A program made the translations under genes and the position numbers. From Luteibacter sp. OK325 (GTDB lineage: Bacteria > Pseudomonadota > Gammaproteobacteria > Xanthomonadales > Rhodanobacteraceae): DNA of 64,000 bases. The number at the start of each line of letters is the position of its first letter. The first letter of the stretch is position 1. The notes beneath the pieces are model-generated. The model did no database searches, had not been told where the DNA came from, and saw nothing but the letters and a program-made list of their open reading frames with translations. Shown here piece after piece: positions 1 through 64,000 of the stretch. The stretch covers positions 1-64,000 of the forward strand of contig NZ_QAOX01000007.1 in assembly GCF_003050935.1 (NCBI RefSeq). Reading direction: 5' to 3'.

Positions 1-135
1 GCCTTCGGTGCCCACCCTCGCTGCTCAGACAGTCCTCCGCGCTCGGTTCGGAAGACCGCTTCGCGGCCCATGTCTTATGTGGCCTGCGGCCGCTCCACTT
101 GTGCGGAACTCGCCTCGAGGGTGGGCACCGAAGGC
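1..135. repeat. Perfect 20-bp inverted repeat, 95-nt spacer
   Basis: Bases 1-20 are the exact reverse complement of bases 116-135. The left arm starts at base 1, so the repeat may extend beyond the window. The right arm is followed by a small ggctc/gagcc hairpin. It could be a long stem-loop, the end of a mobile element or a dispersed intergenic repeat. No transposase is visible. Confidence 0.6.
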
Positions 136-388
136 TCTCCCGAGCCCTGAGGTTCGCGTGGGTCGAGCCAAAGCGCGCGGCAGCATCGCCGGCCGGCGCG
201 CAGGCACAGGCGCGAGGAAGGTGTTCGGCAGCCGGGTGCCAGCAACCGCCTCCACATCGACCCGGGGCTCCGACAATGGCCGGGGGCACCAAGGTCTCCC
301 CCGCGAGACGCCCAAGTGTAGAGAGCGACCCGGTAATCCGCGAAGAACCTTTTTGTTTGGCTCGCTTTCGGCCTCGCGACGCACCGCC
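1..388. other. Gene-poor left edge, no supported CDS
   Basis: Open frames on both strands here give Arg/Pro/Ser-rich translations typical of antisense noise in GC-rich DNA, and none has a recognisable domain. A perfect 20-bp inverted repeat flanks 95 bases near the edge (annotated separately). The segment lies 3' of the FkbM-type methyltransferase gene. I looked for 6S, RNase P and tmRNA signatures and saw none. A gene entering from outside the window cannot be excluded. Confidence 0.5.
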
Positions 389-1117
389 TCAAAGCTCGAG
401 ACGGTCGCCGAACTCGAAATGACTGTCTGCCGGCGCGGCGATGGCGTTCTGCTGGACGATGCCGGGGAAGATGTTGTCGTCGACACCAGCGTGATTCTCG
501 CTGTTGTACAGGTAGGGTACGTGCGACCACACGCGGTAACCGAGCGCCTTGATTGACGCGACTTCCGCTGCGGCCTGGTCCATGCCCGACAGGCGCACAT
601 AGAGCAGAGGGCGGTGCTCGCGCAGCGTTTCCCTCGCACCGGCGAGCGCGTCGACAAGCGTGTCGGCAAGGTTGAACTTCATCAGGTGCACGGATTCCAG
701 TTGCAGGCTGTCGATTGTTATCGCGCGCACGGTTTCTCTCGCGCCGAACGAGTGCAGCCCCGCACTGCGATCCAGCCACACCGGGTGGGTGAAAACATTG
801 TCGAGCCGGTTCAGGGCCACGTTCGCGCAGAGTTGCTGGAAGCGAATGCGACGGGGCTCCACGACATGCACCTGTCCGAGTGGGCCGACAGCGTGCGCCA
901 TCCATAGGGCATGTGCAGCGAAATCGCCGCCGAACTCGAGGACGGTGTGGCCTTCTTCGATCAAGCCGCTGAGCAGGTTGGTCTCGTGCTCGGCCCATTC
1001 GCCATAGAGCTGGAGCGACCGCGCGACGACGTTGTCGGTGGCAACCGCTGCGGTAATGCCGTAACGCGTGTTCCAGAATGGCAAAGGCGCGTCGTCAGTG
1101 AAGTGGGGGGAGCTCAT
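389..1117 (-). CDS. FkbM-family SAM-dependent methyltransferase
   Basis: Predicted 242-aa cytoplasmic methyltransferase. The SAM-binding motif I is recognisable near residue 60 (TVLEFGGDFAAHALW, the usual D-x-G-x-x-x-G slightly altered), followed by the acidic end of strand 2 (VHVVEPRR). The C-terminal part (LLYVRLSGMDQAAAEVASI, then DDNIFPGIV) matches the FkbM domain, whose members O-methylate sugars and other small molecules or glycans. The substrate cannot be read from sequence. It starts 20 nt after the preceding gene on the same strand, so the two are probably co-transcribed; an AGGAA lies 13 nt upstream, a weak ribosome site. No glycosyltransferase is adjacent. Confidence 0.75.
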   Translation of the reverse strand: MSSPHFTDDAPLPFWNTRYGITAAVATDNVVARSLQLYGEWAEHETNLLSGLIEEGHTVLEFGGDFAAHALWMAHAVGPLGQVHVVEPRRIRFQQLCANVALNRLDNVFTHPVWLDRSAGLHSFGARETVRAITIDSLQLESVHLMKFNLADTLVDALAGARETLREHRPLLYVRLSGMDQAAAEVASIKALGYRVWSHVPYLYNSENHAGVDDNIFPGIVQQNAIAAPADSHFEFGDRLEL

Positions 1118-1137
1118 GGGTGTGCGGCGTTCCTGGT

Positions 1138-2889
1138 CTAGAGAGTGGCGCGTGCGATCGCAAGCTGGCGTACGGCCTGAGCGAGTGCGTGTCGGTCGTG
1201 GCCTGTGGTGTCGGCGGTCTGGGTCCAGCCGCGACAGGCGTCGCGCCAGAGATTAAGCAGGTGGGTGTCGTCACCCCCGCTGCGCCACGCCGCTTCGCAA
1301 AGTGCGCTGGCGCCGGCGAAATCGCCTTCGCGCAGACGCGTCGCCGCCATGGCGGTGCGTGCGCCAACGGAATCGGCTTCCATCGATGCGAGTTCACGTC
1401 CCAGTGATGCCGCCACTTCGCCCTGGATCGCGCGTCCGGGTAGCGACTCATAGGTCAGCTGTATGGAGAGACGACACTCGAGCGCATCCATGCGCCATGC
1501 GGGATCCTGCTCGGCGAGAAAGGCATGCGTGAGCCCCAGCGAGCAGGCATCGACGGCATCGGCGGGCGGCAGTGTCATCGCGCGCAGACGTGCGCAGCGG
1601 GCGAGCAGTAGTGCCGTGCCGGCATCGCCGCCCTGCGTGTAGGCGTCCTCGAGCAGGGATTGCGCGCGTTGCAGACTGGTCAGGCGTGCCGCGCCTTTCT
1701 CACCCTCGGCGCGCTGGAGAAAGACTTCGGCTCGCCGGCGCAGTGCGCGTGTCACCGCGTCGGGCCCGATCGCGGCGAGACGATCGCATAAGGCTTCGGC
1801 TTCGGCCTGGCGCGCGGCGGCGCCACCACCGAGAAGCCAGCCGGCCCAGGTCAGTTGCACGTCGATCCACGCGTCGAGCACGGGCGGTTCCTCGGCACCG
1901 AGGTCGACGCCCTGGCGCGACTGCAAGGCGCGCAGGGCAAACAGTCGTGTCGCCCCCGAAAGGCGCTCGATGCGGGCCAGCTCGACCCGAACCGCGCGGG
2001 CCACCCAGTGCGGGCGCTCGTCGTCCGCGGCGCGATTCATGCCGTCCCGGGTGCGCTGGGCGGCATCCTCGAGCAGCGCTTCGGCGTCCGGTCGGCGCAG
2101 GTCGCGCGAGCGCAGCGCGAGGATGGCCGGTGCGAGCCAGCGTGCCAGTCGGGCATCATCGCTGTCTCCCTTGCCGGCGTCGTCGACGATGGCCTGCCAG
2201 GCATCGACACTGGCGCTGCCCTCGCCCACGCGACGGATTTCCGGGAAGTGTTCGTCGCCGACAAGATGCAGGGCGGGGCTTGCATCGATGCGGTGAAGCT
2301 GCTCCAGCAGCGTGTCGCCAGGCGACGAGGTGGACGAAGCGGGCAAGAGCAGGTCGACAGGATCCGGGACCAGATAGAGCAACGGCGTTGCGTAGGGTGA
2401 GTCCTCATAGACCCATTCAGGTGGCTTCAGGTCGATGGCCTCGGCAGTCGGCACGGAAACGTCGGTGGCAAACAAGGCCGTGATGGACGGTTTCGGGGTG
2501 GGAATGAGTCGAGGTCGCCGGCGACGCCACCACAGGCAGGCACCGATGCCGGCGACGACGACGCCGGCAGTCACGGCGAGCAGCCCGCCTGGCCAGACGG
2601 CGGGAGCATACGGTTCGGAAGCTTGCGTGGGCGTGGCAGGTTCCAGCAGTGCTGAGGTCGCATCTGCGGCGGCACTGGGCGCGAGCCCGTTCGTGCCCGG
2701 TGGAGGCGGCGATTCCATCGCGTCGAGCATCCGCGATACGTCGCGCATCTGCCGTGCGCGCGTGCTGCGCTCGGCCTCGGTTTCCCTGCGGTCGGCACAA
2801 CTGCCGAGCAGCGATAGAGCGAACATCAGGCTTGCGACGCGGCGGGACGTGGCGCGGTTCCCGCGGCGTGCTGGCGGTGTAACGTTCAA
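1138..2889 (-). CDS. Unknown lipoprotein/membrane protein with helical repeat region
   Basis: 583 aa, function not recognised. A TTG start is chosen because AAGGA lies 7 nt upstream and because the next ATG (residue 22) would remove the basic part of the signal peptide. Residues 1-31 look like a lipoprotein signal with lipobox L-G-S-C (Cys31). A second hydrophobic segment lies at about residues 97-120 and is followed by WWRRRRPR. Residues about 190-583 are Ala/Leu/Arg-rich helices resembling TPR-like repeats, without a clean TPR consensus. If both membrane signals are used, the bulk of the protein would be cytoplasmic. It is upstream of, and probably co-transcribed with, the FkbM-type gene. 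Confidence 0.65.
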   Translation of the reverse strand: MNVTPPARRGNRATSRRVASLMFALSLLGSCADRRETEAERSTRARQMRDVSRMLDAMESPPPPGTNGLAPSAAADATSALLEPATPTQASEPYAPAVWPGGLLAVTAGVVVAGIGACLWWRRRRPRLIPTPKPSITALFATDVSVPTAEAIDLKPPEWVYEDSPYATPLLYLVPDPVDLLLPASSTSSPGDTLLEQLHRIDASPALHLVGDEHFPEIRRVGEGSASVDAWQAIVDDAGKGDSDDARLARWLAPAILALRSRDLRRPDAEALLEDAAQRTRDGMNRAADDERPHWVARAVRVELARIERLSGATRLFALRALQSRQGVDLGAEEPPVLDAWIDVQLTWAGWLLGGGAAARQAEAEALCDRLAAIGPDAVTRALRRRAEVFLQRAEGEKGAARLTSLQRAQSLLEDAYTQGGDAGTALLLARCARLRAMTLPPADAVDACSLGLTHAFLAEQDPAWRMDALECRLSIQLTYESLPGRAIQGEVAASLGRELASMEADSVGARTAMAATRLREGDFAGASALCEAAWRSGGDDTHLLNLWRDACRGWTQTADTTGHDRHALAQAVRQLAIARATL

Positions 2890-2995
2890 CGGTGTTCCTT
2901 ACGACGCGCGGCTCGTGCCACGCGAGATCAACGTCGAAGATCTTAGGCGAGAAGTTCCCGCCAATCGATGGAACTATTCGGAAAAGTAGCGCGGA

Positions 2996-4234
2996 TTACG
3001 CCGCTTCAGGACGTTCCCCGGCGACCCGTACCTCGCGCAACAGGCCGCCGCCGATCCAGTAGCAAAGCTCCGGCAGATGGCGGATGTTCCAGATGGCGAG
3101 GTCGGCCCGTCGGCCGGGGGCGAGTGTGCCGCGGTCGTCGAGGCCGAGGGCGCGTGCCGCATGGACCGTTGCACCACGCAGCGCTTCTTCCGGGGTCAGG
3201 CGGAACAAGGTGCAAGCCATGCCCATCGCCAGGCGCAGCGAGAGCAGGGGTGAGGTGCCGGGATTGAGGTCGGTTGCCACCGCCATGGCCACGCCGTGGC
3301 GACGAAACGCCTCGACCGGTGGCGGGCGCGTGTCGCGAAGGGCGTAGTAGGCACCAGGCAGGAGCACGGCGACCGTGCCGGCCTCGGCCATGGCACGCAC
3401 GCCTTCCTCGCTGGTCCATTCGAGATGATCGGCGGAGAGACCGCCGTAGCGGGCGACCAGCGCCGCACCGCCTAGGTCGGACAGCTGTTCGGCGTGGAGC
3501 TTGACCGGCAGGCCCAGCTCGCTCGCCTTATGGAAAAGCCGCTCGGTCTCGGCGTGAGTGAAGCCGATACCCTCGCAGAACGCATCCACCGCATCGACCA
3601 GGTCTTCCCCGGCCAGCGAAGGCAGCATGGTGTCGCAGACCAGCGCGACGTACTCGTCGCGTCGCCCTGCATACTCGGGGGGCAAAGCATGTAGTCCCAG
3701 GAAGCTGGTGCGCACGTCGATACCCAGTTCGACACCGATGCGTCGGGCAACGCGGAGCATGCGCCGCTCGGCATCGGGTTCCAGGCCATAGCCGGATTTG
3801 ATTTCCAGCGTGGTCACGCCGTCCGCGAGCAGGGCTTTCGCCCGCGGCAGCGACTGTCGCAGCAGTTCGTCTTCGCTGGCGGCTCGCGTGGCGCGTACGC
3901 TGGAGACGATGCCGCCGCCCGCACGCGCAATCTCCTCGTAGGTAGCGCCTTCGAGACGCTGCTCGAATTCCTGCGCGCGGTCACCACCGAACACCAGGTG
4001 CGTGTGGCAATCGACGAGACCGGGCGTCACCCAGGTGCCGGGCAGGGATTCGACCCGATGCGACAAGGTATGTGGCTCACCCGGCAAATCGCTCAGCGCG
4101 CCGGCGAACGTGATGACGCCATCGCGCCAGCCGATGGCGCCCTCCGCGATGGCCCCATAGGGCACGCCATTGTCGACGAGCGTGGCGAGGCCAACGTCCA
4201 GTAGCAGGCCGTCCCAGCGATCATCGGTCGTCAT
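2996..4234 (-). CDS. hutI: Imidazolonepropionase
   Basis: 412 aa, the normal length. HutI hydrolyses 4-imidazolone-5-propanoate to N-formimidoyl-L-glutamate, the third step of histidine degradation, in the cytoplasm. Amidohydrolase features are clear: the metal-binding [11 protein letters not shown] near residue 65, EIKSGYGL, the metal histidine in [22 protein letters not shown], and [10 protein letters not shown] with the catalytic Asp. The ATG at 4234 overlaps the stop of the upstream chloride-transporter gene (ATGA), so translation is coupled. A longer open frame running upstream inside that gene is a shadow. hutF lies divergently about 3 kb away; hutH, hutU and hutG are not in the window. 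Confidence 0.95.
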
Positions 4235-5586
4235 GGCGATGTTGCTCCCTCGGCGGCGGGAGGCTCGCGGCGCAGGCGTTCCTCTTCGTAGTTGTCCATG
4301 AGCGCATCGGCGAGCGCCTTGTAGACGGGGACACGACAGACCGCGCCCGAGATCGCACGCGCCAGCAGGCAGGCGGCCATGATCGGCAGCGCCATCTGAT
4401 GATTGGCGGTGAGCTCCAGCGAAATGACTACGGCGGTCAGCGGTGCCTGGGTGACGCCGGCGAGATAGGCAGCCATGCCGAGCAGCACGACGGCCGATGT
4501 GTCGGCACCGGGAAGGAGGTGGGCGATGTTCCCGCCCAGTCCGGCACCGACGGCGAGGGCCGGAGAGAAAATGCCGCCGGGAATGCCAGCCCACGACGAA
4601 GCGATATTGCCGAGGAACTTGAGTACGCCGAACAAAGGGCCCGTGTCACTGTGACCCTGGAGGATATCGCGTGCCTGGGCATAGCCCGTTCCGTAGAGAC
4701 CATTGGCACTGAGCAGGCTGAGCAACACGAGCGCCAGGCCGCAGACGGCGGCGAAGACCACGGGCTGGCGCGCGCGAAGACGTCCCATGGCACCGCGAAA
4801 GCCGACGGCGGACGGAATGATCAGGCGAGAGAACAGGCCGCCGGCGAGGCCGCCGACGACGCCGGTGAGCAGCACCGCAATCCACGCCCTGCCCAGCGGC
4901 AGCGCCGCGGTGATATCGCCGAAGTACGAGTAATTGCCCAGGATACCGAGCGAAACGACACCTGCCACGACGATCGCGGTGAGCAGGGTGCCGCTGATGC
5001 GGTGTTCGAACGTACCGGACATCTCTTCAATGGCGAAGACCACGCCCGCCAGCGGCGTATTGAATGCGGCCGCGAGGCCGGCCGCCGAGCCGGCGAGAAT
5101 GAAACGGCCCGCCGCGGTCGGATCGTCGAAACCGAAGCGTCGCCCCATGGAATACAGCAGTCCCGCGCCGACGTGGACGGTCGGGCCTTCGCGGCCGACA
5201 GAAGCACCACCGAGGAGGGCCGCCAGGGTGAGAGCCATCTTGCCGCCGGCCACCTTGAGCGAAAGCAGGCGCGCGCGGAAGTCTTCATCTTCGATCTTCA
5301 ATGCGGCGATCGCCTGCGGGATGCCGGAGCCCCGCGTGGCCTTCATCGCGCCCTGGGTCAGCCAGCACAGCAGGGCGAACACGGTCGGGGTGATGAACAG
5401 GGGCACCCACCAGCCATGCGAGGCGACGCCACGGAATAGTTCGAAGGCGAAATCCGCCGCCTTGGCGAAAAGCACGGCGGCGAGGCCGACCACGACGGCG
5501 CCCGTCCAGAACAGGATGCGACGACGCCATTGGTAGGGCGAGAGCCAGCGGTGCTGACCGACTTCCCGGAGACGGGAGAAGTTCAT
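4231..5586 (-). CDS. ClC-family H+/Cl- exchange transporter
   Basis: 451-aa polytopic inner-membrane protein of the ClC family. Signature motifs are present: GSGIPQ near residue 103, GREGP near residue 130 containing the external gating glutamate, and [16 protein letters not shown] near residue 330. The internal proton glutamate is also conserved (FAIEEM), which argues for a 2Cl-/H+ antiporter rather than a passive channel. There is no CBS domain. Start and stop overlap by four bases with both neighbours (ATGA each time): the GNAT/nitrilase gene before it and hutI after it. Its role next to histidine degradation is unknown; pH or charge balance is only a guess. Confidence 0.9.
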
Positions 5587-7154
5587 TTGGCCTCCGGCAT
5601 GCGCGACCAGCGCACCTGGTAAAGGTCGAAGCGGCGGTCTTTCAGGTTCTGCACGGCGCCGGAGTTGCGCGCGCGGGCCAGGTTTTCCAGTCGAAGGTCA
5701 GCGAACAAGACAGTCTCGATATTGGGTGTGGAGTCCGCGGCGATGCCATCGCGCGCGAAGGGTAAATCGCTCGGCGTGAGGATGCAGCTCTGCGCGTACT
5801 GGATGTCGAAATTATTGACGCCGGGCAGGTTGCCGACGTTACCGGAAAGCACCACGTAGCACTGGTTCTCGATGGCACGCGCCTGCGAGCAGTAACGTAC
5901 GCGCAGGTAGCCCTCGCGTACATCGGTGCAGAACGGGACGAACAGGATCAGCGCACCCTGGTCGGTGAGGTGGCGCGCTACTTCGGGGAACTCCGAGTCG
6001 TAGCAGATCATCACGCCGATCGGCCCGCAGTCGGTCTGGATCGTCGCAGCCGTATCGCCGCCGGTGATGTTCCAGACATTGCGCTCGCTGGGCGTCGGGT
6101 GCAGCTTCTCGCGCTCGTGGATCGAACCGTCGCGAAGGCATACGTAGCAGACGTTGTGGATATCGCCGTTCGGTTGCCGCGTCGGGTGGGAACCACCGAT
6201 GATGTTGATGTTGTAGTGCACGGCAAGGCGATGGAACATCGCCTTGACCTCGTCGGTGTACTCCGAGAGTCGGCGGATGGAATCCACCGGCGACAACTCG
6301 GCGTTCTCGATCGAGAGCAACTGCAGCGTGATCAGTTCGGGAAAGGCGACGAAGTCGGCATCGTAGTCGGCGGCGATATCGACGAAGTACTCCACCTGGG
6401 TGGCGAACTCGGCGAAGGAGCTGATCCGTCGCTGCTGGTACTGCACCGAGGCCACGCGCACGGAGTCCGGCAGACGATGGCTCTGCGAGACCTTGGGCGT
6501 ATCCGGATGATCGTGCAGCTGTGGGTTACGCCAGATCAGGTGCGCCGCATAACCGAGTGATTCATGGTCGGACGGCACATACTCGCGCAACAGGCCGATC
6601 ACTTCGAAACCATTTCGCAACTGGAAACTCAGTGTCGCATCGCGACGGCTGCCGTCGACCACGGCCTGCACGTAGCCTTCCGCGCTGCCGTAGCGGTTGA
6701 TCGCGCGTGCGAGGCCGGGCATTCGGCCACCGAAAACGATGCCGCGAAGTTTCAGGTCGGTGCACAGTCGCTTGCGCGCCATGTACAGGCGCTGCCCGAT
6801 GCGCATGCCGCGGTAATCCGGATGCACGACGACTTCCATGCCGTAGAGCCAGTCACCCTTTGGGTCGTGACGCGACGCGAAGCCACCACCGGTGATCTGC
6901 ATCCAGGTGTGCGGCGCGAGTGCCACGGCCTCGTTGATGCGAAAGGTGGCACAGAAGCCGACGATCTTCCCCTCGTACTCGACCACGAACTGGCCTTCGG
7001 GAAAGTGGGTCTGCTGGCCCTGCAGCATTTCCGCCGAGTGGCCCCATTCGGGCGTGTAGACACGGGCGGTGAGGGCGACGAGTTCGGGCACGTCCGTCGG
7101 GCGCGCCAGACGAAGAAGCAGCTTCGGCGATTGGGCGGCGAGGGTCTCGGTCAT
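5583..7154 (-). CDS. GNAT acetyltransferase / carbon-nitrogen hydrolase fusion
   Basis: About 523 aa, two domains. Residues about 10-200 form a GNAT fold (EVVVHPDYRGMRIGQRLY is the acetyl-CoA-binding loop). Residues about 230-510 form a nitrilase-superfamily amidohydrolase with its Glu-Lys-Cys triad visible: Glu in DFVAFPEL, Lys in HEREKLHPT, Cys in GVMICYDSEFPE. This fused architecture is known and widespread, but its substrate is not established. The start MTETLAAQ (7154) is preferred over an in-frame ATG at 7181, which would crowd the divergent hutF start; neither has a well-spaced ribosome site. The stop overlaps the start of the ClC gene (ATGA). Position in a hut-containing operon suggests a link to N-acyl or amide metabolism of histidine products (inference). 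Confidence 0.85.
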   Translation of the reverse strand: MTETLAAQSPKLLLRLARPTDVPELVALTARVYTPEWGHSAEMLQGQQTHFPEGQFVVEYEGKIVGFCATFRINEAVALAPHTWMQITGGGFASRHDPKGDWLYGMEVVVHPDYRGMRIGQRLYMARKRLCTDLKLRGIVFGGRMPGLARAINRYGSAEGYVQAVVDGSRRDATLSFQLRNGFEVIGLLREYVPSDHESLGYAAHLIWRNPQLHDHPDTPKVSQSHRLPDSVRVASVQYQQRRISSFAEFATQVEYFVDIAADYDADFVAFPELITLQLLSIENAELSPVDSIRRLSEYTDEVKAMFHRLAVHYNINIIGGSHPTRQPNGDIHNVCYVCLRDGSIHEREKLHPTPSERNVWNITGGDTAATIQTDCGPIGVMICYDSEFPEVARHLTDQGALILFVPFCTDVREGYLRVRYCSQARAIENQCYVVLSGNVGNLPGVNNFDIQYAQSCILTPSDLPFARDGIAADSTPNIETVLFADLRLENLARARNSGAVQNLKDRRFDLYQVRWSRMPEAK

Positions 7155-7208
7155 TCCCCCATTATGCCCGTCGGTTACCATGCCCGCTGGAAACCACAGG
7201 ACACCCCC

Positions 7209-8567
7209 ATGTCACTTGCCACCTTGACCGCGGATTTCCTCTGGCAGGAAGGCAGCTGGCATGCGGGAGGGCCGGCCCTGGCGATCACCGGTGGGCGGTT
7301 CGCTCCCGCTCCCGCCGTTGTCGGCGAGCGCATCGGCCGTTTCGTGCTGCCGGGCATGCCGAATCTACATTCGCACGCCTTCCAGCGGGCGATGGCGGGC
7401 CTGGCGGAGCGGCGCGGTCCCGGTGAGGACAGCTTCTGGACCTGGCGCGAAACGATGTATGCCTTCGCAGAAGCCATCGATCCGGACGACCTGAAGGCGA
7501 TCGCCACCCAGCTCTATGTGGAAATGGTGAAGGCGGGGTACACGCAGGTCTGTGAGTTCCACTATCTGCATCATGGCCCGCGCGGCGTTCACTATGCCGA
7601 GCCCGCGGCGATGTCGCTGGCGCTGATCGAGGCGGCAAAGGAGGCTGGCATCGGCCTGACCCTGTTGCCGGTGCTCTACATGACCGGCGGCTTCGACGGC
7701 CGCCCGCTGACCGAACGGCAGCAGCGTTTCCGTCACGACGTGGGCCAGTACGTGGCCCTGCTCGAACGCCTGGCGCCGATGCAGAACGACATGCTGCGCC
7801 TGGGCATCGCGCTGCATTCGCTGCGTGCGGTGCCGGAAGAGGCCATGCGCACCCTGTTGGCTAGCGGCGTGTGCCGCGAATTGCCTATTCATATCCATAT
7901 CGCCGAACAGATTGGCGAAGTCCAGGACTGCCTCGCCGTACGTGGCGCGCGTCCGGTCGAATGGTTGCTCGACCACGCGGACGTGGACTCGCGCTGGACC
8001 CTGATCCACGCGACGCACCTCACGCCGCAAGAAACCGATCGCCTGGCGAAAAGCGGCGCGGTCGCCGGGCTTTGCCCAACGACGGAAGCCAATCTCGGCG
8101 ATGGACTGTTCCCACTGGCTGCCTTCATCGATGCGGGCGGCACGCTGGGCATCGGCTCGGACTCGCACATTTCCGTGTCGCCGGTGGAAGAGCTGCGCTG
8201 GCTCGAATATGGCCAGCGCCTGATTACGCGGCATCGCAACGTGGCCGCCCGGCGGCCGGAAGAAAGCGTCGGTACGACACTCTGGCAGCGTGCGTTGCAG
8301 GGCGGTGCCCTGGCTGCAGCCACGGATATTGCACGGCTGGGCGAGGGTGCGCGCGCCGACCTTCTCGTTCTCGATGACCGTTCGCCGCTGCTCGCTGCAC
8401 GCGACGAAGCCGACGTGATCGACACCTTCCTGTTCGCCGGCAACACGCCTCTGGTGCGCGACGTGATGGTGGGCGGCCAGTGGCGCGTGCGCGATTTCGC
8501 GCACGTTGCCGAACGATCCGCCGCCGAGGCTTACCGCGTGGTGGTCGAAAGATTGGCCGCGGCCTGA
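7209..8567 (+). CDS. hutF: Formimidoylglutamate deiminase
   Basis: 452 aa. HutF deiminates N-formimidoyl-L-glutamate to N-formyl-L-glutamate and ammonia, the step after HutI in the five-step histidine pathway. Amidohydrolase metal ligands are visible: NLHSHAFQR near residue 55, HIHIAEQ (catalytic His/Glu), ATHLT and GSDSHISVS. AGGA lies 7 nt before the ATG at 7209. The gene is divergent from the GNAT-ClC-hutI operon with only about 55 bp between, so the two promoters must overlap or abut. Its last 37 bases overlap the 3' end of the convergent small secreted-protein gene. Using HutF implies an N-formylglutamate deformylase (HutG) elsewhere. Confidence 0.95.
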   Translation: MSLATLTADFLWQEGSWHAGGPALAITGGRFAPAPAVVGERIGRFVLPGMPNLHSHAFQRAMAGLAERRGPGEDSFWTWRETMYAFAEAIDPDDLKAIATQLYVEMVKAGYTQVCEFHYLHHGPRGVHYAEPAAMSLALIEAAKEAGIGLTLLPVLYMTGGFDGRPLTERQQRFRHDVGQYVALLERLAPMQNDMLRLGIALHSLRAVPEEAMRTLLASGVCRELPIHIHIAEQIGEVQDCLAVRGARPVEWLLDHADVDSRWTLIHATHLTPQETDRLAKSGAVAGLCPTTEANLGDGLFPLAAFIDAGGTLGIGSDSHISVSPVEELRWLEYGQRLITRHRNVAARRPEESVGTTLWQRALQGGALAAATDIARLGEGARADLLVLDDRSPLLAARDEADVIDTFLFAGNTPLVRDVMVGGQWRVRDFAHVAERSAAEAYRVVVERLAAA

Positions 8568-8962
8568 GACGCCGGCCCCGACGGGCACCTGGATTTGCCG
8601 TATAGGCCTTCCGCGGACGGCTCGTTACGTTTGGCAGCATCAGGCGACGCGTAGACGGCTACGCCCAGATCGCAATGGTTGTCGCGAAGGGTGAAACGCA
8701 CCGTGTCCATGCGTGTTGGCGGTGCGTCGTCGAGCGTGCATCGGCTGTTCTTCGCCAGGTGGATCGTCACGCTGTTGTCGCTGGTGTCGACGACCTCAAA
8801 GCTTGCGTTGCTGCAATCCTTCCAACTGAGCGTGTTGTTGCCCTGGACGCTGAGCATGTGCAGGCCGATGAAGGCGTTGCTGTAGGGCTCCCAGTCGCCG
8901 GCCAGCCAGGCGGGTGCGGGCTGGGCGGTGGCGATGAGGGCGACGGCGAGTAGGGGGTGCAT
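8531..8962 (-). CDS. Small predicted secreted protein, four cysteines
   Basis: 143 aa, function not recognised. The start MHPLLAVALIATAQPAPA gives a short signal peptide with probable cleavage near residue 18. The mature protein has four Cys (KDCSN, SRCTL, NHCDL, SRCPS), enough for two disulfides, and a Thr/Asp-rich region suggestive of beta strands. An in-frame extension upstream to 9037 runs through a REP palindrome and is rejected. It converges on hutF with 37 bases of tail overlap. It may be a periplasmic ligand-binding or inhibitor-like protein, but nothing in the sequence decides this. Confidence 0.6.
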   Translation of the reverse strand: MHPLLAVALIATAQPAPAWLAGDWEPYSNAFIGLHMLSVQGNNTLSWKDCSNASFEVVDTSDNSVTIHLAKNSRCTLDDAPPTRMDTVRFTLRDNHCDLGVAVYASPDAAKRNEPSAEGLYGKSRCPSGPASQAAANLSTTTR

Positions 8963-8992
8963 CTGGTAATCCTTGACGTTGTGCTTCGCAGG

Positions 8993-9103
8993 CATCGCCG
9001 CTGAAGCGGCTCCCACACAAAGCGCCGGGGAATCCAAGGATAATGTGGGAGCCGCTTCAGCGGCGATGCTTTCCGCTTTCCGTGGGAGCCGCTTCAGCGG
9101 CGA
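8993..9103. repeat. REP-like palindromes, three copies
   Basis: Three copies of the family 'GTGGGAGCCGCTTCAGCGGC': one reversed (8993-9016) and two forward (9044-9066, 9082-9103). The last is followed by gggtgcttgc, the tract that also follows the forward arm in the paired elements elsewhere in this window. They lie between the secreted-protein gene and the asnB leader. Confidence 0.9.
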
Positions 9104-9111
9104 AAGGGTGC

Positions 9112-9140
9112 TTGCATCGATCTCGGGATCATGCTCTATT
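9112..9140 (+). promoter_or_regulatory. Candidate asnB leader promoter
   Basis: TTGCAT (9112-9117) and TCTATT (9135-9140) are separated by 17 nt. The match to sigma-70 consensus is modest. A start point 6-8 nt after the -10 would fall at or next to the leader ATG at 9147, giving a leaderless or nearly leaderless leader peptide, which fits the absence of a Shine-Dalgarno sequence there. Confidence 0.35.
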
Positions 9141-9146
9141 CACCCC

Positions 9147-9215
9147 ATGATCCGCCTCACCGCCAATAACGCCAATACCAATAATGCCCGGAACCTCGGG
9201 AGGGTCGGCGTGTAG
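9147..9215 (+). CDS. Asn-rich leader peptide of asnB attenuator
   Basis: 22-codon frame, too short for ordinary gene calling, ending 116 nt before asnB. Six of 22 residues are Asn (residues 7, 8, 10, 12, 13, 16), and four of the six codons are AAT, expected to be the rarer Asn codon in this GC-rich genome. The stop (TAG, 9213-9215) abuts a segment that can act as antiterminator, and a strong terminator follows at 9244. Position, composition and structure match leader peptides of classical amino-acid attenuators (trp, his, leu, thr), with Asn as the sensed residue. No Shine-Dalgarno is visible; a near-leaderless transcript is possible. That it is translated is inference. Confidence 0.75.
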   Translation: MIRLTANNANTNNARNLGRVGV

Positions 9216-9277
9216 GCGGGTTAGCGAAATCACCCCACACACCAAAGGCCCGCCCTCACCAGGCGGGCCTTTTTCTT
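9159..9277 (+). promoter_or_regulatory. Transcription attenuator controlling asnB
   Basis: Three competing pairings can be drawn. Protector: 9160-9164 pairs with 9215-9219, and 9169-9173 with 9207-9211 (5 bp each), enclosing most Asn codons, with a small cccg/cggg hairpin (9187-9200) inside. Antiterminator: ggcgggtt at 9215-9222 pairs with ggcccgcc at 9247-9254 (six Watson-Crick plus two G-U). Terminator: 9244-9254 pairs with 9262-9272. A ribosome stalled on Asn codons would break the protector helix and leave 9215-9222 free to form the antiterminator; a ribosome reaching the stop would cover 9215-9222 and let the terminator form. The pairings were read by eye and their energies were not computed. 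Confidence 0.75.
9244..9277 (+). terminator. Intrinsic terminator in asnB leader
   Basis: A perfect 11-bp stem (9244-9254 with 9262-9272), 7-nt loop, then a U-rich run (ttttt-c-ttt). It lies between the leader peptide and asnB, pointing into asnB, so it would block asnB transcription unless disrupted. Confidence 0.85.
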
Positions 9278-9331
9278 TGCACCTTTCTCGTCATCAGTAA
9301 CTTTCCAGATACCGACCAGGAGTGACAGATC

Positions 9332-11002
9332 ATGTGTTCGATCTTCGGGATGTTCGGCCTCACGGCCGGCGACGACCTTATCGCCCTGCGTACGCAGGCG
9401 ATGGAGCTTTCCCAGCGGCAGCGCCATCGCGGCCCGGACTGGAGCGGCGTTTACGTCGACCAGGGCGCGATTCTCGTTCACGAGCGCCTTGCCATTGTCG
9501 ATCCCGCCAGTGGCGCCCAGCCGTTGCGCTCGCCGGAAGGTGATCTGGCCCTGGCTGTGAACGGCGAGATCTACAACCACCGCGAACTGCGCGCCGCCAG
9601 CGACTACGCCTTCACCACGGGCTCCGACTGCGAGGTCATCAACGCGCTCTATCGCGAACACGGCGCAGGATTTCTTGGCCAGCTCAACGGAATTTTCGCC
9701 TTCGCCCTCTGGGACGCCGGTCGCCATCGCTTCCTCATCGCGCGTGATGCGCTCGGCGTCTGTCCGCTGTATTGGGGCCACGACCGGGCAGGGCGCCTTT
9801 GCGTGGCCTCGGAGATGAAGTCCCTGGTCGGCGTGTGCGCGGACGTGGCGCCATTTCCGCCCGGCCATGTTTACGACAGCGAGACGGGCGAGGCGGTGCG
9901 GTTCTGGACCCCGGCCTGGCGCGACTACGACGTCACCGCGGGACGAACGATCGAACCGAAAGACCTGCGCGCGGCCTTCGAAGCGGCTGTGCATCGGCAG
10001 ATGATGACGGACGTGCCGTACGGCGTGCTCCTGTCCGGCGGCCTTGATTCATCCCTTGTCGCCGCCGTGGCGGCCAGCTTCGCGCGTCGCCGCATCGAGG
10101 AAGACGACCGCGGTGAGGCCTGGTGGCCGCGCCTGCATTCGTTCGCCATCGGCCTGGAAGGCTCGCCGGACCTGGCGGCTGCCGAGGTCGCCGCCAAAGC
10201 GTTGGGCACCGTGCACCACGGCTTCCGCTATACCTTCGAAGAAGGCCTGGATGCACTGCCCGAGGTGATTCGCCATATCGAAACCTACGATGTCACCACG
10301 ATCCGCGCGTCCACACCCATGTTCCTGCTAGCGCGGCGTATCAAGGCGATGGGTGTGAAGATGGTGCTCTCCGGCGAGGGCTCGGACGAGATCTTTGGCG
10401 GCTACCTGTACTTCCACAAGGCGCCTTCGGCCCGGGCTTTCCACGAGGAAACCATCCGCAAGCTCGACGCGCTGCACTATTACGACTGCCTGCGCGCGAA
10501 CAAGTCGATGTCCGCCTGGGGTGTAGAAGCACGCGTGCCCTTCCTGGATACCGAATTCCTCGATATCGCCATGGCCTTCGACGCCGAAGCGAAGATGGTG
10601 GCCCGCAAGGGCATCGAGAAAGGCATCCTGCGCGAAGCATTCCAGGGTGCGCTGCCCGAGGAGATCCTCTGGCGACAGAAAGAGCAGTTCAGCGATGGCG
10701 TGGGGTATGGCTGGATCGACGGACTGAAGGCCCATGCCGAGGCCATGGTCTCCGACCGTGAGTTCGCCGCGGCCGCCGCCCGTTTTCCGCTGAACACGCC
10801 GGCCACCAAGGAGGCCTTCTTCTACCGGACCCTCTTTGAGAAGCACTTCCCCGGCGAGGCCTGCGCCGCGACCGTGCCCGGTGGCAAGTCGATCGCCTGC
10901 TCGTCGCCCGCGGCCCTCGAATGGGATCCCGCCTTCGCCGCCGCCGCCGATCCCTCCGGCCGGGCCGTCCGCGGCATCCACCAGGAGGCCCTGCCAGCCT
11001 GA
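9332..11002 (+). CDS. asnB: Asparagine synthase (glutamine-hydrolysing), AsnB type
   Basis: 556 aa, full length. It converts aspartate, glutamine and ATP to asparagine and glutamate. The N-terminal class II glutaminase domain has the nucleophile Cys2 (MCSIFG) and RHRGPDWSG near residue 31. The C-terminal synthetase domain has the PP-loop pyrophosphatase motif LLSGGLDSSL near residue 233, plus VLSGEGSDEIFGGY. The ATG at 9332 is preceded by AGGAGTGA (9318-9325). The gene stands alone, with an Asn-rich leader peptide and terminator upstream, so it is probably controlled by attenuation in response to charged tRNA-Asn. Confidence 0.97.
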   Translation: MCSIFGMFGLTAGDDLIALRTQAMELSQRQRHRGPDWSGVYVDQGAILVHERLAIVDPASGAQPLRSPEGDLALAVNGEIYNHRELRAASDYAFTTGSDCEVINALYREHGAGFLGQLNGIFAFALWDAGRHRFLIARDALGVCPLYWGHDRAGRLCVASEMKSLVGVCADVAPFPPGHVYDSETGEAVRFWTPAWRDYDVTAGRTIEPKDLRAAFEAAVHRQMMTDVPYGVLLSGGLDSSLVAAVAASFARRRIEEDDRGEAWWPRLHSFAIGLEGSPDLAAAEVAAKALGTVHHGFRYTFEEGLDALPEVIRHIETYDVTTIRASTPMFLLARRIKAMGVKMVLSGEGSDEIFGGYLYFHKAPSARAFHEETIRKLDALHYYDCLRANKSMSAWGVEARVPFLDTEFLDIAMAFDAEAKMVARKGIEKGILREAFQGALPEEILWRQKEQFSDGVGYGWIDGLKAHAEAMVSDREFAAAAARFPLNTPATKEAFFYRTLFEKHFPGEACAATVPGGKSIACSSPAALEWDPAFAAAADPSGRAVRGIHQEALPA

Positions 11003-11011
11003 TACAACCTT

Positions 11012-11088
11012 GTGGGAGCCGATTCATCGGCGAAAAGCCAACGGAGCGGTGATGCCATGACCCCTCTCGCCGCTGAAGCGGCTCCCAC
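11012..11088. repeat. Facing pair of REP-like palindromes
   Basis: A forward copy of the GATTCATCGGC type (11012-11033) faces a reversed copy of the GCTTCAGCGGC type (11068-11088), 34 nt apart, between asnB and prfB. The outer arms gtgggagccg/cggctcccac could pair into one long hairpin and may end or stabilise asnB mRNA. Confidence 0.85.
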
Positions 11089-11104
11089 AGGGCACCGCAG
11101 GATT

Positions 11105-11113
11105 TGTTAGGAT
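11105..11113 (+). promoter_or_regulatory. Candidate extended -10 promoter for prfB
   Basis: TGTTAGGAT (extended -10 form TG-N-TAGGAT) ends 24 nt before the prfB ATG. No good -35 is visible. Confidence 0.3.
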
Positions 11114-11136
11114 TAGACGCTTTAGGCAAGCCAACC

Positions 11137-12262
11137 ATGATCGAGACCAATCCGATCTTCGCGCAGATTACGGACCTCAAGGGCCGTGTCGAGTCGCTTA
11201 GGGGGTATCTTTGACTACGCTGTCAAGAAAGAACGCCTCGAAGAAGTAACCCGCGAACTGGAAAATCCCAAGGTTTGGGATGAACCCAAGCGCGCCCAGG
11301 AGCTGGGCCGTGAACGCGCCCAACTCGACGGCATCGTCACCGGCATCGACGAGATGACCGGCTCCCTCGACGATTCGAAGGAACTGCTCGAGATGGCCGC
11401 TGCCGATGGCGACGAGGGCACCATTGCGTCGATCCTCGACGATCTCGGCAAGGTCGACGCCCGCGTCGGTAAGCTGGAATTCCAGCGCATGTTCTCCGGC
11501 GAACTGGATTCGGCGGCGGCCTTCGTCGATGTCCAGGCCGGTGCCGGTGGCACCGAGGCCCAGGACTGGGCTGAAATCCTCCTGCGCATGTATCTGCGCT
11601 GGGCGGAGTCGCGCGGCTGGAAAACCGAGATGATGGAAGTCAGCGCGGGCGACGTCGCCGGCATCAAGTCGGCCACCTTCCGTGTGGAAGGCGACTATGC
11701 CTATGGCTGGCTGAAGACCGAGATCGGCGTGCATCGCCTGGTCCGCAAGAGCCCGTTCGACTCCGACAACCGCCGGCACACCAGCTTCACCTCGGTGTTC
11801 GTCTCGCCGGAAGTCGACGACAACATCGAAATCGACATCAATCCGGCCGACCTGCGTACGGACGTCTACCGTTCGTCCGGCGCCGGTGGTCAGCACGTCA
11901 ACAAGACCGAGTCGGCCGTGCGCATTACGCATATCCCGACCAACACGGTCGTGGCCTGCCAGACCGAACGCAGCCAGCACGCCAACCGCGACCGCGCGAT
12001 GAAGATGCTCAAAGCCAAGCTCTACGAGCTGGAAGTGCAGAAGCGCAACGTCGAGCGGGATGCGCTGGAAGCGACCAAGTCCGACATCGGCTGGGGCAGC
12101 CAGATCCGCAACTACGTGCTCGACCAGTCGCGCATCAAGGATCTTCGCACCGGTCTTGAACGCACCGACACACAGAAGGTGCTCGATGGCGATCTCGACG
12201 GATTCGTCGAAGCCAGCCTGAAGTCCGGCCTCGAGGCCGGCTCCAAGCGCATCGATGCCTGA
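11137..12262 (+). CDS. prfB: Peptide chain release factor 2, programmed +1 frameshift
   Basis: RF2 ends translation at UGA and UAA. The ATG at 11137 opens a 25-codon frame that stops at an in-frame TGA (11212-11214). The site reads AGG-GGG-TAT-CTT-TGA-C: the internal Shine-Dalgarno AGGGGG, slippery CTT and poor-context TGA of the conserved RF2 autoregulatory frameshift. The ribosome slips +1 and continues from 11213 to 12262, giving about 374 aa. RF2 hallmarks follow: SPF (residues about 205-207, stop-codon recognition) and GGQ (about 250-252, peptidyl-tRNA hydrolysis). lysS follows after 56 bp, an order common in Proteobacteria. This is normal regulation, not a broken gene. Confidence 0.97.
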
Positions 12263-12318
12263 TGTTCCCGGGCGCGCAGCCGCGCCCGGCCCTCCATCCA
12301 CGAAGCCAGAATCACATC

Positions 12319-13851
12319 ATGACCGACGACACCAGCGCCGACACTCCCGTTACCGCCGCCGACGAGAACCGCCTCATCGCCGAGCGTCGCGAGAAACTGA
12401 AATCGCTGCGTGCGCAGGGCATCGCCTATCCGAACGACTTCAAGGTCGATAGCTTCGCAGGCGACCTGCAGGCCGAATTCGCCGACAAGGACACCTTTAC
12501 CGCCGAGTCCATCGAGGGTACGCCGCGCCGCGTGACCGTCGCCGGTCGCATCATCCTGATGCGCGGGCAGGGCAAGGTGAGCTTCGTGCAGATGCAGGAC
12601 GGCACAGGCCGCATCCAGCTGTTCGTTCACCAGGGCACGCTGGGTGAGGAAGGCTACGACGCATTCAAGCGCTGGGACCTCGGCGACATCGTCGGTGCCG
12701 AAGGCCTGCTCATGCGTACGAAGACGGGCGAGCTGTCGGTCAAGGTCGAGTCGATCCGGCTGCTCACCAAGTCGCTGCGTGGCCTGCCGGACAAGCACCA
12801 CGGCCTGGCCGACGTCGAGCAGCGCTATCGCCAGCGCTATGTCGACCTCATCGTCACCGAAGAGTCGCGCCGCACCTTTGCACTGCGCTCGAAGATCATC
12901 AGCCATGTGCGCCGCTGGCTCGAAGACGAACCGCGTCGCTTCATGGAAGTCGAAACGCCGATGATGCACGTGATCCCGGGCGGCGCCACGGCGCGCCCGT
13001 TCACCACGCACCACAACGCGCTCGATATCCCGCTGTTCCTGCGCGTGGCGCCGGAGCTCTACCTCAAGCGCCTGGTTGTCGGCGGCTTCGACCGCGTCTA
13101 CGAGATCAACCGCAATTTCCGTAACGAAGGCGTGTCCACCCGACACAACCCCGAGTTCACCATGCTCGAGCTGTACCAGGCGTACGCCACGTACCACGAG
13201 ATCATGGACATCACCGAAGGCATGATCCGCACAGCGGCTGCCGATGTGGTCGGCCACACGGTGATCGAGTGGGACGGTGAGACCATCGACATCGGTCCGG
13301 CGTTCCGTCGCTGGCGCATGGAAGACGCCGTGCTCGAACTCAATCCCGAGATCAAGCCGGCCGACCTGCGCAACCGCGAAGCGATGGCCGCGCACGCAAA
13401 GCGCCTCGGTATCCACGTCAAGCCGGGCTACGGCTGGGGCAAGCTCCTGCTGGAAATCTTCGAGGCGACCGTGGAGCACACGCTCATCCAGCCGACCTTC
13501 ATCACCGATCACCCGGTCGAGGTCTCGCCGCTGGCGCGCGAAAGCGACACGGACAAGGGCATCACCGACCGCTTCGAGCTGTTCATCAACGGCAAGGAGC
13601 TGGCCAACGGCTTCTCCGAGCTCAACGATTCCGAGGACCAGGCCGCGCGTTTCCAGGCCCAGGTTGACGCCAAGGACGCCGGCGACGACGAGGCGATGCA
13701 CTACGACGCCGATTACATTCGCGCGCTCGAAGTCGGCCTGCCGCCGACCGGTGGCCTCGGTGTCGGTATCGATCGCCTCGTGATGCTGCTGACCGGTTCC
13801 TCGTCGATCCGCGATGTCCTGTTGTTCCCGACCATGCGTCCCGAAGCCTGA
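12319..13851 (+). CDS. lysS: Lysyl-tRNA synthetase, class II
   Basis: 510 aa. It charges tRNA-Lys. The N-terminal OB-fold anticodon-binding domain spans about residues 60-160 ([20 protein letters not shown]). The class II catalytic core has motif 2 near residue 270 ([20 protein letters not shown]) and motif 3 at the C-terminus ([12 protein letters not shown]). The start [10 protein letters not shown] at 12319 is chosen; the open frame continues upstream into the prfB stop but has no support there. It is probably co-transcribed with prfB, and the YciI-like gene follows after 13 bp. Confidence 0.96.
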
Positions 13852-13864
13852 TAAGGAGCCACCC

Positions 13865-14164
13865 ATGTTCTACGCCATCACCGGTATCGATCACCCGAAC
13901 TCGCTTGAAAAGCGCCTCTCCGTGCGTCCGGCCCACGTGGCCCGGCTTTCGGCGCTCAAGGAAGAAGGCCGCCTGAAGCTGGCTGGCCCGTTCCCGGCCA
14001 TCGATGCCGAGGATCCGGGCGAGGCCGGCTTCACCGGCAGTCTCATCGTGGCCGAGTTTGAAAGCCTCGAGGCCGCCCAGGCCTGGGCCGACGCCGACCC
14101 GTACATCGGCGCGGGCGTCTACCGCGAGGTCACGGTCCGGCCCTTGCGCGTCGTCCTGCCGTGA
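13865..14164 (+). CDS. YciI-family protein
   Basis: 99 aa. The ferredoxin-like YciI fold is recognisable from [13 protein letters not shown], the His/Arg region [23 protein letters not shown] and the C-terminal [17 protein letters not shown]. The family includes small dimeric enzymes of unsettled reaction; some are lyases or dehydrochlorinases. The strong ribosome site AAGGAG lies just before the start. The stop overlaps the GTG start of the BolA-like gene by four bases, so the two are translationally coupled. Confidence 0.88.
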
Positions 14165-14424
14165 CCGTCGAGAAGGTCGAGCGCATCCGCCAGCTGCTGA
14201 CCGAGGCTCTCGCCCCGGTCCAGCTCGAAGTGATCGACGAGGGCCACAAGCACGCCGGGCATTCTGGCGAGGGCAAGGGCCACTTCTTCGCCCGTATCGT
14301 CAGCCCGGCTTTTGCCGGGAAGAACCCGATCGAGCGGCACCGGATGGTCTACGCTGCACTGGGCGAGATGATGCCGGACGGTATTCATGCCCTCGCGATC
14401 GAGGCAAAAGCTCCCGGTGAGTGA
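14161..14424 (+). CDS. BolA-family protein
   Basis: 87 aa with a GTG start that overlaps the previous stop (GTGA). The BolA/IbaG fold is indicated by [39 protein letters not shown] and [13 protein letters not shown]. BolA-type proteins pair with monothiol glutaredoxins and take part in iron-sulfur cluster handling, and some bind DNA. The family's invariant histidine is present in ERHRMVY. It is the last gene of the prfB-lysS-yciI-bolA run; smc starts 147 bp downstream. Confidence 0.9.
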
Positions 14425-14571
14425 TCGTTGGGCCGACAAAACAACGGGTTAGCGCTTTAACCTCATGCTGCTTCGCGTATTGCGCACCCCGCCCCCCTTT
14501 GGCAAAGTGACCGATCAGCCAGGGGGTGGCTCCCGAACGGAGCCCTCGGCCGCGTCCCAACGGAAACCATA

Positions 14572-17500
14572 ATGCGTCTGACCACGATCAAGCTGGCGGG
14601 ATTCAAGTCGTTCGTCGACCCCACCACGCTGCACCTGCCCACCAATATGACCGGCGTCGTCGGCCCTAACGGCTGCGGCAAGTCGAACATCATCGACGCC
14701 ATTCGCTGGGTCATGGGCGAGTCCGCCGCCAGCCGGCTGCGCGGTGATTCGCTCACCGACGTGATCTTCTCCGGCTCCAGTGCGCGCAAGCCGGTGGGCC
14801 AGGCCATGGTCGAGCTCATCTTCGACAACAGCGATGCCACAATCCAGGGCGAGTACGCGAGCTTCGCGGAAATCTCGGTCAAGCGCATCGTCAGCCGCGA
14901 CGGACAGTCCTCCTACCACCTCAATGGCGCGCGCTGCCGTCGCCGCGACATCACCGACCTGTTCCTCGGCACGGGCCTGGGCCCGCGCAGCTACTCGATC
15001 ATCGAGCAGGGCATGATCAGCCAGATCATCGAGGCGGCGCCGGAAGAACTACGTACCCACCTCGAGGAAGCGGCGGGCATCTCCAAGTACAAGGAGCGCC
15101 GCAAGGAAACCGAAAGCCGGATCAAGGCCACTCGCGAAAACCTCGACCGCGTCCGCGATGTGCGCGACGAAGTGGAGAAGCAGCTCGACCACCTCAACCG
15201 CCAGGCCCGTGCGGCCGAACGCTGGAAGGCATTCAAGGAAGAGCACACCCACCGCGAAGCCGAACTGCGCGCGCTCGAGTACCGCACGCTGCACCGCCAG
15301 CACGAAGGTGAGGGTTCGGGTCTGCGTGAGGCTGAACTGGAGATCGAGAAGCATCTCGCCGGCCAGCGCCAGATCGAGGCGCAGCTGGAGAGTGTTCGCG
15401 AGCGCCACCACGGCGCGAGTGAGCACCTGAACCAGGTGCAGGGCGAGGTGTACAAGGTCGGCGCCGAGATCGCACGCGTCGAGCAGCAGGTTCGCCACAA
15501 CCGCGACCTGAGCGAACGCCTGACCCGTTCCCGCGCCGACACCGAGCGCGAGTTCGAGGAACTGAACGGCCACATCACCGCCGATCGCGAGCAGGTGGAA
15601 ACCCTGCGAATGGCCCTGGCCGAGGGCGAGCCGAAGCTCGAAGCCCTGCAGCAGATCCAGGACGACACCGGCGAAGCACAGCGCGCCACCGAAACCAAGC
15701 TGGCCGACTGGCAGCAGCGCTGGGACGCGCATACGCGTGGCGCCTCGGAATCGAGCCGTGCCGCCGAAGTCGAACGGACCAAGCTGGCCTATCTGGACCG
15801 CCAGACCGTCGATCTTTCCCGCCGGAAGGAAGCGCTCGAAACCGAACAGCGCGCGACCGACGTCGCCGCGCTCAACGCCGCGTCCGAACAGCTCGACATC
15901 GAGCACGACACCCAGCGCGAGCGCGTCGAAGCGCTCGGTGGCGTACTCGACCAACACAAGGTGTCGTACGAGCGCGTGCTCGACGAAGAGCGCCAGGTGC
16001 AGTCGACCCTCAACGAAGCACGCCAGCAACTGCAGACCGCGCGTGGCCGCCAGGCTTCGCTCGAAGCCCTGCAGACCGCAGCGCTCGGCCAGGAGGAATC
16101 CGCCGCGAGCGGCTGGCTGTCGCGTCTGGGTCTCGACCGTTCGCGCCGTCTCGGCGAGTCGCTCCAGGTCGATGCCGGCTATGAATCCGCGGTGGAAACC
16201 GTGCTCGCCGGTGTGCTCGATGGCGTGCTGGTGGATGCCATCGGCGCGTTGACCCCCGAGTTCGACTCGCTCGGCCAGGCCGATGTCGCGCTGTTCTCGA
16301 AAGAGCAGGGCGGCCCCGGTGCTTCCGGCACGCTGGCTGCCTATGTGCGCGGCCCGGTGGCGGCCGTGGCATTGCTCGGCCACGTCTTCATCGCCGACTC
16401 CGTCGACGATGCCGCGGCCCGAGTGTCCTCGCTCGCCGCGCATCAGTCGGTGATCACCCGCGATGGTGCCTGGATGGGTCCGGGCTGGGCCCGCGTGCTG
16501 CGCGCCCAGGGTAACCAGGTCGGCGTGCTCGCCCGTGAGCGCGAGATTCGCCAGCTGGCCGAACAGATCGAAACGCTGGAAGCCTCCAGCGAAGAGGGGA
16601 CCGAACAGCTCGAGGCGCTGCGCACGCGCAAGTTCGAGACCGAGCGCCAGCGCGACGACGCGCAGCGCGACCTCTACGCCGCCCATCGCCGGCTCTCCGA
16701 GCTGGCCGGTCAACTGCAGAGCCATCGCGGCAAGATGGAAACCGCGCGCGCTCGCGCCGAGAAGGTCGGCGGCGAAATCAGCGTCATCCTCGAGCAGGTC
16801 GACGAGCTGGCCGGCCAGACGCGGGATGCACGCTCGCGCCTGGACGAGGCCGTCGGCCTCATGGGCGACCGCGAAGACGAACGCCGTGGCCTCGAGAACG
16901 AGCGTCGCGAACTGCTTGAAGCGCGCGAAGAAGCGCGCATCAACGCACGCGAAGCCGCCGACCAGTCGCATCAGCTCGCGCTGGGCATGGAGTCCAAGCG
17001 CGCGGCGCTCACCTCGCTCGAGCAGGCGTTGGCCCGTCTGGATACGCAGTTGCGCCAGGTCACGGCGCGTCGCGATGAGATCGACCAGCAGCTCGCCGCC
17101 GGGTCCGACCCCATCGCGGAGCTCGAGGAAGAGCGCCAGACCTACCTCGACCAGCGCCTGCTGGTCGACAAGCAACTGGTGGAGGCGCGCCGCGCCCTCG
17201 AAGACTGCGACGCCGAGTTCCGTCGCCTCGAGCAGGAACGCCAGCGCACCGAGCACGTCCTCAACCAGGTGCGCGAGAACGTCTCCGAGAAGCGTCTCGC
17301 TGCGCAGGCTTTGCAGCTTCGCGCCGAACAGCTGGCCCAGGCAATCAAGTCTTCCGGCCTCGAGCTCGAAGCCCTGCTCACCGAACTGGCCGAAGACGCC
17401 GAGCCCGAGCACTGGCAGAAGCAGCTGGTCGACCTGGCACAGAAGATCGCCCGCCTGGAGCCGGTCAACCTGGCCGCGATCCAGGAACACGCCGAACAGT

Positions 17501-18072
17501 CACAGCGCAAGGAATACCTCGATGCGCAGCTGGCCGACCTGGTCAGCGCCATGGAAACGCTGGAAGGCGCGATCAAGAAGATCGACCGCGAGACCCGCCA
17601 ACGTTTCAAGGAAACCTTCGACCGCGTGAATGCGGGTGTGCAGGAGCTCTTTCCGCGCCTGTTCGGCGGCGGACACGCCTACCTGGAACTTACCGGCGAA
17701 GACCTTCTCGATGCCGGCGTGGCGATCATGGCGCGCCCGCCAGGCAAGCGCGTGAGCAACATCACGCTGCTCTCCGGCGGTGAGAAGGCGCTCACCGCGG
17801 TCTCGTTGGTGTTTGCGATCTTCGGCCTCAACCCGGCGCCGTTCTGCCTGCTCGACGAGGTCGACGCACCGCTGGACGAAGCCAACGTCGGCCGCTTCTC
17901 CGCCCTGGTCCGTGAGATGAGCGAGAAGGTGCAGTTCATTTTTGTCAGCCACAACAAGGCCACCATGGAGGCCGCGTACCAGCTGTGCGGCGTTACCATG
18001 CGCGAGCCGGGTGTGTCCCGCCTGGTTCAGGTCGACCTCGCCGAAGCGTCCAAACTCGTCGGCGCGGCTTAA
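14572..18072 (+). CDS. smc: Chromosome partition protein SMC
   Basis: 1166 aa, the usual length. SMC forms the ring-shaped condensin ATPase that organises and segregates the chromosome. Walker A is at about residues 31-39 (GPNGCGKSN). Long Glu/Arg/Gln-rich coiled coils span about 165-500 and 640-1010 and flank the hinge at about 505-635. The ABC signature LSGGEKAL is near residue 1067 and Walker B CLLDEVDAPLD near 1093. No kleisin (scpA/scpB) gene is adjacent. zipA follows after 22 bp. Long open frames antisense to this gene are by-products of GC-rich codon use. Confidence 0.97.
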   Translation: MRLTTIKLAGFKSFVDPTTLHLPTNMTGVVGPNGCGKSNIIDAIRWVMGESAASRLRGDSLTDVIFSGSSARKPVGQAMVELIFDNSDATIQGEYASFAEISVKRIVSRDGQSSYHLNGARCRRRDITDLFLGTGLGPRSYSIIEQGMISQIIEAAPEELRTHLEEAAGISKYKERRKETESRIKATRENLDRVRDVRDEVEKQLDHLNRQARAAERWKAFKEEHTHREAELRALEYRTLHRQHEGEGSGLREAELEIEKHLAGQRQIEAQLESVRERHHGASEHLNQVQGEVYKVGAEIARVEQQVRHNRDLSERLTRSRADTEREFEELNGHITADREQVETLRMALAEGEPKLEALQQIQDDTGEAQRATETKLADWQQRWDAHTRGASESSRAAEVERTKLAYLDRQTVDLSRRKEALETEQRATDVAALNAASEQLDIEHDTQRERVEALGGVLDQHKVSYERVLDEERQVQSTLNEARQQLQTARGRQASLEALQTAALGQEESAASGWLSRLGLDRSRRLGESLQVDAGYESAVETVLAGVLDGVLVDAIGALTPEFDSLGQADVALFSKEQGGPGASGTLAAYVRGPVAAVALLGHVFIADSVDDAAARVSSLAAHQSVITRDGAWMGPGWARVLRAQGNQVGVLAREREIRQLAEQIETLEASSEEGTEQLEALRTRKFETERQRDDAQRDLYAAHRRLSELAGQLQSHRGKMETARARAEKVGGEISVILEQVDELAGQTRDARSRLDEAVGLMGDREDERRGLENERRELLEAREEARINAREAADQSHQLALGMESKRAALTSLEQALARLDTQLRQVTARRDEIDQQLAAGSDPIAELEEERQTYLDQRLLVDKQLVEARRALEDCDAEFRRLEQERQRTEHVLNQVRENVSEKRLAAQALQLRAEQLAQAIKSSGLELEALLTELAEDAEPEHWQKQLVDLAQKIARLEPVNLAAIQEHAEQSQRKEYLDAQLADLVSAMETLEGAIKKIDRETRQRFKETFDRVNAGVQELFPRLFGGGHAYLELTGEDLLDAGVAIMARPPGKRVSNITLLSGGEKALTAVSLVFAIFGLNPAPFCLLDEVDAPLDEANVGRFSALVREMSEKVQFIFVSHNKATMEAAYQLCGVTMREPGVSRLVQVDLAEASKLVGAA

Positions 18073-18094
18073 GTACTAAACAAGGAATCGAAGC

Positions 18095-19171
18095 ATGAAT
18101 CCCGTCATCGGCCTCGCCTGGAACCCCGCAGTAGGCATCCCGATGCTCTTCGTCGGCATCGTCGTCCTTGTGCTGATCTGGCTGTTCGGCCAGCCGCGCA
18201 AGGAGCAGCAGGGCCGCCGCAAGCCCATGCCGGAGGCGCAGGAGCGTTCGCGCGAGCGGCGCGAGCCGGTGTTCAACGACAACGGTGACGAAGGCGGCGA
18301 AGCCGGCGGCGAATCCTTCAGCGCGCGGGACGATCGTACGTACGACACCCGCGACGACCGCGAATTCAGCGCCCGCGACGACGACGCCAACGACCCGCTG
18401 TTCCGCCCATCGCCCAAGCAGGGCGAGCTGGACGTGGATCTGCGCGCCGAACTGGAGCGCCTCGGCACCTCGCTTTCCGGCGATCGTGGGGCGATTCGTC
18501 CGCCGGAGGCTCGCGATGAGCCGGTCGCGCCGGCTGCTCCGCAACATCCGTCGCAGCAGCGCATCGAGCCGCGTATCGACCTGCCGTTCGAGCTCGACGA
18601 GCCCGTTGCCGCGGCTCCTGCGCCGGTGCGCCCACCCGTAGCCGCGCCGGCACCGGTCCCGGCGCCCGCACCGCCGCCCAAGGCCCCGCCGCGCTCGGAT
18701 CTCGGTCGCCGTCCGTCGCACGCGCCGGTGGAGCGTATCGTCAGCCTTTACGTGGTCGCTCGCGAAGGTAGCAAGTTCCACGGCTCCGACCTGGTCGTCG
18801 CCGCTGAGAAGGCTGGCCTCGAATTCGGCGACATGGGTATCTATCACCGCCTGGTCGACGGTCATCCGGAGCAGGGTCCGATCTTCAGCGTGGCCAACCT
18901 GACCAAGCCGGGTAACTTCGACATGGGCCGCATCGCCACGCTGCAGACCTCGGGCCTGTCGTTCTTCATGGCCCTGCCGGGCCCGGCACCTGCGTTGGAC
19001 GCCTGGGATGCCATGCTGCCGACGGCGCAGCGACTGGCTGAGTTGCTCGACGGGCTGGTCCTCGACGAGGAGCGCAATGCGCTCGGCCGCCAGCGCATCG
19101 CCCATATCCGCGACGAACTGCGCGGTTGGGACCGCGGCCACGAAGGCGAAGAGATCAAGTTCGGCCAGTAA
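18095..19171 (+). CDS. zipA: Cell division protein ZipA
   Basis: 358 aa. ZipA tethers FtsZ to the inner membrane during division. Typical layout: N-terminal membrane anchor (about residues 10-30, GIPMLFVGIVVLVLIWLFG), a charged then Pro/Ala-rich linker (about 35-215) and a C-terminal FtsZ-binding ZipA_C domain (about 220-345; VSLYVVAREGSKFHGSDLV, GMFHR-like GIYHRLVDGH, FFMALPGP). AAGGA lies upstream. It is downstream of smc, as in other Xanthomonadales and pseudomonads, where ligA usually follows; here a PaiB-like gene follows directly. Confidence 0.93.
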   Translation: MNPVIGLAWNPAVGIPMLFVGIVVLVLIWLFGQPRKEQQGRRKPMPEAQERSRERREPVFNDNGDEGGEAGGESFSARDDRTYDTRDDREFSARDDDANDPLFRPSPKQGELDVDLRAELERLGTSLSGDRGAIRPPEARDEPVAPAAPQHPSQQRIEPRIDLPFELDEPVAAAPAPVRPPVAAPAPVPAPAPPPKAPPRSDLGRRPSHAPVERIVSLYVVAREGSKFHGSDLVVAAEKAGLEFGDMGIYHRLVDGHPEQGPIFSVANLTKPGNFDMGRIATLQTSGLSFFMALPGPAPALDAWDAMLPTAQRLAELLDGLVLDEERNALGRQRIAHIRDELRGWDRGHEGEEIKFGQ

Positions 19172-19810
19172 ATGTATACGCCGAAGTCCTTCGTCGAATC
19201 CCGCCTGCCCGTGTTGCACGAGGCGATCCGCTCGATCGCCTTCGGCACCCTGGTCACGGCGGGCGAGGGCGGCATCGAGGCAAGTCACCTGCCGTTCGTC
19301 CTCGTCCCGGATGAAGGCCCGTTCGGAACGCTGTACGCCCACGTGGCCAGGCCCAACAACCACGTGAGCCGCCACGCCGGCGAGGTGCTGTCGATCTTCG
19401 CCGGCGCCCATGCCTACATCTCGCCGAACGGCTACCCCGGCAAGGCCACGCATCACCGCGAAGTGCCGACATGGAACTACATTGCCGTCCATGCCTATGG
19501 GCGCATCGAAACCTATGACGACCCCGTACGCCTGCGCGCGCATCTGGTCAGCCTGACCAACCAGTCCGAACACGCCGCCAACCAGCCGGTTCCCTGGCAG
19601 GTCGACGACGCCCCGGACGACTACGTCGCCGCCAACCTCCGCGCCATCATCGGCATCCGCCTGCCCATCGACCGCATCGAAGGCAAATGGAAGCTCGGCC
19701 AGAACCGGCCGGTCGAAGACCGCCTCGGCGCGGCGGCATTGCTCGCCGAACGGCCTGGCGATGACGAGCAGGCGATTGCCCGTGCGATGCGGGACAGCAC
19801 AAACGGATAG
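19172..19810 (+). CDS. PaiB-like FMN-binding protein
   Basis: 212 aa. It resembles the PaiB family (annotated as FMN-binding negative transcriptional regulator) with a split-barrel flavin fold. Visible family features are the start MYTPKSF, SHLPFVL, HVARPNNH, SPNGYPGKATHHREVPTWNY and the C-terminal GKWKLGQNRP. Bacillus PaiB was linked to repression of protease and sporulation genes, but most homologues are probably flavin-dependent oxidoreductase-type proteins. Its ATG immediately follows the zipA stop with no spacer, so it is translated from the same message. It occupies the place where ligA is often found. Confidence 0.88.
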   Translation: MYTPKSFVESRLPVLHEAIRSIAFGTLVTAGEGGIEASHLPFVLVPDEGPFGTLYAHVARPNNHVSRHAGEVLSIFAGAHAYISPNGYPGKATHHREVPTWNYIAVHAYGRIETYDDPVRLRAHLVSLTNQSEHAANQPVPWQVDDAPDDYVAANLRAIIGIRLPIDRIEGKWKLGQNRPVEDRLGAAALLAERPGDDEQAIARAMRDSTNG

Positions 19811-20132
19811 CTCGCGACGCGAGCTCATGCCTACCATTGTAGGAGCCGGCTGCGCCGGCGAAGCCTCAACAGTGATCTCGCGAATGAGGCGTTGATTCGC
19901 ATTATGCAGGCGTTCACTCGCTCGCAAGATCACCTCGCGGCTTCATTCGCGTACCGGACAGCCTGAGGGTTCGCCGCTGAAGCGGCTCCCACACACCGCA
20001 AAAACCCACGCGTTCACATTGCCGCAACACCCGTCTGCGTCACTGTGAATGCCTTCGCGTGTCCGGGTCCATTGGCACGACGCATACATCCGACCCGGCA
20101 TGCTCGTTCCAACCCCGAGGAACACGAGAGAC
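19811..20132. other. Intergenic region upstream of the glucan operon
   Basis: 322 bp with no gene. It holds a divergent REP variant (GTAGGAGCCGGCTGCGCCGGCG, trimmed core at 19840-19859), a reversed standard REP copy (19971-19992) and an imperfect dyad (cgcgaatga at 19879-19887, tcattcgcg at 19943-19951). The promoter of the trehalose/glucan operon should lie between about 19992 and 20130, but I see no convincing -35/-10 pair. Confidence 0.6.
19838..19992. repeat. REP-like palindromes (one variant, one standard)
   Basis: The forward copy at 19838-19861 has the loop changed to GGCTGCGCC and the first arm gtaggag. The reversed copy at 19971-19992 is the standard GCTTCAGCGGC type. The two bracket an imperfect inverted repeat. 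Confidence 0.75.
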
Positions 20133-23100
20133 ATGTCGGCAAGCATGCGTGCGCCCCTTTGTATCTACTACCTGCATCCGTTGCTTGCAGGGCCGATGAC
20201 CGCGTGGAACGCCTGGATCGAGCATGCGGCCTCGCTGGGCTTCCGCCAGCTGCTGATCGCGCCGCCGTTCGAGGCCTCGGCCTGCGGCGACGTCTTTGTC
20301 ACGCGGGACTTCGACCGGCTCAACCCCGCCCTCGCCGCCGACGGCGACGCCACGACGCGACTGGGCCAGATCGCCAAGGCCTGCCGTGCGCAGCATATGG
20401 AGCTGTGGCTCGACCTGCCGCTGGACGAACTGGCCTCGGACTCGCCGGTGCGCAGCGAGCATCCTGGCTGGTTTCGCGCGATTGCGGTCGAACACGGCAC
20501 GCCGGACCCCCGTTGGACGCCGAGCGAAAGCGATAGCGCCCGCTGGCGCCTGAACGATCCGGCCGTCGCCGACGCCGCCACGCAATGGTGGATCGAGCGT
20601 CTTCGCCGTTGGGCTGCGGCCGGCGTGGCCGGCTTTCGCCTGATGCATCCGCAGCGACTTCCCGCATCGCAGTGGAAGACCCTGATCGACGCGGTGCACG
20701 AGGCGACCCCCGAGGTCGGTTTCCTGGCCTGGACGCCGGGCAGCGCCCCGGAAGACCTGACGGCGATGCGCGGCGCGGGCTTCGATGCCGTGGTCTCCTC
20801 GGCAAACTGGTGGGACTTTCGCTCACCCTGGTTCGCCGAGGAAGCCGTTCGCCTGCAGGCGATTGCGCCCGCGCTGGCCTGTACCGAACAACCGTTCGCC
20901 ACGCGGCTGGGCGATGAACTGGGCGAAGAGAACCAGCTCGATCACGCCTACCGTCGGGCCATCGCCTTCGCCGCCATCGCGCCTGCCGGCTGGATGATGC
21001 CGGTCGGCTTCGAGTACGCCGCGCACGACGCGCTCGATCCGCGGCGTGGCCATGCGATCACTCCCGCCGAGCTGGCATCGGTGGCAGTGCTGGACGTAAC
21101 CGCGACCGTCAAGGCCGCCAACGCTGCCATCGGCGAACACGTCGGCAGCGTTCCGACCATCGTCACGCGAAAGGGCATCGCCGCCTTCCTCACCGTGGAC
21201 GGCGCGGATGCGCGCACGGCGCCGCGCGCCACGCTCACCCTGGTCAACGCATCGCTCGATCGCGAGGCACCGCTGACCGCTGACGACGCCTTGATCGGCG
21301 ACGCCTCCCACTTCGGTCCCTGGACCACGCCCGATGGCCGCAAGGTGTTCGATGAAGGTGACGGCGTCGTATTGCATCCGGGTGCCGTGCTGACGCTGAC
21401 CGCCCATGCCGGCACGCCGGTGAAACGCAAGATCGGCGCCTCCGCCCATAAGGAATTCATGCAGTCAGCTACCAAAGCCCCTCGCGTCGTCATAGAAGCC
21501 GTCCAGCCCACCGTGGACGGCGGTCGGTTTCCCGCCAAACGGATCGTCGGGCAGGCCATCGATGTCACCGCCGATATCTTCATGGATGGCCACGATGTAC
21601 TCGCCGCGCGTCTGCGCTACCGCGCGCTGGACGAAAAGACCTGGCGCGAAGTCGTGCTCGAGCCGGTGAACAACGACATCCACTCGGCGCGCTTCACGCC
21701 TATACGCATGGGTCGCTACGAGTTCCGGATCGAAGCCTGGCGCGATCCGTTCGGCAGCTATCGCCACGAACTCGAGGTGAAGCACGAGGCCAACGTTCCC
21801 GTGGAACTCGAGCTGGAGGAAGGCAGGCTTCTGGTCGAAGCACGCGCGAAGGATGCCTCGGGCGCGAAGGCGAAGGGTTTGCGCAGCCTCGCTGCGGCCG
21901 TGGCCAAAGCCGAAGGCGACGAGCGGCTGGAGCTCCTGCTTGCCGATAGCACGCTGGAACTGATGACCGTGACCGACCCGCGCGTTCGTTCGACGGTCAC
22001 TGACTCGTTCCAGCTCGAGGTAGATCGACGCGAGGCCGGTTTCGCCAGCTGGTACGAACTGTTCCCGCGTTCGATGACCCAGGACAAGACGAAGCACGGC
22101 ACGTTCCGCAGCACCATCGCACGCCTGCCTGCCGTTCGCGACATGGGCTTCGATGTGCTCTATTTCCCGCCGATCCATCCTATCGGCACGGCCTTCCGCA
22201 AGGGGCCGAACAATACGTTGACGCCGGGTCCCGACGACCCGGGCAGTCCCTATGCGATCGGCTCGCCGGACGGTGGCCATACCGCCATCCATCCACAGTT
22301 GGGCACCCTCGACGACTTCCGCGCGCTGCGCGATGCCGCTCGCGAGCACGGCCTCGAACTGGCGCTCGACTTCGCCATTCAGTGTTCGCAGGACCACCCC
22401 TGGCTGAAAGAACATCCGGAATGGTTCGACTGGCGACCTGACGGCAGTATCCGTTATGCGGAGAACCCGCCGAAAAAGTACCAGGACATCGTCAATGTCG
22501 ACTTCTATGCCGACGGGGCGGTGCCTTCGCTGTGGCAGGCGCTATGCGACGTCGTGCTTTTCTGGGCCAACGAAGGCATCCGCACGTTCCGCGTCGACAA
22601 CCCACACACCAAGCCATTCCCGTTCTGGGAATGGATGATCGCGAGGGTCCGCGCGAAGTATCCCGACGCGCTGTTCCTGTCCGAAGCGTTTACCCGCCCC
22701 AAGCCGATGTACCGCCTGGCCAAAGTGGGTTTCAGCCAGTCGTACACGTACTTCACCTGGCGCAATTCGAAGCAGGAGTTCATCGACTACCTGACTGAGT
22801 TGACGACCACGCCGCCGAAGGATTTCTTCCGGCCGAATTTCTTCGTCAATACGCCGGATATCGATCCGTACTTCCTGCAGACCTCGGGCCGGCCGGGATT
22901 TCTCATCCGTGCGGCGTTGGCGGCGACATTGTCCGGGCTGTGGGGCATGTATTCCGGCTTCGAGATCTGCGAAGCCGCGCCCATGCCGGGCAGGGAGGAG
23001 TACCTGGATTCGGAGAAGTACGAGATTCGCGTCCGCGACTTCAACGCACCAGGCAATATCGTTGCCGAGATCACCCGGCTGAATGCCATTCGTCGCGCGC

Positions 23101-23405
23101 ATCCCGCATTGCAGAGTCATCTGGGAGTGCGTTTCCTGCCAGCAAACAACGCGCAGGTGCTCTTCTTTGAAAAGCGCTCGGGCGACGACGTGGTGCTGGT
23201 GGCCATCAGCATGGATCCGCACAACGCCCAGGCCGCCGACCTCTCCTTACCGCTGGGCGACTGGGGCTACGCCCCTGACGCCCCGCTTGATATCCACGAC
23301 CTGCTTCATAACCAACCCATCGCCTGGCGCGGCGCCAACCAGCATGTGTGGCTCGGCCTCGGTCAGCCGTATGCGGTCTGGCACGTGCGTCTACCCGGAG
23401 TCTGA
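20133..23405 (+). CDS. glgE: Alpha-1,4-glucan:maltose-1-phosphate maltosyltransferase with extra N-terminal domain
   Basis: 1090 aa from the ATG at 20133 (GAGAG just upstream; an in-frame ATG at 20049 lacks support). GlgE adds maltose from maltose-1-phosphate to growing alpha-glucan chains. The C-terminal about 660 residues are a complete GH13_3 enzyme: MTQDKTKHGTFRS, nucleophile Asp822 in FRVDNPHTKPFPFW, acid/base Glu851 in FLSEAFTRP. Residues 1 to about 440 form an additional GH13-like barrel whose catalytic positions look lost (GVAGFRLMHPQ where G-F-R-x-D is expected), so it is probably non-catalytic. It is first gene of the operon; the treS-mak fusion follows after 3 bp and supplies its substrate. 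Confidence 0.93.
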   Translation: MSASMRAPLCIYYLHPLLAGPMTAWNAWIEHAASLGFRQLLIAPPFEASACGDVFVTRDFDRLNPALAADGDATTRLGQIAKACRAQHMELWLDLPLDELASDSPVRSEHPGWFRAIAVEHGTPDPRWTPSESDSARWRLNDPAVADAATQWWIERLRRWAAAGVAGFRLMHPQRLPASQWKTLIDAVHEATPEVGFLAWTPGSAPEDLTAMRGAGFDAVVSSANWWDFRSPWFAEEAVRLQAIAPALACTEQPFATRLGDELGEENQLDHAYRRAIAFAAIAPAGWMMPVGFEYAAHDALDPRRGHAITPAELASVAVLDVTATVKAANAAIGEHVGSVPTIVTRKGIAAFLTVDGADARTAPRATLTLVNASLDREAPLTADDALIGDASHFGPWTTPDGRKVFDEGDGVVLHPGAVLTLTAHAGTPVKRKIGASAHKEFMQSATKAPRVVIEAVQPTVDGGRFPAKRIVGQAIDVTADIFMDGHDVLAARLRYRALDEKTWREVVLEPVNNDIHSARFTPIRMGRYEFRIEAWRDPFGSYRHELEVKHEANVPVELELEEGRLLVEARAKDASGAKAKGLRSLAAAVAKAEGDERLELLLADSTLELMTVTDPRVRSTVTDSFQLEVDRREAGFASWYELFPRSMTQDKTKHGTFRSTIARLPAVRDMGFDVLYFPPIHPIGTAFRKGPNNTLTPGPDDPGSPYAIGSPDGGHTAIHPQLGTLDDFRALRDAAREHGLELALDFAIQCSQDHPWLKEHPEWFDWRPDGSIRYAENPPKKYQDIVNVDFYADGAVPSLWQALCDVVLFWANEGIRTFRVDNPHTKPFPFWEWMIARVRAKYPDALFLSEAFTRPKPMYRLAKVGFSQSYTYFTWRNSKQEFIDYLTELTTTPPKDFFRPNFFVNTPDIDPYFLQTSGRPGFLIRAALAATLSGLWGMYSGFEICEAAPMPGREEYLDSEKYEIRVRDFNAPGNIVAEITRLNAIRRAHPALQSHLGVRFLPANNAQVLFFEKRSGDDVVLVAISMDPHNAQAADLSLPLGDWGYAPDAPLDIHDLLHNQPIAWRGANQHVWLGLGQPYAVWHVRLPGV

Positions 23406-23408
23406 TCC

Positions 23409-26400
23409 ATGGCTACACGCGCCAAAGCAAAGAAACAGGCTGCCGCTCCGGATTTCTCGAGCGACCCGCTCTGGTACAAGGACGCCATCATCTACCAGGT
23501 GCATCTGAAGTCGTACTTCGACTCCAACGACGACGGTGTCGGTGACTTCCAGGGCCTGATCGAGAAGCTCGACTACATCGCGGAGCTTGGCGTGAATACG
23601 CTATGGCTTCTGCCTTTCTATCCGAGCCCGCGGCGCGACGATGGCTACGACATCGCCGAGTACAAGGCGGTGCACGAGGACTACGGCAAGCTCGCCGATG
23701 TGAAGCGTTTCATTAACGAGGCGCATGCACGCGGCTTGCGTGTGATCACCGAGCTGGTCATCAATCATACGTCAGACCAGCACGCCTGGTTCCAGCGCGC
23801 ACGCACGGCGAAGGCGGGGTCGGCGGCGCGTAATTTCTACGTCTGGTCCGACACCGACCAGGCCTACGACGGTACGCGCATCATCTTCCTGGACACCGAG
23901 AAGTCCAACTGGACCTGGGATCCGGTGGCGGGGCAGTACTTCTGGCATCGCTTCTTCTCGCACCAGCCGGATCTGAACTTCGATAACCCGGCCGTGCTCA
24001 AGGCCGTGCTCGACGTCATGCGCTTCTGGCTGGACATGGGTGTGGACGGTCTGCGCCTGGACGCGGTGCCCTACCTGATCGAACGGGAAGGGACGAACAA
24101 CGAGAACCTGCCCGAGACGCACGACATCCTCAAGGTGATGCGCGCGGAAATCGACCAGCACTATCCGGATCGCATGCTCCTGGCCGAGGCCAACCAGTGG
24201 CCGGAAGATACGCAGGACTATTTCGGCAACGGCGACGAATGCCACATGGCCTTCCATTTTCCGCTGATGCCGCGCATGTACATGGCGATCGCGCGCGAAG
24301 ACCGCTTCCCGATAACCGACATCATGCGGCAGACTCCGGCGATCCCCGAAAACTGCCAGTGGGCGATCTTCCTGCGCAACCACGATGAGCTCACGCTCGA
24401 AATGGTGACCGATAACGAGCGCGACTATCTGTGGCAGACCTACGCCGCCGACAAACGCGCGCGTATCAACCTCGGTATCCGTCGCCGTCTTGCTCCTCTG
24501 CTCGAACGTGACCGCCGTCGTATCGAGCTGATGAACGCGTTGCTGTTGTCGATGCCCGGCACGCCGGTCCTGTACTACGGCGACGAGATCGGTATGGGCG
24601 ACAACATCCATCTCGGCGACCGCGACGGCGTGCGTACGCCGATGCAGTGGTCGGTGGATCGTAACGGCGGCTTCTCTCGCGCCGATCCCGCCAGCCTCGT
24701 GTTGCCACCGATCATGGATCCGCTGTACGGCTACCAGGCGATCAATGTCGAGGCGCAGTCGCGCGACCCGCATTCGCTGCTGAACTGGACACGGCGCATG
24801 CTCGCCGTGCGCAAGCGTTACAAGGCGTTCGGCCGCGGCACGCTCAAGTTCCTTTACCCCGGTAATCGCAAGGTCCTTGCCTACCTGCGTGAGTTCGAGG
24901 GCGAACACGTGTTGTGCGTGGCGAATATGTCGCGCTCCCTGCAGGCCGTCGAGCTGGAGCTCGCCTCGTTCGATGGCCAGGTGCCGATCGAGATCATGGG
25001 TGGCTCGTCGTTCCCTCCCGTGGGACAGCTGCCTTACCTGTTGACCGTGCCGCCGTACGGCTTCTATGCCTTCCAGATCTGCCCGAACGCGCAGATGCCG
25101 GAATGGCACGAAGTACCCGCCGAGCCACTGCCGGACTACGAGACCCTGGTGGTTCGTGGGGCGCTGGTCGAAGGCCCGGTGATGGCGCATCACCGGGGTG
25201 TCATCGAAAAGCAGGTGCTGCCGACCTACCTGGCTGTGCGCCGTTGGTTCGCGTCGAAGGACCGCGGCATCGAGTCGGTGAAGATCCTTTACGCCGTGCC
25301 CTGGCCCGATCGCAGTGACGACGTGATATTTACGGAAGTCGAGGCGACGCTTGCCGACGGTGGGACAGAGCGCTACAGCCTGCCAGTCGGCATCGTCTGG
25401 GAAGATGAAAGTCCAACGGCGCGCCAGCAGCAGCTTACGCTCGCACGCGTGCGTCGCGGTCGCCGGATCGGCGTGCTGACGGACGGCTTCTCGCTTGATG
25501 CCTTTGCTTCCGGCCTGCTGATCGGCTTGCGCAACGAGATTGAACTGTCGGTACACAACGGCTTCGTCCGTTTCGAACGCACCGACGCCTTCGATCCCGA
25601 TGCATTTTCGAGTGAGGTCGAGAATCGCTGGATGACCGCCGAGCAGTCGAACAGCTCGATGATCCTGCACGAGCAGGGCGTTTTAAAACTGTTCCGGCGT
25701 ACCTCGGCCGGGATCAATCCCGAAGTCGAGATGGGTCGGTTCCTTACCGACAACGGTTACGCGAACACATCGCCCCTGCTCGGCGAAGTGGTCCGCGTGG
25801 ATGAGCACGGTGATCGCACGACGATCGCCGTGCTGCAGGGTTTCCTGCGCAACCAGGGTGATGCATGGCGCTGGACGCTGGACTTTCTGCGTCGCAGCTA
25901 CGACGAGTACAGCCACTCGAGCGATGACGAACGGCGTGCGGAAATCGAAGGCGGCTACGATGCCTTTGCCGCGGCCGTAGGTACGCGCCTGGCTGAATTG
26001 CATGCGTTGCTGGCTCGCCCGTCGGAGTTCCCGGCATTCGATCCGGAGACGGCAACCGACGCGGTGGCCCACGCATGGCGCGACAGCGTGCGTGAACAGG
26101 TCACTCGTGCGTTGCGTTCGCTCGACCATGCCATGGACGTTTCCGACTTCGTTCACGCCGAGATCGAAGCACTGCATGGCCTGGCTGCGGCGCTGGATCA
26201 GCGTATCGGTGACCTGGCGAAGGCAGGCAAGGGCGCACTGCTCACCCGCACCCACGGTGACTTCCACCTGGGCCAGATCCTCGTGGTCCAGGATGATGCG
26301 TACATCATCGACTTCGAAGGCGAGCCGTCGCGCCCGCTGGAGGAGCGGCGCGGCAAGCACACGCCGCTGCGCGACGTCGCGGGTTTCCTGCGTTCGCTGC

Positions 26401-26726
26401 ACTACGCGGCCGCCATGGCCCGGCGCGGCGAAGACGGTCTGGCACCGGTTGAGGACGAAGGTTTCGGCCACTACCTCACCCGTTTCCGCGAGCGTTCCTC
26501 GAAGGTCTTCCTGGAGGCCTACCGGAGCGTGCTCGATGCGGCGCCCGCGCGCTGGGTCGATGCAGGCGCGCTCGCGCCGCTGCTGGAACTCTTCATCATC
26601 GAGAAGGCGGCCTACGAGGTCAGCTACGAAGCCGCGAACCGGCCGGGCTGGCTCGACGTGCCATTGCGCGGCCTGCTGCACGCGGCCCGTGGCGATACCG
26701 CCACCGAACTGAAGGAGGATACGTGA
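23409..26726 (+). CDS. treS: Trehalose synthase / maltokinase fusion
   Basis: 1105 aa, two enzymes in one chain. Residues about 15-560 are TreS (GH13_16), which interconverts trehalose and maltose: DGVGDFQGL, nucleophile Asp218 in LRLDAVPYL, Glu260 in [21 protein letters not shown]. Residues about 600-1090 are a maltokinase (Mak/Pep2): the kinase-like catalytic [10 protein letters not shown] and metal-binding [15 protein letters not shown], yielding maltose-1-phosphate from maltose and ATP. The fusion channels trehalose-derived maltose to GlgE, encoded just upstream. Stop and the glgB start overlap (GTGA). This fusion is known in several Proteobacteria. Confidence 0.95.
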
Positions 26727-28909
26727 CCGAAGCACGTAACTACGGCCTTGGCGATAGCGCTGCGGTCGCCGCGTTGGTGGAGGGCCGTCACGGCGACCCC
26801 TTCGCCTTGCTTGGACCGCATACGGTCGACGGACGGCGCGTCGTGCGCACCCTGCAGCCCGGCGCCCTGGGCGTCGAGCTGATCGACGCGAGGGGTCTGC
26901 CGGTAGCGGAGCTGCGACGCGTTCACGACGGCGGCCTGTTTGCCGGTATCGCTCCGGACGATGCCGCCTATCGCCTGCGCGTTCGCTGGTCCGGCGCAAG
27001 CCACGACACGCATGACCCCTATGCCTTCGGCACCTTGCTGGCCGACGACGATCTGGCGCGCATGGCCGACGGCAGCCATGTTGAATTGTTTCGCGTGCTC
27101 GGTGCTCATCCGGTCACGCTCGACCGCGTGCATGGGGTGCGCTTCGCCGTATGGGCGCCGAATGCGCAGCGGGTGAGTGTGGTTGGCGACTTCAACAGCT
27201 GGGACGGTCGCCGACACCCGATGCGTAAACGCGTGCCGTCCGGTGTGTGGGAGCTTTTCGTGCCGGGGCTGCTTGCCGGTGCGCGATACAAGTATGAGAT
27301 CTGGGGCGCCGACGGCTCGCTCACCCAGCGGGCCGATCCCGTGGCGCTGGCGGCGGAGCTACCGCCGGCGACGGCGTCCATCGTGGCCGACCCGACCGCC
27401 TTCCACTGGACCGACGGAGACTGGTTGCGCAGGCGCGGCGCGTTGCACCATGCCGGTTCACCGCTGTCGATCTACGAACTGCATGCCGGTTCGTGGCTGC
27501 GCGGCAAGAATAACGAAGAGCTGCACTGGGACGATATCGGTGAGCGACTGATCCCTTATGTCGCCGGCATGGGGTTCACCCATATCGAGCTGCTGCCGAT
27601 TTCGGAGCATCCGTTCGGCGGCTCGTGGGGTTACCAGCCACTGGGCCAGTTTGCCCCGACCTCGCGCTTTGGCACGCCCGAAGCCTTCGCGCGTTTTGTC
27701 GACCGCTGTCACGAGGCGGGTGTGGGTGTGATCGTCGACTGGGTGCCCGCGCATTTTCCGACCGATATCCACGGCCTGGCGCACTTCGACGGCACACCGC
27801 TCTATGAGCATGCGGACCCGCGTGAAGGCTTCCATCAGGACTGGAATACGCTGATCTTCAACCTCGGCCGTAATGAGGTCTCGGGCTTTCTTGTCGCCAG
27901 CGCGCTGGCGTGGCTCGAACGGTTCCATGTCGATGGCCTGCGCGTGGACGCTGTCGCATCGATGCTCTACCGGGATTACAGCCGCAAGCACGGCGAATGG
28001 GTGCCCAACAAGTACGGTGGCCGCGAGAACCTGGAGTCCATCGACTTCCTGCGCCGCGTGAATCAGCTCGTCGCCGAGCGGCATCCGGATTGCATGACCA
28101 TCGCCGAGGAATCCACGGCCTGGCCGGGCGTCACCCAGCCGGTGGATCAGGGCGGCCTCGGTTTCACCTTCAAGTGGAACATGGGCTGGATGCACGACTC
28201 GCTCGACTTCATGACCCACGACCCGATTCATCGTCGATGGCACCATGGCGAGATGACCTTCAGCATGGTCTATGCGTATTCGGAGAAGTTCGTGCTTCCG
28301 CTGTCGCACGACGAAGTGGTGCACGGCAAGCGCTCGCTGCTCGGCCGCATGCCGGGCGACGAATGGCAGAAGTTCGCCAACCTGCGCGCCTACTACGGTT
28401 TCATGTGGGGGCACCCCGGTAAGAAGCTGCTGTTCACCGGTGGCGAAATTGCCCAGCCGCGCGAATGGAACCACGACGCCCAGATCGCCTGGGAGCTGCT
28501 CGACCATCCGCTGCACCTGGGTGTGCAGAAACTGGTACGCGATCTCAACCAGTTGTACGCGAACACACCGGCGCTCCACGCCTGGGATTCGGACCCGCGT
28601 GGCTTCCGCTGGGTCATCGGCGACGATGCCGAGCAAAGCGTGTTCGCCTGGTTGCGCATGGCCGACGGTGGGCGCACCGTATTGGTGGTGAGCAACATGA
28701 CGCCGACACCACGGCACAGCTTCCGCATTGGCGTACCCGAAGGGGGGCGCTGGCGTGAGGCGCTGAACTCCGACGCCACCGAGTACGGCGGGTCGGGTGT
28801 CGGCAACGAAGGCGAACGCCACGCCCAGGCGGTGCGCGCGCAGGGCTTCGAGCAATCGCTGGTGCTGAGCCTGCCGCCGCTATCCACGGTCATGTTCGTG
28901 GCCGACTGA
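26723..28909 (+). CDS. glgB: 1,4-alpha-glucan branching enzyme
   Basis: 728 aa, GTG start overlapping the previous stop. GlgB forms alpha-1,6 branches in glycogen-like glucan. It has two N-terminal CBM48-type domains (about residues 20-110 and 120-225; [20 protein letters not shown]) and a GH13_9 barrel with nucleophile Asp in [16 protein letters not shown], acid/base Glu in [12 protein letters not shown], and [20 protein letters not shown]. Third gene of the operon. It completes the minimal GlgE pathway (TreS, Mak, GlgE, GlgB), all encoded in one transcript here. Confidence 0.97.
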
Positions 28910-28920
28910 CGAGGATCTCG

Positions 28921-31029
28921 ATGCCTGCACTTCCCGAACGCATGCAGTCCGGTACGCCGTACCCCCTGGGTGCGACCTGCGACGGCATGGGTACCAACTT
29001 CGCGGTGTTCTCCGCCCATGCGGAGCGCATCGAGTTGTGCCTGTTCGATCCCTCCGGCAAGCGCGAGATCGCGCGTTACGAACTGCCCGAGTGCACCGAC
29101 GAAACCTGGCACGGTTATCTTCCACGCGTCCGCGGTGGCACCTTATACGGATTCCGCGCGTACGGACCTTATGATCCCGAAGAAGGGCATCGGTTCAATC
29201 CGAACAAGCTCCTGCTCGATCCGTATGCACGCCTGTTACATGGCCAGGTGCGGTGGTCGGACGCCTTGCACGGCTACCGCGTTTCCTCACCACGTGCCGA
29301 TCTCTCGTTCGACCGGCGCGACAGCGCCGTCGCCATGCCCAAGGCGGTCGTGGTCGACGAGCCGATGCACTGGACGGGCGGCAACCGGCCGCATACGCCG
29401 TGGAACGAGACGATCATCTACGAGACGCACCTGCGGGGCTTCACGCGTACGCTCAAGCGCATTCGCCAGAACGAGCGCGGCACCTTCATCGCCCTGGCCG
29501 ACCCCTATGTCATCGACTACCTGGTCAAGCTCGGCATCACCGCCGTGGAGTTGCTGCCCGTACACGCCTTCGTGCAGGACCGCCGCCTCACCGAGATGAA
29601 GCTGCGCAACTATTGGGGCTATAACACGTTGGCCTTCTTCGCTCCCGAACCGGGTTACATGGCCGAAGGTGCGCTTAACGAGATACGTGCAGCCGTGCAG
29701 GCACTGCACGCCGCCGGCATCGAAGTCATCCTGGACGTGGTTTACAACCATACCTGCGAGGGTAGCGAGCTGGGCACGACCATGTCATTCCGCGGCCTGG
29801 ACAACAAGAGCTACTACCGGCTGATGGCGGACAACCCGCGTTATTGCATCAACGACACCGGCACCGGCAATACGGTTAACACGGCACACCCGCGGGTGAT
29901 CCAGCTGGTGATGGATTCCCTGCGCTACTGGGTGCAGACCTTCCACATCGATGGCTTCCGTTTCGACCTCGGGGTGAGTCTGGGGCGCGAGGAGGGTGGT
30001 TTCGATCCGTGTTGCGGCCTGTTCGACGCGATGCGGCAGGATCCGGTCCTGGCCAATGTGAAGCTGATCTCGGAACCCTGGGACATCGGTCCCGGGGGCT
30101 ACCAGCTGGGCAATCATCCGCCCGGTTTCGCCGAGTGGAACGGCAAGTTCCGCGACGACATCCGCAAGTTCTGGAAAGGCGATTCGAACATGCGCGGGAT
30201 TCTTGCCGGCCGCCTGCAGGCGTCAGGGGAACTGTTCGATCATCAGCGGCGCAAGCCATGGGCCTCGGTGAATTTCGTCACCGCGCACGACGGCTTCACG
30301 CTGGAAGACATGGTCAGCTACAACGACAAGCACAACGAAGCCAATGGCGAAGAGAATCGCGACGGCGGCAACGACAACGAGAGCTACAACCACGGTGTCG
30401 AAGGTCCGAGCGAAGACCCCGCCATCCGCGTGCCCCGCGACCGCGTGAAGCGCGCCATGCTCGCGACGATGTTCTTCTCGCACGGCACGCCCATGCTGTT
30501 GGGCGGTGACGAGTTTGGACGCACGCAGCAGGGCAATAACAACGCGTACTGCCAGGACAACGAACTGTCCTGGTACGACTGGAAACTTGCCACGTCCGAG
30601 CAGGGCAGGGAGCTCACCGATTTCGTGGCCCGGCTGTCCCGGCTGCGCGAGCAGCATCCCACGTTGCGTGCGAAGCACTTCCTGCGCGGCGACACGGAAG
30701 TGGCGCCCGGCATGCGCGAGGTCGCATGGTTCGACGAGAGCGGTGCGGAGATGACACAGGACACCTGGGGCTATACCGAGGGCAGGTTGCTGGCCCTGCG
30801 GCGTGCCCAGGCTTATGGCGAGAAGCGTGCCGACGTGACCCTGGTACTGATCAACGCCACCGCGGAAACCCACGTGTTCCATCTACCCCAGCCCATGGCC
30901 AGCTGGCGGCTGCGCTGCAACAGCGCGGCGCCCGCCGCCACCGAAGTCCCGTGGACGGAGCCGACCATTGCGGTGGCGGGACACAGCGTGATCCTGCTCG
31001 GCGCGATCGTCCGGACCGACCCGGCATGA
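28921..31029 (+). CDS. glgX: Glycogen debranching enzyme (isoamylase type)
   Basis: 702 aa. GlgX removes alpha-1,6 side chains from glucan. It has an N-terminal CBM48 (YPLGATCDGMGTNFAVFSAH) and a GH13_11 catalytic barrel: NYWGYNTLAFFAPEPGY, nucleophile Asp in GFRFDLGVSLGRE, acid/base Glu in LISEPWDIGPGGYQLG, NFVTAHDGFTLEDMV. GAGGA lies before the ATG. The stop overlaps the treZ start (ATGA). Placed beside treY and treZ it fits the role of providing linear maltodextrins for trehalose formation, as in other treX/glgX-treYZ clusters. Confidence 0.96.
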   Translation: MPALPERMQSGTPYPLGATCDGMGTNFAVFSAHAERIELCLFDPSGKREIARYELPECTDETWHGYLPRVRGGTLYGFRAYGPYDPEEGHRFNPNKLLLDPYARLLHGQVRWSDALHGYRVSSPRADLSFDRRDSAVAMPKAVVVDEPMHWTGGNRPHTPWNETIIYETHLRGFTRTLKRIRQNERGTFIALADPYVIDYLVKLGITAVELLPVHAFVQDRRLTEMKLRNYWGYNTLAFFAPEPGYMAEGALNEIRAAVQALHAAGIEVILDVVYNHTCEGSELGTTMSFRGLDNKSYYRLMADNPRYCINDTGTGNTVNTAHPRVIQLVMDSLRYWVQTFHIDGFRFDLGVSLGREEGGFDPCCGLFDAMRQDPVLANVKLISEPWDIGPGGYQLGNHPPGFAEWNGKFRDDIRKFWKGDSNMRGILAGRLQASGELFDHQRRKPWASVNFVTAHDGFTLEDMVSYNDKHNEANGEENRDGGNDNESYNHGVEGPSEDPAIRVPRDRVKRAMLATMFFSHGTPMLLGGDEFGRTQQGNNNAYCQDNELSWYDWKLATSEQGRELTDFVARLSRLREQHPTLRAKHFLRGDTEVAPGMREVAWFDESGAEMTQDTWGYTEGRLLALRRAQAYGEKRADVTLVLINATAETHVFHLPQPMASWRLRCNSAAPAATEVPWTEPTIAVAGHSVILLGAIVRTDPA

Positions 31030-32777
31030 CCGCGCGCTACGTGCATGCCATGCCCTACGGCGCCAGGTCGCTGGGCGATGGGAATACCCGCTTCCGGTTA
31101 TGGGCGCCGGATCTCGATGCGGTATCGCTCGAATGCGATACCGGGCACACCGCCGTGATGCGATCCCTCGACGACGGTTGGTTCGAATGCATCTGTCCCG
31201 CCGAAGTCGGCGTGGGCTACCGTTTTCGTGTCAACGCTTCGCTGGCTGTGCCCGATCCCGCATCGCGTCGCCAGCGCGGCGGCGATGTCCACGGCTACAG
31301 CATCATCACCGATCCGACCTCGTTTGAATGGCGCAACACGCAGTGGAACGGACGGCCCTGGCGCGAGACGGTGATCTACGAGCTCCATGTGGGCGTACTC
31401 GGTGGATTCCATGGCGTGGAGATGATCCTGCCGCACCTGGCCTCGTTGGGCGTCACGGCGATCGAGCTGATGCCGATTGCGCAATTTCCCGGTGAGCGCA
31501 ACTGGGGTTACGACGGCGTGCTGCCGTATGCGCCGGCCGACGCTTATGGCTCGCCGGAAGACCTCAAGGCAATGATCGACACGGCACACGATCTCGGGCT
31601 GATGGTTTTCCTGGACGTGGTCTATAACCACTTCGGGCCCGATGGCAATTACCTCGGTGCCTATGCCTCGCGATTCTTCGACGAGGGCGTGCACACGCCC
31701 TGGGGTGCCGCCATCGGTGTCTCGTCGCCGCAGGTAGGCGACTATTTCGTTCATAACGCGTTGTACTGGATCCAGGAGTTTCGCTTCGACGGCCTTCGCT
31801 TCGATGCCGTGCACGCGATCGGCAATCCCGGCTGGTTGTCCTCGCTGGCCAGTCGCGTCCATGCGGCGGTGGGGCCCGATCGCCACGTCCATCTGATTCT
31901 CGAGAATGAGGCCAACCAGGCCAATCTGCTGGGACGCGGCCGCTTCGACGCGCAGTGGAACGACGACTTCCACAATGCGCTGCACGTGCTGCTCACCGGT
32001 GAGCGCGACGGCTACTACGCCCACTACCAGGCAGCAATGGACAAGGTTTTGCGGACCCTGCGCGAAGGCTTCGCCTTCCAGGGCGAAATGATGGGGCCGC
32101 GTCGGCGCGGTGAGCCCAGCGGGCACCTGGCACCGTCGCGCTTCGTCAATTTCCTGCAGAACCACGATCAGGTCGGCAATCGCGCCTTTGGCGATCGCCT
32201 CACCACCCTGATCGATGCCAGGACGATGGAAGCAGCCTTGACCCTGCTCCTGCTTGCCCCCTTCGTACCGATGCTCTTCATGGGCGAGGAATGGGCCAGC
32301 CGATCGCCTTTCCTGTACTTCACCGACTTCACCGACGACGACCTGCGCGACGCGGTGCGCGACGGCCGTCGCAAGGAGTTCGCCGAGTTCACCAGTTTCG
32401 GTGGCGAGGAGATTCCCGACCCGAACGACTATGACACCTTCACCGCGTCGATCCCAAAACGGGATATCGCAGACGGTGAGCATCGCCGCTTATTCATTCG
32501 TGACCTGATCGCCCTGCGCCACAAGTACGTGGCGCCTTACATCGACGACGCGCGCAGCCTCGGCGCGGTGTCTCTTGGTGAGCGTGCCTTTAGGGCGTCA
32601 TGGTCGCTCGGCGGCCAGGCGCTGACCTTGTTCGTCAACCTCGGCGACACCGAAGTCACCTTCGCACAGCCACCATCGCCGTCGGCAGCGTGGCTACACG
32701 GCGACGCCGCCGAAATTGCTTCTGTATCGCGTGGCCTGCTTCCCGCATGCCGCGCGGTCGCCTGCCTGGAGTCCTGA
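31026..32777 (+). CDS. treZ: Malto-oligosyltrehalose trehalohydrolase
   Basis: 583 aa from the ATG at 31026, overlapping the glgX stop. TreZ releases trehalose from maltooligosyl-trehalose made by TreY. N-terminal CBM48-like domain (FRLWAPDLDAVSLECD), then GH13_10 barrel with WGYDGVLPYAPADAYG, nucleophile Asp in GLRFDAVHAIGNPGW, acid/base Glu in LILENEANQANLLGR, and NHDQVGNRAFGDRL. A longer frame extending upstream inside glgX is a shadow. malQ follows after 3 bp. Confidence 0.96.
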   Translation: MTARYVHAMPYGARSLGDGNTRFRLWAPDLDAVSLECDTGHTAVMRSLDDGWFECICPAEVGVGYRFRVNASLAVPDPASRRQRGGDVHGYSIITDPTSFEWRNTQWNGRPWRETVIYELHVGVLGGFHGVEMILPHLASLGVTAIELMPIAQFPGERNWGYDGVLPYAPADAYGSPEDLKAMIDTAHDLGLMVFLDVVYNHFGPDGNYLGAYASRFFDEGVHTPWGAAIGVSSPQVGDYFVHNALYWIQEFRFDGLRFDAVHAIGNPGWLSSLASRVHAAVGPDRHVHLILENEANQANLLGRGRFDAQWNDDFHNALHVLLTGERDGYYAHYQAAMDKVLRTLREGFAFQGEMMGPRRRGEPSGHLAPSRFVNFLQNHDQVGNRAFGDRLTTLIDARTMEAALTLLLLAPFVPMLFMGEEWASRSPFLYFTDFTDDDLRDAVRDGRRKEFAEFTSFGGEEIPDPNDYDTFTASIPKRDIADGEHRRLFIRDLIALRHKYVAPYIDDARSLGAVSLGERAFRASWSLGGQALTLFVNLGDTEVTFAQPPSPSAAWLHGDAAEIASVSRGLLPACRAVACLES

Positions 32778-32780
32778 GCC

Positions 32781-34859
32781 GTGAACGCCCCCCTCGACGA
32801 TCGTCTCGCCCTGCTAGCGGAACAGGCCGGTGTGGACGTCTATTGGCGCGACGCGCTGGATCGTCCGCAATCCACCCCGGCCGACACGCTGCGCGCCGTC
32901 CTGCGTGCCCTCGATCTGCCTGCGGATAACGCCGACGATGTCGAGGCCAGCCTGCAGCGCATGGAACAGGAGCGCAGCGGCCGTCAGCTGCCACGGCTGC
33001 TCACGGCCGATGCGGGTGAGCGCTTCATCGTGCCGGTCGTTCCCCGCGGTCGCGTGTGGAAGCTGCTTGCCGATGACGGCACGCTGGTCAGCGAAGGCCA
33101 ATTGCCCTCGGGCGAAGGTCAGCTCGATGCGCCCTCCCTCCCGGGCTACTACACGCTGTTTGTCGACGAGGACGAAGTGACGCTCGCTGTCGCGCCGCCG
33201 CGCACCTTTGGCATCGGCGACATCGCCGCCGCGCGTCGACCCTGGGGCATGGCCGTGCAGATGTCTGGCCTGCGTCGGCCAGGCGACGGTGGTATCGGCG
33301 ATTTCACCGCCCTCGAGGCTTGCGCGAAGGCAGCGGCGGAAAAGGGTGCGGATGCGCTGGCCATCAGCCCCTTGCATGCCCTGTTCGCCGCGGCACCCGA
33401 GCGGTATAGCCCGTATGCGCCATCGAGTCGTCTTTTTCTCAACGGTCTGTACATCGACCCGGTGAGGACCAGTACCGCCCCGACCGTGCGCGCGGTGATC
33501 GACACGCACAATCTTCGCCAGGAACTCGCCGAACTGGAATGGCTGGAACTGATCGACTGGCCGCGCGCCGCGCGCGCACGGATGACCATACTGCGATCAC
33601 TGTTTGAAAGCGCTTCGGTGGACCTGGCGCACTCCGAGCGCTTCGGCGCGTTCCGGCGCGAGCAAGGTGAACCGCTGGAGCGCCACGCGCGATTCGAAGC
33701 ATTGCATGCAGACTTCAGCGCCCATGGGCGCCCGGGTGGATGGCAGGGCTGGCCCGCCGCGTTCCACGATCCGGCCAGTCGGGAGGTGGCTGCCTTCGCC
33801 CGCGAGCATTCGCGCGAAGTGGCCTTCCACGCCTGGTTGCAATGGCTCGCGAAACGAGGGCTCGAAGGCGCACAGAAGGCGGCACGCGATGCGGGCATGG
33901 CCATCGGTCTTATCGCGGACCTCGCCGTCGGCGCGGATTCGGGCGGCAGTCATGCATGGGCGCACCAGGCCGAAGTGCTCAAGGGCCTCTCCGTTGGCGC
34001 GCCGCCAGATGCGCTCAATCGGCTCGGCCAGGACTGGGGACTCACTACGTTCTCGCCGCGGGGACTACGCGATACCGGTTTCAAGGGTTTTATCGGCATG
34101 CTGCGTGCCGCGCTGGCGCATGCGGGCGGCGTGCGTATCGACCATGTGCTCGGCCTGAAGCGCTTGTGGATGGTGCCGCATGGTGCAGGTGCCACCGAAG
34201 GTGCGTACGTGCGCTATCCGCTGGCCGACATGCTTCGCCTTATCGCGCTGGAGTCCCACCTGCATCGCGCGATCGTGATCGGTGAAGATCTCGGTACGGT
34301 CCCCGCCGATTTCCGTCAGGCCATCGGCGACAAGGGCGTGCTCGGTATTCGTGTGCTCTGGTTCGAGCGCGCCGCGGACGGCGGCTTCGTCTCGCCGCAT
34401 GAGTGGTCGGAGAAGGCCATGGCCACGACCAGCACGCACGACGTGCCCACGGTGGCCGGCTGGTGGAGTGGTCGCGACGTCGAGTGGCGCAAGAAGACGG
34501 GCCTGGACGATCCTGCCGTGGACGAAACCGCGCAGCGCGAGCGTGACCGCGTGCTGCTCTGGCGCGCCTTGTACGCGTCCGGCTCGGCGTGGAACGAAGA
34601 GGCACTGCCGACACCGGACGACATCTCCCCGGTGGTGGTGGCAGCCGCCAGGCATGTCGCGCTGGCACCTGCGCCGCTGGCCATTTATCCCGTCGAGGAC
34701 ATACTGGGCCTGCACGAGCAGCCGAATCTTCCGGGTCCCACCGATGCCATTCATCCGAACTGGCGGCGGCGCATGCCCGACTCGTCCTCACGCCTGTTCG
34801 ACGGTCCGATCGCCCACGCGGTTTGCGACGTCATCGACAAAACACGGAACCGTACGTGA
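32781..34859 (+). CDS. malQ: 4-alpha-glucanotransferase (amylomaltase)
   Basis: 692 aa, GTG start. MalQ disproportionates maltodextrins. GH77 features: residues about 140 onward (TFGIGDIAAARRPWGMAVQMSGL), YSPYAPSSRLFLNGLYIDP, IDHVLGLKRLWMVPHG (nucleophile region), VIGEDLGTVP (acid/base Glu), and STHDVPTVAGWW. The first about 130 residues form an N-terminal extension as in E. coli-type MalQ. Its stop overlaps the treY GTG start (GTGA). The TreZ-MalQ-TreY order is common where maltodextrins are recycled into trehalose. Confidence 0.95.
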   Translation: MNAPLDDRLALLAEQAGVDVYWRDALDRPQSTPADTLRAVLRALDLPADNADDVEASLQRMEQERSGRQLPRLLTADAGERFIVPVVPRGRVWKLLADDGTLVSEGQLPSGEGQLDAPSLPGYYTLFVDEDEVTLAVAPPRTFGIGDIAAARRPWGMAVQMSGLRRPGDGGIGDFTALEACAKAAAEKGADALAISPLHALFAAAPERYSPYAPSSRLFLNGLYIDPVRTSTAPTVRAVIDTHNLRQELAELEWLELIDWPRAARARMTILRSLFESASVDLAHSERFGAFRREQGEPLERHARFEALHADFSAHGRPGGWQGWPAAFHDPASREVAAFAREHSREVAFHAWLQWLAKRGLEGAQKAARDAGMAIGLIADLAVGADSGGSHAWAHQAEVLKGLSVGAPPDALNRLGQDWGLTTFSPRGLRDTGFKGFIGMLRAALAHAGGVRIDHVLGLKRLWMVPHGAGATEGAYVRYPLADMLRLIALESHLHRAIVIGEDLGTVPADFRQAIGDKGVLGIRVLWFERAADGGFVSPHEWSEKAMATTSTHDVPTVAGWWSGRDVEWRKKTGLDDPAVDETAQRERDRVLLWRALYASGSAWNEEALPTPDDISPVVVAAARHVALAPAPLAIYPVEDILGLHEQPNLPGPTDAIHPNWRRRMPDSSSRLFDGPIAHAVCDVIDKTRNRT

Positions 34860-37462
34860 GCCCTCCGCGCGCACTGGCACGCCTGCAATTCCATGCGGGC
34901 TTCACACTCGACGACGCCGTCCCGGTGGTCGGCTATTATGCGCGGCTGGGCGTGAGTCATCTTTACGCTTCGCCGATCCTGCGGGCACGTGCAGGGTCCA
35001 CGCATGGCTACGATGTCGTGGACTGCCACGAGGTCAACCCCGAGCTCGGCGGCGAAGATGCACTGCGCCGTCTCGTCGCCGAGCTGCGCAAGCACGGCAT
35101 GAGCCTGGTTCTCGACATCGTGCCCAACCACATGGGCGTGGGCACGCAGAATGCCTGGTGGATGGATGTGCTGCGTCACGGACGCGAGAGCCGCTACGCG
35201 AATTATTTCGACATCGACTGGCAGGCGCCGGATCCGTTGTTGCGCGGTCGCGTGTTGCTGCCGATCCTCGGCGCGGGCTATGACGAGACGCTTCGCGAAG
35301 GGCATCTCCGCCTCGCGCGGCGAAAGGAAGCGTGGGTACTTCGTATCTACGACGACTACCTGCCGCTGTCACCGGTTTCGGTTGCCGGACTGGACGACGG
35401 TGCCGTCGCCGCGCACGATCCCACCCGGGACGAGGGCAGGGCGGCACTGCATGCCCTGATCGAGCGACAGCATTACCGCCTGGCGTTCTGGAAGCTCGCC
35501 AGCGACATGGTCAACTACCGGCGCTTCTTCGACATCAACGAACTCGCCGGCTTGCGTATCGAGCGAACGGCCGTCTTCGAAGACACGCACAAGACCATTT
35601 TTCGCCTTTATGCGGAAGGTCTTATTGACGGACTTCGCTGCGATCACGTCGACGGCCTCGCCGACCCGCGGCGCTATTGCCGGCAGTTGCGTCATCGCCT
35701 GGACAAACTGCGTCTGCAGCGGCCGCCCGGCGCCCCGCGTGACGGCGCTTACCTTGTGGTGGAGAAGATCCTCGCCGAGGACGAATCGCTGCGCCTGGAC
35801 TGGCGTACCGACGGCACCACGGGCTATGAGTTCATGGACCAGGTCTCCGCCGTGTTGCACGACGGCGCGGGCGAAGCGCCCCTGACCGAACTCTGGCGCA
35901 AGCTCACCGGCGAGTCGGCCGACTTTGCGACGCAGGCCGTGCGCGCCCGGCGGCAGATCCTGGTCGACAGCTTCGAAGCCGAGCTGGACCGAACGGCGCG
36001 TGCCCTGTTCGCTTCGGCACGCGCCGATCGGGCGACGCGAGATGTTTCGCTGGCCGCCATCCGCCGTGTGCTGATCGAGCTGCTCGTGCATTTTCCCGTG
36101 TACCGGACCTATGCGGGCGGCGCGGGACGCGATGCCTACGACGAAGCGATTTTTGCGCGCGCTGTCGAGGGCGCGCTGCGGACGATTCGCATGGAAGACG
36201 CTGACCTGTTGCACCTGGTCGCCCAGTGGCTGGGCGGCGTGGCGCCGCGCAGCCTGCCGCCCGGCCCTGTACGGCGTGCGCGCGAGCGCGCGATCGCCAT
36301 CTTCCAGCAGGCGACCTCGCCGGTGGCCGCCAAGGCGGTGGAAGATACGGCGGGGTACCGCTATGGGCGGCTGCTTTCACGCAACGAGGTTGGCGTGGAT
36401 GCTGCGCAGCTGTCGATAACGACCGAAGACTTTCACGCGCGCTGCGTGGCCAGGGCGGCGACCTTGCCGCACAACCTGCTGGCCACGGCGACGCACGACC
36501 ATAAGCGCGGCGAAGACCTGCGGGCACGCCTTGCCGTGCTGTCGGAAGTGGCCGAGCGCTGGGTGATCACGGTCGATCGGTGGCGCATTCGCCACGCCGA
36601 CCTTCGCCAGCGCGCCGATGGGCGCATGGCGCCGTCGGCCGGCGACGAGCTGATGCTCTACCAGATGCTCGTCGGGGCCTGGCCGCTGAACCTGGCCGCG
36701 GACGATGTCGACGGACTGGAGCTGTTCGCCACGCGGATAGCCGCCTGGCAACGCAAGGCGCTCCGCGAGGCCAAGCGCTGGACGCGCTGGACTTCGCCGA
36801 ACGAGCCCTATGAGGACGCCTGCGAGGATTTCCTCCGCGCGGTGCTTTCCGGCGAGGCCGCCGCCGAGTTCGCCGCCTTTGCCGGGTATATCGCCACGCC
36901 AGGCGCGGCGAACGGTCTTGCCCAGACCGTGCTGCGCCTGGCCACCCCCGGCGTCCCCGATATCTACCAGGGCACCGATTACTGGGACGTCAGCCTGGTC
37001 GACCCGGACAACCGGCGCCCGGTGGATTTCCCCGCCCGCGCGGCGTCACTGGATCGCGTCACCGCGCCGCGGGACGCGCTGGCGCACTGGCGGGACGGAA
37101 CGATCAAGCAGGCGGTCATCGCCCGGCTGCTCTGGGCCAGGCGGGAGCATCCGGAACTCTTCGCCCGCGGCAGCTACCGGCCTGTGGAGATCGAGGGTCC
37201 TGCGGCGGGGCATGTGCTGGCTTTCCTCCGCGAACATCGGGGGCAGCGCCTGGTCGTCGCGGTGGCCAGGCATACGGCGCCGTGGCTGGCCGGTGCATCC
37301 GCGCCTGCGATACCCGCCGAATATTGGGCCGAAACGACCGCGGTCCTGCCCGGAGGGCGCTGGACGGGATTGCTTGCGGAGGGGGAGCTGCAGGGTGGGG
37401 TGGTGGACGTCGCCGGCTTGTTCGGCGACATGCCGGTGGCGGCCTGGTTGTCACACGGCTAG
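34856..37462 (+). CDS. treY: Malto-oligosyltrehalose synthase
   Basis: 868 aa from a GTG at 34856 that overlaps the malQ stop. TreY isomerises the reducing-end alpha-1,4 bond of maltodextrin to the alpha,alpha-1,1 bond of trehalose. GH13_26 features: LQFHAGFTLDDA, SHLYASPILRARAGSTHGYDV, RRFFDINELAGLRIE, nucleophile Asp in GLRCDHVDGLADP, and TATHDHKRGEDLRARLAVLSE. An open frame beginning 267 bp earlier inside malQ is rejected. Last gene of the operon. Its TAG stop lies in a CTAG shared with the stop codon of the convergent acyl-CoA-binding protein gene. Confidence 0.95.
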   Translation: MSPPRALARLQFHAGFTLDDAVPVVGYYARLGVSHLYASPILRARAGSTHGYDVVDCHEVNPELGGEDALRRLVAELRKHGMSLVLDIVPNHMGVGTQNAWWMDVLRHGRESRYANYFDIDWQAPDPLLRGRVLLPILGAGYDETLREGHLRLARRKEAWVLRIYDDYLPLSPVSVAGLDDGAVAAHDPTRDEGRAALHALIERQHYRLAFWKLASDMVNYRRFFDINELAGLRIERTAVFEDTHKTIFRLYAEGLIDGLRCDHVDGLADPRRYCRQLRHRLDKLRLQRPPGAPRDGAYLVVEKILAEDESLRLDWRTDGTTGYEFMDQVSAVLHDGAGEAPLTELWRKLTGESADFATQAVRARRQILVDSFEAELDRTARALFASARADRATRDVSLAAIRRVLIELLVHFPVYRTYAGGAGRDAYDEAIFARAVEGALRTIRMEDADLLHLVAQWLGGVAPRSLPPGPVRRARERAIAIFQQATSPVAAKAVEDTAGYRYGRLLSRNEVGVDAAQLSITTEDFHARCVARAATLPHNLLATATHDHKRGEDLRARLAVLSEVAERWVITVDRWRIRHADLRQRADGRMAPSAGDELMLYQMLVGAWPLNLAADDVDGLELFATRIAAWQRKALREAKRWTRWTSPNEPYEDACEDFLRAVLSGEAAAEFAAFAGYIATPGAANGLAQTVLRLATPGVPDIYQGTDYWDVSLVDPDNRRPVDFPARAASLDRVTAPRDALAHWRDGTIKQAVIARLLWARREHPELFARGSYRPVEIEGPAAGHVLAFLREHRGQRLVVAVARHTAPWLAGASAPAIPAEYWAETTAVLPGGRWTGLLAEGELQGGVVDVAGLFGDMPVAAWLSHG

Positions 37463-37719
37463 CCGCCCAGCGACCTCACCAGATCGATGTACTGGCGCAT
37501 CGCGGCGTCCCGCGGCATACCCGCCAGCTTCGCCCACGCCTCGTACTTCGCCGTGCCGACGAAATCGAAGAACCCGGGCTTCTCACCCTGGAAATCACCC
37601 TCGGAACCCTGTTTGTACAGGGCATAGATCCGCAGGAGGGTGTCATTGTCCGGTCGGTGGCCGAGGCGGGTTATGTCCAGGGAAGCCTGCTCGAACTGGC
37701 TCTGGAGGTCGTCGGACAT
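37459..37719 (-). CDS. Acyl-CoA-binding protein
   Basis: 86 aa, the usual size of the four-helix ACBP that binds long-chain acyl-CoA esters in the cytoplasm. Family signatures are present: SDDLQSQFEQASLDI at the N-terminus, DNDTLLRIYALYKQGSEGDF (K-Q-x-x-x-G-D) and FFDFVGTAKYEAWAKLAGM. The ATG at 37719 is chosen for the family start; the open frame extends 33 codons further without support. Convergent with treY; the TAG stops of both genes lie in one CTAG palindrome (37459-37462). Confidence 0.92.
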   Translation of the reverse strand: MSDDLQSQFEQASLDITRLGHRPDNDTLLRIYALYKQGSEGDFQGEKPGFFDFVGTAKYEAWAKLAGMPRDAAMRQYIDLVRSLGG

Positions 37720-37816
37720 GGAGCTGGTAACCCGCGGATGTGGAACGATGGGGGCTTGTAGCACGCGCCCGCGAAAGCTGTCCATGGGACCAATTCGCCT
37801 GTCATGAGGGGATATC

Positions 37817-38524
37817 ATGCCCGTTTCGCGAGAGAGCTATCCCATGCCCCATTCGGCTGTCGCCCCTGTCCTGACCATCGACGGCCCCTCGGGCTCCGGC
37901 AAGGGCACCATCAGCCGCCTGGTCGCCGAGAAGCTCGGTTGGCACCTGCTCGATTCCGGCGCGCTGTACCGGGCCGTCGGCTATGCAGCGGCGGAGGAGG
38001 GCATCGACCTCTCCGACGTGGACGCCGTCACGCGCTGCGCCCAGACCGTGAAGATTCGCTTCCGGGCCAGTCCGGACCACAGTGAGACGCACATCCTGGT
38101 CAACGGTCACGACGCCACGGACGAGCTACGTACGGAGACCGCCGGCGCCGCCGCTTCGGCCATCGCGGTGATCCCCTCCGTCCGCCAGGCCCTGGTGGAC
38201 ATGCAGCTCGGCTTCCGCAAGGGCCCGGGCCTGGTCGCCGACGGGCGTGACATGGGCACGGTGATTTTTCCGGATGCCGCCCACAAGGTATTCCTGACCG
38301 CCAGCGCCTCGGAGCGCGCGAAAAGACGCTATAAGCAGTTGAAGGATAAGGGTCTGAGCGTTACACTTGCAGGCCTCCAGCGAGAAATCGAGGCGCGCGA
38401 CGAGCGGGATGCGTCGCGCCCCGTTGCCCCGTTGAAGCCCGCCGAAGGCGCCGTGGTGATCGATACCACCGGCATGCCGATCGACGTGGTGGTGGCAAAA
38501 GTATTCGCCGTGGTGCGTCCGTAA
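37817..38524 (+). CDS. cmk: Cytidylate kinase
   Basis: 235 aa. It phosphorylates CMP and dCMP with ATP. P-loop [15 protein letters not shown] is near residue 20, the NMP-binding [13 protein letters not shown] follows, and [13 protein letters not shown] and the lid [13 protein letters not shown] are conserved. GAGGGG sits 6-7 nt before the ATG at 37817; an ATG at 37844 (226 aa, closer to family length) is an alternative with a GAGAG site. rpsA follows 169 bp downstream, a nearly universal cmk-rpsA order in Proteobacteria. Confidence 0.95.
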
Positions 38525-38542
38525 GGGGCATCCGGCACAACG

Positions 38543-38566
38543 CCCGCGCAGTGTGCGCGGGTTCTT
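38543..38566 (+). terminator. Hairpin between cmk and rpsA
   Basis: An 8-bp stem (cccgcgca/tgcgcggg, 38543-38550 with 38554-38561) with a 3-nt loop, followed by TTCTT. It could be a weak intrinsic terminator of cmk or part of the rpsA 5' leader. Confidence 0.4.
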
Positions 38567-38693
38567 GGCAACGGCACGGGGCGGTCCCAACCGGGATTGC
38601 TCAATGTGCCCACAACCGGTGGGTCCCCTGTCCGCACGCGTTAAAGAATGTACGCAGGCGCCGGGTACGACCTTTCATAACCCTGGAATCAAC

Positions 38694-40367
38694 ATGACTG
38701 AAAGTTTTGCCGAACTGTTTGAACAGAGCCAGCAGGCTATTTCCAAGCTGAAGCCCGGCTCCATCGTCACCGGTATCGTTGTGGAAATCCGCAACGACGT
38801 GGTGGTGATCAACGCCGGCCTGAAGAGCGAAGGCATCGTCCCCATTGAGCAGTTCAGGGACGAGTCCGGCGCGCTGGAAGTGGAAGTGGGCGACGAGGTC
38901 AAGGTCGCGCTCGACGCGCTCGAAGACGGCTTCGGCGAGACCAAGCTCTCCCGTGAGAAGGCCAAGCGTTCGATGGTGTGGGACGACCTCGAGCAGGCGT
39001 TCGACAAGGAAGAGACCATCACCGGCAAGATCTCCGGCAAGGTCAAGGGCGGCTTCACGGTCGACATCAAGGACGTCCGCGCATTCCTGCCGGGTTCCCT
39101 GGTCGACGTGCGTCCGGTCCGTGACCCGGTCTACCTCGAGGGCAAGGACCTCGAGTTCAAGATCATCAAGCTCGATCGCAAGCGCAACAACGTCGTCGTC
39201 AGCCGCCGCGCGGTTGTCGAGACCGAGTTCTCGGAAGAGCGCGAGAAGCTGCTCGAGCGTCTGACGGAAGGCGCGGTCGTGAAGGGTGTGGTCAAGAACC
39301 TCACCGATTACGGCGCATTCGTCGACCTCGGCGGCATCGATGGCCTGCTGCACATCACCGACATGGCGTGGAAGCGCGTGCGTCACCCGTCCGAAGTCGT
39401 CAACGTCGGCGACGAGCTGGACGTCCGCGTGCTCAAGTACGACCGCGAGCGCAACCGCGTTTCGCTCGGCCTCAAGCAGCTCGGCGACGACCCGTGGGTC
39501 GCCATCGCACGCCGCTACCCGGTCGGCAGCCGTCTGTTCGGCAAGGTCTCCAACGTGACCGATTACGGTTGCTTCGTCGAGATCGAGCCGGGCGTCGAAG
39601 GCCTCGTGCACGTGTCGGAAATGGATTGGACCAACAAGAACGTCAACCCGGCCAAGGTCGTGCAGGTCGGTGACGAGACGGAAGTCATGGTCCTCGACGT
39701 GGATGAAGAGCGTCGTCGTATCTCCCTCGGTATCAAGCAGACCCGCTCGAACCCGTGGGAAGCATTCGCCGCCATGCACAAGAAGGGCGACAAGGTTTCC
39801 GGTCAGATCAAGTCGATCACCGATTTCGGTATCTTCATCGGTCTGGACGGTGGCATCGACGGTCTCGTCCACCTGTCCGACATTTCGTGGCAGGCCTCGG
39901 GTGAAGACCTCGTTCGCAACTTCAAGAAGGGCGACGAAGTCGAAGCCGTGGTTCTGGCGGTCGATCCGGAGCGTGAGCGCATCTCCCTCGGCATCAAGCA
40001 GATGGAGCAGGATCCGTTCGGTCAGTTCATGGCCACGAATCCGCGCGGCACGATCCTCAACGGTACCGTCCGCGAAGTCGATGCCAAGGGTGCGGTGATC
40101 GACCTCGGCGAAGGTGTCGAGGGCTACATCCGTGCGAACGACATCGCCAAGGAACGCGTCGACGACGCCACGCAGTACCTGAAGGTTGGCGACGCCGTCG
40201 AGGCGAAGTTCACCGGTATGGACCGCAAGGGCCGTCAGCTGCAGTTGTCCATCCGTGCCAAGGACGAGGAAGACGTGGCTGACGCCATGGCTGACTACGC
40301 CTCGGCTGCTGGTGGCACGACCAAGCTCGGCGCGCTCCTCAAAGAGCAGATGAACAAGGCCGACTAA
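38694..40367 (+). CDS. rpsA: 30S ribosomal protein S1
   Basis: 557 aa with six S1 RNA-binding repeats (starting near residues 22, 107, 193, 278, 365 and 452; the last four show the GxVxxxTDYGxFVxL pattern, for example [21 protein letters not shown]). S1 helps mRNAs bind the 30S subunit. The start [13 protein letters not shown] at 38694 is the family start; a longer upstream reading of the frame is not real. The 169-bp leader after cmk may carry its own promoter and the autoregulatory site usual for rpsA, but no structure can be assigned with certainty. ihfB follows. Confidence 0.97.
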
Positions 40368-40377
40368 CTGTCGGGCG

Positions 40378-40397
40378 AGGGGCGGTTCGCCGCCCCT
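40378..40397 (+). terminator. UUCG-capped hairpin after rpsA
   Basis: Stem GGGGCGG/CCGCCCC plus one A-T pair, capped by a TTCG tetraloop, 11 nt after the rpsA stop. The following sequence is only weakly U-rich (ttgcttc), so it may attenuate or stabilise the message rather than end it; ihfB begins 26 nt later. Confidence 0.5.
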
Positions 40398-40422
40398 TGC
40401 TTCAGCTAAAAACAGGGGACCC

Positions 40423-40722
40423 ATGACAAAGTCGGAATTGATCGAGGCGCTGGCGCGGCGTCAGACCCACCTTGCCTTCAGCGATGTGGAACTAGCCGTC
40501 AAGAGCGTGCTCGAACAGATGAGCCAGGCCCTTTCCACGGGTGAGCGTATCGAGATTCGTGGGTTCGGAAGCTTTGCTCTGCACTTCCGTCCTCCGCGCA
40601 TGGGGCGCAACCCCAAGACCGGCGAGGCAGTTGCCCTGCCGGGCAAGCACGTGCCACATTTCAAACCTGGCAAGGAACTACGCGAACGCGTAAACCTGGC
40701 CGAGGAAGACGCCGCGCTTTGA
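40423..40722 (+). CDS. ihfB: Integration host factor subunit beta
   Basis: 99 aa. With IHF-alpha it forms the sequence-specific DNA-bending heterodimer. HU/IHF features: [10 protein letters not shown] at the N-terminus, [26 protein letters not shown] with the intercalating proline arm, and [21 protein letters not shown] precedes the ATG. It is immediately downstream of rpsA, the classic arrangement. The stop codon sits in the loop of the downstream terminator. Confidence 0.97.
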
Positions 40723-40737
40723 CGCGGCGTTTTTTTG
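40709..40737 (+). terminator. Intrinsic terminator of ihfB
   Basis: Perfect 8-bp stem ACGCCGCG/CGCGGCGT (40709-40716 with 40723-40730), 6-nt loop containing the ihfB stop codon, then seven T counting the last stem base. Confidence 0.88.
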
Positions 40738-40746
40738 TCTGTGAAG

Positions 40747-40768
40747 CCCGGCCTTGCCGGGTTTTTTT
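40747..40768 (+). terminator. Second, tandem terminator after ihfB
   Basis: CCCGGC/GCCGGG stem (40747-40752 with 40756-40761), CTT loop, followed by seven T. It lies 17 nt after the first terminator. Confidence 0.78.
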
Positions 40769-40771
40769 GTT

Positions 40772-40891
40772 GTGGGAGCCGATCATCGGCGATGTGGGAG
40801 CCGATTCATCGGCGATCCCGCGGCAGCGGCCAGGTTCGACGCAACCTTCGGCCGTGCCGCGAGCACCTATCGCCGATGAATCGGCTCCCAC
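40772..40891. repeat. REP cluster with composite unit
   Basis: Forward copies at 40772-40793 (shortened loop GATCATCGGC) and 40794-40816 (GATTCATCGGC) directly adjoin. A reversed copy at 40869-40891 closes a composite unit whose middle contains cccgcggcagcggcc. This unit (40794-40891) is longer than the other composite copies because of an enlarged middle. Confidence 0.88.
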
Positions 40892-41002
40892 ACAGGGCAC
40901 CACGCAGAGCGCATAAAGCGCATCTCCAGGCTGCTGGCGAACCTGTACGGATCGCCAACCGCGGCGCACCATCGTATTCAGGATTCGGGTACAGTCGTTG
41001 CT

Positions 41003-41263
41003 ATGCGCCTAATTGCCATCCTCTTTCTCCTGTTGTTCGTCGCTGCCGGCATCGTTTTCGGCGCGCTGAATGCCGATCTCGTGCCGTTCGATCTCGGCTT
41101 TGCCCGGCTGTCCCTGCCCAAGGGCGGAGCTATGCTCGCGGCGGTCCTGGTGGGCTGGGTTCTTGGCGGCATCACCGCCTGGCTCGGCACCTCCTTCGCC
41201 CAACGGCGCAAGCGCCGTGGCGAACGCAGCGATCGCAAGGTAGCCAACGCGACGACCGCATGA
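41003..41263 (+). CDS. lapA: LapA-domain membrane protein
   Basis: 86 aa. Two transmembrane segments (about residues 1-20 and 42-64) separated by FDLGFARLSLPKGG, then a basic tail, as in LapA (YciS), which works with LapB in lipopolysaccharide assembly and LpxC control. A -10-like TACAGT at 40990-40995 would start transcription at or just before the ATG, and no Shine-Dalgarno is seen, so the mRNA may be nearly leaderless. The stop overlaps the lapB start (ATGA). Confidence 0.88.
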   Translation: MRLIAILFLLLFVAAGIVFGALNADLVPFDLGFARLSLPKGGAMLAAVLVGWVLGGITAWLGTSFAQRRKRRGERSDRKVANATTA

Positions 41264-42432
41264 ATCCGATCTGGTTGCTGGCGCTCGTACCCCCGCTGGC
41301 CTTCGCCTGCGGCTGGTGGATGGCCCGTCATACACATACGCGGCGCTCCGGCGAACGAGTCAATGAACTCTCGTCCGACTACTTCCGTGGCCTCAACTAC
41401 CTCCTCAACGAGGAGCAGGACAAGGCGCTGGAGGTGTTCCTGCGTCTGGCCGAATACAACCGCGATACCGTGGAGACCCACCTCGCGCTGGGCAACCTGT
41501 TCCGCAAGCGCGGCGAGGTCGATCGCGCCATCCGTCTGCACCAGCACCTGGTCTCGCGCCAGGGCCTGTCTGACGAGATGAAGACGGTCGCCTTGCTCGA
41601 ACTGGGCGAGGACTACATGCGCGCCGGCCTACTGGACCGCGCCGAGACGTTGTTCTCCGACCTCGTGGCGATGGACGCGCTGGCGCCGTCCGCCTTGCGC
41701 CACCTCATCTCGATCTACCAGCACGAGCGCGAATGGCATAAGGCCATCGACCACGCGCGACGCCTCGAGACCATGACCAGCGAGGACGAGTCCGCGATGA
41801 TCGCGCAGTTCTATTGCGAGCTGGCCGAGCAGTCGCGACAGCACGGAGCACGCACCGAGGCTCGCGACTATGTGCGCGAGGCCTTTGCCTGCCAGCAGGA
41901 CTGCGTGCGCGCGCACATGATCGCCGGGCGCCTGTCGTTCGAAGACGACGACATGCTTGCCGCGGTCGAGTCGTACGAGTCCGCGATCGCCGCCGATATC
42001 GCCTTCGTGCCGGAGATCCTGCCGCCGCTGTTGAACTGCTACGCGCGCTCTCAGCAGATGGACCGCGCCGAGGCCTTCCTGCGCGACATCATGGAGCGCT
42101 ACCACGGCATCTCGCCGGTGCTTGCCCTGACCCGCCTCTACGAGGGCAGGGATGGTGAGCGCACGGCCATCGATTTCCTCACCGGTCAGCTGCGCAAGCG
42201 GCCCTCGGTGCGTGGCCTGATGGCGCTGATCGACGCCACGATGGACAAGGTTTCGGGCGAGGCCCGTGAGAACTACCTGATCCTGCGTGACCTGACCCGC
42301 AAGCTGCTCGAAGGACAGGCCATGTATCGCTGCAGCCGCTGCGGCTTCGGTGCCAAGGCGCACCACTGGCAATGCCCGAGCTGCAAGAACTGGGGTACGG
42401 TCCGCCCGATCCATGGCGTCGCCAACGAATGA
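41260..42432 (+). CDS. lapB: Lipopolysaccharide assembly protein LapB
   Basis: 390 aa, the family length. N-terminal membrane anchor (NPIWLLALVPPLAFACGWWMA), about nine TPR helical repeats (residues about 35-350; for example ALGNLFRKRGEVDRAIRLHQ) and a C-terminal rubredoxin-type metal site (YRCSRCGF and WQCPSCKNWG). LapB regulates LpxC degradation by FtsH and coordinates LPS synthesis. ATG overlaps the lapA stop; its own stop overlaps the next gene's start. A longer open frame upstream is a shadow of the repeat region and lapA. Confidence 0.95.
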   Translation: MNPIWLLALVPPLAFACGWWMARHTHTRRSGERVNELSSDYFRGLNYLLNEEQDKALEVFLRLAEYNRDTVETHLALGNLFRKRGEVDRAIRLHQHLVSRQGLSDEMKTVALLELGEDYMRAGLLDRAETLFSDLVAMDALAPSALRHLISIYQHEREWHKAIDHARRLETMTSEDESAMIAQFYCELAEQSRQHGARTEARDYVREAFACQQDCVRAHMIAGRLSFEDDDMLAAVESYESAIAADIAFVPEILPPLLNCYARSQQMDRAEAFLRDIMERYHGISPVLALTRLYEGRDGERTAIDFLTGQLRKRPSVRGLMALIDATMDKVSGEARENYLILRDLTRKLLEGQAMYRCSRCGFGAKAHHWQCPSCKNWGTVRPIHGVANE

Positions 42433-43466
42433 TGCCCGTGTCCGCGAGCGCCCCATCCCTGATCGTCGGCAGCGCCGTCCTGTCCTTCGTCGTTTCCTTC
42501 GCCAGCGTGCGCATGGCCATGGCCTACGCGCAGCGGCGGGGGATGCTGGACGAGCCGGGGCGTCGCCGCTCGCACAGCATGCCTACGCCGCGCGGCGGCG
42601 GCATCGGCATCGTGCTGGGTGCGCTGGTGGGTATGCCGTCCGCCTTGCTCCTTCTTCCGGTCTCACCGGGTGCTGCGACGACCGCTGCCTTTAGTGTCTC
42701 GGTGATCGCGGTCGCGGCCATCGGCTGGCTGGACGATCACGGCTCGCTGCCGATCCGGCCGCGCCTGCTGATCCAGCTCGCCGCGACCCTCCTGCTCTGC
42801 GTGGCGGTCGCCTCATACACATCGAGCCTGCTCTGGGCCATTCCGTTGCTGGTGGCCGGTGTCTGGTGCATCAACCTGCATAATTTCATGGATGGCATCG
42901 ACGGCCTGGCGGCCCAGCAGGCCATGTTCTTCGGGGCGGCTTACGCGGCCCTGGCATGGTCCGCCGGCAGCCCGGCTCTTGCCGGTGCCGGGCTGGCGCT
43001 CGGCGCGGCCGCCACCGGCTTCTGGTGGTTCAATCGCTCGCCGGCGAAGATTTTCATGGGCGACGTGGGCAGCGCCACCCTCGGCCTGATCGTCTTTGCC
43101 CTGTCAGCGATGCTCTGGGCATTTCGTACGAATTTGCTGTGGCCGGCGCTGATTTTCTCGTCAGGTTTCGTCGTCGACGCGACCTTGACGCTGCTCGTGC
43201 GAATGCTGCGTGGTGCGCGCTGGTACACTCCGCACCGCGAGCATCTGTACCAATGGCTCGTGAGGCGGGGTGCGTCACATCGGAAGGTAGCCCTGGGCTA
43301 CTTTGCATGGAACGTTCTCGTCTGTGTTCCTGTCGCATGGATCGCGTTCCGCTGGCCGGCGGCGGCGTCCATGTGTTTCGGAGCAACCTATCTGCTAGGG
43401 GCGGCGGTCTGGCGTACTGGCAAGCACTCTTGCTTGCGTCGAAGGGAGCGGCATGTTTCTGCGTAA
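42429..43466 (+). CDS. WecA/WbpL-like polyprenyl-phosphate glycosyl-1-phosphate transferase (GT4 family)
   Basis: 345 aa, about ten membrane segments. MraY/WecA family motifs: RRSHSMPTPRGGGIGI near residue 47, WLDDHGSLPIRPRL (Asp-Asp metal site), NLHNFMDGIDGLA and AKIFMGDVGSA, and the cytoplasmic HREHLYQWL loop. It should transfer an N-acetylhexosamine-1-phosphate to undecaprenyl phosphate and so start O-antigen or exopolysaccharide synthesis. Two consecutive ATGs (42429 and 42432); the first overlaps the lapB stop. It overlaps the next gene by 14 bases. Confidence 0.9.
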   Translation: MMPVSASAPSLIVGSAVLSFVVSFASVRMAMAYAQRRGMLDEPGRRRSHSMPTPRGGGIGIVLGALVGMPSALLLLPVSPGAATTAAFSVSVIAVAAIGWLDDHGSLPIRPRLLIQLAATLLLCVAVASYTSSLLWAIPLLVAGVWCINLHNFMDGIDGLAAQQAMFFGAAYAALAWSAGSPALAGAGLALGAAATGFWWFNRSPAKIFMGDVGSATLGLIVFALSAMLWAFRTNLLWPALIFSSGFVVDATLTLLVRMLRGARWYTPHREHLYQWLVRRGASHRKVALGYFAWNVLVCVPVAWIAFRWPAAASMCFGATYLLGAAVWRTGKHSCLRRRERHVSA

Positions 43467-45354
43467 GTTCATCGGCATCATCCATCCACGTACGGCGGTC
43501 GTCGCGCACGACCTCGCCATGGCGGCTCTCGCATGGTGGATAGCCAAGACGCTCCGGTATGCCCTCATGCCGGACCTCGCGCCGGTGACCTATCTGCCGA
43601 TGGAGTTCCCGATCGTCCTGCTGGTGCAGGGCGCGGTGTTCAACTGGACCGGCCTCTACAAGGGCGTGTGGCGCTTCGCCAGCCTCCCCGATCTGTGGAA
43701 CATCATTCGCGCGACGGTCATCGGCGCGTTGATCATCGGCCTGGCCATGGTCATGTACGCGCGCCTCGATGGCGTGCCCCGTTCGGTACTGCTGGTCTAC
43801 CCGGTGGTGCTGGTCGTGCTGCTCGGCCTGCCTCGCCTCAGCTACCGGTTCTGGAAAGACAGTCGCATCGACCTGTTCCAGTCGGCGCCGACCAAACGCG
43901 TGCTGATCGTCGGCGCCGATCGCGCCGGTGAAGCCCTCTCGCGCGATCTTCGTCGCGACAGCCGTTACAGCGTCATCGGTTTCGTCGACGACAACATGGC
44001 CCTGCGCGGTGCGCAGATCGGTGGCATCCCCGTGCTCGGCACGGTGGACCAACTGGCCGAGTTGTCCAAGGCCGTAGCGGTGCAGATGCTGCTCATCGCC
44101 GTGCCCGGTGCCACCACGGCGCAGATGCGTCGCATCGTAGCTTTCTGCGAAAGCACCGGCCTGCCGTTCCGTACCGTGCCGCGCCTGGAAGACGTCGTCG
44201 CCGGCCGCGCCCAGTTCAACGAGATCAAGGAAGTGGCGATCGAGGACCTGCTCGGCCGTGACGCCGTGGAGCTGGACTGGACCGCCATTCGCGAGAACAT
44301 CAGTGGTCGACGCGTGCTGGTCACCGGCGGCGGCGGTTCGATCGGCTCGGAGCTTTGCCGCCAGGTGGCGCGCCTCGGTGCCAGCTCGCTGACCGTGGTC
44401 GAGATGTCCGAGTACAACCTCTATCGCATCGGCCAGGAACTGACCTCGGCCTATCCCGAGCTGATCTTCAATGGCGTGCTCGCCGATGCGCGCGAGACGG
44501 TGGCGGTGAACCGCCTGTTCGAGGAAACCCAGCCGCAGATCGTCTTCCATGCTTCCGCGTACAAGCACGTGCCGATGCTCCAGGGCCAGCTGCGCGAAGC
44601 CTTCCGCAACAACGTCATGGGCACGCGCGTGGTCGCCAACGCCGCGGTGCGCTGCGGTGTCGAATCCTTCGTGCTCATCTCAACCGACAAGGCCGTGAAC
44701 CCGACCTCGGTGATGGGTGCGTGCAAGCGCATGGCCGAGATCTGGTGCCAGAATCTCGCAGCGCATACTTCGACACGTTTCATTACCGTTCGTTTCGGTA
44801 ACGTTCTGGATTCCGCCGGCTCGGTGGTCCCGTTGTTCCGCCGGCAGATCCGCCAGGGCGGTCCATTGACGATCACCCATCCGGAGATTTCGCGTTACTT
44901 CATGACCATTCCCGAAGCCTGCCAGTTGATCCTGCAGGCGGCGAGCCTGGGCAAGGGTGGCGAGATCTTTGCGCTCGACATGGGCGATCCGGTCAAGATC
45001 CGCGACCTCGCCGAGCAGATGATCCGTCTGGCTGGCAAGCGTCCCGGTTCCGACATCCAGATCGTCTATACCGGCCTGCGCTCGGGCGAAAAACTGTTCG
45101 AAGAATTGTTCCACCCGTTGGAGAACTACACCAGCACCACCCATGCCAAGATTTTCCAGGCCCAACATCGCCAGGTGTCGTGGGAGATGCTGCAGACGCA
45201 GTTGGCTCGTGCCGAAGAGGCCGCGGCCACGTTCGATGAAGAGACCCTGCGTCGCTGCGTGTCGCAACTGCTGCCTTCGTTCCGCTGGAGCGACGCACAG
45301 ACCGACAACGTCGTGCCGCTACGCCGAAACGAAAACGGAGACATCGCATCATGA
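43453..45354 (+). CDS. WbpM/CapD-type nucleotide-sugar 4,6-dehydratase
   Basis: 633 aa. N-terminal four-helix membrane region (about residues 10-115), a first Rossmann-like domain (RVLIVGADRAGEALS, about 145) and a C-terminal SDR dehydratase (VLVTGGGGSIGSELCRQ, about 290; HASAYKHVPMLQ; STDKAVNP; VMGACKRMAE). The catalytic position shows Met in M-x-x-x-K where short-chain enzymes have Tyr, characteristic of large membrane-bound UDP-GlcNAc 4,6-dehydratases such as WbpM. Product would be a UDP-6-deoxy-4-keto sugar for surface polysaccharide. galU overlaps its stop (ATGA). Confidence 0.92.
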   Translation: MFLRKFIGIIHPRTAVVAHDLAMAALAWWIAKTLRYALMPDLAPVTYLPMEFPIVLLVQGAVFNWTGLYKGVWRFASLPDLWNIIRATVIGALIIGLAMVMYARLDGVPRSVLLVYPVVLVVLLGLPRLSYRFWKDSRIDLFQSAPTKRVLIVGADRAGEALSRDLRRDSRYSVIGFVDDNMALRGAQIGGIPVLGTVDQLAELSKAVAVQMLLIAVPGATTAQMRRIVAFCESTGLPFRTVPRLEDVVAGRAQFNEIKEVAIEDLLGRDAVELDWTAIRENISGRRVLVTGGGGSIGSELCRQVARLGASSLTVVEMSEYNLYRIGQELTSAYPELIFNGVLADARETVAVNRLFEETQPQIVFHASAYKHVPMLQGQLREAFRNNVMGTRVVANAAVRCGVESFVLISTDKAVNPTSVMGACKRMAEIWCQNLAAHTSTRFITVRFGNVLDSAGSVVPLFRRQIRQGGPLTITHPEISRYFMTIPEACQLILQAASLGKGGEIFALDMGDPVKIRDLAEQMIRLAGKRPGSDIQIVYTGLRSGEKLFEELFHPLENYTSTTHAKIFQAQHRQVSWEMLQTQLARAEEAAATFDEETLRRCVSQLLPSFRWSDAQTDNVVPLRRNENGDIAS

Positions 45355-46226
45355 CCCAACCCCTGCGCAAGGTCGTATTTCCCGTCGCTGGCCTCGGTAC
45401 GCGCTTCCTCCCGGCGACCAAGGTAGTGGCCAAGGAAATGCTGCCCGTGCTCGACCGTCCACTCATCCAGTACGCCGTGGATGAAGCCGTCGATGCGGGT
45501 GCCGATACGCTGGTGTTCGTCACCAACCGTTACAAGCACGCCATTGCCGATTACTTCGACAAGGCCTACGAGCTGGAAGAGAAGCTGGCCGAGAAGAACA
45601 AGGAAGAGCTGCTGTCGATCCTGCGCGGCATTCTTCCGCGCCACGTGCGTTGCGTCTTCGTCACCCAGCCGGAGGCCCTCGGCCTGGGCGATGCCGTGCT
45701 GCGTGCCGCGCCGGTGATCGGCGACGAGCGCTTCGGCGTCATGCTTCCGGACGACCTGATCTGGAACAAGGGCAAGGGCGCACTGCGCCAGATGGCCGAA
45801 GTGGCGGACAAGTACGACGCGGGCGTCATCGCGGTGGAAGAAGTGCCGGAGAAGGACACCGACAAGTACGGCATCGTCGACGCCACCGAACAGGTGGACG
45901 ACCGCTCGACCGTCATCAAGCACATGGTCGAGAAGCCGAAGCCGGCCGACGCGCCGTCCACGCTCGCCGTGGTGGGTCGTTACGTCCTGCCGGGAAACAT
46001 CTTCGAATACCTGCGCAATACGCGCGAAGGGGCCGGTGGCGAAATCCAGCTGACCGACGCTATCGAGGATCTGCTTAAGGCCAAGGGCAAGGTGCTCGCC
46101 TATCGCTTCGAAGGCACGCGCTTCGACTGCGGCAACAAGGCCGGTCTGGTCCGCGCCACCATGGCGATGGCCCTGGAAGATCCGAAGCTCGCCCCGATCG
46201 TCCGCGAGTTCGCCAACAAGGCATAA
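45351..46226 (+). CDS. galU: UTP-glucose-1-phosphate uridylyltransferase
   Basis: 291 aa. It makes UDP-glucose from UTP and glucose-1-phosphate for LPS, exopolysaccharide and other glycans. Motifs: VVFPVAGLGTRFLPATKVVAKEM at the N-terminus (split here only for reading), PLIQYAVDEAVDAG, VTQPEALGLGDAVL, LPDDLIWN, and GTRFDCGNKAGLVRA near the end. ATG overlaps the stop of the dehydratase gene. It ends the lapA-galU run; REP palindromes follow. Confidence 0.96.
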   Translation: MTQPLRKVVFPVAGLGTRFLPATKVVAKEMLPVLDRPLIQYAVDEAVDAGADTLVFVTNRYKHAIADYFDKAYELEEKLAEKNKEELLSILRGILPRHVRCVFVTQPEALGLGDAVLRAAPVIGDERFGVMLPDDLIWNKGKGALRQMAEVADKYDAGVIAVEEVPEKDTDKYGIVDATEQVDDRSTVIKHMVEKPKPADAPSTLAVVGRYVLPGNIFEYLRNTREGAGGEIQLTDAIEDLLKAKGKVLAYRFEGTRFDCGNKAGLVRATMAMALEDPKLAPIVREFANKA

Positions 46227-46235
46227 CCGGCTCTC

Positions 46236-46341
46236 GTGGGAGCCGCTTCAGCGGCGATTTGTAGGAGCCGATTCATCGGCGATCCCGCGGCAGCGGGCCA
46301 GGGTGTCGCGAGCACCCCATCGCCGATGAATCGGCTCCCAC
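46236..46341. repeat. REP palindromes with composite unit
   Basis: A forward GCTTCAGCGGC copy (46236-46258), then a composite unit: forward GATTCATCGGC copy (46260-46283), middle cccgcggcagcgggcc plus gtcgcgagcacccc, and reversed copy (46319-46341). Lies between the convergent galU and amidase genes. Confidence 0.9.
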
Positions 46342-46356
46342 AAGGCCCTTTCGTTA

Positions 46357-47940
46357 TCAGCGAACCGGCAGGGTCGGCAGAAACCTCGGCCGCCTGTACG
46401 CGTTGGCTTTTTGCTCGACACCATACGCGATTGCGATGAGCACAGGTTCGCTCCACTTCGCACTAAAGAACACTACCCCTACCGGTAGCTCGTGCGCGAA
46501 ATCGACAGGCAGGGTGATCGACGGGTAACCGGCGATCGCTGCCGGCGCGGAGACGCCGCCGACGGTCGGGTCGCCACTGACGACATGATCGCCCAGCACC
46601 AGGTCATTGACGAACGCCGGGCCCCAGCTCGGGGCGAGCAGGGCGTCGAGGTGATCCTTGGCCAGCGCGGCATCGATACCTTCCGGGCCGGCGAGACGCT
46701 GGTTGCGATCGCGATACTCGATGTACGTCGGGTCGGTGAGGTCGGCCTTCGCCTGCGCCTGCAGGAACAACTCCTGGCCAAACCACGGCATCTCCTTCGC
46801 GGCTTCCCGGTCATTGAACGCAATGAGGTCGGCCAGGGTCTTCATGGGCTGGTCGGGGCGGCTGGCAAGGTAGGCGTTGATGTCGTGTTTGAACTCGTAA
46901 AGCAGCACGTCGATCTCGTGCTCGCTGAGTTCCTTCAGATGCGGAATCTCGACGGGGTCGACGACCGTCGCGCCCTGGGCCTTGAGAATAGCGATGGTCT
47001 TGTCCAGCGCACGATCCGCATTGGGCTCGATGCCACCGAGCGCGCGCACCACGCCAATGCGCTTGCCACGCAGCGCGTTCGGGTCGAGGAACTTCGTGTA
47101 GTCGGTGGCGTGCTTGTCGGCGTCTTTCGTCGCCGGATCGCGCGGGTCGCTGCCGGCGATCGCGCTGAGCACGGTCGCTGCATCGGCGACACTGCGCGCC
47201 ATCGGCCCGGCCGTGTCCTGGCTGTGCGAGATGGGGATGATGCCTATGCGGCTGACCAGCCCGACCGTGGGTTTGATGCCGACCAGGCCGGTCATCGACG
47301 CGGGGCAGATGATCGAACCATCGGTCTCGCTGCCAATCGCCACGGTAGCCAGGCCAGCGGCGACGGCCGAACCCGAGCCCGCACTCGAGCCACACGCATT
47401 GCGATCGAGTACATAGGGATTGACCGTAAGCCCACCGCGTCCCGTCCAGCCACTGGTGGCATGGTTGCTGCGCATGTTGGCCCATTCGCTGAGGTTGGTC
47501 TTGCCGAGGATCACGGCACCCGCCTTGCGCAACTTTGCCGCCACCGCCGAATCGTGCGGCGCAGGCTTGCCCACGAGGGCGAGCGAGCCGGCCGTCGTCT
47601 GCATGCGGTCGCCGGTGTCGATGTTGTCCTTGAGCAGGATGGGAATGCCAGCCAGCGGACCGGTCTTGCCCGACTTGCGCGCGATGGCCAGGGCGTCGGG
47701 ATTGGTTTCGAGCACCGCGTTAACCGTGGGACCGGCCTTGTCGATTGTGGCGATGCGCGAGAGGAAGAGGGTGGTGAGGCCTTCCGGTGTCAGTGCGCCC
47801 GAGGCATACGCCTGGCGAATCGTCGCGATGGAGGCGAAAGCATCGTCTTCGTTCGCGTCGCGCGCTTGCGCGGTGCCGGTGGACAACGTGACTGCGAGGG
47901 CCAGCGTGAGCGCGGCCGGCCTGATCCATACATGCTGCAT
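46357..47940 (-). CDS. Secreted amidase (amidase-signature family)
   Basis: 527 aa. Signal peptide at residues 1-26 (ALTLALAVTLSTGTAQA-R). Amidase-signature enzyme with the Ser-cisSer-Lys triad: Lys in PILLKDNIDTGD, cis-Ser in CGSSAGSGSAVAAG, nucleophile Ser in GSETDGSIICPAS. It resembles peptide amidases such as that of Stenotrophomonas maltophilia, which remove C-terminal amides from peptides; a glutamyl-tRNA amidotransferase role is excluded by the signal peptide and isolation. It converges on galU and is divergent from the cytochrome genes. Confidence 0.88.
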   Translation of the reverse strand: MQHVWIRPAALTLALAVTLSTGTAQARDANEDDAFASIATIRQAYASGALTPEGLTTLFLSRIATIDKAGPTVNAVLETNPDALAIARKSGKTGPLAGIPILLKDNIDTGDRMQTTAGSLALVGKPAPHDSAVAAKLRKAGAVILGKTNLSEWANMRSNHATSGWTGRGGLTVNPYVLDRNACGSSAGSGSAVAAGLATVAIGSETDGSIICPASMTGLVGIKPTVGLVSRIGIIPISHSQDTAGPMARSVADAATVLSAIAGSDPRDPATKDADKHATDYTKFLDPNALRGKRIGVVRALGGIEPNADRALDKTIAILKAQGATVVDPVEIPHLKELSEHEIDVLLYEFKHDINAYLASRPDQPMKTLADLIAFNDREAAKEMPWFGQELFLQAQAKADLTDPTYIEYRDRNQRLAGPEGIDAALAKDHLDALLAPSWGPAFVNDLVLGDHVVSGDPTVGGVSAPAAIAGYPSITLPVDFAHELPVGVVFFSAKWSEPVLIAIAYGVEQKANAYRRPRFLPTLPVR

Positions 47941-48004
47941 ATGTCTTTTCCCCCTGGCGATGCTGTGGTGACTCCATGCAATCTACCGCATACCCGTGCG
48001 CGGC

Positions 48005-48010
48005 TATACT
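48005..48010 (+). promoter_or_regulatory. Candidate -10 for the cytochrome c genes
   Basis: TATACT lies 67 nt before the first cytochrome ATG in the 136-bp divergent gap. No good -35 at standard spacing. Confidence 0.3.
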
Positions 48011-48076
48011 GCACGGACGCCAAGCCCGTGCAGGCCCTGCCGCCGGGCCACGCCAACGTAAGCCAGGGAGTGCCAC

Positions 48077-48787
48077 ATGCGTCGTCTCTTCCGTCGGCTG
48101 GCCGTCATCGCCGCCGTGCTCTGCGCCATGCAGGCTATGGCAGCCGACACGCCGCCGGTGCCCGACACACTGGTCCAGCGCATCGCGGCCTGCACCAGCT
48201 GCCACGGCGAGCACGGGGAAGGCGGCAGCAACGGGTTCAATCCGCGCCTGGCCGGCAAGCCGGCGGGTTACCTCCATCGTCAGATGCAGGATTTCCAGCG
48301 CGGCCTGCGGCACTACCCGATCATGGAATACACGGTGGGCCCGCTCACTGACGGCTACATGCGTGAGATCGCCGAATACTTCTCCGCGCAGGAAGTGCCC
48401 TACACCCTGCACGATGTACCTGCGACGTCGCCGGCGGCGATGGCCCGTGGCGAACAGCTGGTGACCAAGGGCGATACGGCACGGGGCGTTCCCGCCTGTA
48501 TGGCCTGTCATGGCCCCAACCTCACCGGCGTGCAGCCGGACATCCCCGGACTGGTTGGCCTGCCTTATGACTACATCAGCGCCCAGCTGGGTTCTTGGCG
48601 TACGAACACGCGCAATACGGTCGCGCCCGACTGCATGAAGACCATTGTCGGTCACCTGAGCGACGCCGACATCAGCGCCGTTTCGGCGTGGCTGGCCCAG
48701 CGCCCGGTACCGGCGGATGCGCATGCGGAACCCGCGGGTAGTGTGTCGCCGCCGCTGCGCTGTGGCGTTCTGGGAGGCGGCACATGA
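48077..48787 (+). CDS. Diheme cytochrome c, c4-like
   Basis: 236 aa. Signal peptide (about residues 1-23, AVLCAMQAMA-A). Two class I cytochrome c domains with heme motifs CTSCH (near residue 39) and CMACH (near 144); each has a downstream Met candidate ligand. It would be a periplasmic electron carrier. GGGAG precedes the ATG. Its stop overlaps the start of the triheme cytochrome gene (ATGA), so the two are made together and probably interact. The tail is Pro/Gly-rich with one unpaired Cys. Confidence 0.9.
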   Translation: MRRLFRRLAVIAAVLCAMQAMAADTPPVPDTLVQRIAACTSCHGEHGEGGSNGFNPRLAGKPAGYLHRQMQDFQRGLRHYPIMEYTVGPLTDGYMREIAEYFSAQEVPYTLHDVPATSPAAMARGEQLVTKGDTARGVPACMACHGPNLTGVQPDIPGLVGLPYDYISAQLGSWRTNTRNTVAPDCMKTIVGHLSDADISAVSAWLAQRPVPADAHAEPAGSVSPPLRCGVLGGGT

Positions 48788-50004
48788 AGACCTTGCCTCG
48801 CCTGTTCGCTGCTTGCGTGATGCTTTGCACGGCATGGACCGCCAGCGCCGACGACCTTGTCGCACGGGGTCGCTACCTCACGCTCGCCGGTGACTGCGAT
48901 TCCTGCCATACCGCCCGCAATGGCCGCGCTTTCGCCGGTGGCCACGTCGTGGCGACACCGTTCGGCGCGATCCCGGCGCCCAACCTCACTGCGGATCGCG
49001 AGACGGGTCTGGGCGGCTGGACGGCCGACGATTTCTACCGCGCCATGCATTCGGGCAAGGGGCACGATGGCACGTCGTTGTATCCGGCCTTTCCATTCAC
49101 CTCGTATACCAAGGTCACCCGCGCCGATACCGACGCGATCTTCGCGTACCTGAAGACGCTCCCGCCGGTGAAGCTTGCCAATACGGAAGCGTCATTACGC
49201 TGGCCATACAGCATGCGCTCGCTGATGCCGTCGTGGCGTTTGTTGTATTTCGACGAAGGGGAGTATCAGGCGGATCCGAAGCAGTCGGCCGCATGGAACC
49301 GCGGTGCCTATCTCGTGAAGGGGTTGGGCCACTGCAACGAGTGTCACGCCCCGCGCAACACCTTCGGCGCGATGGTTACCGAGCCTTTCCTCGCCGGAGG
49401 TCTTATTCCCGTGCAGAACTGGTACGCGCCCGATCTGTCGATGGGTCCGAACGGTGGCCTGAGCGGCTGGAGCGAGGCGGACCTGGTGGCACTGCTCAAG
49501 AACGGTCGCTCGCAGAAGGGCACCGCCTTCGGTCCCATGGCCGACGTGGTGATCCGAAGCACCCAGCACCTGGACGACGGCGACCTCGCCGCGATGGCTA
49601 CCTACCTGAAGTCGCTTCCCGAGCGTGCGCCGCCGCGCCAGCGCGAATCCGCCGCCGATGCAGCCGATCTGGCGAAGGTGGGGCAGAAGGTCTACGCGGA
49701 CCAGTGCGCGAGTTGCCATGGCGCCGACGGGCGCGGCAAGAGCGAGGCGTATCCGCCGCTGGACGGTAATTCGTCTGTCGTCGAGCCGACCGGCATCAAC
49801 GCCATCCGCATCGTGTTGTCCGGCGGCTTTGCCCCGGCGACGGCGGGTAACCCTCGTCCGTATTCCATGCCGCCATTCTCACAGACGCTGTCCGATGACG
49901 ATGCAGCAGCCGTCGTCACCTATATCCGCCAGGCCTGGTCGAACAAGGCTGCGTCGGTGTCACCGAACGACGTGCGCGCCTACCGCTCGATTCCTGGCGG
50001 CTGA
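48784..50004 (+). CDS. Triheme cytochrome c, dehydrogenase-subunit type
   Basis: 406 aa. Signal peptide about residues 1-21. Three CxxCH heme motifs: CDSCH (near residue 36), CNECH (near 186) and CASCH (near 310). The layout matches the cytochrome c subunit of membrane-bound alcohol, gluconate or sorbitol dehydrogenases, which passes electrons to quinone or oxidase. No flavin or PQQ dehydrogenase subunit is adjacent, so the donor enzyme is unknown. Its 3' end overlaps that of the convergent mug-like gene by 25 bases. Confidence 0.9.
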   Translation: MKTLPRLFAACVMLCTAWTASADDLVARGRYLTLAGDCDSCHTARNGRAFAGGHVVATPFGAIPAPNLTADRETGLGGWTADDFYRAMHSGKGHDGTSLYPAFPFTSYTKVTRADTDAIFAYLKTLPPVKLANTEASLRWPYSMRSLMPSWRLLYFDEGEYQADPKQSAAWNRGAYLVKGLGHCNECHAPRNTFGAMVTEPFLAGGLIPVQNWYAPDLSMGPNGGLSGWSEADLVALLKNGRSQKGTAFGPMADVVIRSTQHLDDGDLAAMATYLKSLPERAPPRQRESAADAADLAKVGQKVYADQCASCHGADGRGKSEAYPPLDGNSSVVEPTGINAIRIVLSGGFAPATAGNPRPYSMPPFSQTLSDDDAAAVVTYIRQAWSNKAASVSPNDVRAYRSIPGG

Positions 50005-50498
50005 GCGCGTACGAAGTCGGCCAGTTCCTGCCAGAGGCCGGCGTTCCACGAACGCCGCGCCTGGCCGGAAGGCGAGGGCAGGACGAAGAGTTGCGTGTTG
50101 CCGAAGGCGGTCGGCTGCAAGCCGTAGGCGATGGGTTTGCCGAGTGCCGACGAGCCACCGTACTTGCTGGTGAAGGCGAGGACACGCGGCGCGAAGGTCT
50201 CGATCTTGGCGCGCAAGGCGGCGACATCGAAGGCATCCACCGGCAGTTCGTTGTCGTTGCCGTAGTGGAACTTGGAGAGGTCCGTGAGGCCAAGCCCGAA
50301 GGCCGGCATCAACGGAAACTCCGCAGGCGCGAGCAGGCGTGGTGTCAGGCCAACCGCGAATATCGTGCGCCAGAACATGTTGCCAGGGTGCGCGTAGTAC
50401 GCGCGGTCCTGCGCGGAACGCGTGCCCGCGGCGGTGCCACAAAAAACCAGCGACAGGCCGGGCTCGAGCACATCGGGCAGGACGAACGACTCAGTCAT
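49980..50498 (-). CDS. mug: Mug/TDG-type mismatch DNA glycosylase with altered motif
   Basis: 172 aa, the size of Mug. Mug excises uracil and related bases from mismatches. The uracil-glycosylase fold is indicated by VFCGTAAGTRSA, YYAHPGNMFWRTI, LGLTDL, LAFTSKYGGS and LPSPSGQARRSW. Motif 1, GINPG in E. coli Mug, reads GTAAG here, so the Asn of that motif is absent; activity or specificity may differ. The start overlaps the end of the upstream PP-loop ATPase gene by 8 bases. Convergent with the triheme cytochrome gene. Confidence 0.82.
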   Translation of the reverse strand: MTESFVLPDVLEPGLSLVFCGTAAGTRSAQDRAYYAHPGNMFWRTIFAVGLTPRLLAPAEFPLMPAFGLGLTDLSKFHYGNDNELPVDAFDVAALRAKIETFAPRVLAFTSKYGGSSALGKPIAYGLQPTAFGNTQLFVLPSPSGQARRSWNAGLWQELADFVRAQPPGIER

Positions 50499-51171
50499 CG
50501 AGCAGGAAGTCGGTGTACTGGAAGCGTTCGTCGCGTAGCAGCGATTCGCCTCGCGCGATGCGCATGTCGTGTGCGAACAACGGGCCGCCATAACTGAGTG
50601 TGTGGAATTCGCCGTTCTCGCCACAGGGATCGACGCCCGCAGGCAGGGCATCGAGCAGGGCGTTGTCGTAATCGCGTCCACAGAAACCGGCATCGAGCTG
50701 GGTGGTGTCCACGCAGCAGAGCGCCGCGCGGTGACCGGCGGCGACGAAGTGACGACCCAGTAGGGTGGTGTCCTCGCCCCAGAGCGGATAGACGCCGGTC
50801 CACCCACCGATGCGGGCAAGCTGCGCTTCGCGATAGGCGCGCACATCGGCGAGGAAGAGGTCACCGAAGGCGATGTGGGCGACGCCGGGCCAGCGCGCCT
50901 TCACGGTCGCCAGGGCCGCCGCGAAGGCTTCCTCGTAGGCCTCGTTGTGGCTTGGCCAGGTCAGCACCGCCTCGACCACAGGCAGGCCCAACGCGGCGCC
51001 CTGCGCGGCCAACACAGTGCGGCGCACGCCATGCATGGCGATGCGGTCGTGGTTGGTGGTTACCGTGGTCACCAGACCCATGACCTGCCATGACGGGTCG
51101 GCACGGAGCCTGCCGAGGGTCATCAGGCAGTCCTTGCCGCCGCTCCAGGAAACAACGATTGGAGTTGGCAT
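50491..51171 (-). CDS. DUF71/Dph6-like PP-loop ATPase
   Basis: 226 aa. N-terminal PP-loop VVSWSGGKDC near residue 8, binding ATP for adenylation, plus the family block PCGENGEFHT near residue 187 and YPLWGEDTTLLGRHF. In eukaryotes and archaea related proteins (Dph6) amidate diphthine; in bacteria, which lack diphthamide, the function is unknown. An amide-forming ligase is a reasonable inference. It overlaps the following mug-like gene by 8 bases, so they are probably co-expressed. Confidence 0.85.
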   Translation of the reverse strand: MPTPIVVSWSGGKDCLMTLGRLRADPSWQVMGLVTTVTTNHDRIAMHGVRRTVLAAQGAALGLPVVEAVLTWPSHNEAYEEAFAAALATVKARWPGVAHIAFGDLFLADVRAYREAQLARIGGWTGVYPLWGEDTTLLGRHFVAAGHRAALCCVDTTQLDAGFCGRDYDNALLDALPAGVDPCGENGEFHTLSYGGPLFAHDMRIARGESLLRDERFQYTDFLLDD

Positions 51172-51214
51172 AAGCGGAACTGTACCTCGCTCTGGCCCAT
51201 ATTCGCTGCGCCAT

Positions 51215-51295
51215 GTGGGAGCCGCTTCAGCGGCGAATGGGTGCTCGCGGAAACCCGGCCCGCTGCCGCGGGATCGCCGATGAATCGGCTCCTAC
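51215..51295. repeat. Composite REP unit, 81 bp
   Basis: Forward GCTTCAGCGGC copy (51215-51237), middle gggtgctcgcgg...ggcccgctgccgcggg, reversed GATTCATCGGC copy with cctac end (51273-51295). Same plan and almost the same length as the units at 46260 and 63322. Confidence 0.9.
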
Positions 51296-51315
51296 GGCAG
51301 GGGGTGTGGCTATAA

Positions 51316-51345
51316 AAAAAGGTCCGGCGTGAGCCGGACCTTTTT
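51316..51345 (-). terminator. Intrinsic terminator of typA, near-symmetric
   Basis: A 13-bp stem including five A-T pairs (51316-51328 with 51333-51345) and GTGA loop, 29 bp after the typA stop. On the minus strand the stem is followed by a run of T. On the plus strand it also has T after the stem, so it could work both ways. Confidence 0.85.
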
Positions 51346-51373
51346 AGCTAGCGTAGAACGCTACTGAATCGAA

Positions 51374-53218
51374 TCAGCCGCGCGAAGACTTCTTGCGGTC
51401 GCCTTCGGTCAGGTGCTTCTTGCGCATGCGGATTTCCTTCGGCGTGACTTCGACCAGCTCGTCGTCGTCGATGAAGTCCAGGGCCTGTTCCAGCGTGAAC
51501 TTGAGCGCCGGGGTGAGCTGGATCGCATCGTCCTTACCGGAGGCGCGCATGTTGGTCAGCGGCTTCGGCTTGATGGCGTTGACGGTGAGGTCGTTGTCCT
51601 TCGCATGGATGCCGATGAGCTGGCCTTCATACACGGCGTCGCCTTCGGCAGCGAACAGCTTGCCGCGTTCCTGGAGGGGTCCGAGCGAGTAGGCCGGGGT
51701 GTTGCCGCCGGCATTCGCGATCATGACGCCGTTCTGGCGCTTGGCGATCGGGGCCGGAGTGTACGGACCGTAATGCTTGAACACGTGGAACAGCAGGCCC
51801 GAACCCTGGGTCAGGGTCTTGAACTGGTTCTGGAAACCGATCAGGCCGCGGGCCGGGATCTCGTACTCGAGGCGCACGCGACCGTTGCCGTCCGAGACCA
51901 TGTTCTTCAGGTCACCCTTGCGGATGCCCAGGCGCTCCATGACGCCACCCTGGTGGATCTCTTCGATGTCGATCACCAGTTCCTCGATCGGCTCCATCCT
52001 CTGGCCTTCGATTTCCTTGAGGATGACTTCCGGACGCGACACAGCCAGCTCGTAGCCTTCGCGACGCATGTTCTCGATCAACACCGACAGATGCAGTTCG
52101 CCGCGGCCCGAGACCAGGAACTTGTCGGCATCGGAGCCGTCTTCGACGCGGAGGGCGACGTTGTGCACCTTCTCGCGGTCGAGGCGCTCACGCAGCTGGC
52201 GGCTGGTGAGGAACTTGCCGCCCGAGAGATCCTTGCTGCCGACGAACGGCGAGTTGTTGACCTGGAAGGTCATGCTGATCATCGGCTCGTCGACGCTCAG
52301 CGCCGGCAGCGCTTCGGGCGTATCCGGCGAGGTCAGCGTGTCCGAAATGGTCAGGTCGGCGATGCCCGAGATAGCGACGATGTCGCCGGCTTCGGCAGTG
52401 TCCTGCTCGATGCGCTCGAGGCCGAGGAAGCCGAGCACCTGGGCGACCTTGCCCTGGCGCTTCTTGCCTTCGCGGTCGATCACGGCGACCTGCATGCCCT
52501 TCTTCAGGGTGCCGCGCTGCACGCGGCCGATGCCGATGACGCCGACGAAGTTGTTGTAGTCCAGCTGGCTGATGCGCATCTGGAAGGGGCCGTCCGGATC
52601 GACGTCCGGCTTCGGCGCGTGCTTCATGATCGCTTCGTACAGCGGGGTCATGTCGCCTTCGCGGGCGTTCTCGTCGAGCGAGGCATAGCCGTTGAGCGCC
52701 GAGGCGTAGACGATCGGGAAGTCCATCTGCTCGTCGGTTGCACCGAGCTTGGCGAAGAGGTCCCAAACCTGCTCGACGACCCACTCCGTACGCGCAGCGG
52801 GGCGGTCGACCTTGTTGACGACGACGATCGGCTTGAAGCCCATCGCGAACGCCTTCTGGGTGACGAAGCGCGTCTGCGGCATCGGGCCGTCCATCGCGTC
52901 GACCAGGATCAGCACGGTGTCGACCATGGACAGCACGCGCTCGACTTCGCCACCGAAGTCAGCATGTCCCGGGGTGTCGACGATGTTGATGCGGTTCTTC
53001 GCACCCGACTTCTTGTCTTCCCAGGTGATGGCCGTGTTCTTGGCCAGGATCGTGATGCCACGCTCCTTTTCCTGGTCGTTCGAATCCATGACGCGCTCGG
53101 CGAGCACGGTACGCTCGTTCAGCGTGCCCGACTGCTTCAGAAGCTGGTCGACGAGGGTGGTCTTGCCATGGTCGACGTGAGCGACGATAGCGATATTGCG
53201 CAGGAATTCGATCGACAT
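51374..53218 (-). CDS. typA: Ribosome-associated GTPase TypA/BipA
   Basis: 614 aa, translational GTPase involved in ribosome assembly and stress or cold adaptation. G motifs: G1 [10 protein letters not shown] near residue 12, G2 region with ERGITI, G3 [12 protein letters not shown]4 NKVDR and SALNG. EF-G-like domains II, III and V and the BipA-specific C-terminal domain ([30 protein letters not shown]) are complete. A TACAAT -10-like box (53277-53272, minus strand) lies about 55 nt upstream. Transcription ends at the hairpin at 51316-51345. Confidence 0.97.
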
Positions 53219-53304
53219 GCGGTATGCGCCGGCGTTAAGCCGGATCGCCTCTTTGGATTGGGAAGCCGACGATTGTAAAGGAAAAGAACGACTTTCGCAT
53301 GACT

Positions 53305-53333
53305 GGCGGGGTCCGCCTTCATCGGACCCCGCC
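53305..53333 (-). terminator. Hairpin 3' of the pilin-domain gene
   Basis: An 11-bp GC-rich perfect stem (53305-53315 with 53323-53333), 7-nt loop, 12 bp beyond the stop codon of the leftward lipoprotein/pilin gene. No U tract follows on the minus strand, so termination strength is uncertain. Confidence 0.45.
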
Positions 53334-53345
53334 CGGCGCCGCTTC

Positions 53346-55534
53346 TCAGGGCGCGACAGGCTCGTCGCGGCAGCTCTGCGGCAGGTTTTTCGGCTCGATT
53401 CCGTCGCCCGAGCAGGTCCAGGTGATGGCTTTGCCGTCCACCCTGGGGGTCAGGATCAACTGCCCGGAATCCAGCTTCGGGTCCGTCTTGTGAGGTGGGG
53501 TGGCGTCCAGCGAGACCACGATCTCACCGCCCTGGCCGACTTCGACGGAACCGGCGTAGTCGTTGCCGAGCGTCTCCGGCTTACCCAGGCCGGCGGCGGC
53601 GTTGTTGGCCGGGAACTTACCCGTTGCCAGGCGGCGCTCGGCTACGGCCAGCTTGACCGGGTAGGCCGCGGCGAGCGCGCCGGCCACCTGGCTGCGGAGG
53701 ACGTACTGCTGGTATTGGGGGATCGCGATGGCGGCCAGGATCGCGGCCGTACCGATGGCACCGGCCGAGCCCATCTGGCCCACGAGCTCCGTCGGGCTCT
53801 GTTCGTAGGTGAAGGAGATGGCGAGGGTATCGGTGTCCGCTTCGGCCGCCGCGCCAACCACGCCCTTCTCGGGCAAGCCCAGCGTATGGGCGGCCGGGAG
53901 GCTGGCAATGTCGAGGTCGGCCCCGCTATGCCGCCCATCATCTGCAGGATCTCGATGTATGCGTAGTAGGCGTCGCGTTGGGCATCCCGACTATTGGCGG
54001 TGTATCCCATCAGTACGTGGGAGCCCGGGTAGGCGCGACCCGTGAACCACTCCTCGAGCGAGGTGTCCGGCTTCGCGGCGGCACGGTCGGCCAGCGCCTG
54101 GGGAATCTTGGCCAGGACGATCCAGTCACCTTCCTCGACCCAGTACAGCCGACTGCCGAAACGCTGCATCAGGTTCATGAAGGGAACCAGGGCCTGCTGT
54201 TCGGGATGATTGGCCTCAGGCTGGTAAGGCGCACCCGGCATGAACAGCCAGTGCACCTTTGCGTCGTCGACGGTCATTTCGCCGCTGCGCCAGCGGCCTG
54301 CCTTGGTCATCTCATCGATGCGCGCGTACCAGGCTTTGAGGTCGCGGGCGCGGATGGCAAAGAACTGGCCGGCGTCGTCGGCGAAGACGATGGACTCGGG
54401 TCCCATCCACTTCGTGTAGTCGGCGACATCGAATCCGTACGTCGTGCGCATCTTCGCCAGGCCGTCGCGGATCTTCTTCGCACGGTCCGCACCAAAGTCG
54501 AGGTTGAGGTTGTCCTCGAACGCCTTGTAGCCCTCGGCGCTGGGCAGCGCGAACGTCATCGCCCATCGTGGCTCGCCTGCGCTCTTCAGGGTTGGAGCGA
54601 ACGAACGCGGCGCCGCGTATTGAAGCACTCGCGCCTGCGGTGCATGCACGACGATGCGGAACCGGCCATGGCCATCCACCGTGCCACTACCGAAGGCGAA
54701 GGCATCGGCCTTGGAAGCGAAATCCGTAGGCAGCTTGCCCAGCGGCGATTCACCTGCCTGGTTCGCCGCGACAGCACCGATGCCACGGACGGTCGCCCAG
54801 CCGTACAGGCCTTCGCCCGACGTGTCGATGTGGGCTTCGAGGGCGCCGAGCGTAGCCGGTGCCGTGGTCGGTGAGGACTTGCCGAATGTATCGACCAACT
54901 CGTCGATCGTGTGTTCGTCGCTAGGCTGCTGCAGCGACTGGGTGACCCAGAGGCGACGCTCGGCCACGACGTAGCGGACGCTGCCGCCAGCGGCGAGCTT
55001 GCCGTTGCCCTTCGCGTCGAGCGGCGCAACCAGCAGCGGTGCGTTAAGGGAGGCGAGGCGAGCGTTGAACGCGTCGACCGAATCGAACGAGAAGCTACCG
55101 GTCAGGACGATCCGTGAGGTTGGCGACGGAATACCCAGCGGATCGATGAGCGCGATCTCGAGCGGCGAACGCAGGTCGCCAAGCAGGAGGTTCAACGCCG
55201 GACCGATTTTCGCATCGGCCAGGACCTTGTCCCTGGCGATGGCTTCGCGCAGCTTCGCCACGGCGTCGAGGTTCGCCTTCACGGAAAGCGCGGCATCGAG
55301 CGGACGGCCGTTCGGCACGCCGCCGATCACATGCCAGGGCGACGGCAGTCGCAGGTACGCGACGGTCTGTGCCGGAAGATGCTGGCGTAGCCATGCGGGC
55401 GCAGCGATAGCGGCCTGTGCGGCGGCGACGGCCTTCGGATCGGCCGAGGGCGCTTCATCTTTCTTGTGGCAGGCGGCGAGGCCGAGGGCCGCGGTGATCG
55501 CGGCAGACAGCAGGACGGTACGACGGGCAATCAT
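53346..55534 (-). pseudogene. Lipoprotein with C-terminal type IV pilin-like domain, frameshifted
   Basis: Two overlapping frames form one gene of about 728 codons. Frame A starts at 55534 (AAGGGGA upstream): lipoprotein signal with lipobox L-A-A-C (Cys22), then a large domain resembling DUF3352-type repeats (LPAQTVAYLRLPSPW, FNARLASLNAPLL, GPESIVFADDAG). Frame A is open to 53642, but beyond about 53925 it yields only Arg/Ser/Pro-rich noise. Frame B carries on sensibly: ADLDIASLPAAHTLGLPEKG, then a pilin-like stretch (AILAAIAIPQYQQYVLRSQV, KFPANNAAAGL) to the stop at 53346. One missing base in the GGGG run (plus-strand cccc, 53921-53924) reconciles them. Function unknown; sequencing error, pseudogene or slippage are all possible. 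Confidence 0.75.
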
Positions 55535-55626
55535 TGCTCTGTATCCCCTTGGGTTCTTCCGGCTCCTGCCGGGAACCGGAGGATAGCAGCGCCCGCCAGT
55601 TCCTTGTGGAAGCCGCCATCGCCCCT

Positions 55627-55649
55627 GTGGGAGCCGCTTCAGCGGCGAT
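55627..55649. repeat. Single REP-like palindrome
   Basis: One forward GCTTCAGCGGC copy; the preceding bases (ttgtggaagccgccatcgcc, from 55603) look like a decayed second copy. It lies in the 220-bp gap between divergent genes. Confidence 0.85.
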
Positions 55650-55754
55650 AGACGCCCGATAAAACGACGCCTCACCAAACATGCTGCACCCAACAAATCC
55701 ATCCGCTACGCTCCCCACATCTGCCGTTGACGACGGCAAATCCAGGGACATGGA

Positions 55755-56699
55755 GTGGGGAACATCAACACATCAAGCGGAAGACGAAGCGCCTTGCCAT
55801 GGCTCCTGGCGCTGTGCTTCATATGCCTGGCCGTCGTATTCCGGCTGGCAGGGCAGGCCGTAGCAGATCCAGTTCGCGGTGCCCCGCCTCCGGTCGTAGA
55901 CTCGCGCCACGCTAGCGGCGAAGCGACGAGGAAAACAGCGCAGACGCAGCCGCAAGCCGCATCTTCATGGGCTCGCAGCCGCGCATTGTCCGGCAACATC
56001 AATCCGGACGGCTATCTTCTTCCCGGCGACGACTTTTCCGCTATCGAACGTCGTCTGGCAGACCGGGTGACGTACGACGAGCGGGCCTTGTTCGTCATGT
56101 ATCACGCCGCGGGATTGTGCAGCAGCCCAGTCAAGCCAGATTGGCGTAAGACGGTCAAGCGTGAATCCGGTCGTACTTTCCTGGCGTGGAAGGAGTCGTT
56201 CTGTCATGGGCGCACGACCGCTGACGAATCCCATGCCTATATTGAGATGACTTTCGATTCATTTCAGAAACGTCACGAAGACTGGAACGACAAGGGCGAC
56301 GAAGATGGGAACCGTCTCATCTTCGAGGCCGTTCTGGATTCGGATTCGCCTGAAGACAGCGCCCTCGCGGCAGATCTGGCCAGCATGCCGGGTCTCGAGT
56401 GGGCGTTGGGCCAGGAGGATGTCGAGGGGACGGCACACGTCGCGAAACTACCGCGCTACCAGCAGGTAGCGCTGCAGGGCATTCAGTGTTCGGAACTTGG
56501 CGGGTGCGGCCCGAATGATCTCATGACCCTGTGGCTCTGCGTGAGACCGCCAGCTTTGGGCTGCCGCGCGGGGCTGAGTGTCGACGACATGTGGGCGGAT
56601 GAATTCTCCGCCGACGAAATCGTGATCATCGCCCGCATCCAGCAGCGCATTCTCGACGAACGCGCTCGCCATGACGAAGCTCGGGCGGGCTCGCCCTGA
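55755..56699 (+). CDS. Hypothetical membrane-anchored or secreted protein
   Basis: 314 aa, GTG start, function not recognised. One hydrophobic segment at about residues 14-36 (LPWLLALCFICLAVVFRLAG), either a membrane anchor or an uncleaved signal. The rest is periplasmic in that case: an Ala/Gln-rich linker, then an acidic domain with seven Cys (GLCSS, SFCHG, IQCSELGGCG, LWLCVRP, GCRAG), consistent with disulfides. No transposon or secretion-system signature. It converges on the two-helix membrane protein gene 7 bp away and shares no evident operon. Confidence 0.6.
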   Translation: MGNINTSSGRRSALPWLLALCFICLAVVFRLAGQAVADPVRGAPPPVVDSRHASGEATRKTAQTQPQAASSWARSRALSGNINPDGYLLPGDDFSAIERRLADRVTYDERALFVMYHAAGLCSSPVKPDWRKTVKRESGRTFLAWKESFCHGRTTADESHAYIEMTFDSFQKRHEDWNDKGDEDGNRLIFEAVLDSDSPEDSALAADLASMPGLEWALGQEDVEGTAHVAKLPRYQQVALQGIQCSELGGCGPNDLMTLWLCVRPPALGCRAGLSVDDMWADEFSADEIVIIARIQQRILDERARHDEARAGSP

Positions 56700-56706
56700 T
56701 TCTCGC

Positions 56707-57147
56707 TCATCGGGACGGAATACTTGCATCGAGCCTTTGCTTACGCTCGCGCATCCGTCGCCTTGCGCGCTGGAATAACCACGCCCAGGCGACCACGATC
56801 AAGCCAACGACCGCGTAAGCACCTGGGGATGTCCAATCGCCCCAAAGTAACGCGAGCGAGAACATGAAGACGCTCAACGTAATGAACATCCAGCCCACGG
56901 CAAACGCTGCGGGAGCGATTCGACCATCGTAGACGGCACCGTAAAGCTGCCCCTCCGCATGGGCTGTGCCCAGCGGATCGCAGGTATTGGGAAGGCCCTC
57001 GGGAGGCAGGCGAGTCACCTCGATCGTCCTGTCCTGCGACGTGTCGGGCAGTGGCCTGCCGGTGCGCACGTCGATGCTGCGCTCCAGCGCGCCGGTGCGG
57101 TCGTCAAGCACCACGACCTTGTCGCCCAGCCTCAGTTCGCGTTCCAT
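56707..57147 (-). CDS. Hypothetical protein with two membrane helices
   Basis: 146 aa from the ATG at 57147 (GGGAG upstream); an in-frame extension to 57459 is rejected because it runs antisense through the next gene's start. N-terminal soluble part about 80 residues (RLGDKVVVLDDRTGAL, Asp/Arg-rich), then two adjacent hydrophobic segments at about residues 84-105 and 111-128 and a strongly basic tail (RARRRMRERKQR). Function not recognised. DUF3592-like proteins have a broadly similar two-helix layout, but no motif here makes that assignment. Confidence 0.6.
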   Translation of the reverse strand: MERELRLGDKVVVLDDRTGALERSIDVRTGRPLPDTSQDRTIEVTRLPPEGLPNTCDPLGTAHAEGQLYGAVYDGRIAPAAFAVGWMFITLSVFMFSLALLWGDWTSPGAYAVVGLIVVAWAWLFQRARRRMRERKQRLDASIPSR

Positions 57148-57451
57148 TCTTCGCTCCCCGTATCTTCCAGCCCCCTGCTGGGCTTCGAGGATAACAGCGG
57201 TGGTAAAAAATGCTTCACCCGAGCAGGGGGGCAGGGGAGCAGGGGAGCAGGGAGTTGCCCTCGGCACCTGAGTCGCGGTGGGCACTTTCGAATCGGTGCA
57301 AAGGTCGACGATCGAAGGTGCCGGAAAGGCATGCCTGCACCTACAACTTATCGGATATGTCGGGTTGGTTCTGGATGGGTTAGTGTCAAGGCGTACTTGT
57401 ACCTGACCTTCTCGGCAGTACGACATGCTCACTTCCACGGAGGGAAACATC
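57148..57451. other. Divergent intergenic region with G-rich tract
   Basis: 304 bp between divergent orphan genes. It holds the G-run repeat at 57222-57254 and otherwise no recognisable gene or RNA. The ribosome site of the rightward gene (ACGGAGGG) is at 57437-57444. Promoters are not clear. Confidence 0.55.
57222..57254 (+). repeat. G-run tandem repeat, possible G-quadruplex
   Basis: Four runs of G (6, 4, 4 and 3) separated by CA, AGCA and AGCA on the plus strand: imperfect tandem copies of AGCAGGGG. Loops of 2-4 nt fit the intramolecular G-quadruplex pattern. It lies about 200 bp before the rightward orphan gene, on its non-template strand. Confidence 0.65.
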
Positions 57452-58393
57452 ATGAGCACCTCAACGTCAGAATTGACACACTTGTCGCAATCGAAGGAGA
57501 CGGCACGCGAGGACTTCGAAGGCGTCCCTCCGGGGGAAATCCCTCCCGAGGGTCTTCAGGTTGGGCTGATCTGGATAAGCTACGGAACGCCCGAAGCTAA
57601 TCGCGTGAAAATCGATCTATGCGAATACGACGACAACAGTCATGTTGTCGAAAAGCACGTACTGCAATCAGTCGAACTGCACGCGCCTATCGACGTCAGG
57701 GTCGATCTGCCTTTTCCCTGTCAGTCTGTCGTGTTTGCCTTGTTTGCTTTCCCCCGACTCACTGTGGAGACTACTGCTCGAGTCTTTGCGGACGACGGCG
57801 CGATTCTGAGGGAGCACATCTGGCTCGCCGGGGACGACCTGAACACGCTCTTCGGCTACGAAGGCAGTGGCGAAAAACGTGCGACGTATTTTACCGTTAC
57901 AGGCGGAGCGAACCTCTTCCTTGACAATGTGCTCATGACCGAGTGGGACGACCCCGCGACGCCAGAACTGATCGTCACGAATGGTGACTTTGAAAATGAC
58001 GACGCCTGGGTCTTTCATGGTTCTTCGATCTGGTTGCCGGCGCCGCCTTCGCGTCGCGTGGGGCTCAGTTCTGGGCCGCTCGGTGATGCATCCATAGAGC
58101 AGAAAATATTCTTACCCGTTGCCGGCAAGTATTCGCTCAGCTTCACGCTCCGCCATAAGACCACGACGCTGGAGCCGGATCGTGGCAAAGTCTTGATAGA
58201 AACATACAATCGGACGCATGAGAGTGCCATTGAAGTGAAAGCCAACGGCGTGTATCCGATCAGTCTCGTCTTCGATATCCCGGAAGACGACATCGGCGTA
58301 GATCAGGCGTTGCGCATCGTCAAACTGGGAAGCGAAAATACCGGTCTGCAGTCGTGGGAGATCGACGACGTTCGGATGGTCGCTTTATTGTAG
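57452..58393 (+). CDS. Hypothetical protein with carbohydrate-binding-like beta-sandwich
   Basis: 313 aa, no signal peptide, function not recognised. GGAGGG lies 8 nt before the ATG at 57452. The C-terminal about 140 residues start with IVTNGDFENDDAWVF, the N-G-D-F-E...W opening typical of CBM_4_9-like jelly-roll domains, and continue with alternating beta-type strands (KYSLSFTLRHKTTTL, GVYPISLVFDIPEDDIGVDQALRIVKLGS). The N-terminal half is also strand-rich and acidic. It may bind glycans, but lacking a secretion signal it would act inside the cell or leave by a non-Sec route. Codon use includes more A/T-ending codons than neighbours, hinting at transfer. Confidence 0.65.
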   Translation: MSTSTSELTHLSQSKETAREDFEGVPPGEIPPEGLQVGLIWISYGTPEANRVKIDLCEYDDNSHVVEKHVLQSVELHAPIDVRVDLPFPCQSVVFALFAFPRLTVETTARVFADDGAILREHIWLAGDDLNTLFGYEGSGEKRATYFTVTGGANLFLDNVLMTEWDDPATPELIVTNGDFENDDAWVFHGSSIWLPAPPSRRVGLSSGPLGDASIEQKIFLPVAGKYSLSFTLRHKTTTLEPDRGKVLIETYNRTHESAIEVKANGVYPISLVFDIPEDDIGVDQALRIVKLGSENTGLQSWEIDDVRMVALL

Positions 58394-58455
58394 AGGCCTT
58401 GGCGGCGAAGGTCGCTTGCCGCAGACTCGGGACGATCTGCCCGAGGAAGCGATCC

Positions 58456-60210
58456 ATGTCCGACACCGACATCTTCGGCGACGTCCGCGTCACCACGCAT
58501 CGCGATGGCGACGACCTGCTGAGCGCCGGCCTCGGGTTGCGTGGTCTTGCGGGGACATCGACACGCTTCGCGCAGCCGGCCTCACCGACTCCTGCGGAGT
58601 TGCGCCAACGCGCCATCCAGTCCAGTTGGAAGGGCATCGCCGATCTGGGTCCGCTCGGTGGATTCGGCACGTTGTACGGCAGCGTGCCGAACGTTCCCGG
58701 TCGCGAATTCACGACGTTCGCCAATCTTCCCGGTGCGCGTGCATCGCATCGCGTGCTGGCTCAGATACCCGATGACTTCGATCGCAACAAGCGCTGCCTC
58801 GTCGTTACCGCTTCGTCCGGCTCACGCGGTATCTACGGATCCATCGCCCTGGCCGGTGGCTGGGGTCTTCCGCGCGGATGCGCTGTCGCTTATACGGATA
58901 AGGGCGGCGGTGCAGGGTATTTCGATCCCGCAGACAGTACGGGTGTCGTGCTCGATGGCACCCGTGCCAAAGCCGGCTCGGCACCGTTGGAGTTCGAACC
59001 GCAAGGTGTGAGCGCCGATGCAGGCATCGCGGTGAAACATGCTCACTCGGGTGACCATCCCGAGGCGGACTGGGGCCGTCATGTCCTGCAGGCCGCGCGT
59101 TTCGGCCTGGCCATGCTCGACCGCGCCTTCCCCGACGAGGCCCCCTTCACCGCGCAGAACACGACGATCATCGCCACCGGCATCTCGAACGGCGGTGGGG
59201 CGGTGTTGCGAGCTGCGGGGGACGACAAGGACGGCATCCTCGCCGCCGTGGTCGCGCTGGAACCGAACATCCATGTGCGCGGTGCGGGCCGCTCGTTCTA
59301 CGACTACGCCACGGAGGCCGCCTTGCTGCTACCGGCCGCACTCGCGGCGCGCGACTTCGACGGCGTGCCGTTCGCCCGCGTCGGCCTCGCGTCGCCGACG
59401 GCCTGGGCATTGCGATGCGCTTCGCTGCGCGCCCACGGCCGGCTTACCGCCTTGATGCCCGGAGCGCAGGCCGAGGAAGCCCTGGCCATGCTCAGGGCAG
59501 GCGGCTGGCACGACGAGGTCCTCGCCACGGCGGCCTCGTCCACCTCGCTGGATCTGTGGCGAGTCGTGACGGTGGCCTATGCGTCGGCGTATCTGAAGCG
59601 CGATGCCGCGCATATGCCAGCCGGGTTTTCTTACCGGGCGTACCACGCGGCCGGCGTCGTCGGTCCGGCCGACGCCCTGCTCAAGGCGACATGGTGGGCG
59701 GAGGGCTCGGGCGTCCCGCCGGGTGCCGGCGTCCTGCTCGCTGGTGGCACCGATCTCTCCCTCGATCCGACCCTGCCGGGTGTGCTGAGCCTGCGTGAGC
59801 TGCAGACCGGCCACGGGATCGAGGCGGAGCAACTTCGCGCGGCCGTCGACGCCACTACGGCCGAGCTGCCCCGCGACGGCCTGCCCATCCTGATCGTCCA
59901 CGGGGCGCAGGACGGCCTCATCCCGGCGGCCTTCAGCTCGGAACCGTATGTGAGGTGGCTGCGTGACGCCGGACGCACGCCGGTGTTCTGGAAGGTCCCC
60001 TACGCCCAGCACTTCGATGCTTTCCTGGCCTTCCCGGACTTCGGCGACCGGCACGCCCCGTTACTGCCTTTCGGCTACGCGGCGCTGGACCGCGCCTGGG
60101 CGCACATGAATGAGGGCAGGGCGCTGCCCGAGGACGCCGCCGTGCGTGACACGCGTCCCCGTGGCGCCGGCCCGCTGACCGCCGAAACGCTAGCCTTGCC
60201 GCAAAACTGA
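58456..60210 (+). CDS. D-(-)-3-hydroxybutyrate oligomer hydrolase
   Basis: 584 aa. It matches the 3HB-oligomer hydrolase family, which degrades short 3-hydroxybutyrate oligomers from PHB breakdown to monomers. Seen: [36 protein letters not shown], the nucleophile elbow [14 protein letters not shown] near residue 240, [14 protein letters not shown] (acid) and YAQHFDAF (His). No signal peptide at the chosen start (ATG at 58456, GAGGA upstream), suggesting an intracellular enzyme, whereas some homologues are secreted. No phaC or other PHB gene is nearby. Confidence 0.87.
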
Positions 60211-60335
60211 GCGACCATCACGCTTTCTCGCTTGAACTCTTGGGGATAGGGCGCCATCTTTGTTGGCCTTGCAGCCCCCCGGAGCCGGTCGCACGAAGCG
60301 ACTGGACCGATTTTCAACGAGTTACAGGAATTGCG

Positions 60336-60842
60336 ATGACCATCAACGTCACCATGAAGACCAACAAGGGCGACCTTCACCTTCGCCTGCACGACGAGAA
60401 GACCCCGATGACGGTGGCCAACTTCGTGAATCTGGCCAAGCGCGGCTATTACGACGGCAAGACCTTCCACCGCGTGATCGCCGACTTCATGGTCCAGGGC
60501 GGCTGCCCCGAGGGTTCGGGCCGCGGCGGTCCGGGCTACAAGTTCGGCGACGAGTTCGACGCCAGCCTCAAGCACGACAAGCCGGGCGTCCTGTCCATGG
60601 CCAATGCCGGCCCGGGGACCAATGGCTCGCAGTTCTTCATCACCCACGGCCCGACCCCGTGGCTGGACGGCAAGCACAGCGTGTTCGGCGAGATCATCGG
60701 TGCCGAAGACCAGAAGATCGTCGACGCGATTCGCCAGGACGACACCATTGAGAAGGTGGTTGTCGAGGGCGACGTGGACGCGCTGCTGGAGAAGCAGGCG
60801 GCGAATGTCGCCAAGTGGAATGAGGTGCTGGACGCGCGTTAA
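60336..60842 (+). CDS. ppiB: Peptidyl-prolyl cis-trans isomerase, cyclophilin type
   Basis: 168 aa, cytoplasmic cyclophilin. Signatures: [22 protein letters not shown] (Arg catalytic), [38 protein letters not shown] and [12 protein letters not shown]. It speeds proline isomerisation during folding. AGGAA precedes the ATG at 60336; a longer upstream frame lacks support. A strong hairpin terminator follows. Confidence 0.96.
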
Positions 60843-60863
60843 GCGGCCGGTTTTCCTGTGTTT

Positions 60864-60896
60864 GAAACGCCGCCTTCCGGGCGGCGTTTCTGTTTC
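60864..60896 (+). terminator. Intrinsic terminator of ppiB
   Basis: Perfect 11-bp stem (60864-60874 with 60880-60890), 5-nt loop, followed by TGTTTCT. It begins 22 nt after the ppiB stop. Confidence 0.75.
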
Positions 60897-60913
60897 TGGC
60901 CCGCTGGAGCGGG

Positions 60914-60979
60914 ATCGCCGCTGAAGCGGCTCCCACACTTCCTGCGCAGGTCTTGTGTGGGAGCCGCTTCAGCGGCGAT
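60914..60979. repeat. Two REP-like palindromes, back to back
   Basis: Reversed copy at 60914-60936, preceded by ggcccgctggagcggg, a relic of the composite-unit middle; forward copy at 60957-60979. Between the ppiB terminator and the aminotransferase promoter. Confidence 0.9.
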
Positions 60980-60992
60980 GCCCCTCCCACCC

Positions 60993-61013
60993 GGCCGTGT
61001 TAAAATAACGGCC
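60993..61013 (+). promoter_or_regulatory. Extended -10 promoter inside a short palindrome
   Basis: TGTTAAAAT (extended -10, TG-N-TAAAAT, 60998-61006) sits inside a dyad GGCCGT...ACGGCC (60993-60998 and 61008-61013). Transcription would begin about 61013, some 28 nt before the aminotransferase ATG. The dyad could be an operator or simple symmetry. Confidence 0.4.
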
Positions 61014-61040
61014 TTTGCCCCGTCCCCCTCCGAGGAAACG

Positions 61041-62240
61041 ATGCCGCAGCTCGCCACGCGAATGGGTCGCGCCAAACCCAGTGCGATCATGGTCATTGCC
61101 GAAAAGGCCAAGCGCCTGAAAGCGGAGGGGCGCGACATTGTCAGCTTCTCGATCGGTGTCCCCAACTTCCTCCCCGGCGAGCACGTCTACGCCGCGGCCC
61201 GCGAGGCCCTGGCCAAGGATTCCGGCCAGTACGGCAGCAACCGCGGCTCCGACGCGCTGGTCGACGCCTTCCTCGGCCACATCGAGGCCCTCGGCCTGAC
61301 GGGCTACAAGCGCGAGAACGTCTCCACCGGCGTCGGCGCCAAGCAGATCCTCTACAACCTGGCCGAGGCGCTGCTGGACGAGGGCGACGAGATCGCCTTC
61401 CCGGCGCCGTACTGGACCAGCTACCTCGACATCGCCGAGATCGTCGGCGCGAAGATCAACATCCTGCCGTGCCCGCCGGAGCAGCACTACAAGCTCACAC
61501 CGGCGCAGCTGGACGAAGCACTGGCCCGCAAGCCGCGCGTGTTCCTGTTCAACAACCCGTCGAACCCCACCGGCATGGTCTATACGCGCGATGAAATCGT
61601 CGCGCTGGCGGATGTCATCGCGACGTATCCGGACACCTGGATCATCACCGACGACATCTACAACACCATGGTGTTCGACGGCGTGGGTTACCACAACTTC
61701 GTGCACATCCGTCCGGAACTGAAGGATCGCGTGATCTTCGTCGATTCCTTGTCGAAGACCTACGGCATGCCGGGCTGGCGTGTCGGCTTCATCGCCGCGC
61801 CGGAATCGGTGGCCAGGGCCGTGACCACGCTCAACTCGAACCACATCACCAGCCTGCCGGAAGTGATCACCGCCGCGGCCATCGCTGCGTTGTCGGGTCC
61901 GCAGGACGTGCCGGCCGCGAAGTGCGCCGAGTTCGCGGTCAAGCGCGACCGCGTATACAACGCGCTGGTCTCGATTCCGGGCGTGGTCTGCCCGCGTCCG
62001 CAGGGCGCGTTCTACGCGTTCCCGGATATCTCGGTGGCCTTCGGCAAGAAGCACAACGGCGTGGCAATCACCTCCGACGTGGACTTCTGCGCCGCACTGC
62101 TCGAGACCAAGGGCGTGGCCTGCGTGCCGGGCTCGGCCTTTGGCGAGCCGCGCGCGCTGCGCATTTCCTATTCCTGCCCGGACGAGGCACTCGACAAGGG
62201 CATGGCCCGCATCGTCGAGTTCTTCGCCGAGCTCACCTGA
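61041..62240 (+). CDS. Pyridoxal-phosphate aminotransferase, aspartate aminotransferase type
   Basis: 399 aa, class I/II aminotransferase of the AAT I-beta type. Visible: [46 protein letters not shown] (N-P-T-G), [11 protein letters not shown] (Asp contacting the PLP ring nitrogen), the PLP-lysine in [17 protein letters not shown], and [12 protein letters not shown] (Arg binding the carboxylate). It would transfer the amino group between aspartate and 2-oxoglutarate or related pairs. The ATG at 61041 has GAGGA upstream. mdh follows after 34 bp, so oxaloacetate from this enzyme and malate dehydrogenase are expressed from neighbouring genes. Confidence 0.92.
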
Positions 62241-62274
62241 TCATTCCCAAGCGATATTCCTGAGGAGTCGAAAG

Positions 62275-63258
62275 ATGAAAGCACCCGTTCGCGTTGCCGT
62301 GACCGGCGCAGCCGGCCAGATCGGCTATGCCCTCCTGTTCCGTATCGCCGCCGGCGACATGCTGGGTCCGGACCAGCCGGTCATCCTGCACCTGCTTGAA
62401 ATCACTCCGGCGCTGCCGACCCTGCAGGGCGTGGTGATGGAGCTCAATGACTGCGCGTTCCCGACGCTCGCTGGCATCGTCGCCACCGACGACGTCAACG
62501 TCGCTTTCAAGGACGTCGATTACGCACTGCTCGTCGGTGCGCGTCCGCGCGGCCCGGGCATGGAGCGCAAGGACCTGCTCGAAGCCAACGGCGCCATCTT
62601 CGGCCCGCAGGGCAAGGCCCTGAACGACCACGCCAAGCGCGACGTGCGCGTGCTCGTCGTCGGCAACCCGGCCAACACCAATGCGCTGATCGCCCAGCAG
62701 AACGCGCCGGATCTCGATCCGAAGTGCTTCACGGCCATGGTTCGCCTGGACCATAACCGCGCGCTGTCGCAGCTGGCCGAGAAGACCGGCTCGCACTCGA
62801 CCGACATCGCCAGGCTCACCATCTGGGGCAATCACAGCTCCACGCAGTACCCGGACCTGCACCAGACCACGGTGAAGGGCAAGGCGGCGCTCGAGCAGGT
62901 CGACCAGGCCTGGTACGAGAGCGACTTCATTCCGACCGTGCAGCAGCGTGGTGCGGCCATCATCAAGGCCCGTGGCGCCTCGTCGGCCGCGTCGGCAGCT
63001 TCGGCCGCCATCGACCACATGCGCGACTGGACGCTCGGCACGGCCGAGGGTGACTGGGTTTCCATGGGTATCCCGTCGGATGGCTCGTACGGCGTCGAGA
63101 AGGGCGTGATCTTCGGCTACCCGGTGACCGTGAAGAACGGCAAGTACGCCATCGTCCAGGGTCTGGCGATCAACGCGTTCTCGCAGGCTCGCATCGATGC
63201 GACCGAGAAGGAACTGCGTGAAGAGCGTGCAGGCGTGGCGCATCTGTTCGCGAAGTAA
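62275..63258 (+). CDS. mdh: Malate dehydrogenase
   Basis: 327 aa. It interconverts malate and oxaloacetate with NAD in the TCA cycle. Motifs: [19 protein letters not shown] (NAD site), [15 protein letters not shown] (substrate Arg loop), [20 protein letters not shown]-like [15 protein letters not shown], and [14 protein letters not shown]-like [15 protein letters not shown] with the catalytic His. This is the about 330-aa type found in Xanthomonads and Neisseria, closer to cytosolic eukaryotic MDH than to E. coli Mdh. GAGGAG precedes the ATG at 62275. A strong terminator follows. Confidence 0.97.
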
Positions 63259-63286
63259 GTTCGCAGCAGGTTTTTGCAAATAAGAG

Positions 63287-63315
63287 GGCCGCGCTGCAAA
63301 GCGCGGCCTTTTTTT
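63287..63315 (+). terminator. Intrinsic terminator of mdh
   Basis: 8-bp stem GGCCGCGC/GCGCGGCC (63287-63294 with 63301-63308), 6-nt loop, then seven T, 28 nt after the mdh stop. Confidence 0.9.
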
Positions 63316-63321
63316 GTTGTT

Positions 63322-63419
63322 GTGGGAGCCGCTTCAGCGGCGATTGGGTGCTTGCCTCAACCTGGCCCGCTCCCGCGGGATCGCCGCTGAAGCGGCTCCC
63401 ACAAGAAGCGGCTCCCACA
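63322..63419. repeat. Composite REP unit plus half copy
   Basis: Forward copy (63322-63344), middle gggtgcttgcctc...ggcccgctcccgcggg, reversed copy (63380-63402): 81 bp, as at 51215. A truncated second reversed arm (aagcggctcccacat, 63405-63419) follows immediately, a partial duplication. Confidence 0.9.
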
Positions 63420-63434
63420 TGGTTTACTACGCCC

Positions 63435-64000
63435 ATGGCCCATAGCTCCCGACTCGTCGTCTTCGTCGCCCTTGCCTCGAACGTCGCCATCGCCGTGGCG
63501 AAATTCGTCGCCGCGGCGCTCACCGGTAGTTCCGCCATGCTCTCCGAGGGCGTGCACTCGCTGGTGGACAGCGTCAACGAAGTGCTCCTGCTCTACGGCC
63601 TGAAGCGCTCACAGCGCCCGCCGAACCGCCAGCACCCACTGGGCTTCGGTCGCGAGCTGTACTTCTGGAGTTTCATCGTCGCGCTGCTGGTGCTCAGCCT
63701 CGGTGCGGGCTTCTCGCTATACGAGGGTGTCAATCACATTCTTACCCCGGAACCGTTGAAGGACCCGACGGCCAACTACATCGTGCTGGCTGTAAGCGCG
63801 CTGTTTGAAGGCAGCTCGTGGTACCTCTCGCTAAAGAGCGTGCAGCGGAAGAAGGGCAAGTACGGCTACTTCGAAGCATTCCGCCGGACCAAGGATCCGA
63901 CCACGTTTTCGGTGTTGTTCGAGGACACGGCAGCGCTGCTGGGCCTGGGCATAGCGGCCATCGGCGTCTACCTCTCCCATGCGTTGAACGATCCACGCAT
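63435..64000 (+). CDS. Cation diffusion facilitator transporter (partial, runs off window)
   Basis: First 188 codons; the gene continues past the window edge. Reading from the ATG at 63435 gives a CDF-family protein: TM1 (LVVFVALASNVAIAVAKF), TM2 with the metal-site pair in SEGVHSLVDSVNE (His...Asp), the cytoplasmic HPLGFGRELYFW signature, then further hydrophobic segments and SVLFEDTAALLG in TM5 (second half of the transport site). This sub-type with E-G-x-H-S is widespread in bacteria; the metal is probably Zn or Mn but not decidable here. The C-terminal domain is not visible. No metal-responsive site noted upstream, only REP palindromes. Confidence 0.88.
   Translation, partial: MAHSSRLVVFVALASNVAIAVAKFVAAALTGSSAMLSEGVHSLVDSVNEVLLLYGLKRSQRPPNRQHPLGFGRELYFWSFIVALLVLSLGAGFSLYEGVNHILTPEPLKDPTANYIVLAVSALFEGSSWYLSLKSVQRKKGKYGYFEAFRRTKDPTTFSVLFEDTAALLGLGIAAIGVYLSHALNDPR

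Follow-up and report, generated by a model that had tools for sequence, protein, structure and literature searches.

A probable asparagine-sensing leader-peptide attenuator in front of asnB in Luteibacter and its relatives

Leader-peptide attenuators control the trp, his, leu, thr, ilv and phe operons of Proteobacteria through a short ORF rich in codons for the amino acid that the operon produces, followed by a competing antiterminator and an intrinsic terminator. The 2004 paper of Vitreschak et al. reportedly deals with trp, his, leu, ilv, thr and phe and leaves Asn out. In Firmicutes, genes for Asn are preceded by T-box elements, which sense uncharged tRNA-Asn and work through a terminator; these elements bind the tRNA directly and have no leader ORF. 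Some leader-peptide attenuators have no untranslated leader of their own: according to two reports, the transcript of Sinorhizobium trpL starts at the start codon of the leader (PMC7298713) and several attenuator leaders of Streptomyces lividans are leaderless (PMC8079986).

It had been stated in the initial annotation of the locus studied here that no described leader-peptide attenuator sensing asparagine was known. A full-text literature search agrees with this statement, which is still unproven, key subscription papers lying outside the search. In the main text, neither "asparagin-" nor "asnB" occurs in PMC2965389, PMC1262725, PMC2659441, PMC8079986 and PMC8632094, and neither "asparagin-" nor "Asn" in PMC1183508. 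For the AsnB2 of Xanthomonas, qRT-PCR values are unchanged in one table of PMC3771888.

The window analysed here is a stretch of 64,000 nucleotides from Luteibacter sp. OK325 (contig NZ_QAOX01000007.1, positions 1 to 64,000). We consider, with a probability of roughly 0.9, that the leader of its asnB gene is a ribosome-mediated transcription attenuator sensing the charging of tRNA-Asn. The logic is that of the trp, his, leu, thr, ilv and phe attenuators, from which the locus differs by its amino acid and gene (Asn and asnB), its probably leaderless start and the position of region 2, mostly inside the leader codons. It also differs from the leaderless leaders of Sinorhizobium and S. lividans, which sense Trp, Leu, Ile and others, whereas the leaderless start of the asnB leader is predicted. 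The architecture, its conservation in frame and the concerted change of its RNA arms are established by sequence comparison; translation of the leader, stalling and altered read-through are what we infer. The features of the locus are the following.

9112..9117, + strand, predicted -35 hexamer TTGCAT (consensus scoring, alignment with relatives)
9135..9140, + strand, predicted -10 hexamer TCTATT, 17 bases behind the -35, with a predicted transcript start at or next to 9147
9147..9215, + strand, leader ORF of 22 codons with six Asn and without Shine-Dalgarno site (sequence; Asn enrichment kept in relatives)
9160..9173, + strand, region 1, around the first Asn codons, predicted to pair with region 2 when the ribosome is absent (folds)
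9198..9222, + strand, region 2, putative antiterminator arm (sequence, comparison of arms, folds)
9244..9272, + strand, regions 3 and 4, intrinsic terminator with an 11-bp stem, a loop of 7 and a T-rich tail to 9279
9318..9323, + strand, Shine-Dalgarno-like AGGAGT of asnB (sequence)
9332..11002, + strand, asnB, asparagine synthase B (glutamine-hydrolysing), 556 aa (NCBIfam PRK09431.1, 835 bits)

The leader ORF runs from the ATG at 9147 to the stop TAG at 9213-9215 and encodes MIRLTANNANTNNARNLGRVGV. Its Asn codons lie at 9165 (AAT), 9168 (AAC), 9174 (AAT), 9180 (AAT), 9183 (AAT) and 9192 (AAC), and reading of the frame bears out the 22 codons with six Asn, four of them AAT, that had been claimed. 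Likewise, the perfect 11-bp terminator of the initial annotation was recovered (9244-9254 with 9262-9272), and asnB does lie directly downstream, its score of 835 bits standing well against the NCBIfam cut-off of 499. None of 200 shuffles of the 224-base stretch folds as well as the native sequence (z -3.61). The elements expected of a ribosome-mediated leader-peptide attenuator are thus found at this locus, namely a short ORF enriched in the codons of one amino acid, an intrinsic terminator between leader and structural gene, a gene behind the leader that makes the leader's amino acid, and a competing antiterminator arm with co-change, the latter seen as complementarity in the best-fit register and not by RNAalifold.

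In the proposed mechanism, transcription would begin at or next to the leader ATG, with the ribosome trailing the polymerase. When Asn is ample, the ribosome would pass the Asn codons to the stop and cover the arm located in or next to the last leader codons, so that the terminator would form and asnB would be left untranscribed. When Asn is scarce, the ribosome would stall in the Asn run and leave the arm free to capture the emerging 5' half of the terminator, and the polymerase would continue into asnB. The gene content of the strain bears on what such a leader would sense. No further asnB match was found in the genome at E <= 0.001, asnS is present (627 bits), and gatB has no match in a search that finds it in 12 of 14 control genomes. 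Asn-tRNA should therefore depend on free asparagine only, and what the leader senses would be the product of its own target gene. A link between asnS and the leader was dropped, since asnS occurs in 222 of 250 genomes of the order and does not discriminate.

The asnB relatives of the GTDB collection were used for comparison, the best 80 of 472 forming, with the window, 81 close loci. Upstream regions were scanned with a strict detector that requires a short ORF with no fewer than four Asn in a span of 14 codons, and a terminator behind its stop. The window and its relatives were positive in 76 of 81 cases, and a rule relaxed to three Asn and a weak T tail makes all 79 close loci with enough upstream sequence positive. 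Three of the strict-test misses are of this kind, L040 and L048 having three Asn and a terminator, and L079 three Asn, a 15-bp stem and a weak T tail; L047 and L057 are cut by contig ends that leave 123 and 60 upstream bases. Examples of leader ends are LNNNANNNTRNHGRAGV in Dyella and NNNNRANNNANRWRARA in Rhodanobacter. One locus, L017, is titled Candidatus Eremiobacteraeota, with an asnB (82%) and a leader that are Dyella-like; its contig is probably misbinned.

Within the order, 171 of 250 genomes have asnB at E <= 1e-100. We added 76 further upstream regions, 40 of them taken at one or two for each genus, with more for a few genera, and 36 mainly from family f2; 75 came from these 171 genomes, among the matches listed, and one from a class-wide survey. 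Fifty-four were strictly positive and three more had three Asn (total 57), leaving 19 negative. Homologous leaders without Asn enrichment, which the initial annotation had named as evidence against attenuation, were searched for in this way: every examined region with an asnB at least 74% identical to that of the window and enough upstream sequence proved to be enriched. The 19 negative regions belong to asnB of 60-71% identity, a range that includes one positive region, L148 (65%).

Positive regions belong to f1 (the family of the window), f2, f3 and one genome of f8, and the system is confined to these three families and one outlier genome among those sampled. L001-L080 were assigned to f1 by ourselves, L074 excepted (f2); the f2-type leader of the named Luteimonas locus L074 makes it probable that f2 is Xanthomonadaceae/Lysobacteraceae. 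The fetched regions include two negatives in f1 and two in f2, all with an asnB of only 64-65%. These are L119, L120, L132 and L139 (G067, G227, G091 and G237), where this asnB is the only one of a genome within a leader-bearing family; asnB may possibly have been displaced there together with its control. L148 (G082) is the sole f8 genome with a leader, MFAIYNTINTTNNRLLRSAGSF, and a terminator, before its 65% asnB. A leader was found in none of 20 additional f8 regions (two with only 95 and 325 bases upstream), hence in 1 of 27 overall, and the leader of L148 may stem from transfer, be a relic or have a separate origin. The class-wide survey, of 274 genomes, found asnB of this type in four; one of these, L200, comes from outside the order and has no leader. 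No such leader precedes E. coli K-12 asnB and four asnS used as control upstream regions.

The detector fired in 0 of 1570 dinucleotide shuffles (ten per each of 157 upstream regions). Set to Asn, it fired in 130 of 157 regions; set to other amino acids, it fired in 89 for Ala, 62 for Arg and at most 6 for any other, the Ala and Arg counts arising because these residues share the ORFs in GC-rich genomes. A plain terminator preceded by an unstructured A-rich spacer, with Asn codons as a by-product and Asn not sensed, is an alternative, as Asn codons are A-rich and an unpaired stretch ahead of hairpins could be useful by itself. However, the leaders contain 873 Asn in 3484 residues versus three Lys (one AAA, two AAG), so the stretch is not merely A-rich, and its A-rich codons are almost all Asn and kept in one frame. 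Moreover, the downstream gene makes asparagine, and AAT is enriched relative to asnB, making up 426 of 873 Asn codons in the leaders (49%) versus 75 of 583 (13%) in the asnB genes of L001-L080, and the window alone has four of six versus none of six. We therefore regard the spacer explanation as very unlikely indeed, and retain attenuation by a translated Asn-rich leader.

The competing arms were described in the initial annotation as a single segment behind the leader stop, 9215-9222, with two partners. This segment (GGCGGGTT) pairs with 9247-9254 (GGCCCGCC) through six Watson-Crick and two G-U pairs, and in the predicted fold the five bases at its beginning are paired to 9160-9164, where the Asn-codon region starts. 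The position behind the stop stands for this strain but not for most relatives, in which the conserved arm is formed by the last leader codons (about 9198-9210 in the window); among Luteibacter loci, only the window and L010 have GGCGGGTT behind the stop. The sequence GGCGGGCC, or a close variant of it, occupies the last codons of most f1 leaders and is complementary to GGCCCGCC of the terminator; the f2 arm makes up to 13 pairs (GGCCGATGCGGGT with ACCCGCATCGGCC). The best ungapped duplex score was 21.3 with their own terminator versus 15.1 with f2 terminators for f1 leaders (83 loci), and 26.7 with their own versus 17.6 with f1 terminators for f2 leaders (48 loci), in registers that are best fits, a choice favouring pairing. 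As the search in the leader went no farther than four bases past the stop codon, the eight-pair arm of the window was scored as five.

The concerted change can be followed at single positions in 135 loci. The base before the CCCGC core reads, in the order 5' arm, leader, 3' arm, G:C:C in 74 loci and A:T:T in 20; in the remaining loci it makes a G-U pair with the leader (21) or is unpaired with it (20). The base behind the core is Watson-Crick with the leader in 116 of 135, with several pair types, and pairing with the leader falls farther from the core (82 and 61 Watson-Crick of 135). The core itself has a T with a leader A in two loci, L140, where the 3' arm also has A, and L137, where the terminator retains a G-U pair. 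Absence of covariation was the other finding that had been named as adverse; on the compared sequences, the leader arm and both terminator arms change together between families. RNAalifold on alignment A1 gave the terminator only, in which both partners change in four of 11 pairs, with little covariation credit; the arms were therefore compared by scripts. Pairing is uneven between loci. Luteibacter loci are mostly weaker, nine of 13 (the window and L001-L012), window included, showing GGCGG:CCGCC or equally short pairing in the searched stretch, and some duplexes elsewhere go down to four pairs (L070). L031, L050, L052 and L066 show a leader-terminator complementarity of 11-13 bp, which exceeds the f1 core.

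The lower part of the antiterminator in f1 was set aside as a main argument, its preference for the own partner being uneven among leader types: Rhodanobacter-type leaders scored 15.4 with their own partner versus 11.1 with the Dyella type, Dyella-type leaders showed a slight preference (15.6 versus 14.4), and the mixed remainder none (12.1 versus 13.5).

In a model of ribosome position, a ribosome with a 12-base footprint was set on each leader codon in turn, and the RNA lying downstream of it was folded after truncation ahead of the 3' half of the terminator. With the ribosome on the Asn run, the 5' half of the terminator is predicted to be paired upstream with a mean probability of 0.86 (at least 0.5 in 135 of 135 loci). 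With the ribosome at the stop, pairing is zero, as a consequence of the assumed 12-base footprint covering region 2 and not of folding. Shuffled leaders often pair too (0.47 on average, at least 0.5 in 565 of 1080), which makes the model supportive but not decisive. When the ribosome is placed far upstream, the window and L004-L010 show low pairing, the behaviour of a classical attenuator. A classical attenuator should terminate when no ribosome is nearby, yet antitermination is what the model favours there in most of the other leaders.

The leader might instead act as a functional small peptide or as a trans-acting terminated RNA, control of asnB being secondary, as there is a precedent in the leader RNA and peptide of the Sinorhizobium trp attenuator, according to PMC7298713. 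However, the peptide is unconserved outside the Asn run, its tails (GRAGV, RWRARA, RPMRDC) differing by clade and tracking the pairing arm, and the leader keeps its place directly before asnB. Trans-action as the main role thus appears very unlikely, an added role of the peptide or RNA being compatible with control of asnB in cis by attenuation.

A covariance model built from A1, which contains 42 of the 81 leaders picked for diversity, gave 62 full-length matches of at least 39 bits in 62 of 250 genomes, all directly before asnB, among the matches listed. That such a model finds asnB leaders is expected, and the informative part is that nothing else scores as high: a full-length match away from asnB had 38.0 bits (G039). 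Matches below 39 bits mix further asnB leaders (G082, 36.1) with matches elsewhere, mostly pieces of terminators. The control of Asn genes by T-boxes in Firmicutes would make a T-box, a riboswitch or another RNA binding tRNA-Asn or Asn directly, without translation, a conceivable explanation. Yet no Rfam family reaches its gathering score within the 64-kb window, be it the T-box or the amino-acid operon leaders (Thr_leader, Trp_leader, Phe_leader and others); the best weak match in the leader region is Thr_leader, with 27.5 bits versus a gathering score of 55. Conservation is moreover seated in the codons and the competing arms, which argues against an RNA of this type and makes direct binding scarcely credible compared with sensing through translation.

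In alignments of the upstream regions, TTGC is followed after about 17 bases by a -10-like hexamer and, at a constant spacing, by the leader ATG; the interval between ATG and Asn run varies between loci, while that between promoter and ATG does not. A first comparison used the best-scoring of several start codons and was repeated with a promoter located independently of the ATG. In 122 of 135 loci (80/83 in f1, 40/48 in f2 and 2/3 in f3), the predicted transcript start then fell at most three bases from an ATG or GTG in frame, compared with 9.4% for random positions. Shine-Dalgarno-like tetramers were found at four of 134 leader starts, all inside the predicted -10, versus 112 of 135 asnB starts. 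A stricter promoter scan listed no site in the window region. From these predictions, the leader is probably leaderless.

New here are the amino acid, Asn, the lineage and the probable leaderless design. We think it likely that these loci represent an undescribed Asn class of leader-peptide attenuation, ancestral to the family of the window and that containing Luteimonas, with a leaderless transcript whose promoter fixes the start codon, and a counterpart of T-box control in Firmicutes. If so, asparagine would join the amino acids sensed via ribosome stalling on a leader peptide, and the control of asnB would be accounted for in a large bacterial group. Two families with different RNA sequences and the same switch would offer a natural test of switch evolution, and the predicted leaderless start is a further design point that can be tested.

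A REP-like 22-mer, GTGGGAGCCGCTTCAGCGGCGA, occurs at 18 places in the window with at most three mismatches (0 expected), including three copies just upstream of the asnB promoter (8995-9103) and two just behind asnB (11012-11088).
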